Source: an uncultured Oscillospiraceae bacterium (GTDB lineage: Bacteria; Bacillota; Clostridia; Oscillospirales; Oscillospiraceae). Taken from it: a DNA stretch of 41,011 nt. Location of the stretch: contig CALXDC010000024.1 in the NCBI GenBank assembly GCA_944386975.1, positions 1 through 41,011 of the forward strand, read 5' to 3'. The notes beneath the pieces are model-generated. The model was given only the letters and a program-made list of their open reading frames with translations, ran no database searches and was not told the origin of the DNA. Each line of letters opens with the position of its first letter. The first letter of the stretch is position 1. Shown here in pieces: positions 1 to 41,011 of the stretch. The position numbers and the translations under genes were made by a program.

Positions 1-2161
1 TGAGGCGGCTGACGTCGATCACCGACTCGCCCAGGGCCATAATCAGCCGCACCAGCTCCGCCGCCACAATGGCGAAGGGACCGGTGAAAGCCAGACTGGT
101 CCGCACCGAATCCACCACGGTGGTCACATCGCTCACCATAAAGGAGGCAATGTAGTTGAACACAAAGCGCACCAGGAACAGCATGCTGGTAACAGCGGAG
201 AGATTGGCCTTGGCGTTGGTGAGATCCCCATTGTAGAGGTACTCGATCTCCGACTGGAAGTAGTAGTTCACGTCCACTCCCAGGGGGATACCGTTCATGT
301 TCTCCTCCACCGGCTCGTCCTCGGTCTTGCCGCTGTTGGTGGCGTAGCAGGAGAACATCTCCGTGTCATAGGTCAGCAGCAGAATCTTGTTCGCCGCGTC
401 GTTCACGGCGCTGCCCAGGCGGCTGAGGAGGTTGTCGTTCATGGCCTTTTTCACCTGGTCCTTGGCGCCGTCCTCGCTTCCCCAGTCCCCCGACGAACCG
501 AAGTCCGTACCGTTGTCGGAGCCGCCTCCGGAGCCGTTGTCGTACTTCCAGGCCCCATCGGGATCAAATTGCAGGAAGGAACTGAACTGGTCCTGGATTT
601 TCCCCAGCATATCCTCCAGGCCGTCGGTGATATCGTCCTTCTTCGTCTCGTTATCGGTTTTGGCGTAAAACTCCTCCAGCTTTTCATAGAACTCCGGATT
701 GTGGGTGTCCTCAAACGCATCGCTCTGGAAGAGCTCATAGTAGGGATCAGAGATGGAATAGGTCTTGGGCGTCACACTGTCCATAAGGGCAAGCTCGTCC
801 TTCATCTGGGATTCCGGCGGAAGGCTTGCGTTGACAATGATCAGATCAATGGGAATGTGGTCCGCCTTCAGATCCTTCAGGCGGTTCAGGGAATAAAAGA
901 TTCCCACGCTCTCGTTGCCGTAGCCCACGTCGTTGCGCAGCATCTGAACGAACTGGTTGATCTGTGCCGTGTCGTGCTCGCTCATAGCGTTGGCCATCTC
1001 CGTCAGATTGTAACTGAGAATTTCCCGGTACTCCTCGATGACAGACTTGCCGCTGCTCCCCTGGGGCTGTGTCAGTCCGTCCTTCAGATCCGCGGAGCAT
1101 TCCCCGCTGTTCAGCTTCGCCTCCAGGTTGTCCACCATCTGCCCCAGGCTCTCCCGCTGTTCATCGGCCCTTTCGCACAGGGACACCAGGTCCTCCAGAC
1201 TGTCATTCTTCCAGGTGAGATTGGCAATGAGCTCCTCCAGAGACTTGCACCGGTCGGAAATGGACTTGTTCAGTCCGTCCCGGTGGCCCTGCATGCTCCA
1301 GTAGCCGCTCTCATATTCGCCGCTGCTGTTTGTGTTTCCCATCATCCATCCGTCCACGAAGGTGCCGCCCACCACGAGGGAATGAATGTTGCCGATCAGC
1401 CCCTGATATTTGAGCTCATAATCACCGGCGGCGTCCTCGTCGCCCCGCCGGACTGCCTCGGTGTAGTCGCTGCGGGTCTCGTAGAGTTTGTCGATCTGCT
1501 GCTCGATCTCCTTGAGGTAGGCGTTGACCGACTGGATGGCCCCGTTCTCCTGGGACGCGCCGGTATTGACCTCCTGGATACAGTTGTAGATATCCCTGTA
1601 TAGCTTGTCGATATCCTCGACCTTATCATCAATTTCCATCTTGTCCTTGATGATCTCCGCGTCCTTCTGGACCTTTTCAAACACGTCCAGACGGTCCAGG
1701 ATCTCCTGGACAATGATCACCGGGGCCCGGAACTTGGCATACTCCTCGATCTGGCGGCGGAGCACCTCCTGGTTGGCCAGATTCTTCCCCTCCGCCGGCG
1801 TGATCTCCCCCGGAATCAGATCTGAGCCGTAAAACAGCTGGAAGGTCCCCTGCCCCCGGTCGGTCCAGTCCTCCCCGAATACGGCCACCTGGATATACTC
1901 GTCCACCATGGTGGCAAACTCCGGGTCATCCTTCATGATGCCGTAGAGGCCGTAGAGGTCCTGCAGCAGGGCGTCATAGCTGGCCAGGGCGGAGTTTGCC
2001 GCCAGCTGGTTGGCATCGTGAACAATGCTGCGGGCCGTGTAGAGCCGGGCCAGGTCCACGCCAGTGCCGCTGACCAGCACCGCCGGAATCAGCAGCAGCG
2101 TGACGAACACCGTCACCGCGCCCCGGCAGTCCCGCCGCAGCTTCTGAAAGAACTTTCTCAT
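1..2161 (-). CDS. TadG-like / DUF5702 envelope protein (C-terminus cut by window edge)
   Basis: About 720 codons are visible without a stop; the reading frame runs off the left edge, so the C-terminus is missing. The ATG is 10 bases downstream of the tadE stop and is preceded by GGAGCGGAGAG. The N-terminus is basic (RKFFQKLRRD), followed by GAVTVFVTLLLIPAVLVSGT, a class III pilin-like/TadG membrane anchor, then a long Asp/Glu/Lys-rich, helical, probably coiled-coil extracellular region (roughly residues 140-480) and a Gly/Ser/Asp-rich stretch around 530-560. A further hydrophobic region (LFLVRFVFNYIASFMV and after) lies near the left edge. Family knowledge: TadG/DUF5702 proteins are minor pilins or assembly factors of Tad pili. 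Its place as last gene of the tad operon supports that role; the exact function is inferred. Confidence 0.8.
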   Translation of the reverse strand, partial: MRKFFQKLRRDCRGAVTVFVTLLLIPAVLVSGTGVDLARLYTARSIVHDANQLAANSALASYDALLQDLYGLYGIMKDDPEFATMVDEYIQVAVFGEDWTDRGQGTFQLFYGSDLIPGEITPAEGKNLANQEVLRRQIEEYAKFRAPVIIVQEILDRLDVFEKVQKDAEIIKDKMEIDDKVEDIDKLYRDIYNCIQEVNTGASQENGAIQSVNAYLKEIEQQIDKLYETRSDYTEAVRRGDEDAAGDYELKYQGLIGNIHSLVVGGTFVDGWMMGNTNSSGEYESGYWSMQGHRDGLNKSISDRCKSLEELIANLTWKNDSLEDLVSLCERADEQRESLGQMVDNLEAKLNSGECSADLKDGLTQPQGSSGKSVIEEYREILSYNLTEMANAMSEHDTAQINQFVQMLRNDVGYGNESVGIFYSLNRLKDLKADHIPIDLIIVNASLPPESQMKDELALMDSVTPKTYSISDPYYELFQSDAFEDTHNPEFYEKLEEFYAKTDNETKKDDITDGLEDMLGKIQDQFSSFLQFDPDGAWKYDNGSGGGSDNGTDFGSSGDWGSEDGAKDQVKKAMNDNLLSRLGSAVNDAANKILLLTYDTEMFSCYATNSGKTEDEPVEENMNGIPLGVDVNYYFQSEIEYLYNGDLTNAKANLSAVTSMLFLVRFVFNYIASFMVSDVTTVVDSVRTSLAFTGPFAIVAAELVRLIMALGESVIDVSRL

Positions 2162-2171
2162 CTCTCCGCTC

Positions 2172-2840
2172 CTATATCCCCAGGAATCCTGCAAATTTTT
2201 CCCCCAGCGCGGAGATACTGTCGAACATCTCCGTCAGGTTGTACTTCTCCGCCAGAAACTCCGTCAAGTCCCGGGCCAGGTCCATATTGCGCACAAATTC
2301 ATCCCCGTTCTGCACCACAGCTGTGGAGGTGACGGTGACGGGAATCTCCGAAGGAAAGCCCACGAAGGAAAGGTCCACCGGGGAGGGGATGGTCCGGGTG
2401 GCCGTCACTACGATTTCCTTATAAATAATATAGTTCACGACGCCATACTCCACCGTCAGCTCGCCCGGCGGCTGGATGACGCCCTTTTTGTCCATATTGA
2501 TTACCGCCTGCTCCGCGTTGTCCGCGTCGTCCCGGTTGTTGCCCACAAGGGCGCCGATCAGCGCGCCGTAGACGCTGCCGAGCTGGCTTCTATCGCTCTC
2601 CCAGTAATAGGTCAATGTATCGGAGTCATGCCGCAGCCAGGTGTCGCTGCGCTCCGTGGCGATGGCGGTAGCAGCGTACTGGGTCGCCTGCTGCAGCGCC
2701 GCACGGGTGGGTAAATACATGGAAAGCAGGACAAGTCCCGCAAAAATCATCACAATAATCGGGAAGAGAATGGTCGCCTCCACGACGGCGTCCCCTCTCT
2801 CGTCAATCCAGAGGTTCCCTCCCTTTCGCAAGCCGACCAT
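2172..2840 (-). CDS. TadE-like pseudopilin
   Basis: 222 residues. The N-terminal DERGDAVVEATILFPIIVMI followed by a hydrophobic run is the classic TadE signature: a charged leader, Gly, and a Glu in the hydrophobic stretch (VVEATILF), as recognised by type IV prepilin peptidases. The rest is a soluble domain of about 170 residues with no motif I recognise. Known role of the family: minor pilin needed for assembly of the Flp/Tad pilus. ATG at 2840 follows an AGGGGGAAAAG Shine-Dalgarno. It is followed after 10 bases by the DUF5702/TadG-like gene, consistent with translational coupling in one operon. No prepilin peptidase gene is present in the window, so processing must rely on one encoded elsewhere. 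Confidence 0.85.
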   Translation of the reverse strand: MVGLRKGGNLWIDERGDAVVEATILFPIIVMIFAGLVLLSMYLPTRAALQQATQYAATAIATERSDTWLRHDSDTLTYYWESDRSQLGSVYGALIGALVGNNRDDADNAEQAVINMDKKGVIQPPGELTVEYGVVNYIIYKEIVVTATRTIPSPVDLSFVGFPSEIPVTVTSTAVVQNGDEFVRNMDLARDLTEFLAEKYNLTEMFDSISALGEKFAGFLGI

Positions 2841-2891
2841 TCTCTTTTCCCCCTTCGTTTTCTTTTCTCTCTTTTCTCCGCTCTGCGGACT

Positions 2892-3134
2892 TTAGCCGCC
2901 GAAGCTGCTGCCCCCGCTGATGCCGTCGCCGGCTCCGGTGATCTTATCCCACAGTTCGCCCAGCCACTCGCTGAGGCTGCCCCACAGCATCACAATGGCC
3001 AGCACCGCCACCAAAATCAGCAGCACTGCCACCACCACGCCGGACAGGCCCCGCTCGTCGCTCTTCAGCTCCTGAACAAACAGGGACGCCCGCACATAGG
3101 CGGCCGCAGACAGCTGGTTGAGTTTTTTCAACAT
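2892..3134 (-). CDS. Flp1-like major pilin candidate
   Basis: 80 residues. I place the start at the ATG at 3134, which has AAAGGAG 9 bases upstream, rather than at an upstream in-frame start at 3203. The protein has a short basic/amphipathic leader (MLKKLNQLSAAAYVRASLFV), then DERGLSGVVVAVLLILVAVL with a hydrophobic helix, then a Gly/Ser-rich tail (GISGGSSFGG). Length and layout match the Flp1-like pilin domain found in Clostridia Tad loci. Known role: the structural subunit of the Tad pilus, cleaved after the leader and assembled by TadA/B/C. It sits between the membrane-platform genes and tadE, the normal place for flp. That it is the major subunit is inference; the 65-residue neighbour is an alternative. 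Confidence 0.75.
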   Translation of the reverse strand: MLKKLNQLSAAAYVRASLFVQELKSDERGLSGVVVAVLLILVAVLAIVMLWGSLSEWLGELWDKITGAGDGISGGSSFGG

Positions 3135-3212
3135 AGTCTCTCGCTCCTTTCTTCTGTCGTTTCTATGTACCACACCCGGACACACGCTCCCGGGTGAAAG
3201 CACCGCTGTGCA

Positions 3213-3410
3213 TCATCGGAAGGTGGACGCCCCCGTCATCCGCCGGAGGAGTCCATCGAGAAAATCGCTCTGCAGTTCCAGAAGATCTCCCCACGCCAGG
3301 AGGGCCAGCACTGCGATCCCCGCAAGGAGCAGCAATCCCAGCAGACAGAGCACCGGGCTTCTGCCCCGCTCGTCGCCCCTCAGGCGCGGCTTCTCTCTCC
3401 CAAGTTCCAT
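3213..3410 (-). CDS. small single-span membrane protein, second pilin-like candidate
   Basis: 65 residues with a good Shine-Dalgarno (GGGAGG, 9 bases before ATG 3410). The sequence has a basic N-terminus ending in DERGRSPVL, then one strongly hydrophobic helix (CLLGLLLLAGIAVLALLAW) and a short C-terminal helix. The DERG leader is the same as in TadE and the Flp1-like protein next door, suggesting that it enters the same processing or assembly route. I do not recognise a named family. It lies in the tad operon between tadC and the Flp1-like gene, so a minor pilin or assembly role is likely but unproven. Confidence 0.65.
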   Translation of the reverse strand: MELGREKPRLRGDERGRSPVLCLLGLLLLAGIAVLALLAWGDLLELQSDFLDGLLRRMTGASTFR

Positions 3411-3440
3411 AATTGGGAACCTCCCGTCCTGTCCGCCGGT

Positions 3441-4502
3441 CTACAGGCTGCTGAAATTCAGCGCCACCGGCACCATAATCATCACCAGAATTGCCACAAA
3501 CAGCAGCATGGTGGGGATCATCAGCTTGGAATTGGCCTTCTCCGAGTCCCGCTTGGCGGTGTGCCGCCGCTCCTGCCAGGCGTCGTGGGCCATGTCCTTG
3601 AGCAATATGCCGATCTCGGCGTTGCCCTTGGATTGATTCTGAATGATGGCGGAAGCCAGCTTGGTGGTCTCCTTGGTGTTGCAGCGGTTGAGGAAATTGG
3701 TGTAGGCCGTGGCCGGGTCCACCAGGTTGCTCAGCTCGTCCGCCGTCCGGCGCATCTCCTGATATAGCTCCAGATCCTGGCTCTCCGCCGTCTCCCGCCA
3801 GGCTCGGTCCATGATCATGCCGGAGGTCACCAGCAGCGCCAGCTTGGATACCACATTGGGAAACTGGCGGCTGATGGCGGCCCGGCGCTTGTTGAGCCGG
3901 TCGTTGACCTCATCATACAGGGCGTAGACCAGCCCCAACACCAGCAGCGTTCCCACCAGCATCACCGCAAGGCCGCCGGTCCGGTTCCCCATCCCGTACA
4001 CCAGCACCCCCAGAGCCAGGGCCCCCGCCACGCCGATGATGGGGTAGGACAGCACCCGGGCCAGCAGCTGCTTGGTCTTGTTGGCGGCGAACTTTTTCCC
4101 ATAGAGCTCCGTGCACTTGAACAGCAGCGCCTTGTGCACCGACCCTCTGCCGATGGCATCGAAGCGGCGCAGGATCACATAGCCGGGCATTTCCCAGATC
4201 CCCACGCTGCGGAGATCTCCCCGCTGGAGGGCCTCCCCCTCCCGGAGAATCTTTTTGATCTGTTTTTCAGAATTGCCTCCCAGAAACAGGGCCATCACCT
4301 TGGCGGAGATTCCGTGGTACTGCTCCAGCTCCGCCGCCCGGGCGGCGCCCTTCTTCCGCAGCCGCTCCACCTCCATCCGGCCGTCCAACACCCGGTTGTA
4401 GGCGGCAGTCACCCAGTCCTCCTGGGTCACGCCGGACAGGAAGAAAAACCAGACGGCCGTCAGCGCCGTGGCCAGCGCCAGCACAATGATAAGCACGAGC
4501 AT
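3441..4502 (-). CDS. tadC: TadC-like inner-membrane platform protein (T2SSF family)
   Basis: 353 residues. N-terminal membrane helix (LVLIIVLALATALTAVWFFF), a cytoplasmic region, a pair of helices around residues 155-195 (IIGVAGALALGVLVYGMGN and AVMLVGTLLVLGLVYAL), the cytoplasmic T2SSF-type helical domain with the RRAAISRQFPNVVSKLALLV segment, and a C-terminal helix (MLLFVAILVMIMVPVALNF). Known role: together with TadB it forms the membrane platform that couples the TadA ATPase to pilin extraction. ATG 4502 overlaps nothing and has GAGGAGG 8 bases upstream, directly after the tadB stop. Assignment as TadC rather than TadB rests on gene order and is the usual arrangement. Confidence 0.85.
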   Translation of the reverse strand: MLVLIIVLALATALTAVWFFFLSGVTQEDWVTAAYNRVLDGRMEVERLRKKGAARAAELEQYHGISAKVMALFLGGNSEKQIKKILREGEALQRGDLRSVGIWEMPGYVILRRFDAIGRGSVHKALLFKCTELYGKKFAANKTKQLLARVLSYPIIGVAGALALGVLVYGMGNRTGGLAVMLVGTLLVLGLVYALYDEVNDRLNKRRAAISRQFPNVVSKLALLVTSGMIMDRAWRETAESQDLELYQEMRRTADELSNLVDPATAYTNFLNRCNTKETTKLASAIIQNQSKGNAEIGILLKDMAHDAWQERRHTAKRDSEKANSKLMIPTMLLFVAILVMIMVPVALNFSSL

Positions 4503-4513
4503 GTCTGTCCTCC

Positions 4514-5335
4514 TCAGATCTCCACGTTACTGAACTTCCGGGCCATGATAAAGCTGATGATGAACACGATCAGCCCGCCCGTGGCCACCACACGGCCCAG
4601 GGGTTCCGTATAGATGGCGTCCATGAATCCGGCGCCGGCGTAGCCGATGACGCCCAGAATCACCAGCGGCATCACCAGCATGATGTTGACCTCTGACTTG
4701 GCGGCGGTCATCAGGGTATCGATTTCCATCTCAATGGCCATCTTGTCGGCGATAATCTGCTGGGTCTCCCGGACGATCTCGTTGGCCCGGCTGGATTTTC
4801 CCTCAATGGTGGCGTAGATGGAGGCAAAGCTGTCGATGTCTTCCAGCCCGCTGCGGCGGGCAAAATCGGCAAAGGCCTCCGACAGAGGAACGGCGTTGTT
4901 GAACTTGCTGATGATGATGTTCAGCTCCACGATGATGTCACTCTGCTCGGAATAGATCAGCGACAGGTCCTCCCGGGCGCTCTCCAGAGCCTTCAACACC
5001 GGATTTCCCGCCCGCATGGCCACGCTCATGGCCTCCAGCATGTCGTAAAACTGCACCCGCAGCCGCTTCAGCCGTTTGCCCACCGCGGCCTGCTCCGCCA
5101 CGAAGATGTATACAATCCCGGTGAGCGCCCCGCCGATCACCGCCAGCAGCACCAGCTTGTAAAAGATGAACAGCACCGCGAAGCCGCCTGCAAACCCTCC
5201 CAGGAAGGCCAGTATGTGGTCAAACAGGGTGCAGGGCGGCTGGGTGTAGTCCGGCACGCTGAAATGGCGGACCTGCACCGGCGCCGGCGTCTCCTGCTCT
5301 GCCACCGGTCCGGGGGCAAACACATTCTTTTTCAT
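4514..5335 (-). CDS. tadB: TadB-like inner-membrane platform protein (T2SSF family)
   Basis: 273 residues. A Pro-rich cytoplasmic N-terminus is followed by two helices (about residues 40-85: ILAFLGGFAGGFAVLFIFY and LVLLAVIGGALTGIVYIFVA), then the T2SSF cytoplasmic domain (YDMLEAMSVAMRAGNPVLKA, then IIVELNIIISKFNNAVPL), and two C-terminal helices ending near the C-terminus. Known role: platform partner of TadC and TadA in Tad pilus assembly. ATG 5335 has GGAGAGAG upstream and follows the tadA stop by 26 bases, consistent with one operon. Confidence 0.87.
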   Translation of the reverse strand: MKKNVFAPGPVAEQETPAPVQVRHFSVPDYTQPPCTLFDHILAFLGGFAGGFAVLFIFYKLVLLAVIGGALTGIVYIFVAEQAAVGKRLKRLRVQFYDMLEAMSVAMRAGNPVLKALESAREDLSLIYSEQSDIIVELNIIISKFNNAVPLSEAFADFARRSGLEDIDSFASIYATIEGKSSRANEIVRETQQIIADKMAIEMEIDTLMTAAKSEVNIMLVMPLVILGVIGYAGAGFMDAIYTEPLGRVVATGGLIVFIISFIMARKFSNVEI

Positions 5336-5361
5336 TTCTCTCTCCTATGTTCCACGGGTTC

Positions 5362-6642
<1,281 letters not shown>

Positions 6643-6674
6643 GCTTTCAAACCTCCTCCGCAGGGCCGCCCCGT

Positions 6675-7679
6675 CTACCGGTCAAAGTATCCGGCGGACA
6701 AGGTCTTGTAGACCACCACCGGGTCGTCGGAGCGCACCAGCGGCAGCGCCACCACCGGCTCCTTCCAGTCGGAGGCCGCCCGGCCCCCCCGGTTGGCCAC
6801 CATCGTCAGCTTCCCCTCCAGGGCGGCATACAAGCTGTGCTGCGTGCGGAACTGCTCGCACTTGACCCGGCTGGCCGGGGCGCTGTCGGTGACCAGGAAC
6901 ACCCGGTCGGCCAGCTCCAGCGCCTGCCGGGTCTTCCGGTCACAGCCGCTGCCCAGATCCACCACCAGCTCGTCCACATCACCGGCAGCTCCCTGAAGCA
7001 GCGCCGTCACATCCTCCGGCGTAAGAATTTCAATGTCATCATAATTATCCGGCCGTCCGAAGTACAAAATCCCGGAGCCGCTGTCCTCCCGCCGGACGCT
7101 CTGAAGCAGGAGGCTCACATTGTGGTCCAGCCCCTCGAACACACTGGTCAGGCCCTTGCCTCCTTCGGCAAAATAGACCGGTGTGCTGGAGAAGGGCTCC
7201 AGGTCCAGATAGGCGGTCTTCTTTCCCCGGCTCACCATCTGGGCGGCGTAGGCCAGCGCGGTTGTCGTCTTTCCACAGCCCCCCGCCGGTGACCACACCG
7301 CGGTAATTTTCCCGCGATTCTCCTCAAAGCCCGGCTCCGCGCCGCAGATCTCGGCATACTGTCCGAGAATCTGCCCGGCAATGGTGGAGATCCTCTGGTA
7401 CTTGCGGACCTTCCCCATCCCCTCCCAGCGGTGATCCAGCTCTTCCATACCGTCCCAGAGCAGCAGCGGCAGCCGGACGGTGCCGTGGGTCCCAGCCTCC
7501 GCCAAAGCGGGGGCCAGCAGGGCCGCGTCAAACCGACGGCGCTGCAGCAGCTCCTCCAGCCGCTCCGCCGTGGAGCATACGCTGACCTCAAATGCCTCGG
7601 TATACCGCTCCGACAGAACGCCGGACAGGTGCTCCATGTAGTCCTTATCGTCAATTGCGATCAAAAGTTGGATCTTCAT
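6675..7679 (-). CDS. tadZ: TadZ/CpaE-like ParA/MinD-family ATPase
   Basis: 334 residues. The first 120 residues resemble a degenerate receiver-like domain (MKIQLLIAIDDKDYMEHL) without an evident phosphorylation-site motif. A deviant Walker A follows (SPAGGCGKTT, residues 130-139), as in the ParA/MinD superfamily, then YLDLEPFSSTP and DELVVDLGSGCDR (Walker B region). Known role of the family: polar localisation of the Tad machinery. It lies directly upstream of tadA, where cpaE/tadZ is expected. ATG 7679 lies 10 bases after the phosphatase stop, indicating coupling. Confidence 0.88.
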   Translation of the reverse strand: MKIQLLIAIDDKDYMEHLSGVLSERYTEAFEVSVCSTAERLEELLQRRRFDAALLAPALAEAGTHGTVRLPLLLWDGMEELDHRWEGMGKVRKYQRISTIAGQILGQYAEICGAEPGFEENRGKITAVWSPAGGCGKTTTALAYAAQMVSRGKKTAYLDLEPFSSTPVYFAEGGKGLTSVFEGLDHNVSLLLQSVRREDSGSGILYFGRPDNYDDIEILTPEDVTALLQGAAGDVDELVVDLGSGCDRKTRQALELADRVFLVTDSAPASRVKCEQFRTQHSLYAALEGKLTMVANRGGRAASDWKEPVVALPLVRSDDPVVVYKTLSAGYFDR

Positions 7680-7689
7680 TTGAATGTCC

Positions 7690-8364
7690 TCACCTTTCCC
7701 TTATCACCAGCGCCAGAGAAATGTTATCCCGTTCCCCCCGCTCCATCACATACCGTGTCAGACGGCGGATTGCCCGTCCCAAAGTGCGGGGAGTCGCCCG
7801 GAACAGCTCCTCCTGCAGAAAGGCGGGGTCCATCCTCTTGTATAACCCATCCGTACACAAAAGAAAGATCCCCTCTCCGCAGCGTCCCTCGTTGTAATAT
7901 AGCTCCGCTTCGCCGGACCGTCCGATACACGACGTCAGCTTTCCGCCGGAGGAGTGGTCCTGGGTCAGCTGAGTCAGCACACCGTCCCAGCAGCCGTAAA
8001 TCCGACTGTCGCCGGCGTGCACGATGTAATACCGCTCTCCGTCCACCACCAGGGCCGACAGCGTAGCCGCCGTCTTCAATCCCCGCCTTTGAGCCGTTTG
8101 TGCGATGGTGCGATCCACCTCTCTCACGGCGTCCCGCAGCCGGAGCCCCAGCCGCCCGGTCTCCCGCAGCTGGTCGAACCAGCTGCCCAGCATCCGCACG
8201 GCGGAGGAGGCCGCGAAGGCCCCGTCGGTCATGCTGCCCACTCCGTCGCAGACCACCGCCATACATACGCTCCGACCGTCAATGGCCCGCTCCTTCATCA
8301 AGAGGCTGTCCATGTTGACCGGCCGCTGGTTTTGGAGGCTTATCCCGTCGTAGAGGCACGCCAT
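7690..8364 (-). CDS. PP2C-family serine/threonine phosphatase
   Basis: 224 residues from ATG 8364, chosen because GAGGAG lies 9 bases upstream; an in-frame GTG at 8373 overlapping the previous stop (GTGA) is the alternative. Metal-binding PP2C motifs are visible: NMDS near residue 17, VVCDGVGS, HAGDSRIY, FLLCTDGLY and RDNISLALV at the C-terminus. The domain is compact, like Stp/PrpC of Firmicutes, without membrane segments. Known role: Mn/Mg-dependent dephosphorylation of Ser/Thr-phosphoproteins. No Hanks-type kinase or FHA gene is seen in the window. Its position between the Crp-type regulator and tadZ suggests control of the pilus machinery; this is inference from context. Confidence 0.88.
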   Translation of the reverse strand: MACLYDGISLQNQRPVNMDSLLMKERAIDGRSVCMAVVCDGVGSMTDGAFAASSAVRMLGSWFDQLRETGRLGLRLRDAVREVDRTIAQTAQRRGLKTAATLSALVVDGERYYIVHAGDSRIYGCWDGVLTQLTQDHSSGGKLTSCIGRSGEAELYYNEGRCGEGIFLLCTDGLYKRMDPAFLQEELFRATPRTLGRAIRRLTRYVMERGERDNISLALVIRER

Positions 8365-8369
8365 GCCGC

Positions 8370-8975
8370 TCACTCCTCTCCCTGAACTCCTTTCCCGGCA
8401 GGCTGCTCATTTCGCAGCTGCCGCCGAAGACGGCTCAGAGTCACCGGCGTCATTCCCAGGAAAGACGCAATATGCTTGTTGCTTACACGCTCGATCAGTC
8501 CGGGGTAATGCTTTAAAAACCACTGGTAGCGCTGCATCGCGGAGTACTGGTGCATCAGAATCTTCCCTTCCCAGTGCCGGTTCAGCGCCTTCACCAGATA
8601 GCGGTTGTAAATCCGAAGCAACTCCGGAGAGATTTCCATCAGCGCCAACACCTCAGACACCGGCACTGTCAGGATCTCGCAGTCCGTCATCGCCTCCATA
8701 TTGATCTGAGAAGGCTCATCCAGAGAATTGCAGCCCATCAAAATATCTCCGCAGCAGTAGGCAAAGCAATCCGTAATGTCTCTCCCCTCCGCATCCAGCA
8801 GAAAGCCGCGCACCACCCCTTGAATCAGCATGGGAACATGGGTCTGCAGCTCGCCGGTCTCCAGCAGGATCTGACCTTTTTGACAATGTATATTCTGTGA
8901 AACCTTCTCCAGCCGCTGCACCACACTTCTGTTGGTCAGCTGCAACACATCTTCAAAAATATCCCTCACACACAC
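8370..8975 (-). CDS. Crp/Fnr-family transcriptional regulator
   Basis: 201 residues from GTG 8975. An ATG at 9002 would give 9 more residues but has no Shine-Dalgarno and lies at the predicted transcript start, whereas GTG 8975 has a perfect AAGGAGG 7 bases upstream. The N-terminal two-thirds is a cyclic-nucleotide-binding-like beta-barrel (QKGQILLETGELQTHVPMLI, then VVRGFLLDAEGRD). The C-terminal HTH contains HIASFLGMTPVTLSRLRRQL. No N-terminal Fe-S cysteine cluster typical of Fnr is visible; the cysteines near C63/C77-C83 (CFAYCCGD and C of MGCNS) are inside the barrel. First gene of the tad operon, with a palindromic operator just upstream, so it probably controls its own operon. The ligand is unknown. 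Confidence 0.88.
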   Translation of the reverse strand: MCVRDIFEDVLQLTNRSVVQRLEKVSQNIHCQKGQILLETGELQTHVPMLIQGVVRGFLLDAEGRDITDCFAYCCGDILMGCNSLDEPSQINMEAMTDCEILTVPVSEVLALMEISPELLRIYNRYLVKALNRHWEGKILMHQYSAMQRYQWFLKHYPGLIERVSNKHIASFLGMTPVTLSRLRRQLRNEQPAGKGVQGEE

Positions 8976-9005
8976 ATCCGGGCCTCCTTGACGACTATCC
9001 ATGAC

Positions 9006-9048
9006 ATTTTATCAGTTTCCTCCCCTCAGGGCATTAACATAGGTTAAT
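9006..9048 (-). promoter_or_regulatory. Crp/PrfA-type operator and class II promoter of the tad operon
   Basis: A 16-bp palindrome ATTAAC-N4-GTTAAT lies at 9033-9048. Its core differs by one base from the Listeria PrfA box (TTAACANNTGTTAA), and it has the 5-4-5 geometry of Fnr sites. On the minus strand a -10-like TAAAAT lies at 9006-9011, its centre 32 bp from the palindrome centre, exactly the class II activator distance (site at -41.5). No good -35 is present, as expected for an activated promoter. The implied start of transcription is near 8999, leaving a 24-base leader before GTG 8975. Confidence 0.6.
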
Positions 9049-9158
9049 ATTTCCTGATCGGAGCCGCATACTTTTTCAGTTTATATCAATATATTTTAAA
9101 ATCATTTTTATGCGCCGGCTGTGCAATAGTCCCTCTGCTTCCGGACCCTGCAAGGTAA

Positions 9159-9189
9159 AAGCCCCGCAGCGCCAAACGCTGTGGGGCTT
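9159..9189 (-). terminator. intrinsic terminator of the redox operon
   Basis: A 13-bp stem (AAGCCCCGCAGCG with CGCTGTGGGGCTT, one G-T pair, 5-base loop), followed on the minus strand by TTTTACC. It lies 44 bases after the stop of the ferredoxin-reductase gene. On the plus strand it is followed after a few bases by ATATTTTTT, so it may also stop transcription in the other direction. Confidence 0.7.
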
Positions 9190-9232
9190 CCCTATATTTT
9201 TTGTGAATCCCGCGGCAGGCTGTTCCTTCCTC

Positions 9233-10393
9233 TCACTCCGCCGGGGGAACGTCGATTTCCATATCCCCCAGAGGATAGGTGACGCAGGGGTGGATCCAGC
9301 CGAATTTCCGGTCCGCCTCCCTCCGGCCGTCCCGACCTTCGGCGATCCGGTACTCGCCGCGGATCCAACGGCTGTGGCAGTAGCCGCAGCCGCCGGCCCG
9401 GCACTTGTTGGGGGCAGGGATCCCGGAGCGCTCCAGGGCGGTGAGGAGGGTTTCGTTCTCCCGGGCCTCTACAGTGTACACCCGGTCCCGGATGTGGGCG
9501 GTAAGGCGGAAGGTCCGAGGGTTCTCCAGGGGCAGGTCGCCGCAGAAGGTGGCATCCTTCCGCACCGCCTTCACGGGGAGGCCGTAGGGGGCCAGTTCCT
9601 TGAGGACAAAGTCGTACATGGCTTTAGGGCCGCAGAGGAAGAAGGTCACGTCTCGGATGTCCACATATTTCTCTAAGAGCCTGGCGGACACAAAGCCATG
9701 CTCGTATCCCGTCTTTTCCTCATCGCTGAGGACGTAAACCACCCGGAGACCCTTCTCCGCCAGGGCGTCCAGCTCCGCTTTAAAGGCGATGCGGTCCTCG
9801 GTGCGGGCCCCGTAGAAAAGGGTCATCTCGTAATCCTCATCCCCCTCGGCCATACTTTTGGCCATGGAGAGAAAGGGTGTGATGCCCGCGCCGCCGGCAA
9901 TGCAGGCGATACGCTTTTTGTCCCGGAGGGTCTCGTAGTGGAACTCTCCGGAGGGCTCGGTCATGGCGAACCGGTCCCCTGCCCTGGCCTCCCGGCCCAA
10001 GTAGCCGGAAAAGAACCCGGCGTCCTCCACCCCCAATACCAGCTTGTTCTCCAGAGCCTCCCGGGGGCTGGAGGCGATGGAGTAGGGGCGGCTCACCAGG
10101 CTCTCCCCCACCTGTCCCCGAAGAGACACATACTGCCCCGCCCGGAAGAAGGGGAAGGCGTCGCCGTCCAGGCGTCGGAAGGTGAGCTCCGTCATTCCCG
10201 CCGTCAGGGGACGGATTCCGGTGAGCTCTACCGCCATCTCGCCGGGGTGGAGGCGCTTGGCCAGGTCGTTGACCCGGTAGGATTTGGGCAGGGGGGACGG
10301 GGACCCGCCTGCCAGGGCCTCCCGCCGGTTTGGTACCAGCTTCTTGAAGCGGAGCATGTCCATGAAGCCGAAGAGCTGTCGTTTGAATTTCAT
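9233..10393 (-). CDS. FAD/NAD(P)H reductase with C-terminal 2Fe-2S ferredoxin domain
   Basis: 386 residues from ATG 10393, which follows the upstream stop by one base; longer in-frame extensions are inside the neighbour. Domain order: a short basic N-terminus; FNR-type FAD domain with RPYSIASSP (about 130-140); NAD(P)-binding domain with GGAGITPFLSMA and CGPKAMYDF; then a plant-type [2Fe-2S] ferredoxin domain with C-x4-C-x2-C (CRAGGCGYC) and a last Cys in HPCVTYPLGD. This layout matches electron-transfer reductases that feed NAD(P)H electrons to a partner oxidoreductase. All cofactor motifs are intact. It is coupled to the CrtI-like flavoprotein upstream, which is the likely electron partner; the substrate is unknown. 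Confidence 0.88.
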   Translation of the reverse strand: MKFKRQLFGFMDMLRFKKLVPNRREALAGGSPSPLPKSYRVNDLAKRLHPGEMAVELTGIRPLTAGMTELTFRRLDGDAFPFFRAGQYVSLRGQVGESLVSRPYSIASSPREALENKLVLGVEDAGFFSGYLGREARAGDRFAMTEPSGEFHYETLRDKKRIACIAGGAGITPFLSMAKSMAEGDEDYEMTLFYGARTEDRIAFKAELDALAEKGLRVVYVLSDEEKTGYEHGFVSARLLEKYVDIRDVTFFLCGPKAMYDFVLKELAPYGLPVKAVRKDATFCGDLPLENPRTFRLTAHIRDRVYTVEARENETLLTALERSGIPAPNKCRAGGCGYCHSRWIRGEYRIAEGRDGRREADRKFGWIHPCVTYPLGDMEIDVPPAE

Positions 10394-10394
10394 C

Positions 10395-11945
10395 TCACTT
10401 CGCCTCCCTCTTGAGATCGCCCACCGTCTGACGACCGGACAGATCGCCGGACACATAGGCACTGGAATAGCCGCTGGAGCGCATGGCCCAGCCTCCGGCA
10501 AACCGGAGACCCGGAAACAGCCTGGCGTCCTCCGCCATCATCATCATCCGGGGCATGAGGCTGTCCCACTCCGCCGTCTCGTAGCCGTAGATGACGCCCT
10601 GGGGGTGGCCGCAGTAGCGGGCGTAGGTGGTGGGGGAAGCCACGGCAATCTCCTCAATGGCCTCCCGGATCTGACAGCCGGTCTCCCGCTCAAAGACGGT
10701 AATCATGTCATCGGCTACCCGGTCCTTGGCCTTGAAGTAGTCCGTCTCGCCGACGTTTCCCCAGTCGTCGGACATGAACATGGTGGTAAAATACATCATG
10801 CAGGTACCCTCCGGGGAACAGCCGGGATAGGCGTTGTTGAGGCAGACGGTGGCCTGGACGTGGTTGGTCTCCACCTTCCGCATGAGGTCATATTGCTTCA
10901 CGCTGTCTGCGGTGTCGTAAATGAAATAGTTGTGGCTCTTGATGCCCAGCTCCTCCGCCGATTTGTTGAGACCCAGAAACAGGCTGAAGCCCCGGCCCGC
11001 AAAGGTACGGGCGTTGGTAGCCCTGACCATCTGCTCCGTCACCGCCTTCTCCTCCAGCAGCTTGCCGAACACCAGGTGGGGCGAGCAGTTGGCGATGACA
11101 TGACGGGTAGGAATCACGGTACCGTCGGCCAGGCGGACGCCGGTAATAGCCCCATTCCCGTCGACGAGAATCTTCTCCGCCTCCGAGTGGTACCAGATGT
11201 CGCCTCCCAGCTCTCGAATGCGCTGGTCCATGGCCATGCTGATCTCGTGGGAGCGGAGCCTCGGCATCCAGGCGTCTCGGGTGATATAGCGGATCACCAT
11301 GGAGCCGTAATGGAGGAAGCTCATGCGGTCGCAGTCCACCCCCAGATAGCACCAGTAGGCGTTGAGAATATCCCGGGCAGCCTGGGGCATTCTGAGAGAC
11401 TCCAACACCTCGTTGACCGAATAGCTGCCCGCCTTGATGAAGTTGGGAAAGTGGGCTTTCATATACGCCGAGTCTGTATTGCCGTTGACGGAATTGGAGT
11501 AGGTCTGTGCATCCCGGACCTCGTTGCAGAGGTCGAAGAAATCGGTCATGGACTTCCGGGAGCCGGGGACATACTGCTCCATTTTATTGATGAAGGCATC
11601 CACGCCGAAGGGCATCTCACAGTCGTATGTTTTGTCGGTGGTGATAAGGTGGTATGCCTCGGGGATACGGATCCAGTCGATCTTGTCCTCCACTCCCAGA
11701 TCCCGGAACAGGGTGCGGATGTCGCCGGGCTCCTCCGGGGAACCGAAATCGTTGAGCTCATGGAGACTGGCCTCAAACTCGAAGCGTCCCCGCTTGAAGC
11801 TGGTGGCAAAGCCACCGGGCAGGTTGTGCTTTTCCAGCAACAGACAGGAGTACCCCCCCTGGAGCACTCGGATGGCGGCGGTAAGGCCGCCGTTGCCGGC
11901 GCCGATGACCACCACATCATAGGCTTTCGCGGTGTGCTGTTCCAT
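10395..11945 (-). CDS. FAD-dependent oxidoreductase, phytoene desaturase/retinol reductase-like (CrtI superfamily)
   Basis: 516 residues. The N-terminal dinucleotide-binding motif VVVIGAGNGGLTAAIRV leads into the CrtI/retinol-saturase-type LLLEKHNLPGGFATSF. The second half has the family's FAD-contacting C-terminal segment (GLRFAGGWAMRSSGYSSAYV) just before the end. Good GGAAGGGGG ribosome-binding site before ATG 11945. The family includes carotenoid desaturases and all-trans-retinol 13,14-reductases, but no carotenoid gene lies nearby, so a desaturation or double-bond reduction on another lipid-like or polycyclic substrate is as likely. Paired with a ferredoxin-reductase gene one base downstream. 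I do not assign a substrate. Confidence 0.8.
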   Translation of the reverse strand: MEQHTAKAYDVVVIGAGNGGLTAAIRVLQGGYSCLLLEKHNLPGGFATSFKRGRFEFEASLHELNDFGSPEEPGDIRTLFRDLGVEDKIDWIRIPEAYHLITTDKTYDCEMPFGVDAFINKMEQYVPGSRKSMTDFFDLCNEVRDAQTYSNSVNGNTDSAYMKAHFPNFIKAGSYSVNEVLESLRMPQAARDILNAYWCYLGVDCDRMSFLHYGSMVIRYITRDAWMPRLRSHEISMAMDQRIRELGGDIWYHSEAEKILVDGNGAITGVRLADGTVIPTRHVIANCSPHLVFGKLLEEKAVTEQMVRATNARTFAGRGFSLFLGLNKSAEELGIKSHNYFIYDTADSVKQYDLMRKVETNHVQATVCLNNAYPGCSPEGTCMMYFTTMFMSDDWGNVGETDYFKAKDRVADDMITVFERETGCQIREAIEEIAVASPTTYARYCGHPQGVIYGYETAEWDSLMPRMMMMAEDARLFPGLRFAGGWAMRSSGYSSAYVSGDLSGRQTVGDLKREAK

Positions 11946-12020
11946 GTGTTTCCCCCTTCCTGCCGCCCGGGGCGGCAGACGGATATCGGCGGTGGGACCG
12001 CCCTGTGTTTCGATAGGTTT

Positions 12021-12049
12021 AGTTTACCCGGAACCGCACAAAAAAGCAA
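12021..12049 (-). promoter_or_regulatory. sigma-A-type promoter of the redox operon
   Basis: On the minus strand TTGCTT (12044-12049), a 17-bp spacer and TAAACT (12021-12026), about 75 bases upstream of the CrtI-like start codon. Confidence 0.5.
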
Positions 12050-12076
12050 CACCGATCCGCGGGGCATCCTCCCCCC

Positions 12077-12105
12077 TTTCAAGGAGCAGCGGACTGTGAT
12101 ACAAT
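12077..12105 (+). promoter_or_regulatory. sigma-A-type promoter for the YqfO-like/exonuclease pair
   Basis: TTTCAA (12077-12082), 17-bp spacer, TACAAT (12100-12105) preceded by TGA. It lies 33 bases before the ATG at 12139, divergent from the redox-operon promoter. Confidence 0.6.
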
Positions 12106-12138
12106 GGGAAAAAATCCCGAAGGAGGAGGCGGTGGTCC

Positions 12139-12489
12139 ATGAAGACAGCGCGGTATTGCAAACTGGAGATCTTTCTGCCGGAGAGCCACTTGGAGGCGGT
12201 GCGGGAGGCCCTGTGGTCGGTAGACGCAGGCCACATCGGCCGCTACGACCGCTGCCTCTCCTATAGCCCTGTCACCAGCTGCTGGCGGCCCCTTTCGGGG
12301 ACCCGGCCCTACCTGGGAGAGGAGGGTGCCCTCTGCACCCAGCGGGAGCTGAAGGTAGAGGTGACCTGCCGGCTGGAGCGGCTGGAGGAGACCATGGCCG
12401 CGGTCCGGAGGGCCCACCCCTACGAGGAGCCGGTGATCCAGGCCATCCCCCTGTGGGCGGTGGGGCTGGAGGGAGGGACAGACCTGTGA
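12139..12489 (+). CDS. stand-alone YqfO/NIF3 insert-type (CutA-like) domain protein
   Basis: 116 residues with AGGAGGAGG upstream. It matches the CutA-like domain that is inserted in Bacillus YqfO (NIF3 family): KLEIFLPESHLEAVREALW, GHIGRYDRC, RPYLGEEG and the terminal HPYEEPVI motif. Here it is the whole protein, without the NIF3 metal-binding halves. Databases often label such proteins as structural toxin RtxA, which is a misannotation. The CutA fold is trimeric and signal- or metal-binding; the function of the stand-alone form is not established. It overlaps the exonuclease gene by 4 bases (GTGA). Confidence 0.8.
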   Translation: MKTARYCKLEIFLPESHLEAVREALWSVDAGHIGRYDRCLSYSPVTSCWRPLSGTRPYLGEEGALCTQRELKVEVTCRLERLEETMAAVRRAHPYEEPVIQAIPLWAVGLEGGTDL

Positions 12490-13079
12490 CGGCGCCGGAA
12501 CTCCTTCAGGGGCGGTACATCGCCTTTGACGTGGAAACCCCCAACGCCCGCAACGACCGCATCAGCGCCATCGGTGTGACGGTGGTGGAAGCGGGATTTT
12601 TGCAGCAGACCTACTACGCTCTGGTGGATCCCCAGACCCACTTCGACCGGTTCAACGTGTCCCTCACCGGCATTACCCCGGCAATGGTGGCGGGAAAGTC
12701 CACCTTTCCGGAGCTGTGGCGGCGGCTGGAGCCTCTTCTCAGCAGCGGGGTACTGGCGGCTCACAACGCCCCCTTCGACCTGTCGGTGCTGGCCAGGTGC
12801 CTGCGGGACTACGGCATCCCCTGGCGGCAGACGGTCCCCTACGCCTGCACCTGCCAGATGAGCCGGCGTCTGCTGCCTCAGCTGCCTGATCACAAGCTGG
12901 ATACTCTGAGCCGGCACCTCGGTCTGGACCTCGCCCACCACCATGCCGGCAGCGACAGCCAGGCCTGCGGGGCGATTCTGCTCCATTGCCTCCAGACCGC
13001 CGGGACGATCCGCCCCTTCCTCCGCACCTACGATCTCACCGCCATCCGAACCCTTTCTCCCTCTCAGGGCCGCCGCTGA
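12486..13079 (+). CDS. DnaQ-like DEDDh 3'-5' exonuclease
   Basis: 197 residues from GTG 12486, which overlaps the previous stop and has GGAGGGAGGG 8 bases upstream. Exo motifs are complete: Exo I FDVETPNARND (Asp/Glu pair), Exo II AAHNAPFDLSVL, Exo III HHAGSDSQACG (His and Asp five residues apart). Known role: proofreading or repair-type removal of nucleotides from 3' ends, or RNA trimming. The domain stands alone without helicase or BRCT, so the pathway cannot be told. Translationally coupled to the CutA-like domain protein, which suggests a shared but unknown role. Confidence 0.88.
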   Translation: MTAPELLQGRYIAFDVETPNARNDRISAIGVTVVEAGFLQQTYYALVDPQTHFDRFNVSLTGITPAMVAGKSTFPELWRRLEPLLSSGVLAAHNAPFDLSVLARCLRDYGIPWRQTVPYACTCQMSRRLLPQLPDHKLDTLSRHLGLDLAHHHAGSDSQACGAILLHCLQTAGTIRPFLRTYDLTAIRTLSPSQGRR

Positions 13080-13202
13080 CGCGCCGTCTCCATCCTCATT
13101 TCTGTAAAGCACTTTCGCTTGTAAATGTAGGGAAATAAAGCAACCAACGCCCCCACCTTACCCCATTTTTCTTGTAAAGTCTTTTTCCTTGCTACTAAAA
13201 TT

Positions 13203-13248
13203 GCCCCTGCTGTGGCCACCGGGAACTCCCGGCGGACACAGCAGGGGC
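13203..13248 (-). terminator. intrinsic terminator of the symporter gene
   Basis: Perfect 12-bp outer stem (GCCCCTGCTGTG at 13203-13214 with CACAGCAGGGGC at 13237-13248) with an inner CCGGGA/TCCCGG hairpin; on the minus strand followed by AATTTTAG. It lies 30 bases past the symporter stop. Confidence 0.75.
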
Positions 13249-13277
13249 GCTGTCTTGGATCAAGCACGGAGACAATC

Positions 13278-14426
13278 TCAGTCGCCGCTCTTTCGGTTGT
13301 AGACCTCCAGGTCCACCAGATTCTCCAGCTTTGCCACCACCAGGGAGATGGCCACGTCGCCGGTGGTGTTGGAGGCGGTGCGGAACATGCCCACGATGGA
13401 GTCGATGCCCATCATTAGACCGGCGGCTTCCACAGGCACGCCGATCTGCACCAGCAGCACCGACAGGCACACCAGCCCGGCGCCGGGGATCCCCGGCGCG
13501 CCTACGGAGAGAACGAACACGGAGAAGAACAGAGCCGCCAGGTCCGCTCCGGTGAGAGATACCCCGTAGAGCTGGGCCAAAAACAGGGCCCCCACTACCA
13601 GGTAGACGCAGCTGCCGTCCATATTGACCGTGGCGCCTAAGGGAATGGAGAAGGAGTAGACCTTGGGGGAGATCCCCAGGGCATTGCGGCACAGCTGCAT
13701 GTTGTAGGGCATGGCCGCATTGGAGGAACCCAGGCTGAAGCTGGTGAGCATGCCCGGTGCGTACTTGCGCAGGAAGGTCAGGGGATTGAGCCGCCCCACT
13801 ACCAGGATGAGGAGGCAGTACACCGTCATCATGGCTGCCATGCCCAGGAGGACCGCCGCCATGAAGTAGAGCAGGGACACCAGGGTGTCGCCGCCGGTAA
13901 GCATCACCAGGGAGCAGATGGAGCAGAACACCGCCACGGGGATGAAGCCCACGATGATGGTGGTCACCTTCAAAAAGAGGGTGTTGCAGCCCTCAAAGAA
14001 GTCCTTCAGGGGACGGGAGTAATCCCCGATCATGCCCACAGCCACGCCGCAGAGGATGGCAATGAAGATGATCTGGAGCATGTCTGCGTCCAGGAAGGGC
14101 TGAACGATGTTGGAGGGCACAATGTTGACAATGGTGTCCAGGATGGAGATGTTGACCTCCTCGGCCCCGGCCACCGGCTGGGCGGCCTGGAGGGCCGCCT
14201 GGACACCGCCGCCGCTGCCGGGCTGCAGCAGCAGGAAGGCCCCCGCGCCCACAGCGATGGCGATGACGGTGGTGAACATGTAGAACCCCATCACCTTGCC
14301 GCCGGTCTTTCCAAAGTCGGAGAGATTGGTGAACTGGGAGACGCAGCTGAGAATAGAGAAAAACACCACCGGGACCACTACCATCTTCAATGCGTTGAGG
14401 AACATGGTTTTGATGGGATTGAGCAC
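13278..14426 (-). CDS. dicarboxylate/amino acid:cation symporter (DAACS family), N-terminally short
   Basis: 382 residues if GTG 14426 is the start. Recognisable family features: KTMFLNALKMVVVPVVFFSI (TM2 region), the HP1-like SLGSSNAAMPYNMQLCRNAL, and SIPLGATVNMDGSCVYLVVG with the NMDG Na+-site motif, plus VGAPGIPGAGLV (HP2). Known role: Na+- or H+-driven uptake of C4-dicarboxylates, Glu or Asp. Family members normally have one more helix plus about 40 residues before the KTMFLNALK segment. Here a TAA stop lies 42 bases upstream in frame, and it is part of a consensus -10 box. No ATG is available; CTG codons lie between. So either the protein lacks TM1 or the 5' end was lost. Function may be impaired. 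Confidence 0.8.
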   Translation of the reverse strand: MLNPIKTMFLNALKMVVVPVVFFSILSCVSQFTNLSDFGKTGGKVMGFYMFTTVIAIAVGAGAFLLLQPGSGGGVQAALQAAQPVAGAEEVNISILDTIVNIVPSNIVQPFLDADMLQIIFIAILCGVAVGMIGDYSRPLKDFFEGCNTLFLKVTTIIVGFIPVAVFCSICSLVMLTGGDTLVSLLYFMAAVLLGMAAMMTVYCLLILVVGRLNPLTFLRKYAPGMLTSFSLGSSNAAMPYNMQLCRNALGISPKVYSFSIPLGATVNMDGSCVYLVVGALFLAQLYGVSLTGADLAALFFSVFVLSVGAPGIPGAGLVCLSVLLVQIGVPVEAAGLMMGIDSIVGMFRTASNTTGDVAISLVVAKLENLVDLEVYNRKSGD

Positions 14427-14467
14427 ATAGCTGTCCAGGGCCTCCGCCCCGCCAGCGGGCAGCAGAC

Positions 14468-14495
14468 ATTATAACATGCCTTTTTCCCCTGTCAA
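14468..14495 (-). promoter_or_regulatory. strong sigma-A consensus promoter upstream of the symporter
   Basis: Minus strand: TTGACA (14490-14495), 16-bp spacer, TATAAT (14468-14473) with an extended TG. Both hexamers are perfect. Transcription should start near 14461, only about 35 bases before the GTG, so the symporter cannot extend further upstream on this transcript. Confidence 0.75.
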
Positions 14496-14647
14496 CTCCC
14501 CGGAATCGGCCTCTTTCCCCCCTTTTCCCGTCTCCGGCGGCGGATTTTCCGCCGCACCGGCCTCCGGTGCCCTCCCGAGGGCCGTTCTCCCCAAAATCCG
14601 CCGGACGGAGGAACACTTTTTTGTTGGAATTTTCCCGGAAAAATTTC
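14496..14647. other. divergent intergenic region, hairpin-rich, no gene seen
   Basis: The 349 bases between the symporter and the DUF2798 gene hold the two promoters and leader listed separately. The middle contains several short GC-rich hairpins (for example GCGGCGGA-TTTT-CCGCCGC near 14540 and CCGGCC-type repeats), but no reading frame with family resemblance or ribosome-binding site. Confidence 0.5.
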
Positions 14648-14676
14648 TTACGACAGGAGAAAAAACCTGATACAAT
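14648..14676 (+). promoter_or_regulatory. sigma-A-type promoter of the DUF2798 gene
   Basis: TTACGA (14648-14653), 17-bp spacer, TACAAT (14671-14676) preceded by TGA; about 100 bases of leader precede the ATG at 14776. Confidence 0.6.
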
Positions 14677-14704
14677 AGCGGCTGAACAGAATGTCGCAGT
14701 GAAG

Positions 14705-14743
14705 GAAAGTAGCGAGACGGAAGCTTCGCCGCTTTCTTTTTTT
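14705..14743 (+). promoter_or_regulatory. terminator-like hairpin in the DUF2798 leader (candidate attenuator)
   Basis: GAAAGTAGCG (14705-14714) pairs with CGCCGCTTTC (14727-14736) with one mismatch and one G-T pair, and is followed directly by seven T. It lies inside the leader, 32 bases before the start codon. AGCGGC at 14677-14682 can pair with GCCGCT at 14728-14733 and would break the terminator stem, so an alternative fold exists. No riboswitch class is recognised. Confidence 0.5.
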
Positions 14744-14775
14744 GCGGCAAAATCAACTGAGAGGAGCACATTCCT

Positions 14776-15237
14776 ATGCCTAAAACCAAGCTGCAGCGCA
14801 TCGTTTTCACCCTTCTCATGGCCGTGATCATGGTCTACGGCATGATCGTCTACAACGTGGCCCTGAACACCGATGGCGTCACCAACCATACCTTCCTGCT
14901 GGCCCTCCATGAGCTGCCCATCATGGCCCCCATCGCCTTCCTGCTGGAGTTCTTTGTGGTGGAAAAGCTGGCCACCCGCCTGGCCTTCACGTTCATGCGT
15001 CCCACCGACCGGCCCCAGTTCATCACCTACGCCATCTCCCTCATGATCGTGTGCCTCATGTGTCCCACCATGAGCCTCATCGCCACTCTGCTCTTCAAGG
15101 AGCCCAGCTTCGGCGTCTGGATCCACACCTTCGGCTGCAATCTGCCCATGGCCCTTCTCTGGCAGATGCTCTACTGCGGACCGCTGACCCGTCTGATCTT
15201 CCGCACCCTGTTCCGCCGCCAGCTGGCGGCGGCGTGA
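14776..15237 (+). CDS. DUF2798 membrane protein
   Basis: 153 residues with GAGAGGAGCAC before the ATG. Four hydrophobic segments are visible: LQRIVFTLLMAVIMVYGMIV, the LPIMAPIAFLLEFFVVEKLA region, FITYAISLMIVCLMCPTMSL and FGCNLPMALLWQMLYCGPLT, arranged as two similar halves, as usual for DUF2798 proteins in Firmicutes. The motif LHELPIMAPIAFLLEFF in half one is echoed by CNLPMALLWQMLYCGPL in half two. Function of the family is unknown. It may be controlled by the leader hairpin. Confidence 0.8.
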   Translation: MPKTKLQRIVFTLLMAVIMVYGMIVYNVALNTDGVTNHTFLLALHELPIMAPIAFLLEFFVVEKLATRLAFTFMRPTDRPQFITYAISLMIVCLMCPTMSLIATLLFKEPSFGVWIHTFGCNLPMALLWQMLYCGPLTRLIFRTLFRRQLAAA

Positions 15238-15264
15238 TCCCTTCCCTTCTCCGCCACAGAAGTC

Positions 15265-15307
15265 AGAGCGGTCCTCCCCGGGAAAACTCCCGAGTGAGGA
15301 CCGCTCT
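15265..15307 (+). terminator. intrinsic terminator after the DUF2798 gene
   Basis: Perfect 12-bp stem AGAGCGGTCCTC (15265-15276) with GAGGACCGCTCT (15296-15307), followed by TCTATTATAT. It sits between two convergent genes; on the minus strand it lacks a T-run but may still help. Confidence 0.75.
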
Positions 15308-15318
15308 TCTATTATATA

Positions 15319-17019
15319 TTATAACATAAGCCCACGGAAGCGGTTCAGGCAGGCCAGGATCTCCTGCCGCCGGGGCCGGGCCAGACCGGTGCCGCCGGAC
15401 CGGCTCTCCCACAGGGCGGAAAGCCCCTGCTTCTCCAGCAGGGCCTCCAGGGCGTCCGCCGTCTGCCGGAGGGTTCGCCGCCCGTCCAGCAGGTGCCGCT
15501 GGGCGTAGAGCAGGCAGTACCCCAGCGCGGCGGTCTGTTCAGCGTCGATAAGCTGCTCCACATACCGGAGATCCACCGTCTCCTTGTTCACCGTCACCCC
15601 ATCCCGTCCCATGGTCTTCACCTTCACCCGGTCGTCTCGGAATGCCGGGGAGGCCTGGGGCCGCCGGTCAAAGTCCGGCTCCCTCTCCGGCATGGGGACC
15701 GCCTCCTCCAGAGGAAAATCTCGGGCTGCCTCCTTGGCGGCGGCGGTGATGTCCCGGGGGACATACCGGTCCATCTGGAGAATGGTGTCCGCCTTGCGGA
15801 AGAAGGCTCCGGAGCTGCCCGCCACCAGCACCGTGGACACCCCGAACCGGTCATAGAGCCCCCGGACCCGGTCCAGGAAGGGGGTGATGGGCTCCATGTC
15901 CCGGTGGACCACCCGCTGCATCAGCTGGTCCCGGACCATGAAGTTGGTGGCGCTGGTGTCCTCGTCTATCAGCAGGAGGGAGGCCCCCGCCTCCATGGCC
16001 TCCGCCACATTGGCCGCCTGGGAGGTGCTGCCGCTGGCGTCCTCGGTGGAGAAATGAACCGTATCCTTGCCGTTGGGCAGGTCGTTGATGAACAGGGAGA
16101 TATCCGTCCGGCGGATGCTCCGGCCGTCCTCTGAGCGGATCTTCACGGCGGTGGGGTCGGTCACTACAAACTCCCGTCCGTCCCCGGCAATGTGGTCGTA
16201 AACCCCCAGCTCCAGGGCCTTCAAAAGCGTGGACTTACCGTGGTAGCCGCCCCCCACAATGAGGGTGACGCCTTTTTTGATCCCCATACCGGTAATCCGC
16301 CCCCGGTGGGGCAGGTCCAGGGTCACGGAAAGAGATGTCGGGGAATGGAAGGGCACCGCCCCCTCCATGGGCCGCTGAGAGATGCCGGAGGCCCGGGGCA
16401 GGACGCTGCCGTCGGCCACAAAGGCGCACAGGCCCAGCTCCGGCAGGCGCGCCCGAAGCTCCGCCTGATCCTCCGCCAGATCCGCCGCCGCCCGGAGAAT
16501 CCCGGCGTCCCAGCTCCGGTAGAGCAGGGATCGCTCCACACACCGGGGCAGCAGGTCGAAGAGGATCTTCTCCAGCTCCCGGGCGTTGATGGTGCGGCCG
16601 TTGGCGGGAAAACCCACCTCCAGCCGGAGGACCACGCCGCCGCTGTCCGGATCCACCCGGCAGGCGGTGCGCTCCAGCACCTCCTGCCCGCAGCGGCTGA
16701 CGGCGATGAGACCGCTATGGCCGGAGCCTCTGGCCTGGAAGGAGGCATCGGCGGCTGCCCGGCCGAAGCGGCGGAGCAACTGGTCCTGCAATGCCCGGCG
16801 GCGGCAGGGCGCGCCCCAGAGATCCCGGGGAAACCCCGCCGTCTTCCCGTCCACGTGGACGCTCACCCGGGAGGGGGCGGCGAAGGGGTCCCCCTGGACG
16901 TGGTCGATGGATAACACATAGCCGGGAAACCGCCAGGCCCCCCGGGTGTCTTTATAGGCGGGGTAGCCCCGCCGGTCGATGCGCGCCAGCAGCGCACTCA
17001 GTTCCTTGGATGTCTGCAT
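15319..17019 (-). CDS. predicted ATPase of the ABC class (COG3044 type)
   Basis: 566 residues, usual length for this family. The N-terminal part (RRGYPAYKDTRGAWRFPGYV, then HVQGDPFAAPSRV) is typical of the ABC-class ATPase family found in Firmicutes. The P-loop is GGGYHGKSTLLKALELG; a Walker B/H-region follows as LLLIDEDTSATNFMVRD, then a switch-like STVLVAGSSGAFF. It has no membrane segments and no transporter partner, as in other members. The cellular role is unknown. Good GGAGGAG before ATG 17019. Confidence 0.87.
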   Translation of the reverse strand: MQTSKELSALLARIDRRGYPAYKDTRGAWRFPGYVLSIDHVQGDPFAAPSRVSVHVDGKTAGFPRDLWGAPCRRRALQDQLLRRFGRAAADASFQARGSGHSGLIAVSRCGQEVLERTACRVDPDSGGVVLRLEVGFPANGRTINARELEKILFDLLPRCVERSLLYRSWDAGILRAAADLAEDQAELRARLPELGLCAFVADGSVLPRASGISQRPMEGAVPFHSPTSLSVTLDLPHRGRITGMGIKKGVTLIVGGGYHGKSTLLKALELGVYDHIAGDGREFVVTDPTAVKIRSEDGRSIRRTDISLFINDLPNGKDTVHFSTEDASGSTSQAANVAEAMEAGASLLLIDEDTSATNFMVRDQLMQRVVHRDMEPITPFLDRVRGLYDRFGVSTVLVAGSSGAFFRKADTILQMDRYVPRDITAAAKEAARDFPLEEAVPMPEREPDFDRRPQASPAFRDDRVKVKTMGRDGVTVNKETVDLRYVEQLIDAEQTAALGYCLLYAQRHLLDGRRTLRQTADALEALLEKQGLSALWESRSGGTGLARPRRQEILACLNRFRGLML

Positions 17020-17053
17020 GCTCGGCTCCTCCTATCTGGATGTCAACAGGTCT

Positions 17054-17082
17054 ATTATACCGGGAAGGGGCGGCGGATACAA
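17054..17082 (-). promoter_or_regulatory. sigma-A-type promoter of the ABC-class ATPase gene
   Basis: Minus strand TTGTAT (17077-17082), 17-bp spacer, perfect TATAAT (17054-17059), 35 bases before the start codon. Confidence 0.7.
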
Positions 17083-17106
17083 CGGGGAAACTCCCGCAAT
17101 TTCTCC

Positions 17107-17135
17107 TTGCGCACCCCGGCGGGCCGTGGTAAAAT
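17107..17135 (+). promoter_or_regulatory. promoter of the TetR gene
   Basis: TTGCGC (17107-17112), 17-bp spacer, TAAAAT (17130-17135), about 45 bases before the ATG at 17180. No clear palindromic operator is visible. Confidence 0.5.
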
Positions 17136-17179
17136 AAAGATAATTTTTTGATGTTGTTTTTATAGAGAGGAGGGAGCGC

Positions 17180-17803
17180 ATGCCCAAGGTGGCCTATTCC
17201 GAGGCGGAGCGGCAACGGATCCGGGAGGAGCTGGTGGCCGCCGCCCTGGACCTGATGGTCCGTCAGGGCATCCGGCACACCACGGTGGAGCAGGTGTACC
17301 GGGCCGCAGGCATCTCCCGTACCTTCTTCTACACGTTCTTCCCCACCAAGGAGGACCTGGTGGTGGAGGCCTTTTACCGTCAGCAGCCCAAGGTGCTGGA
17401 CTTCGCCCGACACTGTCTGGAGGACTGCCCCTGGCGGGAGGGGGTGGCGAACTTCCTCCGGGCCTGCTGCGCCGGGCCGGGGGGCGGTCTCGCCGTGATG
17501 ACGGTGGAGGAGCAGCAGGCCCTCTTCCGGCGGCTGTCGCCGGAGCCCCGCCGGGTGTTTCGGGAGAAGCAGGCCGAGCTCTTCAACGGCCTGCTCCGCT
17601 GCTTCGGCGTCCGGCCCAGCCGGGAGCGGGCGGCTCTCTTCACCAACCTGAGCCTGTCGGTAATGGTCCTGCGCCGGGCCGTCCCCGACGCCCTGCCCTT
17701 CCTGGTGCCCGAGGCCGCCGACGCTGCCATGGCCATCCAGATCCGGACCATTGTGGATCTGCTGGACGCCATGCGGCAGGAGGATGCCCTCCCCCCCTCG
17801 TGA
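17180..17803 (+). CDS. TetR/AcrR-family transcriptional regulator
   Basis: 207 residues with AGAGGAGGGAG before the ATG. N-terminal HTH: ELVAAALDLMVRQGIRHTTV followed by EQVYRAAGISRTFFYTFFPT and KEDLVVEAF, the standard TetR DNA-binding domain. The C-terminal ligand domain has no assignable specificity. Known role: ligand-released repressor. Targets are not evident; the divergent ABC-class ATPase gene and the downstream unknown gene are the nearest candidates. Confidence 0.9.
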   Translation: MPKVAYSEAERQRIREELVAAALDLMVRQGIRHTTVEQVYRAAGISRTFFYTFFPTKEDLVVEAFYRQQPKVLDFARHCLEDCPWREGVANFLRACCAGPGGGLAVMTVEEQQALFRRLSPEPRRVFREKQAELFNGLLRCFGVRPSRERAALFTNLSLSVMVLRRAVPDALPFLVPEAADAAMAIQIRTIVDLLDAMRQEDALPPS

Positions 17804-17816
17804 CAAATCCGCCCGC

Positions 17817-17851
17817 GGGAAGCCATGGCTTCCCCGGACGGACCCTTTTTC
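17817..17851 (+). terminator. weak terminator after the TetR gene
   Basis: GGGAAGCC-AT-GGCTTCCC (17817-17834) forms a perfect 8-bp stem; a T-run (CTTTTTC) follows about 12 bases later. The distance makes this only a possible terminator. Confidence 0.35.
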
Positions 17852-17961
17852 CCTTCAATAAAAACAATTTCAAAATTTTATCTTTATTTTACCGGAACTC
17901 CGGGAGTCCCCTCCCGGCAAATCGGAATCATGACACACAACGACACAGGAGGAAACAAAAC

Positions 17962-18447
17962 ATGGGACTTTTCAGCAAGCTCTTCAAAGGTCCGGAGATC
18001 GACATGGCAAAGAGCGAGGCCAACGCCAAAAGAATGCGGGCTTTGTTCAATGAGGCGGTGGAGAACGGGGACAGTTACCGGCTGATCTTCGGCTATACCG
18101 AGGACGTGAGCCGGTTCAACTACGGCTTTGTCCACGGCAGCAAGACCAAGATCGGCAATTTGATTGTGGGGTGGAACGAGGAGACGGAGACCATCGTGGC
18201 GGTGCCCACAGTACCGGACCTCTCCGGCCGGGGGGAGGCGGTTTTCTACCGCCGCAGCGAGATTTGGAAGGCCTATCGGAACAAGTACCCCACCGACGCT
18301 TTCGTCATTTACCCCGACCGGAAGGGCTATCTGGCCATCAACGCCTACGACTGGCTGGACGATGAGCGCCTCTACGTCTATGTGTCCCAGGAGGCGGAGC
18401 TGGCGGCCTTCACCGACTTCTTCATGAACCGGTTTGCCAAAAAGTGA
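17962..18447 (+). CDS. conserved hypothetical soluble protein
   Basis: 161 residues from ATG 17962, which has AGGAGGAAAC 6-12 bases upstream; the longer in-frame extension starts inside the intergenic T/A-rich region and is rejected. The sequence begins MGLFSKLFKGPEIDMAK and contains no membrane helix and no motif I recognise. Aromatic-rich segments (RLIFGYTEDVSRFNYGFVHG, AINAYDWLDDERLYVYVSQ) suggest a compact mixed alpha/beta fold. An AT-rich stretch upstream (17850-17885) can hold a promoter. Function unknown. Confidence 0.75.
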   Translation: MGLFSKLFKGPEIDMAKSEANAKRMRALFNEAVENGDSYRLIFGYTEDVSRFNYGFVHGSKTKIGNLIVGWNEETETIVAVPTVPDLSGRGEAVFYRRSEIWKAYRNKYPTDAFVIYPDRKGYLAINAYDWLDDERLYVYVSQEAELAAFTDFFMNRFAKK

Positions 18448-18509
18448 TTTTTTCCCTCTTCCTTTCCAATTCTTTAGGATCCCTTTATGGAATCTTCGCG
18501 GCGGCGTGG

Positions 18510-18515
18510 TATACT
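18510..18515 (+). promoter_or_regulatory. extended -10 promoter element for the 18548 gene
   Basis: TATACT preceded by TGG (extended -10) 33 bases before the ATG at 18548; the -35 region is weak (ATGGAA at 17 bp). Confidence 0.4.
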
Positions 18516-18547
18516 CTCCTCAACTTCAACTCCACAGGAGGACCGCC

Positions 18548-19330
18548 ATGGAACCCACCTTTCTCTTTCAGCCCACCCCCCTGGACGCCGCCGCCCTCCG
18601 TCCCCAGGTTCGCCGGGCCCTGGAGCGGCGGACGGAGCTACTCTCCCGGCAGAAATATCCCCGGCTGTGGGCGGCAACGGACCGGCTGAACCGGGGGGAG
18701 CGGGTCCCCAAGATCATCGCGGAGCGGCGGAAGCGGCGGCGGGCCCTTCTGGGCCTTCTGGACTGGGCGCTGGGGCTCTTTCTCCTGATCCCCGGCCTCA
18801 TGGATCCCAAAGCTCTGGCGGTTCCCCTGGCCGTGGGGGCCCTCTGCTTCGGCGCGGGCACGGTCATTCTATGGCGCAACCGACGAGCTGCCCTGGGACT
18901 TTTGAGCCTTTTGGCGGGGCTGGTCCTCTCCCTCGGCGCCCTGATCAATCCGGTGAAGTTGGGGCCCCTCCTCCTCCTGGGGCTGGCGGGTCTCGTCATC
19001 GGCGCCGCCGCCCTGGTCCGCCGCCGGGGCCGGACCGACGCCTTCGACCGGGCGGCGGAGAAGCTGCTGGGGGAGCGGACTGCCGCCCAGGGGATGGAGG
19101 GGGCTCAGGTTCTCCTCTCCCCTGCCGGTCTCTCCCTCCGCCGGAGGGGCGCAGAGATCGGCCCCCGCCCCCTCTCCCTGATTCTGGAAACGGAGGACCT
19201 GTTGCTCCTCTTCGGAGAGGAGACGGTGACGGTGCTGCAAAAAAAGGACCTGTGCCGGGGGACCCTTCCCGCACTGCGGGAGGTCCTCGGGGCACAGATC
19301 CCCTATGAAACGGTCCTGCGGGACGATTGA
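18548..19330 (+). CDS. hypothetical membrane protein, YcxB-like C-terminus possible
   Basis: 260 residues from ATG 18548 (ACAGGAGGA 6 bases upstream). A basic cytoplasmic N-terminal region of about 75 residues is followed by four hydrophobic segments between residues about 70 and 155 (LLDWALGLFLLIPGLM; LAVPLAVGALCFGAGTVIL; ALGLLSLLAGLVLSLGAL; GPLLLLGLAGLVIGAAAL). The C-terminal soluble part (LILETEDLLLLFGEETVTVL, then a KKDL segment) resembles the small domain of YcxB-like proteins; that is a weak impression. No known partner nearby. Function unknown. Confidence 0.75.
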   Translation: MEPTFLFQPTPLDAAALRPQVRRALERRTELLSRQKYPRLWAATDRLNRGERVPKIIAERRKRRRALLGLLDWALGLFLLIPGLMDPKALAVPLAVGALCFGAGTVILWRNRRAALGLLSLLAGLVLSLGALINPVKLGPLLLLGLAGLVIGAAALVRRRGRTDAFDRAAEKLLGERTAAQGMEGAQVLLSPAGLSLRRRGAEIGPRPLSLILETEDLLLLFGEETVTVLQKKDLCRGTLPALREVLGAQIPYETVLRDD

Positions 19331-19337
19331 CCCCGGC

Positions 19338-19856
19338 CTATAGCCGCGCCTCCTCCCGGATCAGGGCGTATAGCTTCATATCCCGCACCGCGCCGTTTTT
19401 CACGGCGTTCTTCCGCAGCACCCCCTCCAGCTGAAAGCCCGCCTTCTCCAGCACCCGGCAGGAGGCTGTGTTGTCCGCGAAGGGCTCCGCAAAAATCCGC
19501 AGGAGGTCCGTCTCCCGGAAGAGCTGGGCGCACAGCTGCCGCACCGCGCTGGTGGCCAGTCCCTTTCCCCACCAGGATGCGCCGATGTAGTAGCCCACCT
19601 CAGCAGTACGGCAGTGAATGTTCTCCCGCCGGAAGGCTCCGATGCTGCCCACCGCCCTATCCTCCACGGTGATGGCAAAGGGGTAGGCGGCATGAGGATC
19701 GGCGGCCAGCATGGCGGCGATGAAGTCCGCCCCGTCCTGGGGGGTGTAGGGATAGGGCAGGCCGTCCCGCAGATTATCCAGAATGCGGCGGTCGTTCAAC
19801 GCCGCCGCCAGATCACCGGCGTCCTCCAAACGCCAGGGCCGCAGTACACAGTCCAT
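19338..19856 (-). CDS. GNAT-family N-acetyltransferase (RimJ/RimL type)
   Basis: 172 residues. RPWRLEDAGDLAAALND at the N-terminus, GSIGAFR, the acetyl-CoA-loop region YYIGASWWGKGLATSAV (Q/RxxGxG/A-type: WGKGLAT) and the family's late NTASCRVLEKAGFQLEGVLR motif all fit RimJ/RimL-like acetyltransferases. Known members acetylate ribosomal-protein N-termini or small amines; the substrate here is unknown. It lies 42 bases downstream of the hybrid kinase and converges on the plus-strand membrane-protein gene with a 7-base gap. Confidence 0.9.
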   Translation of the reverse strand: MDCVLRPWRLEDAGDLAAALNDRRILDNLRDGLPYPYTPQDGADFIAAMLAADPHAAYPFAITVEDRAVGSIGAFRRENIHCRTAEVGYYIGASWWGKGLATSAVRQLCAQLFRETDLLRIFAEPFADNTASCRVLEKAGFQLEGVLRKNAVKNGAVRDMKLYALIREEARL

Positions 19857-19872
19857 CGAATACGCTCCTTCT

Positions 19873-19897
19873 CCCCCTCCGGAGAGGGGGCTTTTTT
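19873..19897 (+). terminator. plus-strand terminator-like hairpin
   Basis: CCCCCTC-CGGA-GAGGGGG (19873-19890) followed by CTTTTTT on the plus strand. It lies between the hybrid kinase and the GNAT gene, both minus-strand, so it would stop antisense read-through from the 18548 gene. On the minus strand there is no T-run. Confidence 0.5.
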
Positions 19898-19898
19898 G

Positions 19899-22418
19899 TC
19901 ATTTGGGGGGCAGCACGGCGGCCAGAGCCTCCTTGATCCGCCCCACATCCACCGGCTTTGCAATATGCCCATTCATCCCTGCCGCCCGGGCCGCGGCGAT
20001 GTCGTCCTCAAAGGCGTTGGCCGTCATAGCCAGAATGGGGACGGTACCGGCGTCCGGCCGGTCCAACCGCCGGATCTCCCGGGTGGCGCCGTAGCCATCC
20101 AGCTCCGGCATCTGAATGTCCATGAGGATCGCCTCAAACTCTCCCGGAGCACTGGCTGCAAAGGTCTCCACCGCCTCCCGGCCGTTCTCCACGGCGGTAA
20201 CCTGGGCCCCCTCCATCCCCAGCAGCTCCAGAGCGATCTCCTGGTTGAGAAGGTTGTCCTCCGCCAGCAGGAGGCGGCGGCCCGTGAGGTCCGCCTCCGC
20301 CTTCGCCCCCTCCTCCCGGACGGGAGCCGTCTCCTCCGGCAGGGCGCAGGGGATGGTCACGGTAAAGCGGCTGCCCTCTCCCTGGCGGCTCTCCACCTGG
20401 ATCTGGCCCCCCAGCATCTGCACGATGTTCTGGGCGATGGCCATGCCCAGGCCCACGCCGCTGGTGGTGCCGGTCATGGAGGTGTCCTCCCGCTCGAAGG
20501 GCTGGAAGATCCGCTCCAGAAACTCCGGGGCCATGCCGATGCCTGTGTCGGACACAGTGAAGCGGAAAACAGCCTGACCGGGGAGGCCCTCCTCCAGTTC
20601 CTCCGCCTCAAGGGTGATGGCCCCCCCGGCGGGAGTGTACTTCACCGCATTGGACAGGAGGTTGTTGAGAATCTGGTCCAAGCGGCTGCCGTCGGTGATC
20701 ACCTGCCGGTGCCGCAGGGACAGGGGCAGGAGGGTGAACTGCTGGTGCTGAGCCTTGGCCTGGAGGCGGAAGAGGTCGGCGGTCTCCTCCAGCCGGCGGA
20801 CCAGGTCCACCGGGGCCATGTGGAGCTCCATCTTCCCCTGCTCGATCTTGGCGGTATCCAATACCTCATTGATGAGGTGCAGCAGCTGCTGGGAGGCCGC
20901 CGTCACCTTATCCAGACAGTCCGCCGCCTTCTCCGGCTGATCCAGGCTGGTCTGCGCCAGCTTGGCAAAGCCGACGACGGCGTTCATGGGGGTACGCATA
21001 TCGTGGCTCATCCGGGAGAGGAAGTCGCTCTTGGCCTGGTTGGCCATGCGGGCGCTGTCCAGAGACTCCCGCAGCATCCGATTTTTGGCCAGCTCTTCCG
21101 TTTTGCTGTCGTGGATGAGACGGAAGGCCAGGATCACCTGCCGCTCCTCCCCCGGCACGGCGAAGGCCTCGGCGCTGACCCAGCGGGCTCCCTGAGGGAA
21201 GGCCCGCTCATACTCCAGGAAGCGACGGACGGATTCCCCGCTCCCCAGCCTGCGCAGCTGCTCCAGAGAGAACTGCTCCAGGAAACCGGACCAATCCTCT
21301 TCCCGGACCATGGCGGACCGCACCTGCTCCAAAAAGCGTTCGTACCCACAGTCTCCTCTGCCCTGACTGCCGTCTCTCTCCTCCGCTTTGGTGATCTCGC
21401 AGCTCTCCCGATCCACGTCCACCAGAACCACACAGAAATAAGTCTGCCCCAGAGCCTCGAAGCAGTTCACTGCTTGACGGTTGCGGCGGTCGGCCAGATA
21501 AGCCCGGATAAAGAGGTAGAGGATAAACAGCAGAAAGATCCCCTGAAGTGCCATCTGCAGGAGGAAGATATCCGTGGCATCCTGTGTAATGACGGAGCGG
21601 GGAATGGTGACGATGCAGGTCCAGCCGTCAACACCAGTGATGTAATAGTGCTGATAGCTGTCCGCCTCCCCGTCCCAGCGGAGCATTCCCCGATCCCCCT
21701 GAAACTGCGCCATGAGCGCCAGATAGTCTTGAGCGGTAAATCCGTCCAGCTCGCAGCTGACGTGCTCCTGGCCAATCTGCTGGTGGAGCAGCACATTTCC
21801 TGTCTGATCCACGATGGTGGCGGTGCCAGGATAAATGTCGCTGCCTCTCTCCCACTCCACTTCGATGTCGCCCACCCGGATGTCCAGGGCCAGCACGCTC
21901 TCTCCATCCTCCAGAAGCTTGGAGAGGCTCACCATGCGAGTGCCGGTGCGGGCGTCCTCATAGACCAGGGAGCGGGCGCAGACGCCGCCGGCCTCCACCG
22001 CCTGGAGGTACCAGGGCCGCTCCAGGATGTTGTACTCCGGGCCGGGCCGCCAGCCGCTGCTATAGACCCCCTCCCCTCGGATCACCCCGTAAATACCGCT
22101 CTCGTCGTACTGCATGGTTTCCTCATACTGCAGAGAGAAGGCGGTAATCCACTGCTGGACGTCCTCCGCTGTGGCTCCCTGCTCCATCATGGCATCCACC
22201 ATGTAGGTGGCGTCCTCCAAAATCTGCTGATATTGCCCCATGAAGGCATCCACCTGGAGATTGAGATAGTCGGCGGTCATGGCTCCCAGCTCATTGGCAG
22301 AGCGGTAGGCATTCCGCCCGGAGATATACACGCCTGAAAACGCCAGCACGCCCATCAGAACGAACAGCAGCAAATTCTGCAGCAAAAAACGGCGGCTGGA
22401 TCTCTCGATTCCCCGCAC
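19899..22418 (-). CDS. hybrid sensor histidine kinase with C-terminal receiver
   Basis: 839 residues. N-terminal TM (FLLQNLLLFVLMGVLAFSGV), a large extracytoplasmic region of about 280 residues compatible with a dCache sensor (YNILERPWYLQAVEAGG), a second TM (FLLQMALQGIFLLFILYLFI), a PAS-like stretch (about 340-440), HisKA with MSHDMRTPMNAVVGF (His472), HATPase with NLLSNAVKYT, DTGIGM and TSGVGLGMAI, and a receiver with AEDNLLNQ, acceptor Asp767 in LMDIQMPELDG and the conserved AKPVD. The architecture matches BarA-like hybrid kinases of gut Clostridia. No HPt or output regulator is adjacent, so the output is unknown. Own promoter upstream. Confidence 0.93.
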   Translation of the reverse strand: MRGIERSSRRFLLQNLLLFVLMGVLAFSGVYISGRNAYRSANELGAMTADYLNLQVDAFMGQYQQILEDATYMVDAMMEQGATAEDVQQWITAFSLQYEETMQYDESGIYGVIRGEGVYSSGWRPGPEYNILERPWYLQAVEAGGVCARSLVYEDARTGTRMVSLSKLLEDGESVLALDIRVGDIEVEWERGSDIYPGTATIVDQTGNVLLHQQIGQEHVSCELDGFTAQDYLALMAQFQGDRGMLRWDGEADSYQHYYITGVDGWTCIVTIPRSVITQDATDIFLLQMALQGIFLLFILYLFIRAYLADRRNRQAVNCFEALGQTYFCVVLVDVDRESCEITKAEERDGSQGRGDCGYERFLEQVRSAMVREEDWSGFLEQFSLEQLRRLGSGESVRRFLEYERAFPQGARWVSAEAFAVPGEERQVILAFRLIHDSKTEELAKNRMLRESLDSARMANQAKSDFLSRMSHDMRTPMNAVVGFAKLAQTSLDQPEKAADCLDKVTAASQQLLHLINEVLDTAKIEQGKMELHMAPVDLVRRLEETADLFRLQAKAQHQQFTLLPLSLRHRQVITDGSRLDQILNNLLSNAVKYTPAGGAITLEAEELEEGLPGQAVFRFTVSDTGIGMAPEFLERIFQPFEREDTSMTGTTSGVGLGMAIAQNIVQMLGGQIQVESRQGEGSRFTVTIPCALPEETAPVREEGAKAEADLTGRRLLLAEDNLLNQEIALELLGMEGAQVTAVENGREAVETFAASAPGEFEAILMDIQMPELDGYGATREIRRLDRPDAGTVPILAMTANAFEDDIAAARAAGMNGHIAKPVDVGRIKEALAAVLPPK

Positions 22419-22479
22419 CCTGCACCCCTCCTCCGCCGCTCCCCAGCGGCAGACAGTTTTTGCTTTCGGATTTTTTTCT

Positions 22480-22508
22480 ATTATAGCGGCTCAAAGCGGC
22501 TGAGGCAA
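22480..22508 (-). promoter_or_regulatory. sigma-A promoter of the hybrid kinase gene
   Basis: Minus strand TTGCCT (22503-22508), 17-bp spacer, perfect TATAAT (22480-22485), 62 bases before the start codon. Confidence 0.7.
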
Positions 22509-22563
22509 GGAAAATCCCCGTCAGAAACAAAGGCGCCCCCTTGCGGCAGGCAGCAGCGCACAA

Positions 22564-22596
22564 AAAATCTCCTCCGCGAAACGCGGAGGAGATTTT
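22564..22596 (-). terminator. intrinsic terminator of the surface-acylation locus
   Basis: 15-bp perfect stem AAAATCTCCTCCGCG (22564-22578) with CGCGGAGGAGATTTT (22582-22596), loop AAA, T-run on the minus strand. It follows the DUF4358 gene by 6 bases. Confidence 0.88.
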
Positions 22597-22601
22597 GCCG
22601 T

Positions 22602-23540
22602 TTAGAACAGCGCATTGAAGGCGTCCACAATGTCGTCGCAGTTCTCATGGACCACCATCATCACATAATTGCCGTTGGACACCACACGGCTGTTGTTGGT
22701 CCACTGCTCCGTGGGACCGGGGTACCAGGCGCCCCCATCCACCATGGCGTCGATCCGTGCCTGGAAGATGGCCTTGACAGTGTCCACATCCTTGCTGTCG
22801 CTTACCTCCACCAGACAGAATTCGCCATTGTTCATGGTCATCATGGTGCCCATGATGAGGCACTGCTTGGTGGACACAGCACCCATGCCGGGGTAGTAGT
22901 TCTCCAGGATGTCACCGGTAAACTGCTGCAGCATGCCGAACTCATACTTGCCGGTCATATCCGTGTAGAAAGCGGAGAGATCCACAGAGGTGCCCTCTTC
23001 AGGTTTTTCCTCCGGCTTCTCTTCCGGCTTGGACTCCTCCTTCTCCTCCCAGCTGCAGCGAACGATGCAGCTGGCCTTCAGATCGCCCCGAGTGACGGTA
23101 ATATCCGCCCGGCCGGGGGCCACGGCGGTGACGGTGCCGTCCTTGGCCACGGTGGCCACCTTCTCGTTGCTGCTGGTGTAGGTCACATCCCCCTCGCCGC
23201 CGGTGACGGTGAGCTTGTAGGTGCTGCCGGCGGAGGACAGGGTGAAGTCTGTCCGGCTGAGGGTAAGGCTATCGGCGGGCTTGGCGTCCTCCTCCTTGTC
23301 CTCCTCAGGCTGCTCCTGGGGCTGTTCCTCGGGCTGCTCCTCGTCCTCCCCGTTCTCAGGCTCCTGGGTATCGTCGGGAATCTGGGGCTCGTTGACGTCG
23401 TTGTTCTCCTGGTCTTCCTGATCCTGTTGACTATCGTTGGTGGTAGTATTGCCGCCGTTGTCTTTCGCGGTGTTTCCGCAGGCAGTGAGAGCCAGCAGCA
23501 GTGTCAGCGCCAAAAGCAGCGCAATCATTTGTTTCATCAT
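22602..23540 (-). CDS. DUF4358 lipoprotein with Big_2 Ig-like domain and acidic linkers
   Basis: 312 residues from ATG 23540 (AAGGAGG 7 bases upstream; ATG 23537 also possible). Lipoprotein signal with LTAC lipobox; then an acidic Asn/Gln/Glu/Pro linker (about 25-85), a bacterial Ig-like group 2 domain (LTLSRTDFTLSSAG through ATVAKDGTVTAVAPG), a second KPEE-repeat linker, and a C-terminal DUF4358 domain (KAIFQARIDAMVDGGAWYPG, DDIVDAFNALF). The last domain is clearly homologous to the whole of the 26240 lipoprotein. Expected on the outer face of the membrane or in the cell wall. DUF4358 has no known biochemical role; its recurring presence next to MBOAT/DHHW genes suggests a part in surface-polymer acylation (inference). 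Confidence 0.85.
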   Translation of the reverse strand: MMKQMIALLLALTLLLALTACGNTAKDNGGNTTTNDSQQDQEDQENNDVNEPQIPDDTQEPENGEDEEQPEEQPQEQPEEDKEEDAKPADSLTLSRTDFTLSSAGSTYKLTVTGGEGDVTYTSSNEKVATVAKDGTVTAVAPGRADITVTRGDLKASCIVRCSWEEKEESKPEEKPEEKPEEGTSVDLSAFYTDMTGKYEFGMLQQFTGDILENYYPGMGAVSTKQCLIMGTMMTMNNGEFCLVEVSDSKDVDTVKAIFQARIDAMVDGGAWYPGPTEQWTNNSRVVSNGNYVMMVVHENCDDIVDAFNALF

Positions 23541-23606
23541 CAAGTTCCTCCTTATGTCTCGTCGCCTCATCAGGCCTTTCTGGAGGGATTAGACGGCAGC
23601 GGCAGA

Positions 23607-23646
23607 AAAAAGTTCCCGGTTCTGTCAAAAAAACCGGGAACTTTTT
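23607..23646 (-). terminator. intrinsic terminator after the DHHW gene
   Basis: 15-bp stem AAAAAGTTCCCGGTT (23607-23621) with AACCGGGAACTTTTT (23632-23646); on the minus strand followed by more T (CTTTTTTCTG). It separates the DHHW gene from the downstream DUF4358 gene, which therefore needs its own promoter or read-through. Confidence 0.85.
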
Positions 23647-23654
23647 AAAAGCAG

Positions 23655-24758
23655 TCACTGCCCAAGATATACTACGTCGGTATCGGACTGGAAATTGTCC
23701 ACACTGTAGCAGACAAAGATTGCATCCATGCCGTTCTGTTCAGCATAGGCCGCCACCGGGGTGCGGTAATACCGCAGATCCAGCAGGTGAATCTCCGAAA
23801 AATACTGGCTGAGGAAGGGAGCCAGGGAGTCGCTATAGCTGTCCCGGACTACCAACAGCTTCTGATCCGTCAGGGCATTGGGGTTTTCAATGATATAGAG
23901 GGGGTTGTTGCCACCCATGAAGTAGGTATACTTGTCCTTCCCCTCAAGATTTTCCTCCACATAGAGGCCGTGGGTGGAGAGGCTCATACCGTCGTTGACA
24001 GTGACGGTGACCCCCTCCCCATCCACATACCGGACCATGGTATCCGGGGTGAGCCAGTGGACGCCGGAGGAGGAGTAGAGGGTACCGTTGAAATCCTCCG
24101 ACACCGTGACAGCCTCCCCCAAGGGCTCCGGAGTCACTCCCATGGCCTCCATGAGAGCAGTGTAACCGTAATAGGCCCCGAGACTGGTCCAGTGGTGGTC
24201 GGTACGGTAAAAGATGTCCTCCCCGGCGTGGTCCGCCAGGACTCCAGCCATGTCCACATAGATGGCCCCGCTGTCCTTGGCTTCCTCGATATAGCTGAGC
24301 TGGTCCATGGTGGGAGCCCCCTCCGGCAGCTCGCCTCGAAGGATCTCGGCGGCGGTGGGAATGAGGCCCAGGTACACCGGCAGATCCGTCTTCTCCGTCA
24401 GCTGCTGGAGATAGGTGAGGTTTTTGTCCGCCCGGTCGCTCTTGGTGACCTTGCTGATAAGCCGGTCGCCGCAGAGGTAGACGTTGTTGAACTCCCGCTT
24501 GCCGAGAAGCCACTCATACCGGGTCTTGAGGCCCATCCAGCCGTCCCGGAAGGGGAACTGGTCCTCCAGATAGGTCTCAATACCGGCAGTGTAGGTTCCG
24601 TCCTTCAGCTTGTCCCAGGAGAAGGTGGGAAATTGAGCCAGATACCGGTTCTCCACCTCGGAGAAGGTCCGGTCCGGCAGGACCACATGGAGCACGCCGA
24701 AGCCCGCAATGAAGAGGCAGAAGAGGAGCGCCGTCAGGCGCTGTGTCGCTTGTTTCAT
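23655..24758 (-). CDS. DHHW-family surface-polymer acylation protein
   Basis: 367 residues from ATG 24758, chosen because AAGGAGG lies 8 bases upstream (a GTG three codons earlier overlaps the ribosome-binding site). N-terminal signal anchor (LTALLFCLFIAGFGVLHVVL), then SEVENRYLAQFPTFSWDKLK and YLEDQFPFRDGWMGLKTRYE, features of DHHW proteins; the family-defining DHHW is in YRTDHHWTSLGAYYGYT. A late VVRDSYSDSLAPF resembles the SGNH/AlgX-like catalytic-Ser region. Known analogues (AlgJ/AlgX) work outside the membrane with an MBOAT protein to O-acetylate polysaccharide. Overlaps no gene; follows the MBOAT stop by 13 bases. Confidence 0.88.
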   Translation of the reverse strand: MKQATQRLTALLFCLFIAGFGVLHVVLPDRTFSEVENRYLAQFPTFSWDKLKDGTYTAGIETYLEDQFPFRDGWMGLKTRYEWLLGKREFNNVYLCGDRLISKVTKSDRADKNLTYLQQLTEKTDLPVYLGLIPTAAEILRGELPEGAPTMDQLSYIEEAKDSGAIYVDMAGVLADHAGEDIFYRTDHHWTSLGAYYGYTALMEAMGVTPEPLGEAVTVSEDFNGTLYSSSGVHWLTPDTMVRYVDGEGVTVTVNDGMSLSTHGLYVEENLEGKDKYTYFMGGNNPLYIIENPNALTDQKLLVVRDSYSDSLAPFLSQYFSEIHLLDLRYYRTPVAAYAEQNGMDAIFVCYSVDNFQSDTDVVYLGQ

Positions 24759-24771
24759 ACCGCGCACCTCC

Positions 24772-26163
24772 TTAGAAGCGGAAATAGAGGAAGGGATTGT
24801 AGCTGGCGTCCACCAGGGAGGCGGTGCACAGCACCAGGGAGGCCAGCACCAAAACCGGCGTCAGCACATCCTGAACCTTCTCGGGAAGGCGGAAGAAGAG
24901 CTTGCGCAAAGCCGGCGTGGCAGACACCGCCAGAATCACCAGCATGGGGAGATAGCTGAACAGCTGATAGGCGGTGAAGGCGTCCCAGAGGGCGCCGCCG
25001 CCGAAGCACACCAGAAGGTACCGGCCCAGGTGGCCCATGCTTTCGATGGCAAAGAGGCCCCAGCCCACCAGCACCACCAGGAGGGTGTACACATGGCGCA
25101 CCACGGTGGGAGCCCGCTCCAGCCATTTGCCCAGGAACAACCGCTCCGCCAGCATCCACAGGGCGTAGTAGAGCCCCCAGAGGAGGAAGTTCCACCCGGC
25201 GCCGTGCCAGATGCCGGTGAGGACCCAGACGATGAGGAGATTCCGCACCCACTTCAAGCGGCTGCACCGGTTTCCCCCCAGAGGGAAGTAGACGTACTCC
25301 CTAAACCAATTGGTGAGGGAGATGTGCCAGCGCTTCCAGAACTCCACCACGGACCGGGAGATGTAGGGGTAATTGAAGTTCTCGATGAACTCAAAGCCGA
25401 ACATCCGCCCCAGGCCGATGGCCATGTCGGAGTAGCCGGAGAAGTCGAAGTAGATCTGGAAGGCGTAGGCAATAAGGCCCAGCCAGGCTCCGGCTACCGT
25501 CAGCTGGGCGGTGTCGGTGGAGAGGAAGGTGTCCCACAGCTTGCCGATGGCGTTGGCCAGCAGCACCTTTTTGGCGAGGCCCACGGAGAACCGCTGGATA
25601 CCGGCCACAAACTTGGCCAGGTCCTCCTTCCGGCTCTGGAGCTGGTCGGCCACGGACTTGTATTGGATGATGGGACCGGCAATGAGCTGGGGAAAGAGGG
25701 TGACGAAGGTGCCGAAGGTGATGATGTTGCGCTGCACCGGGGCGTCCTTTCGGTAGACGTCGATGGTGTAGGACATGGTCTGGAAGGTATAGAAGGAGAT
25801 GCCGATGGGCATGGATACCCCGGTGATGGGGAGGCTCCAGCCGGTGACGGCGTTGATGCTGCCTGCCAGAAAATCGTAATATTTGAAGAAGACCAGGATC
25901 AGCAGGTTTAAAAAAACGGAGGAGGCCACAGCCATCCGGGCCTTCCGGTCGTTCTGCCGCCACTTCTCCACCAACATACCGTGGGTGTAGTCCACGGCGA
26001 TGGAGAGGAACATGATGAGGATGTACACCGGCTCGCCCCACCCATAGAAGAAGAGGCTCACCAGGAGCAAAACAAGGTTGCGCAGCTTCAGCGGGGCGAT
26101 CTTGTAGACCGCCAGTGTTACCACCAGATAGAAAAACAGAAACGGCAGACCGGAAAAGACCAT
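24772..26163 (-). CDS. MBOAT-family O-acyltransferase (AlgI/DltB-like)
   Basis: 463 residues, about ten to twelve hydrophobic segments. MBOAT hallmarks: FEFIENFNYPYISRSVVEFW, then KRWHISLTNWFREYVYFPLG (His280) and VLTGIWHGAGWNFLLWGLYY with the catalytic His320. Known role: transfers an acyl group (usually acetyl) across or at the membrane to a secreted polymer, with an extracytoplasmic DHHW/AlgJ-type partner, here encoded next door. AAAGGAG lies 8 bases before ATG 26163. The polymer is not identifiable; no polysaccharide synthesis cluster is in the window. Confidence 0.93.
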   Translation of the reverse strand: MVFSGLPFLFFYLVVTLAVYKIAPLKLRNLVLLLVSLFFYGWGEPVYILIMFLSIAVDYTHGMLVEKWRQNDRKARMAVASSVFLNLLILVFFKYYDFLAGSINAVTGWSLPITGVSMPIGISFYTFQTMSYTIDVYRKDAPVQRNIITFGTFVTLFPQLIAGPIIQYKSVADQLQSRKEDLAKFVAGIQRFSVGLAKKVLLANAIGKLWDTFLSTDTAQLTVAGAWLGLIAYAFQIYFDFSGYSDMAIGLGRMFGFEFIENFNYPYISRSVVEFWKRWHISLTNWFREYVYFPLGGNRCSRLKWVRNLLIVWVLTGIWHGAGWNFLLWGLYYALWMLAERLFLGKWLERAPTVVRHVYTLLVVLVGWGLFAIESMGHLGRYLLVCFGGGALWDAFTAYQLFSYLPMLVILAVSATPALRKLFFRLPEKVQDVLTPVLVLASLVLCTASLVDASYNPFLYFRF

Positions 26164-26198
26164 AGCCGCACTCCTTTCGTAGAGGGATTACAGGGAAA

Positions 26199-26224
26199 CT
26201 GCCGTGGCCGCTGGGCCACGGCAG
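26199..26224 (-). promoter_or_regulatory. intercistronic hairpin between lipoprotein and MBOAT genes
   Basis: Perfect 11-bp stem CTGCCGTGGCC (26199-26209) with GGCCACGGCAG (26214-26224); only TTT follows on the minus strand, so it is at best a leaky terminator or an mRNA 3'-end stabiliser that would favour the lipoprotein over the MBOAT protein. Confidence 0.5.
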
Positions 26225-26239
26225 CTGCAGGAATTTTGT

Positions 26240-26713
26240 TTACTGGAACAGAGCGTTGAAGGCATCCACCGCGGCAGTCTGGTCCTCCCCGGCAGCGATG
26301 AGGGCCACCACGTTGCCGTTGACCAGAACCTCGGCGTTCTGCCAGGCCTCCACGGTAGCGGGATACATGGCGCCGCCCTCCACCTGGCTGTCAATGCGGG
26401 ACTGGAAGATGCCCTTGACGGCCTCCACATCGGCCTCGTCGGCCACTTCCACCAGGGCCATCTCAAAGGCCACAGCGGAGATGGCAGCGGTCTGAAGGAC
26501 CTTCTGGTTGAAGGTGTAGCTGGAGAGACCGGGGTAGACGTTCTCCACCAGATCGTCGGTGACCTCCATCATCATGGGGACGTTCTCCCCCAGGGAGGCC
26601 ATGAACTCGTCATAGTAAGCCTGCAGGTCGGGAGCCTCCTTAGCGCTGCTGCCGCAGGCCACAAGGCCCAGAGCCATAACAAATGCAAGAGCAATGGAAA
26701 CTACTTTTTTCAT
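26240..26713 (-). CDS. DUF4358 lipoprotein (short form)
   Basis: 157 residues. Lipoprotein signal MKKVVSIALAFVMALGLVAC with LVAC lipobox, then the DUF4358 domain: ADVEAVKGIFQSRIDSQVEG, YPATVEAWQNAEVLVNGNVV and TAAVDAFNALFQ. The same segments occur in the C-terminal domain of the 22602 lipoprotein (VKAIFQARIDAMVDGGAWYP, DDIVDAFNALF). First gene of the MBOAT/DHHW operon. Function of DUF4358 is unknown; an extracellular accessory to surface acylation is inferred from linkage. AGGAGAATCTTAACG precedes the ATG. Confidence 0.87.
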   Translation of the reverse strand: MKKVVSIALAFVMALGLVACGSSAKEAPDLQAYYDEFMASLGENVPMMMEVTDDLVENVYPGLSSYTFNQKVLQTAAISAVAFEMALVEVADEADVEAVKGIFQSRIDSQVEGGAMYPATVEAWQNAEVLVNGNVVALIAAGEDQTAAVDAFNALFQ

Positions 26714-26761
26714 CGTTAAGATTCTCCTTATGATTTCATACTTCGTTCAGGTTGGAACACC

Positions 26762-26790
26762 AGTATAGACGGAGCTTCTTTTAAAAGGTT
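26762..26790 (-). promoter_or_regulatory. possible promoter of the DUF4358-MBOAT-DHHW operon
   Basis: Minus strand TATACT at 26762-26767, 49 bases before the start codon. The -35 at 17-bp spacing (AACCTT) is weak. Confidence 0.35.
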
Positions 26791-26863
26791 CCCCTATTTT
26801 TCAAAAAATATTTTCGATATTTTTCGTAGTTTCTGCCGTGAGGGAAATTATTTCTTTTTTGCC

Positions 26864-27398
26864 GGTACCCGACAGAGGGCTATCTGGTGGTCTGCCTCCG
26901 GCGGCCTACTTTTCTCATCAAAGAAAAGTAGGCAAAAGTTGACTTAGAACCAAGGTTCTAAGGACTCCTTTCGGCCTATTATGGGAAGTCTATCCCGTTT
27001 TTTCGGTGATCTTGTGCGGCTGACGGGTGCAAGGGGGTCGGAGTTCCCCTCTCCCCGCGCTTCAGCGCGCTTCCCTGGTGGTCGTCGGGGCCTCTACACC
27101 GATATTGTCAGACTTGCCAAAGCCGCACAAACTCATTCGCGGAAAAGCGGTAGCCGAAAGAATCAACGTCTACCCAACAGATGAGCGCGCTGAAGCGCGG
27201 CGCTTAAAGCAGAAGATGACCCAAATCGGCGTCACCCGCACAAAGCCTCCAACCGAACGCCTCCCTGACCATCCGGTCTTGGTAATAACCAAAGGAGTTC
27301 TTAGAACCTTGGTTCTAAGCGAGTTTTTGGTGACTTTTTGCTCGTCCAAAAAGTCACCCGCCGGAGGCAGAACACCATTCGAAATACCGTCGGGTACC
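26864..27398. repeat. 535-bp non-coding imperfect palindrome (MITE-like element)
   Basis: The ends are GGTACCCGAC (26864) and GTCGGGTACC (27389-27398). Moving inward, arms on the two sides mirror each other in order: CTGCCTCCGGCGG (26892) and its complement (27358-27370); local hairpins CCTACTTTTC/GAAAAGTAGG (26905-26932) opposite GTGACTTTTT/AAAAAGTCAC (27330-27357); CTTAGAACC-N2-GGTTCTAAG at 26943-26962 and 27300-27319; CTCCTTT and AAAGGAG; TTGTGCGGCTGACG (27012) and CGTCACCCGCACAA (27230-27243); CCGCGCTTCAGCGCGCT (27055) and its complement (27184-27200). A central 111-base part remains unpaired. No credible gene, no transposase. It fills the 740-base gap between the lipoprotein promoter and pcrA. 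Confidence 0.85.
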
Positions 27399-27453
27399 GA
27401 CAGAAGAAAAAACCTTCGTCAGCGGAGGGCCCGCCCGGCCAGAGGGCAAAATC

Positions 27454-29892
27454 TCACAGCTTGCTCATGTGGACCCCGGCGGAGCGGAGCATCAGCTTCT
27501 TGGTCCCCACCTGGTCGAAAGCCACCTCGACGAGGGCGTCGTTGCCCATCTTCCGCACCGACAGCACCATCCCCTTGCCGAAGGTCCGGTGGGTTACCAT
27601 GTCCCCCTGGCTCAGCTGCAAAAGATCCGCTGTGGCGCTGCCGCCGGCGGTGTGGGAAGAATACCCTCGGTCCGGCGCGGGCCGGGGTCGACGGCGGTAA
27701 GCGGACGCCGCTATGCGGACGGCGGTGTGCTCCTCCCCCTCAAAGCCGGTGTGCTCCTCCCGGATGCGGGGCTCCGGCTTGCCCTGCCAGATGCTGTTCT
27801 CCCCGGGCACCTCCTCCAAAAACCGGGAGGCCTTGTTGCTGGTGGTGCGGCCGAAGAGCATCCGCTGCCGGGCGTTGGTCATGATGAGCCGCTCCTTGGC
27901 CCGGGTCATGGCCACGTAGCACAGCCGCCGCTCCTCCTCCATCTCCTCACTCTCGCCGATGCAGCGCATGCCGGGGAAGATCCCCTCCTCCATGCCCACT
28001 ACATAGACATTGGGGAACTCCAACCCCTTGGCGCTGTGCATGGTCATCAGCGTCACCGCATTGTCCCCGTCCTCGGTACCGTCCAGGTCGGTGTACAGGG
28101 CCACCGTGTCGAGGAAGCCTGCCAGAGAGGGGTCCTCCTGGCCGCTGTCCAAAAACTGGAGGATACTGGATCGCAGCTCCTGGATGTTCTCCAGACGGCC
28201 CCGGCTCTCCATGTCCCCCTTCTGCTCCAGAGCCAGGCGGTAGCCGCTGCGCTCCACCACCAGGTCGTAGAAGTCCGGCAGGGGCAGGTCATCTGCCTGG
28301 TCCTTGAGCTCCTCGATCATCTTCACGAAGTCCATCAGCTTCCCGGCGGACCGCTTCAAATCGGCGTAGGCCTCCGCGTCTTTCAAAATCTCATAGGCGG
28401 GGACTCCCTGCTGATAGGCCAGCTGCTGGACCCGGTCCACCGTGGTGGGACCGATGCCCCGGGCGGGGGCGTTGATGATCCGACGGAGCCGGAGGTCGTC
28501 GGCGCTGTTGTTGATGACACAGAGGTAGGACAGCATGTCCTTCACCTCCATGCGGTCGAAAAACTTGAGGCCCCCTACCACCTGGTAGGGGATTCCGTTG
28601 CGCTTGAGGGCCATTTCCAGGGCGTTGGACTGGGCGTTCATCCGGTAGAGAACGGCGCTGTCCTTCCACTCCAGTCCACGGCTCCGGGAGGCCAGAATCT
28701 GGCCCGCCACATAGGCCGCCTCGTCCCCCTCGCTATACACCGTCTTGATCTGCACCGGGTCCCCCTGGCCGTTCTCCGTCCAGAGGGTCTTGCCCTTGCG
28801 GCTCTGGTTGTTGCGGATCACCGCGTTGGCCGCGTCCAGGATGTTCTGGGTGGAGCGGTAGTTCTGCTCCAGGCGGATGGTCCGGGCCCCGGCATACTCC
28901 TGCTCGAAGCTCAAGATGTTCTCGATATTGGCCCCCCGGAAGCGGTAGATGCTCTGGTCGTCGTCGCCCACCACGCAGATGTTGCCCTTCTCCCCAGTAA
29001 GGAGCTTCGCCAGCAGGTACTGGAGGTGGTTGGTATCCTGGTACTCGTCGATGAGCACATAGCGGAACTTCCGCTGGTAGTAGGCCCGGACCTCCTTATT
29101 TTTCTGGAGGAGATGGACGGTATGGAGGATGATGTCGTCAAAGTCCAGGGCGTTGGCGTCCCGGAGGCGGCGCTCGTAGCCCTCGTAGATCTTGGCGAAA
29201 CGGAGGAGCCGCCAGTCGTTGGTGCTCTCCATCCGCTCCCGAAACTCCTCCAGGCTCTCGTTTTGGTCTTTGGAGGCGCTGATGTGGGACAGCACCGCCC
29301 GGAGCGGGAACTCTTTCTCCTCCAGCTTCAACTCCTTCAGCACATCCTTGACGACCCGCTTGCTGTCCTCGGTGTCGTAGATGGTAAAGCTGTTGGTGAA
29401 GCCCTCCCCCAGCTTCTCCATGTCCCGGCGGAGAATCCGCACGCAGGCGGAATGGAAGGTGGCGGCCCAGATGTCGTTGGCGGCTGCGCCGCACATCCGC
29501 TCCAACCGCTCCTTCAACTCCCCGGCGGCCTTGTTGGTGAAGGTGATGGCGATCACCGACCAGGGCACCGCAGGGTCCACGGCGCACAGCCGCCGGGCCT
29601 CCCCCCAATCCTCCGGGGCGGGCTGGGCCGGAAAGTTTTCCAAAAAGCGGAGGTCCTCCTCCGTGGCCCACTGGGGCACCTCGCAGGTGTCGCTGCCCCG
29701 GCCGAAGGTGAGCAGGTTGTCCACCCGATTGATGAGGACGGTGGTCTTCCCGCTGCCCGCCCCCGCCAGCAGCAGAAGAGGCCCCTCAGTGGTCAGCACC
29801 GCTTCCCGCTGCTGAGGGTTCAGTCGCTGGTACCGCCGGGCGATCACCGCCCGCCGGGCGTCGGCATAGCGCCGGATAAAATCCTGTGTCAT
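27454..29892 (-). CDS. pcrA: ATP-dependent DNA helicase PcrA/UvrD
   Basis: 812 residues, slightly longer than typical PcrA (about 720-750). UvrD-type superfamily 1 motifs in order: Q motif LNPQQREAV; Walker A AGAGSGKTT (43-51); motif Ia ITFTNKAAGELKERL; motif II LIDEYQDTN; motif III GDDDQSIYRFRGA; motif IV RLEQNYRST; motif V MTMHSAKGLEFPNVYVVG; motif VI YVAMTRAKERL. The C-terminal end (GDMVTHRTFGKGMVL through SAGVHMSKL) is the PcrA Tudor-like domain that contacts RNA polymerase. Known role: 3'-5' helicase in nucleotide-excision repair, transcription-coupled repair and replication-conflict resolution. No clear intrinsic terminator follows; the palindromic element begins 56 bases past the stop. 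Confidence 0.95.
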   Translation of the reverse strand: MTQDFIRRYADARRAVIARRYQRLNPQQREAVLTTEGPLLLLAGAGSGKTTVLINRVDNLLTFGRGSDTCEVPQWATEEDLRFLENFPAQPAPEDWGEARRLCAVDPAVPWSVIAITFTNKAAGELKERLERMCGAAANDIWAATFHSACVRILRRDMEKLGEGFTNSFTIYDTEDSKRVVKDVLKELKLEEKEFPLRAVLSHISASKDQNESLEEFRERMESTNDWRLLRFAKIYEGYERRLRDANALDFDDIILHTVHLLQKNKEVRAYYQRKFRYVLIDEYQDTNHLQYLLAKLLTGEKGNICVVGDDDQSIYRFRGANIENILSFEQEYAGARTIRLEQNYRSTQNILDAANAVIRNNQSRKGKTLWTENGQGDPVQIKTVYSEGDEAAYVAGQILASRSRGLEWKDSAVLYRMNAQSNALEMALKRNGIPYQVVGGLKFFDRMEVKDMLSYLCVINNSADDLRLRRIINAPARGIGPTTVDRVQQLAYQQGVPAYEILKDAEAYADLKRSAGKLMDFVKMIEELKDQADDLPLPDFYDLVVERSGYRLALEQKGDMESRGRLENIQELRSSILQFLDSGQEDPSLAGFLDTVALYTDLDGTEDGDNAVTLMTMHSAKGLEFPNVYVVGMEEGIFPGMRCIGESEEMEEERRLCYVAMTRAKERLIMTNARQRMLFGRTTSNKASRFLEEVPGENSIWQGKPEPRIREEHTGFEGEEHTAVRIAASAYRRRPRPAPDRGYSSHTAGGSATADLLQLSQGDMVTHRTFGKGMVLSVRKMGNDALVEVAFDQVGTKKLMLRSAGVHMSKL

Positions 29893-30011
29893 GCAGTCTC
29901 TTCCTTCCTATCGGGGGGCTTTTCTGCCCCCGCCGTCTCACATATCCCACCCTCTCGGGCGGCGTGTTGGTCGTTTCTTTTCCCGGGAAATGGTCCCGAA
30001 CCGCAACAAGG

Positions 30012-30040
30012 CCGCGAGCCCTGAGAACCAGGGCTCGCGG
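30012..30040. repeat. strong hairpin in the pcrA-ltaE divergent region
   Basis: Perfect 12-bp stem CCGCGAGCCCTG (30012-30023) with CAGGGCTCGCGG (30029-30040), extendable by AAGG/CCTT. It has no adjacent T-run on either strand. The 282-base region otherwise holds the ltaE promoter and no gene. It may end antisense transcripts or be a leftover of a small repeat. Confidence 0.6.
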
Positions 30041-30102
30041 TGCCTTCCGGTATTTTCTATTTTAATATAGAAGCCCCTCCGGGTCAAGCGGGATTCCCGC
30101 CA

Positions 30103-30131
30103 TTTACAACAGTCCCTCGCCGTGCTATAGT
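30103..30131 (+). promoter_or_regulatory. sigma-A promoter of ltaE
   Basis: TTTACA (30103-30108), 17-bp spacer, TATAGT (30126-30131), 43 bases before the ATG. Confidence 0.7.
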
Positions 30132-30174
30132 GGAGCAAAGACGCCCAAGCGGGCAAGACAAAGGAGACAGATCC

Positions 30175-31200
30175 ATGCTCTACTTCCGAAACGACTACTC
30201 CCAGGGGGCCTGTCAGGAGGTGCTGAACGCCCTGGTGGAGACCAATCTCATCCCCACCGCCGGCTACGGTACCGACCAGTTCTGCGCCGCAGCGGCAGAG
30301 ACCATCCGGGACCTCTGCGAAGCTCCCTCCGCCCAGATCCATTTTCTGGTAGGTGGCACCCAGGTGAACAAGACCGCCATTGGGGCTTTTCTCCGGCCTT
30401 ATGAGGCGGTAATTGCCGCCTCCACCGGCCACATCTGCGTCCACGAAACCGGGGCCATCGAGCACAACGGCCATAAGATCCTGGCCCTCCCCTCCCCCGA
30501 CGGGAAGCTGCAGCCCGAGCAAATCCGCGCCGCAGCGGAGGCCCATTGCGATGAGCACATGGTGCTGCCCCGGCTGGTCTATGTGTCCAACACCACCGAG
30601 GTGGGGACGGTGTATAGCCTTGCGGAGCTCACCGCCCTCAGCGACTGCTGCCGGGAGCTGGGGCTGCTGCTTTATTGCGACGGGGCGAGATTGGGCTCCG
30701 CCATGACGGTGGAGGGGGCGGACACCACCTTTGCCGATTACGCCAGGCTGTGCGACGCCTTTACCATCGGCGGCACGAAGAATGGTCTCCTCTTCGGGGA
30801 GGCCCTGGTGCTCACCAATCCCGCCCTCTTTCCCCACTTCCGCCACGCCATGAAGCAGCAGGGGGCCGTTCTGGCCAAGGGCCGTCTGCTGGGGGTCCAG
30901 TTCGACGCAGTGCTGCGGGATGGGCTTTATCTGCAGCTGGCACGCCACGCCAACGCCATGGCGGCAAAGCTTCGCCGGGGGCTTCTGGACCTGGGATACC
31001 AGATGGCGGTGGGCTCCCCTTCCAACCAGCTCTTCCCCCTCCTGACCCCCGCCCAGGAAACCCGGCTCCAGCAGGACTGCGCCTATGAGGTCCAGAGCCG
31101 GGACGACCGGGGCGTGTGCGTCCGCTTTGTCACCTCCTGGGCCACCACGGAGGAGGAGGTAGACGGCCTCCTGACCATGATGAAGGAGGTGCGGGCATGA
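30175..31200 (+). CDS. ltaE: low-specificity L-threonine aldolase family enzyme
   Basis: 341 residues from ATG 30175 (AAGGAG 8 bases upstream and a promoter just before; longer in-frame extension rejected). PLP-dependent fold-type I aldolase: MLYFRNDYSQGACQEVLNAL, VGGTQVNKTAIGAFLRPYEA, HETGAIEHNGHKIL, LLYCDGARLG (Asp that binds the PLP pyridine) and TIGGTKNGLLFGEAL with the Schiff-base Lys. Known reaction: L-threonine or L-allo-threonine to glycine and acetaldehyde. Overlaps the downstream FMN-binding protein gene by 4 bases (ATGA). Confidence 0.92.
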   Translation: MLYFRNDYSQGACQEVLNALVETNLIPTAGYGTDQFCAAAAETIRDLCEAPSAQIHFLVGGTQVNKTAIGAFLRPYEAVIAASTGHICVHETGAIEHNGHKILALPSPDGKLQPEQIRAAAEAHCDEHMVLPRLVYVSNTTEVGTVYSLAELTALSDCCRELGLLLYCDGARLGSAMTVEGADTTFADYARLCDAFTIGGTKNGLLFGEALVLTNPALFPHFRHAMKQQGAVLAKGRLLGVQFDAVLRDGLYLQLARHANAMAAKLRRGLLDLGYQMAVGSPSNQLFPLLTPAQETRLQQDCAYEVQSRDDRGVCVRFVTSWATTEEEVDGLLTMMKEVRA

Positions 31201-31679
31201 AGATGCGCCGGGCGGAGCGGCAGGTGACGGACCTGGCCGCCATTCAGGAGATTGTCAAGGCCTGCAACGTTTGCCGCCTTGCTATGCAGGATGAGGAGGG
31301 ACTGTACATTGTCCCCCTGAGCCCCGGCGCCAAGTGGGAGGGGGAAAAGCTGACCCTCTACTTCCACTGCGCCGGGGAGGGGCGGAAAATTTCCGCCCTC
31401 CGGGCGGACCACCGGTGTGCCTTTGAGATGGACTGCGGCTGGCGGCTCACCGGCGAGGAGGGGAACGCCTGCACTTATAGCTGTGATTATCAGTCCGTCA
31501 CCGGAGTGGGAACAGTCCGGTTTGTGGAGGACCCCCAAGAAAAAATGGCGGCGCTGGCGGTGATTATGACGCATCAGTCAGGAAAGGAATTTTCCTTTAC
31601 TGAAAAGATGGCACAGAGCGTTACCGTCCTGGCGCTGGAGGCGGAGGCCTACACCGCCAAGGCCCATCGCTCGGAATAA
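31197..31679 (+). CDS. pyridoxamine 5'-phosphate oxidase-like FMN-binding protein (NimA-like)
   Basis: 160 residues from ATG 31197, overlapping the ltaE stop. The split-barrel flavin-binding fold is indicated by MRRAERQVTDLAAIQEIVKA, CNVCRLAMQDEEGLYIVPLS, LYFHCAGEGRKISALR and VTGVGTVRFVEDPQEKMAAL, typical of the 5-nitroimidazole-resistance (Nim)-like branch of PPOX proteins. Known members bind FMN; many have unproven substrates. Coupling to a PLP enzyme could mean a link to B6 or amino-acid metabolism, but true PNPO activity should not be assumed. Strong terminator 12 bases downstream. Confidence 0.85.
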   Translation: MKMRRAERQVTDLAAIQEIVKACNVCRLAMQDEEGLYIVPLSPGAKWEGEKLTLYFHCAGEGRKISALRADHRCAFEMDCGWRLTGEEGNACTYSCDYQSVTGVGTVRFVEDPQEKMAALAVIMTHQSGKEFSFTEKMAQSVTVLALEAEAYTAKAHRSE

Positions 31680-31691
31680 GGCTCTGGTTTA

Positions 31692-31735
31692 AAAAGCGCC
31701 TCTGCGGGAGAAACCGGTCCCGCAGAGGCGCTTTT
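31692..31735. terminator. bidirectional intrinsic terminator
   Basis: Perfect 18-bp stem, AAAAGCGCCTCTGCGGGA (31692-31709) with TCCCGCAGAGGCGCTTTT (31718-31735), 8-base loop, A-run on the left and T-run on the right. It serves both the ltaE pair (plus) and the convergent glycosyltransferase gene (minus). Confidence 0.92.
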
Positions 31736-31740
31736 CCTAT

Positions 31741-32931
31741 TCAGGCGGTGGGGAGACGCGCCCCCTGTCCCTCGTGCTGGATGGCGTGCCACCGTGTGGT
31801 GTCGTGGAAGAGGGACAGCACCTGGAGGGGCAGCCAGGAGGCCATGAAGAAGGGGAAGAGGAGGACGGCCCCCAGCATCTCCTCAGGCCGGTAGCGGCCC
31901 AGAAGGCACAGAAGCATTCCCCCAAGCGCCATGGCGCAGTACCCCATCAGCGCCATCGGCAGCAGCAGGTACCCATCCCCGAAGAGAAGGGCGTTCACCG
32001 CCAGAAGGAGGCCGGACACCGCCTGGGCAAAGGGGGCCAGCAGAAACATGGTCATGTCCAGGCGGAGGAAGAGGTTGGCGCTCCCCCCGCTCCACAACCG
32101 CCCCACCTCCTGGCGGCCCACCTGCATCACCCCACTGCACCACCGCTTGCGCTGGCGGAGGGACAGACTGAATCGTGTGGGAGCCTCGTCGTAGGTCACC
32201 GCCTCCGGCACCCAGTGGACCCGGTACCCGGCGGCGGCGCACTGGGCGGCAAACTCCGCGTCCTCAGCGATGGTGGAGGTATTCCAGCCCCCCAGCCGCT
32301 CCAGCACCTCCCGATGGATCACAAAGCCGGTACCCACCAGCTTGGCCGACAGCCCCAGGGCCGCCCGTGGCCGGTTGAATACCCAGTCGAAGCTGGTGAA
32401 ATAGAGGCCGTAGCACCCGGCCACGGCGCTGCTGCCGGGGTTGCCCGCCCGGTGCTGGCCCTTGCACACCCGTGCCCCTGCCAAAATGGCGTCGTTGCAC
32501 CGGGCCAGGAAGTCCGGATGGACCACGTTGTCCGCGTCAAAAACCACAAAGGCGTCGTAGTTTTTTCCCATCAGCTGCCCCAAAGCCTGGTGGAGGGCCC
32601 CGCCCTTGCTGTGAACGGGGCTGAGGCACTGGAGAATCTTCGCCCCCGCCGCTGCGGCTACCGCCTCGGTGTAGTCGGTGCAGTTGTTGGGCACCACGTA
32701 GATGTCCCGGAGCCGGGCCGGATAGCGCTGCTCCAGGATACTGTCCACCAGCTGGGCAATGACCCGCTCCTCATTCCGGGCGGCCACCACCACAGCGAAC
32801 CGGGTCCGGGGCGGCGCTTTGGGATAGGCACGGCGGCGGCGCAGGGTGAACACCGCCACGCACACAAAATATAAGGTAAACAGCTTCAGTACCAGCGCCA
32901 GGGCCAGCGTCCACTGCTCCAATGCCTCCAT
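31741..32931 (-). CDS. family 2 glycosyltransferase (processive, membrane)
   Basis: 396 residues. N-terminal TM (LALALVLKLFTLYFVCVAVF), GT2 catalytic domain with VVVAARNEERVIAQLV, the DxD-type VVFDADNVVHPDFL, the base motif AEDAEFAAQC, and QRKRWCSG (the Q/RxxRW motif of processive beta-glycosyltransferases), followed by C-terminal TMs (FLLAPFAQAVSGLLLAVNAL; LLLPMALMGYCAMALGGMLL; LGAVLLFPFFMASWLPL). Known relatives make or extend surface polysaccharides from UDP-sugars. It has GAGGAGG upstream and stands alone, divergent from the two-component system, which may regulate it. Confidence 0.9.
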   Translation of the reverse strand: MEALEQWTLALALVLKLFTLYFVCVAVFTLRRRRAYPKAPPRTRFAVVVAARNEERVIAQLVDSILEQRYPARLRDIYVVPNNCTDYTEAVAAAAGAKILQCLSPVHSKGGALHQALGQLMGKNYDAFVVFDADNVVHPDFLARCNDAILAGARVCKGQHRAGNPGSSAVAGCYGLYFTSFDWVFNRPRAALGLSAKLVGTGFVIHREVLERLGGWNTSTIAEDAEFAAQCAAAGYRVHWVPEAVTYDEAPTRFSLSLRQRKRWCSGVMQVGRQEVGRLWSGGSANLFLRLDMTMFLLAPFAQAVSGLLLAVNALLFGDGYLLLPMALMGYCAMALGGMLLCLLGRYRPEEMLGAVLLFPFFMASWLPLQVLSLFHDTTRWHAIQHEGQGARLPTA

Positions 32932-33024
32932 AGGGACACCTCCTCTTTGGTCTTGTGAAAGGAAGGGATGTTCGGACTATGGTGATGGTAACAGAGAAAA
33001 TTTAACAGGAAAGGGTGAGAGAGA

Positions 33025-33118
33025 TTAAGATTTTCTTAATCTCCGGATTTCCTTTCCTGTTCTTAATATTTTCTTAAAGGACCTTTCCCTTTTATCTTAA
33101 AAACATCTGTGCTACAAT
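33025..33118 (+). promoter_or_regulatory. promoter and TCTTAA direct-repeat operator of the two-component operon
   Basis: TACAAT at 33113-33118 is the likely -10 (TTTTAT at 17 bp as a weak -35). Upstream are TTAAGATTTTCTTAA (33025-33039) and TTAATATTTTCTTAA (33063-33077); TCTTAA occurs at 33034, 33061, 33072 and 33095, two of them exactly 11 bp apart, the spacing used by OmpR/PhoB-type dimers. Probably the autoregulatory site of the regulator encoded downstream, and possibly shared with the divergent glycosyltransferase. Confidence 0.5.
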
Positions 33119-33145
33119 ATGGGCGAAAGGTAGGGACGGACACTT

Positions 33146-33856
33146 ATGCCCAACATTCTCATCTGCGACGACGAGCGGGACATCGTCTCCGCTCTGAAAA
33201 TCTACTTATCCGCCGACGGCTACACCCTCTTCACCGCCTATACCGGCCGGGAGGCCCTGGACATCGTGGCCCGGGAGGAAATTCATCTTATTTTAATGGA
33301 TATCATGATGCCGGAGATGGACGGGATCTCCGCCACCGCCAAGCTGCGGGAGACCTGCAACATCCCCATTATCCTCCTCACCGCCAAGAGTGAGAGCACC
33401 GACAAGGTGCTGGGCCTTAATGTGGGGGCCGACGACTACATCACCAAGCCCTTCGACCCGGTGGAAGTGCTGGCCCGGGTCCGGTCCCAGCTGCGGCGGT
33501 ACACCCGCTTGGGCGGTATGGTCCAGAAGACCTCCCGCCTCACCATCGGCGGCATCGAGCTGGATGACGAGAGCAAGCGGGTCACCGTGGACGGGGAGAG
33601 CGTGAGCCTCACCCCTATGGAGTACAACATTCTCCATCTCCTCATGCAGCACCCCGGGCGAGTCTACTCCTCCGCCCAGATCTACGAGCTGGTGTGGAAC
33701 GAGGCGGCTCTCGGGTCCGAGAGCGCCGTGGCGGTCCACATCCGGCATCTCCGGGAAAAGATCGAGATCAACCCATCCGAGCCCCGGTACCTGAAGGTGG
33801 TATGGGGCCTCGGCTACAAGATGGAGGACATCAAGTCCTCCGCCTCACAACTTTGA
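33146..33856 (+). CDS. OmpR/PhoB-family response regulator
   Basis: 236 residues. Receiver domain with acidic pocket CDDE (Asp8, Asp9), phospho-acceptor Asp52 in LILMDIMMPEMDG, Thr in ILLTAK, and Lys in YITKPFDPVEVL; C-terminal winged helix with SVSLTPMEYNILHLLMQHPG, SAQIYELVWNEAAL and AVHIRHLREKIEI. Close in pattern to VanR-like regulators. Paired with the kinase at 33961. The operator repeats upstream suggest autoregulation. Confidence 0.95.
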   Translation: MPNILICDDERDIVSALKIYLSADGYTLFTAYTGREALDIVAREEIHLILMDIMMPEMDGISATAKLRETCNIPIILLTAKSESTDKVLGLNVGADDYITKPFDPVEVLARVRSQLRRYTRLGGMVQKTSRLTIGGIELDDESKRVTVDGESVSLTPMEYNILHLLMQHPGRVYSSAQIYELVWNEAALGSESAVAVHIRHLREKIEINPSEPRYLKVVWGLGYKMEDIKSSASQL

Positions 33857-33872
33857 AAGGACGGAATCTCTT

Positions 33873-33968
33873 ATGCTGAAAAAAGTGCTTCTCTTCTGTC
33901 TCCTCCCCGTGGCCGTTCTGGCCGGCGTCGGCATGGTGGTGTTCCGCAGGGTGCGCCGTTATGTCTGA
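33873..33968 (+). CDS. 31-residue single-span membrane protein between regulator and kinase
   Basis: ATG 33873 to TGA 33968: a start of MLKKVLLFC, a hydrophobic core (LLPVAVLAGVGMVVF), and a basic tail (RRVRRYV). The topology rule (positive charges at both ends, one helix) fits a tiny membrane protein. A moderate GGAAT/AAAGGA lies upstream. It fills the 104-base gap between the two genes and overlaps the kinase start by 8 bases, so it is translationally linked to the kinase. Could be a small regulator of the kinase, or a fortuitous frame; not verified. Confidence 0.5.
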   Translation: MLKKVLLFCLLPVAVLAGVGMVVFRRVRRYV

Positions 33969-35826
33969 CTTACGGGGCAGCCTGCCGGTGAAGGTGGCTG
34001 CGCTCTTTCTGACGGTGATTTTGTCGCTGGCAGCCATCCTCTCCTCCTGCGCCTTTATCATAGCCTACAACGAGGGCTACTACGAGGAGTACGTCCGCAC
34101 CTATGCCGACACCGACGCCGCCCGGAGTACCGCCGATAGTCTCTGCCACAGCGTGCTGTGGGACGTGGACTACGACGTGTCCGACTATGGACAGATCGCC
34201 TTCACCCTCACCGACAGCGAGGGGAAGGTGGTCCTCCAACAGGGGGACCCGGCCTGGGATGAGGCTGTTTTTTCCATGGATCTGCACCTCTCCGGCAATT
34301 CCGGGGAGGTCCGGGGCCTTCCCGACGGGGAGTATCAGGCGGTCCTCTCCGTGGGCAGCCTCCAGGACGGCAAGGGGCGCAACCCCTTCTACGAGATCTC
34401 CCTGCTCTTTGACACCCTCTACCCCATCCGCACCCTCCTCAGCCCCACGGCCATCATCACGCTGCTGCTGGCTATGGTGGGCATCGTGTTCCTCTGCTGC
34501 GCCGCCGGACACCGGAAAGGGGAGACAGGCATCGTCCCCAATGTCCAGGACCGGATTCCTCTGGATCTCTACCTCTGCGGGGACGCAGTGCTGGTGTCCT
34601 TCCTGTTCATGATCTGGGAGAGCCTCAGCTATAGCTTAGACCCCCTCATCCGCCTCTTTTTCTACTGCCTCAGCTTCCTCCCGGCGGGATTCCTGGCCCT
34701 GGCCCTGCTGATGACCCTCTCCACCCGGCTGAAGCTGGGCGGCTTCTGGAGAAACACCGTGATCTGGCGGCTGCTGCGAATCATCTGGCGGCTGTTGAAA
34801 GCCATTTTCGGGGGGATCGGGGAATTTTTCCACCTGCTGCCCCTGACCTGGCGGGCGGCGGGGCTCACGGCGGCGGTGCTGTTCCTCCAGTCCTTCCTCT
34901 TCTATTGGGCCAACTGGGACGCCTTCATGATGTTTCTGATGCTGGCCATGGACTTCTTCCTTCTGGCCTGGGCGGTGTACCTCAGCTGGAGCCTCCAGCG
35001 GCTGAAGAAGGCCGGGCAGGCTCTGGCGGAGGGGCAGCTGGACGCCAAGGTGGACACCCGGATGATGTTGTGGGACTTCAAGCGCCACGGAGAGCACCTC
35101 AACGCCATCGGCGAGGGAATGAATCGGGCGGTAGACCAGCGGATGCGGTCGGAGCGGCTGAAGACGGAGCTTATCACCAACGTGTCCCACGACATCAAAA
35201 CCCCCCTCACCTCCATCGTCAACTATGTGGACCTCCTCCAGAAGGAGGAGCTGCCCCCGGAGGCGGCGGAGTATGTAGCGGTGCTGGACCGGCAGAGCCG
35301 GCGGCTGAAGAAGCTGACGGAGGATCTGGTGGAGGCCAGCAAAGCCTCTACCGGCAACATCAAGGTGGAACTCCAGCCCATCGTGGTCAACGAGATTATC
35401 CACCAGGCCGTCGGGGACTACGACCAGCGCCTCACCGCCGGGCGGCTGGAGACCATCGTGAACACCTACCAGGGCAACGTCTGCGCCCTGGCGGACGGAC
35501 GGCTTCTCTGGCGGGTGCTGGACAATCTCCTCAGCAATGTGTGCAAGTACGCCATGGCGGGCAGCCGGGTGTACATCGACCTCAGCGAGAAGGAGGGACG
35601 AGTCCTCCTCAGCATGAAGAACGTATCCCGGGACCCTCTGAACATCAGCGCTGAGGAGCTGATGGAGCGGTTCGTCCGGGGAGATGCCTCCCGGCACACC
35701 GAGGGCAGCGGCCTGGGGCTGAATATCGCCAAGAGCCTGATGGAGCTGATGGGGGGCACCTTCTCCATCAGCGTGGACGGGGACCTCTTCAAGGCGGAGC
35801 TGACCCTGAAAGGAGCGGGAAACTGA
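33961..35826 (+). CDS. membrane sensor histidine kinase
   Basis: 621 residues. TM1 (VKVAALFLTVILSLAAILSS), an extracellular domain of about 120 residues, TM2 (SPTAIITLLLAMVGIVFLCC), then several more hydrophobic helices up to residue about 345 (LFFYCLSFLPAGFLALALLM, GLTAAVLFLQSFLFYWANWD, AMDFFLLAWAVYLSWSLQ), a HAMP-like linker, HisKA with NVSHDIKTPLTS (His410), N-box NLLSNVCKYA and a G-box GSGLGLNIAK. The multi-helix membrane part between sensor and catalytic core is longer than in simple two-TM kinases. Cognate regulator upstream. Confidence 0.93.
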   Translation: MSDLRGSLPVKVAALFLTVILSLAAILSSCAFIIAYNEGYYEEYVRTYADTDAARSTADSLCHSVLWDVDYDVSDYGQIAFTLTDSEGKVVLQQGDPAWDEAVFSMDLHLSGNSGEVRGLPDGEYQAVLSVGSLQDGKGRNPFYEISLLFDTLYPIRTLLSPTAIITLLLAMVGIVFLCCAAGHRKGETGIVPNVQDRIPLDLYLCGDAVLVSFLFMIWESLSYSLDPLIRLFFYCLSFLPAGFLALALLMTLSTRLKLGGFWRNTVIWRLLRIIWRLLKAIFGGIGEFFHLLPLTWRAAGLTAAVLFLQSFLFYWANWDAFMMFLMLAMDFFLLAWAVYLSWSLQRLKKAGQALAEGQLDAKVDTRMMLWDFKRHGEHLNAIGEGMNRAVDQRMRSERLKTELITNVSHDIKTPLTSIVNYVDLLQKEELPPEAAEYVAVLDRQSRRLKKLTEDLVEASKASTGNIKVELQPIVVNEIIHQAVGDYDQRLTAGRLETIVNTYQGNVCALADGRLLWRVLDNLLSNVCKYAMAGSRVYIDLSEKEGRVLLSMKNVSRDPLNISAEELMERFVRGDASRHTEGSGLGLNIAKSLMELMGGTFSISVDGDLFKAELTLKGAGN

Positions 35827-36687
35827 GTGGACGTGCTCTATAGCTACGACGGCAGCCTCCCCGGCTTCCTCTGCTGCGTCTTTGACAGCTATCTCTACCA
35901 CGAGACCCCCGCGGACATTCAGTCCGCGGGGGCCTTGGAGCCTACGCTGTTTTCCGTGCGGCAGGTAACCACCGACGAGGACCACGCCCGGCGGGTGCAA
36001 ACTAAGCTGAGCGCCCTCTCCCCCCTGGCCTGGGAGCTTACCTGGAAGGGCTTTCTCACCTGCGCCGACCGGCGGGAGCTGATGCTCTACACCTTCATCC
36101 GCGCCCTTCTCCGGGAGGGCCCAAGCCTTCTCCGCCGCCTCACCGCCGACGAGATATTGCCCCTCTATAAGGCAGTGCAGCACTTGGAGAGCGAAGCCCA
36201 CCTTCTCAAGGGCTTTGTCCGGTTCTCGGACTTGGGGGGCGTTCTCACCGGGGAGATCCAGCCCAAAAACCGAGTGCTGCCCCTGCTGCGGCCCCATTTC
36301 TGCGCCCGGTGCGGGCCGGAGCCCTTCCTCCTCTACGACCGGACCCACCGGGAGGCCCTCCTCTCCCAGGGCGGGAAGTGGTGCATCACCCCTCTGGAGG
36401 ACTTTACCATGGCCGCACCTGACGAGACGGAGGCACGCTTCCGCCGCCTCTGGAAGCGGTTCTATGATACCATCGCCATCGAGGCCCGGTACAACCCCAA
36501 GACCCGCCGGACCCACATGCCTATGCGGTACTGGGGGACCATGACGGAGTTTCAGGACGAGGATTTCTTCACTCCCGCCCCGCAAACTCCCGGCGGAGCC
36601 GGTCCAGGGCCCGCCGCTCCAGGCGGGATACCTGCACCTGGGACACCGACAAAATCCGGGCGGTCTGGGCCTGGGTCAGCCCCTTGA
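35827..36687 (+). CDS. TIGR03915-like DNA-metabolism protein with read-through tail
   Basis: 286 residues from GTG 35827, the codon immediately after the kinase stop. The body (DVLYSYDGSLPGFLCCVFDS, RVQTKLSALSPLAWELTWKG, then ARYNPKTRRTHMPMRYWGTM) matches the family of probable DNA-metabolism proteins (SAM-like/DUF4130) that is usually encoded next to a radical-SAM DNA modification/repair protein. No such partner is in the window. The conserved domain ends near residue 245; the remaining 40 residues are Pro/Gly/Ser-rich and lie antisense to sigF for 119 bases, suggesting that the original stop codon was lost. Confidence 0.75.
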   Translation: MDVLYSYDGSLPGFLCCVFDSYLYHETPADIQSAGALEPTLFSVRQVTTDEDHARRVQTKLSALSPLAWELTWKGFLTCADRRELMLYTFIRALLREGPSLLRRLTADEILPLYKAVQHLESEAHLLKGFVRFSDLGGVLTGEIQPKNRVLPLLRPHFCARCGPEPFLLYDRTHREALLSQGGKWCITPLEDFTMAAPDETEARFRRLWKRFYDTIAIEARYNPKTRRTHMPMRYWGTMTEFQDEDFFTPAPQTPGGAGPGPAAPGGIPAPGTPTKSGRSGPGSAP

Positions 36688-37273
36688 AAAAGCGGAGGAG
36701 TATGGTCTTTTTCTCGCTCTCCGGCAGCGCCTCCACGGCGCTGCGGAGGGCGATTTTTTCCACCATCCCCTCCTCCCCCTCCCCGTCCTTCAGGGTGGAT
36801 TCCAGGGTAAGCCCCTCCCCTACCTCCTGCTGCAGGCTCTCCGGCGGGGCGCAGGCCAGCTCCGCCGTTGCGATTTCCTCCGCCGAATAGCCTGTCTCCG
36901 CCGACAGCTCTGAGAGGGTGGGCTCCCGCCCCAGCTGGTGGGCCAGCCGCTCCCGGGCCCCCAGCACCGTCATGGCCTGCTCCCGGAGGCCCCGCCCCAC
37001 CTTCACCGGCCCGTCGTCCCGGAGGAACCGCCGGATCTCCCCGGCAATTTTGGGCACGGCGTAGGTGGAGAACTGGGTGCCGTACTCGAGATCGAAGCCC
37101 CGGATAGCCTTGAGGAACCCCACGCAGCCCAGCTGGTACAGGTCCTCCGCCTCCACCCCCCGGCCGGTATACCGGCGGACGATGCTCCAGATGAGGCCCC
37201 CGTTCTCCCGGATCAGCTGCTCGCAGGCCTGCTGGTCGCCCCGGCGGGCCGCCTCCAGCAGATCCCGGTTCAC
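36569..37273 (-). CDS. sigF: sporulation sigma factor SigF
   Basis: 234 residues from GTG 37273, overlapping the spoIIAB stop (GTGA). Sigma-70 family region 2 (ENGGLIWSIVRRYTGRGVEA, then EDLYQLGCVGFLKAIRGFD and TQFSTYAVPKIAGEIRRFLR), region 3 (REPTLSELSAETGYSAEEIA) and region 4 (LPESEKKTILLRFFKGLTQA, SVSQVQVSRLERRALDRL). Known role: first forespore-specific sigma factor, held inactive by SpoIIAB. Operon order spoIIAA-spoIIAB-sigF is the classical one. The 3' end overlaps the convergent DNA-metabolism gene; no terminator is visible. Confidence 0.96.
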   Translation of the reverse strand: MNRDLLEAARRGDQQACEQLIRENGGLIWSIVRRYTGRGVEAEDLYQLGCVGFLKAIRGFDLEYGTQFSTYAVPKIAGEIRRFLRDDGPVKVGRGLREQAMTVLGARERLAHQLGREPTLSELSAETGYSAEEIATAELACAPPESLQQEVGEGLTLESTLKDGEGEEGMVEKIALRSAVEALPESEKKTILLRFFKGLTQAQTARILSVSQVQVSRLERRALDRLRREFAGRE

Positions 37274-37710
37274 CGCTTCCCCACCCGCCGGACAATCCGC
37301 CGCCGCATGACAACCTTGGTGCCCTGGCCCGCCTTGGAGGTAACCCGCAGGGCGTCCATGAAGCTCTCCATAATGGTGAAGCCCATGCCGCTGCGCTCCT
37401 CGCCGCCGGTGGTATAGAGGGGCTGGCGAGCCTTCTCCACGTCGTCGATGCCCCTGCCCCAGTCCCGGACGGTGAACTCCAGAATATCCCCCTCCAGGAT
37501 CCGGCCCTTCAGCACAATCTTTCCCAGGGTGTCCGGGTAGGCGTGAACGATGGCATTGGTCACCGCCTCGCTGACGGCGGTCTTGATGTCCCCCAGCTCT
37601 TCCAAGGTGGGGTCCAGCTGGGCGGCGAAGGCGGCGGCGGTCATCCGGGCGAAGCCCTCGTTGGCGCTGCAGCTGGGAAAGGTGACGGTTATGTAATTGG
37701 TGGCTTTCAT
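37270..37710 (-). CDS. spoIIAB: anti-sigma-F factor / kinase SpoIIAB
   Basis: 146 residues. GHKL kinase fold: N box DIKTAVSEAVTNAIVHAYPD, G1 VRDWGRGIDDVEKA, G2 SGMGFTIMESFMD, ending in the family's VTSKAGQGTKVVM. Known role: binds and inhibits SigF and phosphorylates SpoIIAA. It starts 10 bases after the spoIIAA stop (AGGAGGTGCGCC upstream) and overlaps sigF by 4 bases, giving balanced expression. Confidence 0.96.
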   Translation of the reverse strand: MKATNYITVTFPSCSANEGFARMTAAAFAAQLDPTLEELGDIKTAVSEAVTNAIVHAYPDTLGKIVLKGRILEGDILEFTVRDWGRGIDDVEKARQPLYTTGGEERSGMGFTIMESFMDALRVTSKAGQGTKVVMRRRIVRRVGKR

Positions 37711-37720
37711 GGCGCACCTC

Positions 37721-38026
37721 CTATATGAGTTTCACATACCGGCTGAGCCCGGCGGTGTCCAGCACCCGGGCGGCCTGCTTGGGGATATTGACGACGATGA
37801 GGTTCCCCCCCAGGGCCTCCATCCGCCGCTTGGCCCGGAGAATCACGGCGATGCCGGAGCTGTCCATAAAGGTCAGCCCCTCCAGGTCCAGAATGGTCTT
37901 CACCGGAAGATTTTGCTCCATCAGGGCGTCCAGCCGGTCCATGAGGCCCTTGGCCCCGTGGTGGTCCAGCTCGCCGCTGAGGCGGACGGTCATGGTCCGC
38001 TCTGCCAGCTTGGTTCGCAGTTCCAA
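37721..38026 (-). CDS. spoIIAA: anti-anti-sigma factor SpoIIAA
   Basis: 101 residues from TTG 38026, chosen because AAAGG lies 10 bases upstream; GTG 38035 would sit on top of that ribosome-binding site, and the longer frame enters the promoter. STAS domain: TVRLSGELDHHGAKGLMDRL, ILDLEGLTFMDSSGIAVIL with the phosphorylatable Ser in DSSG, and VVNIPKQAARVLDTAGL. Known role: when dephosphorylated by SpoIIE it displaces SigF from SpoIIAB. First gene of the spoIIA operon. Confidence 0.95.
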   Translation of the reverse strand: MELRTKLAERTMTVRLSGELDHHGAKGLMDRLDALMEQNLPVKTILDLEGLTFMDSSGIAVILRAKRRMEALGGNLIVVNIPKQAARVLDTAGLSRYVKLI

Positions 38027-38058
38027 AGAAGTCACACCTTTCTTTCGCTTCTGCCAAG

Positions 38059-38092
38059 AGTATAGCCTGTCCTTCCGGCGGTTTCCGTCGAA
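38059..38092 (-). promoter_or_regulatory. putative spoIIA promoter with 0A-like box
   Basis: Minus strand TATACT at 38059-38064, about 33 bases before the TTG start, with no -35 match at 17 bp. Upstream, TTCGACG (38086-38092) matches the Spo0A box TTCGACA at 6 of 7 bases and lies where a -35 would be, as in Spo0A-activated sigma-A promoters. AGGACA-like bases also allow a sigma-H reading. Confidence 0.45.
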
Positions 38093-38106
38093 TCCCGGAA
38101 ACTGCG

Positions 38107-38145
38107 AAAAAAGCCGCCCCGGCGAAATTGTCCAAAGCGGCTCTT
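38107..38145 (-). terminator. terminator-like hairpin upstream of spoIIA
   Basis: Minus strand AGCCGC (38137-38142) pairs with GCGGCT (38112-38117), extendable by AAG-/-TTT, followed by TTTTT. No minus-strand gene lies upstream in the window, so it would insulate spoIIA from antisense transcription of the C_GCAxxG_C_C gene region, or attenuate a longer spoIIA transcript. Confidence 0.4.
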
Positions 38146-38225
38146 GCAAAATAGGGTGCGGTAGGCGATACTATATTTTGAATGGTATCACCGAACCGTA
38201 TGAAGAAACAAAAGGAGGAATCTCC

Positions 38226-38684
38226 GTGACCCATGAAGAAACAGCCATCCAGAATTTCATGACCGGCTACAACTGCGCCCAGTCGGTGTTCCTGGCCTTC
38301 GCCCCAGACCTGGGGCTGTCCGAGGACCTGGCCCTCCGCCTCTCCTCCTCCTTCGGCGGCGGCATGGGCCGTCTGCGGGAGGTCTGCGGGGCGGTGAGCG
38401 GCATCCTCATGGCCGCCGGCGTCCTCTACGGCTACACCTCCCCCACCGATGACGAAGCCAAGGCCGCCCACTACGCCCTGGTCCAGGACTTGGCGGGCCG
38501 GTTCCGGGACCTCCACGGCGCCATCCTCTGCCGGGACCTTCTGGGAAAAACCGGAGCGGAATCCCCCGTCCCGGAGGCCCGCACCGCCGCCTACTACGCC
38601 CAGCGCCCCTGCGCCCGGTTTGTAGGCGACGCCGCCCGCATCCTGGAGGAATACATGGCGGTCCATCCCCCCAAGCCCTTGTGA
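38226..38684 (+). CDS. C_GCAxxG_C_C family redox protein
   Basis: 152 residues from GTG 38226 (AAAGGAGG 7 bases upstream). Features of the C_GCAxxG_C_C family: YNCAQSVFLAF, SSFGGGMGRLREVCGAVSGI, and later Cys residues in AILCRDLLG and RPCARF. Spacing of the conserved cysteines suits a metal- or redox-linked role known loosely for this family, often found near redox or metal genes; the exact function is not established. Divergent from spoIIA. Confidence 0.87.
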   Translation: MTHEETAIQNFMTGYNCAQSVFLAFAPDLGLSEDLALRLSSSFGGGMGRLREVCGAVSGILMAAGVLYGYTSPTDDEAKAAHYALVQDLAGRFRDLHGAILCRDLLGKTGAESPVPEARTAAYYAQRPCARFVGDAARILEEYMAVHPPKPL

Positions 38685-38708
38685 CACAGGGACTCTACGT
38701 TTCATAGG

Positions 38709-38737
38709 GTGACAGATTATCCCCCTTGCGCTATGCT
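38709..38737 (+). promoter_or_regulatory. promoter of the XRE-membrane gene
   Basis: GTGACA (38709-38714), 17-bp spacer, TATGCT (38732-38737), 24 bases before the ATG at 38761. Confidence 0.5.
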
Positions 38738-38760
38738 GAGGGCAGAAAGGAGGCACCGCC

Positions 38761-39687
38761 ATGGACACACAAAAAACCGGAACCTTCCTCTGCATCCTCC
38801 GCAAGCAGAAGGGGCTCACCCAGAGCCAGCTGGCGGAGCGGATCGGCGTCACCGACAAGGCGGTGAGCCGCTGGGAGACAGGAAAAGGTTTTCCCGACGT
38901 CTCACTGCTCCAGCCTCTGGCGGAGGCCCTCGACACCTCAGTGACGGAGCTGCTGGCCGGGGAACCTCTGACGGCGGAGGAGAAGGCCGCCCGCAGCGAC
39001 GGCGCGGTGCTGGAGGCCCTGCGCTACACCGGCGCCATGGGGCGGCCCGTGCTGGCAGCCCTGCTGGCGGCGGCGGGGATCTTCCTGCTCTTCCTCCCCC
39101 TCTTCACGGCGGGCGGGTGGATCGGCCTGCGGCTGGCAGGGGCGGTCCTGCTGGCACTGGCCTTCCTGACCTCCCGCCGGAAGGTACTGCCGCTTCCCCC
39201 CTTCCTTCCCCGCCTTGTCCGGCCTGCTGCCGCCCGGGTGGGAACCGCTCTCTGCCTTCTGGCGGGACTGGTGCTGGAGGCCTTGCCCTGGGGCGCTGTC
39301 ATGAACTTCGCCCGGCCCGCCTCGGACGGCTCCATCGGCCATTTCCGAGAGACCTATTCCTATTTCAGCCTGCTGCCTGTGGGGTACGGTATGTTTTTCC
39401 CGATGCTTACCGGCATACTTACCGCCGTTTTGTTGGCTATAGCGCTGCTCCAGTGGCGCAGGCCCCGGAAAAAGCGGGGCGACCGTCTCTTTGTGGCCCT
39501 GGCGGTGACGCTGGTGTGCTCCCTTCTGCCCCTGTTCCTCTTTGGGGCGGACTTCTTCTCCACCGTGGGGGGCCTCATCTCCCTCTCCCTGCTCCTCTCC
39601 CTGGCGTTTTTGGCCCTGGCCAACCGGGAATCGAAAAAAGAGGAAGATTTTTGCGAAAAAAAGGTTGACTTTCCCGAAAACAATTGA
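38761..39687 (+). CDS. XRE-type HTH fused to a membrane domain
   Basis: 308 residues, AAGGAGG-type site before ATG. N-terminal Cro/C1 HTH (residues about 7-65: ILRKQKGLTQSQLAERIGVT, DKAVSRWETGKGFPD), then from about residue 95 several hydrophobic segments (PVLAALLAAAGIFLLFLPLF; GLRLAGAVLLALAFLTS; GTALCLLAGLVLEALPWGAV; MFFPMLTGILTAVLLAIALL; LFVALAVTLVCSLLPLFLFG; LISLSLLLSLAFLALAN). This layout is common in Clostridia and is thought to be a membrane-tethered regulator; ligand and targets are unknown. Its last bases overlap the spacer of the rplU promoter. Confidence 0.87.
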   Translation: MDTQKTGTFLCILRKQKGLTQSQLAERIGVTDKAVSRWETGKGFPDVSLLQPLAEALDTSVTELLAGEPLTAEEKAARSDGAVLEALRYTGAMGRPVLAALLAAAGIFLLFLPLFTAGGWIGLRLAGAVLLALAFLTSRRKVLPLPPFLPRLVRPAAARVGTALCLLAGLVLEALPWGAVMNFARPASDGSIGHFRETYSYFSLLPVGYGMFFPMLTGILTAVLLAIALLQWRRPRKKRGDRLFVALAVTLVCSLLPLFLFGADFFSTVGGLISLSLLLSLAFLALANRESKKEEDFCEKKVDFPENN

Positions 39688-39693
39688 TATACT
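39665..39693 (+). promoter_or_regulatory. promoter of the rplU-prp-rpmA operon
   Basis: TTGACT (39665-39670), 17-bp spacer, TATACT (39688-39693). The -35 and spacer lie inside the end of the XRE gene. Confidence 0.75.
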
Positions 39694-39695
39694 TG

Positions 39696-39770
39696 ATAAG
39701 CCGCTTTGAATGGGCTGAAGTGCGTCCTGATGGCCGCCGCCCCCGACAGCGAGCCCGTAATGAAGGAGTT
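39696..39770 (+). promoter_or_regulatory. L21-type ribosomal protein leader
   Basis: About 75 transcribed bases before rplU with pairing potential (GGGCT at 39712-39716 with AGCCC at 39752-39756, and a GC-rich inner stem around GGCCGCCGCCCCC). Position and length match the Firmicutes L21 leader, in which L21 is thought to control its own operon. Assignment is from context and rough pairing only. Confidence 0.5.
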
Positions 39771-39778
39771 GAAATGGA

Positions 39779-40090
39779 ATGCACGCTATTATCGTGACCG
39801 GCGGCAAGCAGTATAAGGTGGCCGAGGGCGACACCCTCTTCATCGAGAAGCTGCCTGTGGAGGCCGGCGACAAGGTGGTTTTCGACCAGGTTCTGGCTGT
39901 GCTGGACGGCGACAACGCCACCTTCGGCACCCCCGCTGTGGCCGGCGCCACTGTGGAGGCCAACACCGTGAAGAACGGCAAGGGCAAGAAGATCCGCATC
40001 TTCAAGTACACCCCCAAGAAGGGTTACCGCAAGCGTCAGGGTCATCGTCAGCCTTACACCAAGGTTGAGATCACCAAGATCAATGCCTGA
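39779..40090 (+). CDS. rplU: 50S ribosomal protein L21
   Basis: 103 residues. [40 protein letters not shown] and the C-terminal [20 protein letters not shown] are diagnostic. GAAGGAG lies upstream of ATG 39779. Known role: 23S rRNA-binding protein of the large subunit. First gene of the rplU-prp-rpmA operon. Confidence 0.98.
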
Positions 40091-40092
40091 AG

Positions 40093-40422
40093 ATGACCAC
40101 TGTCACGTTCCATACGGAGGGCAGTGCCATCACCGGCTTTGACGCCAAGGGCCACAGCGGCTTCGCCCAGGAGGGTGAGGACATCGTCTGCGCCGCTATC
40201 ACCAGTGCGGTCCGCCTGGTGGAGTGCACGGTAAACGATGTAATGGGGCTGTGCGCCGCGGTGAAGATCCGGGAGAAGGACGCTTTCATCTCCCTGCGGC
40301 TGCCCGGCGGCTTGTCCGCCCAGGCCGACAGTACCTGTCAGGCTCTTTTGACGGGTCTGATGGTGTATCTCACGGAGCTTCACGACGAGTACCCCGACTA
40401 TATCGAAGTCTTGGAGGCGTAA
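40093..40422 (+). CDS. prp: ribosomal-processing cysteine protease Prp
   Basis: 109 residues, starting 2 bases after the rplU stop. Catalytic residues are in [18 protein letters not shown] (His and Cys). The rest ([17 protein letters not shown]) fits the family. Known role: cuts the N-terminal extension off L27 so that the ribosome matures; essential in Staphylococcus aureus. The substrate is encoded immediately downstream and carries the extension. Confidence 0.95.
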
Positions 40423-40457
40423 GCCTCTGCATCTTACAGAAAGGAAGGCAGACTACC

Positions 40458-40736
40458 ATGATTCGGATTGGTTTACAGTTCTTCGCCCACAAGAAGGGCG
40501 TTGGTTCCACCAAGAACGGCCGTGACAGCGAGTCCAAGCGTCTTGGGCCCAAGCGTGCCGACGGGCAGCACGTGCTGGCCGGCAACATCCTGGTTCGTCA
40601 GCGCGGCACCCACATCCACCCCGGTGTGAACGTGGGCAAGGGCAGCGACGACACCCTGTTCGCCAAGGCCAACGGCGTGGTGCGCTTTGAGCGTCTGGGC
40701 AAGGACCGCAAGCAGGTCTCCGTCTACGAGGCGTAA
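40458..40736 (+). CDS. rpmA: 50S ribosomal protein L27 with Prp-cleaved extension
   Basis: 92 residues. Starts MIRIGLQFF followed by [17 protein letters not shown], so the nine-residue extension (with the LQFF-A cleavage site) is present as in Firmicutes. The core [20 protein letters not shown] and [16 protein letters not shown] is standard L27. Known role: 50S subunit protein near the peptidyl-transferase centre. AGAAAGGAAGG upstream of the ATG. Followed by a strong terminator; obgE, often next in this operon, is not seen before the window ends. Confidence 0.97.
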
Positions 40737-40746
40737 CAATCAGAAG

Positions 40747-40782
40747 AAAAAGAGGTTTCGGATTGCTCCGAAACCTCTTTTT
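40747..40782 (+). terminator. intrinsic terminator of rplU-prp-rpmA
   Basis: 16-bp perfect stem AAAAAGAGGTTTCGGA (40747-40762) with TCCGAAACCTCTTTTT (40767-40782), loop TTGC, T-run following. The terminator directly after rpmA indicates that the operon ends here. Confidence 0.93.
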
Positions 40783-40816
40783 TTGCCGTCTTTGCCCCGG
40801 AAACCCGACACACTAC

Positions 40817-40850
40817 AAAAAAGACGCCGCTGCAATACTGCAGCGGCGTC
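40817..40850 (-). terminator. minus-strand intrinsic terminator closing the right-edge element
   Basis: GACGCCGCTGCA (40823-40834) with TGCAGCGGCGTC (40839-40850), perfect 12-bp stem with a 4-base loop, followed on the minus strand by six T. An outer CGACACACT/AGCGTGTCG pairing surrounds it. Confidence 0.8.
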
Positions 40851-41011
40851 CCAGCGTGTCGAAAAAGTCTCGCAGAGTTTGCGCCGGATGGCGTAAATCC
40901 AGCCAAATCCATGTTCTCCGGCGACATGTGCGTCGGAGAACATACTTTGCAGCCCGCAAGTGTGGGAATTGTCCGCTGCAAGCGGACAATTCCTGCGCGC
41001 GGCGGGCTGTG
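40851..41011 (-). ncRNA. structured non-coding element at right edge (incomplete)
   Basis: Read on the minus strand: an outer stem CAGCCCGC (41002-41009) with GCGGGCTG (40950-40957) enclosing GGAATTGTCCGC/GCGGACAATTCC (40965-40993); then a hairpin ATGTTCTCCG/CGGAGAACAT (40911-40943); then about 60 less structured bases running into the terminator at 40817-40850. No ribosome-binding site or family resemblance supports the short reading frames here. It could be a small RNA or a mobile repeat; its 5' end is beyond the window. Confidence 0.45.

Follow-up and report, generated by a model that had tools for sequence, protein, structure and literature searches.

REPINs are pairs of inverted REP sequences that show compensatory changes, and RAYT transposases are proposed to mobilise the whole doublet (PMC3116915); the length of a REP is given as 20–40 bp in another paper (PMC3733652). 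REPs are characterised by a tag of GTAG or CGTC type. In the Bacillus cereus group, bcr1 has been described as dispersed repeats with a conserved predicted fold (PMC2267715), and its mobile character is taken from a title cited within that paper. The element reported here was found in a window of 41,011 nucleotides (the whole stretch of DNA that was analysed) from an uncultured Oscillospiraceae bacterium. It has in common with bacterial MITEs that it is gene-less and dispersed, has inverted ends and many copies, and has a longer gene-carrying form with similar arms; the differences are that its ends keep structure more than sequence, and that its longer forms hold a helix-turn-helix (HTH) gene and a DUF6809 gene, with no known transposase found. 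Dispersed repeats with a conserved predicted fold are common to this family and bcr1, a comparison made by description only, and we know of no inverted-pair architecture or pseudoknot in bcr1. Integron attC sites and the ends of IS200/IS605 elements are recombination sites in the form of folded single strands; recognition by folded structure over sequence, which we propose here, would be common to them, whereas the present units are inverted and do not lie on one strand.

Two inverted palindromic units around a spacer, extragenic position, many copies per genome and compensatory changes are shared with REPINs as described in PMC3116915. The family differs in its unit, which is about 66 nt or longer and has a covarying loop-linker pseudoknot, and in the element itself, which is about 0.4–0.9 kb long with terminator-like ends; furthermore, its own genome (G000) is without a detected Y1 transposase, and some relatives carry the HTH and DUF6809 genes. 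Given a longer, pseudoknotted unit and an own genome in which no Y1 domain was detected, we liken the element to a REPIN or MITE in the way it works and do not class it as either. Several genomes, which belong to two or more families of gut Clostridia, carry this repeat family in tens of copies. It appears not to have been described before: among the titles and abstract openings in the literature covered, to which subscription journals contribute little, none describes such a family.

Position, copies and distribution of the element

The element (Table 1) is flanked by a gene at 27454–29892 (− strand), presumably pcrA, a name taken over from the first reading of the sequence, and by a small gene of the same direction at 26240–26713, whose sequence looks lipoprotein-like. 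An inverted-repeat search found complementary arms at 26885–26971 and 27291–27377 (87 nt, 77% complementary), outer arms at 26851–26873 and 27389–27411 (23 nt, 83% complementary) and local hairpins at 26904–26933 and 27329–27358, and the folding z values of the two strands were −13.1 and −14.1, with 0 of 100 shuffles as low on each. With arms found and a fold far below the shuffles on both strands, the inverted repeat that the original prediction had placed at 26864–27398 is real. The strict mirrored order of blocks proposed along with it fails in the centre, since the inner block pairs 27007–27021/27121–27135 and 27055–27081/27174–27200 cross and do not nest. The region had also been read as gene-free, and codon-usage gene calls indeed recognised no gene in the element; a long + strand open reading frame over part of it runs antisense into pcrA. 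Elsewhere in the window, at 23655–26163, two adjoining − strand genes lie beside two small lipoprotein-like genes, and judged by their open reading frames they resemble an MBOAT O-acyltransferase and an AlgX-like partner.

Table 1. Parts of the element and their positions in the window.
Feature	Position	Strand	Remarks
Whole element	26833..27422	.	CTGCCG (family form CTGACG) to CGTCAG; ends compared over own-genome copies; orthologous empty sites in G003, G008, G009
Left-end weak inward terminator-like hairpin and T run	26826..26860	+	−6.1 kcal/mol
Left unit, inward reading	26904..26968	+	Covariance model R1, 79.0 bits
P1 hairpin, left unit	26904..26933	+	Arms 26904–26915 and 26922–26933; loop 26916–26921
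Pseudoknot, left unit	26918..26942	+	26918–26921 (TCAA) with 26939–26942 (TTGA); alignment A1 columns 15–18/36–39
P2 hairpin, left unit	26944..26961	+	TTAGAACC-AA-GGTTCTAA
Middle part	26969..27293	.	Varies among copies; no gene recognised; spot of the HTH-DUF6809 pair in longer relatives
Right unit, inward reading, other P1 and pseudoknot alleles	27294..27358	-	R1, 79.1 bits
P2 hairpin, right unit	27301..27318	-	A1 pair counts
Pseudoknot, right unit	27320..27344	-	CGAG (27344–27341) with CTCG (27323–27320)
P1 hairpin, right unit	27329..27358	-	GGTGACTTTTTG / CAAAAAGTCACC
Right-end inward terminator-like hairpin (27413–27445) and T run (27407–27412)	27407..27445	-	−10.0 kcal/mol, then TTTTTT; 8 bases behind the pcrA stop codon

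When 26800–27460 was used as a query, 158 matches were obtained in the own genome, in agreement with the suggestion of a MITE-like dispersed repeat. Around the matches, 31 stretches were taken, and 41 copies with their flanks were analysed; the number of copies is a lower bound, because the covariance model R1 lists units elsewhere too. A unit facing inward is present at both ends in 40 of these copies, and the remaining copy is a half. Of 105 pairs of neighbouring units spaced by less than 1.4 kb, 102 face inward (31/31 in the own genome, 13/13 in G066, 12/15 in G060, and 46/46 at loci of named MAGs), a count that used 76 of the 124 hits of the own genome (those of at least 71 bits), 34 of 37 in G066, all 71 in G060, and 120 of 127 at the named loci, the last being units from 57 scanned stretches of the at least 109 given by the pattern scan below. 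G066 belongs to another family; its unit spacing is 378–391, the middle part is conserved among 13 copies, and small hairpins seem to be arrayed along the flanks.

Several other repeats accompany the copies. In the flanks of own-genome copies (e.g., L055 and L057) and of the G066 copies L167–L179, short outer palindromes of GCCGGGACCGGC and GGCCGGGCGGGCC types occur on one or both sides of the element with runs of T or A between them, giving the impression of nested or accreted hairpin modules. Several longer copies (L047, L049, L051, L156, and L157) have a second dispersed repeat (CCTTCCCC...GGGGAAGG...GGATGAGGG) inserted in their interior. In G006 and G008, a GTTAAGAAAACATGCCGGCGGCATGTTTTTAGCGTAGGCC-like repeat is found within a unit or next to one (in L157 close to the right unit, and in L066 and L080), and two own-genome loci, L051 and L059, have a similar stretch following P1.

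R1 matched all 11 genomes of the genus, with at least 11 to 124 hits each. Within the order, 24 of 295 genomes, from 18 of 149 genera and with the own genome among them, had a match at E 1e-5, and in a sample of the phylum 4 of 348 genomes did so at E 1e-6, two of the four being the own genome and G060. The similar cores expected in related gut Clostridia are thus found across genomes of the genus and order. A pattern scan of named genomes with one allele gave at least 109 stretches, and among the matches listed nearly all are from Oscillospiraceae, Oscillibacter, and other Clostridia MAGs. In contig 43 of Pseudomonas entomophila WZ006 (L274, 6694–6727), there is a similar hairpin with an AAAAA linker and no loop-linker match by eye, which may be a separate family. 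Phage and plasmid sequences gave no match to the element and viral contigs none to one unit allele, and a phage or plasmid origin was therefore rejected.

Comparison of the single site at the end of pcrA between species, where insertion and loss are told apart by outgroup logic, showed that among the 11 genus genomes it is filled in G000, G004, and G006, whose elements differ in their interiors. It is empty in G003, G008, and G009, in which pcrA directly follows the matching upstream stretch; G001, G002, and G010 have other sequence there, and G005 and G007 were not assignable. No target duplication was recognised by eye at the flanks of the copies and at the pcrA sites. A terminator-like hairpin (≤ −4 kcal/mol) with a T run was found at 62 of 80 ends read inward vs 7 of 80 read outward, the outward control having read a slightly longer stretch. 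The generic terminator scan gave 5 sites vs 1.2 expected, none of which is an end terminator, the right-end site being absent from them, and the promoter scan gave one site, near chance. Since the right-end terminator-like site lies only 8 bases behind the stop codon, the pcrA transcript probably ends in the element, and the role of an end-of-transcript element for pcrA, which had been offered as one possibility, is plausible.

The repeat unit and its fold

We consider the repeat family and the structure of its unit to be well supported. The unit is about 66 nt long and consists of P0 (a tiny hairpin), P1, an A-rich linker, and P2, in this order. P0, mostly GCC-TCC-GGC, is present in 98 of 102 units vs a mean of 47 in shuffles, and 78 share one allele. 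P1 occurs among the units as CCTAC/GTAGG, GTGAC/GTCAC, CCGAC/GTCGG, CCCAC/GTGGG, and other alleles, and the P1 loop varies together with the 3′ part of the linker (GTCAA/TTGAC, GCTGA/TCAGC, GCGGA/TCCGC, GCCAA/TTGGC, and CGAG/CTCG).

Alignment A1 was composed of 26 units hand-picked for variety from 76 distinct ones. In this alignment, 96.8% of 650 cells are paired (77.0% in shuffles), 17 of 25 pairs change on both sides (11.7 in shuffles), and 133 cells are doubly changed (44.1 in shuffles), while the fold slid by 1–3 columns leaves 33–55% paired. The earlier observation that paired positions change while hairpins persist is supported by the covariation of these 17 pairs. All P2 cells (100%) are paired and 6 of 8 P2 pairs covary, a pairing rate biased upward because the rows were chosen for having P2, those without P2 of the searched form (6 of 102) being excluded. 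Each of the four pseudoknot pairs (columns 15–18/36–39) shows two or three pair types, and 103 of their 104 cells are paired; a fifth pair (columns 14/40) holds in 15 of 26 rows and fails in 11.

The longest complement between loop and linker has a mean length of 4.04 vs 2.38 with shuffled partners (maximum 2.61 in 1000; 108 units); this test used 127 distinct sequences of 150 aligned matches (152 found), and 108 of the first 120 rows were usable. Ten own-genome units that are absent from A1 (L031, L035, L036, L039, L040, L042, L044, L051, L053, and L059) have an insert of about 70 nt in the linker (ATCTCCGCGCTAAG...). These are an independent check of the loop-linker pairing: in seven, the partner that follows the insert is complementary to the loop, in one (L042) it is mismatched, and in two (L051 and L059) no partner was found. 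A class of broken linkers (ATCTCCGC after P1; ten own-genome units) was rejected, since the linker carries an insert instead. By our estimate, a linker of 5 nt is tight for spanning the 12-pair P1, and the loop pairing might be an alternative fold and not a simultaneous pseudoknot.

Within the 40 elements that have both units, arm identity is 0.683 vs 0.696 for random partners (permutation p 0.93). An excess within elements is absent for P1 with the pseudoknot (p 0.92), P2 (p 0.92), the inner side (p 0.996), and the outermost segment (p 0.52); the other two of the six segments, which lie near the ends, have a weak excess (p 0.027 and 0.026). The long complementarity of the element thus arises because it has two inverted copies of one repeat unit. 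The proposal that the two halves are held complementary as an inverted duplication does not agree with these identities, and in place of a maintained single rod of more than 500 bases, which had also been put forward, a local fold is kept in each arm, including a pseudoknot unseen in the first reading.

Long forms carrying genes

At five named loci, the units are 918–1331 nt apart and two divergent small genes lie between them. Four of these loci were scanned, and the genes are an XRE-type HTH (HTH_3 or HTH_26) and DUF6809 (PF20648), the latter above the cut-off in three and at 25.5 vs 27 bits in one; at the fifth (L191), close relatives of the HTH and DUF6809 proteins were found by tblastn. 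In a comparison with 13 short copies, which covered rows for L217 and L251 and some reverse-strand rows, L251 shares up to its first 180 and last ~220 bases with the short copies, and L217 up to 91 and ~210 bases.

In the genus, 20 DUF6809 loci are present in 10 of 11 genomes. A clear unit lies near DUF6809 in 10 of these loci, and one further locus has only a match of 23.8 bits. The HTH gene of the divergent pair reads into the unit in 8 of the 20 and ends 23–242 nt before it; the own-genome case is C37, with DUF6809 at 22059–22295. Outside the genus, no unit was found near the 13 DUF6809 loci of five among 12 element-rich genomes, and DUF6809 was not found in the other 7 of the 12, including all five of genus g33. 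Since DUF6809 was not found in these seven element-rich genomes, the pair cannot be the general driver, and DUF6809 was rejected in this role on its absence from the searches of the element-holding G066 and its genus mates. Judged from these gene arrangements, the HTH-DUF6809 pair is a recurrent passenger or partner.

A tblastn search (E 1) with the HTH and DUF6809 proteins found no relic genes in the short elements of the own genome and two weak hits in G066 loci. The predicted fold of DUF6809 is a low-confidence model (pLDDT 73, pTM 0.39) with no PDB match at E 0.001, and its sequence hits are weak (best E 0.015, mostly myosin light chains). DUF6809, the function of which is not known, is not mentioned in the literature searched, where subscription journals are mostly outside the coverage, and gains a genomic context here.

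Mode of recognition and competing explanations

The reading we prefer, with a probability of about 0.45, is that the feature is a gene-less (non-autonomous) member of a mobile element family found in the order, similar to REPINs and MITEs and recognised as folded single-stranded DNA. The element ends are inverted copies of one structured unit (P0, P1, the loop-linker pseudoknot, and P2), and these units, folded as single-stranded DNA, would be the recognition signal for a recombinase or transposase supplied in trans, by analogy with REPINs. Inward terminators would make insertions behind genes tolerable, and the short copies may be derivatives of the long gene-carrying form or hosts that the gene pair entered. 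No recombinase or transposase was tied to the family; if the family is mobile, these genomes would have a structure-recognising mobilisation system in which no known transposase takes part.

Evidence on the folded molecule comes from the types of base pairs. Among the Watson-Crick and G-U cells, G-U accounts for 8 of 1963 in the best 105 distinct rows and for 15 of 2267 when all 127 rows are counted, these cells being not independent of each other. A-C cells, which correspond to G-U on the other strand, number 15 outside column 1 in the 105 rows, and 14 of them are at one column. As a small control, six tRNAs from the same loci have 8 G-U in 140 pairs. So low a share of G-U speaks for selection of strict Watson-Crick pairs, of the kind seen when single-stranded DNA folds, and the terminator-like ends, being directed inward, speak against a read-through RNA. 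We place folded DNA ahead of RNA, without certainty.

That the unit is instead a structured RNA, either a small RNA or a cis-regulatory one, which folds into an H-type pseudoknot and whose inverted pairing gives a sense unit from either strand, is unlikely but deserves a hearing. The covariation with loop-linker pairing and the A-rich linker, which is the usual look of RNA pseudoknots, are in its favour, as are the 8 of 20 genus DUF6809 loci where the HTH gene reads into the sense unit at the distances given above. However, G-U pairs are nearly absent on either strand, the inward terminator-like ends would halt read-through ahead of the unit, and Rfam 15 has no family at gathering score over the window. 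A known RNA family was rejected on this last result, and wider Rfam searches gave only sub-gathering matches, a single one in one of these searches; the strongest (AsrC, E 3.4e-5, L101 97–152) is more than 1 kb from the unit. With so few G-U pairs despite strong covariation in the pseudoknot, the choice between DNA and RNA can be tested directly, and an RNA would be a new pseudoknot class.

A new mobile class could also be considered, with ends recognised as single-stranded DNA pseudoknots of nearly pure Watson-Crick pairing and moved by an enzyme not yet recognised as a transposase; in one branch, the XRE regulator and DUF6809 would be genes belonging to the full-length element itself. We regard this reading as quite doubtful.

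It is improbable that the element is a host-useful 3′-end element, i.e., a bidirectional insulator that gives both neighbours terminators and is kept for that. By simple codon-usage gene calls, 14 of the 41 copies lie between convergent genes, 24 between co-directional and 2 between divergent genes, with 1 unresolved, and these positions, together with the inward terminator-like ends and the right end directly behind pcrA, are consistent with such a function. However, the same distribution is expected from target preference and tolerance, three sister species retain pcrA with no element behind it, and an insulator leaves the pseudoknot, the conserved inward pair, and the gene-carrying forms unexplained.

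Membership of the REP/REPIN-RAYT system in the strict sense is very improbable. The inverted palindromic pair, extragenic and in many copies with compensatory changes, is as for REPINs (PMC3116915), but the unit is longer than the REP described in PMC3733652 and has a different fold, and the Y1 transposase domain (PF01797) was not detected in the own genome, which is about 90% complete, so that a missed gene is possible. Three of the 11 genomes of the genus have the domain, as do 3 of the 12 element-rich ones.

That one long palindrome is maintained as such, as a rod RNA or a long hairpin, is scarcely credible, since the arms of one element are not more alike than those of different elements and P1 with the pseudoknot, P2, and the inner side show no excess, while the very low folding energy on both strands and the weak excess in two end-near segments of the six tested speak for it.

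Apart from the unit described above, L067 (~1933–1963) and L300 (~2100–2160) may represent a third class of units, in which P1 is longer (TTTTCTTTT...AAAAGAAAA); the one in L300 lies shortly behind an HTH gene.
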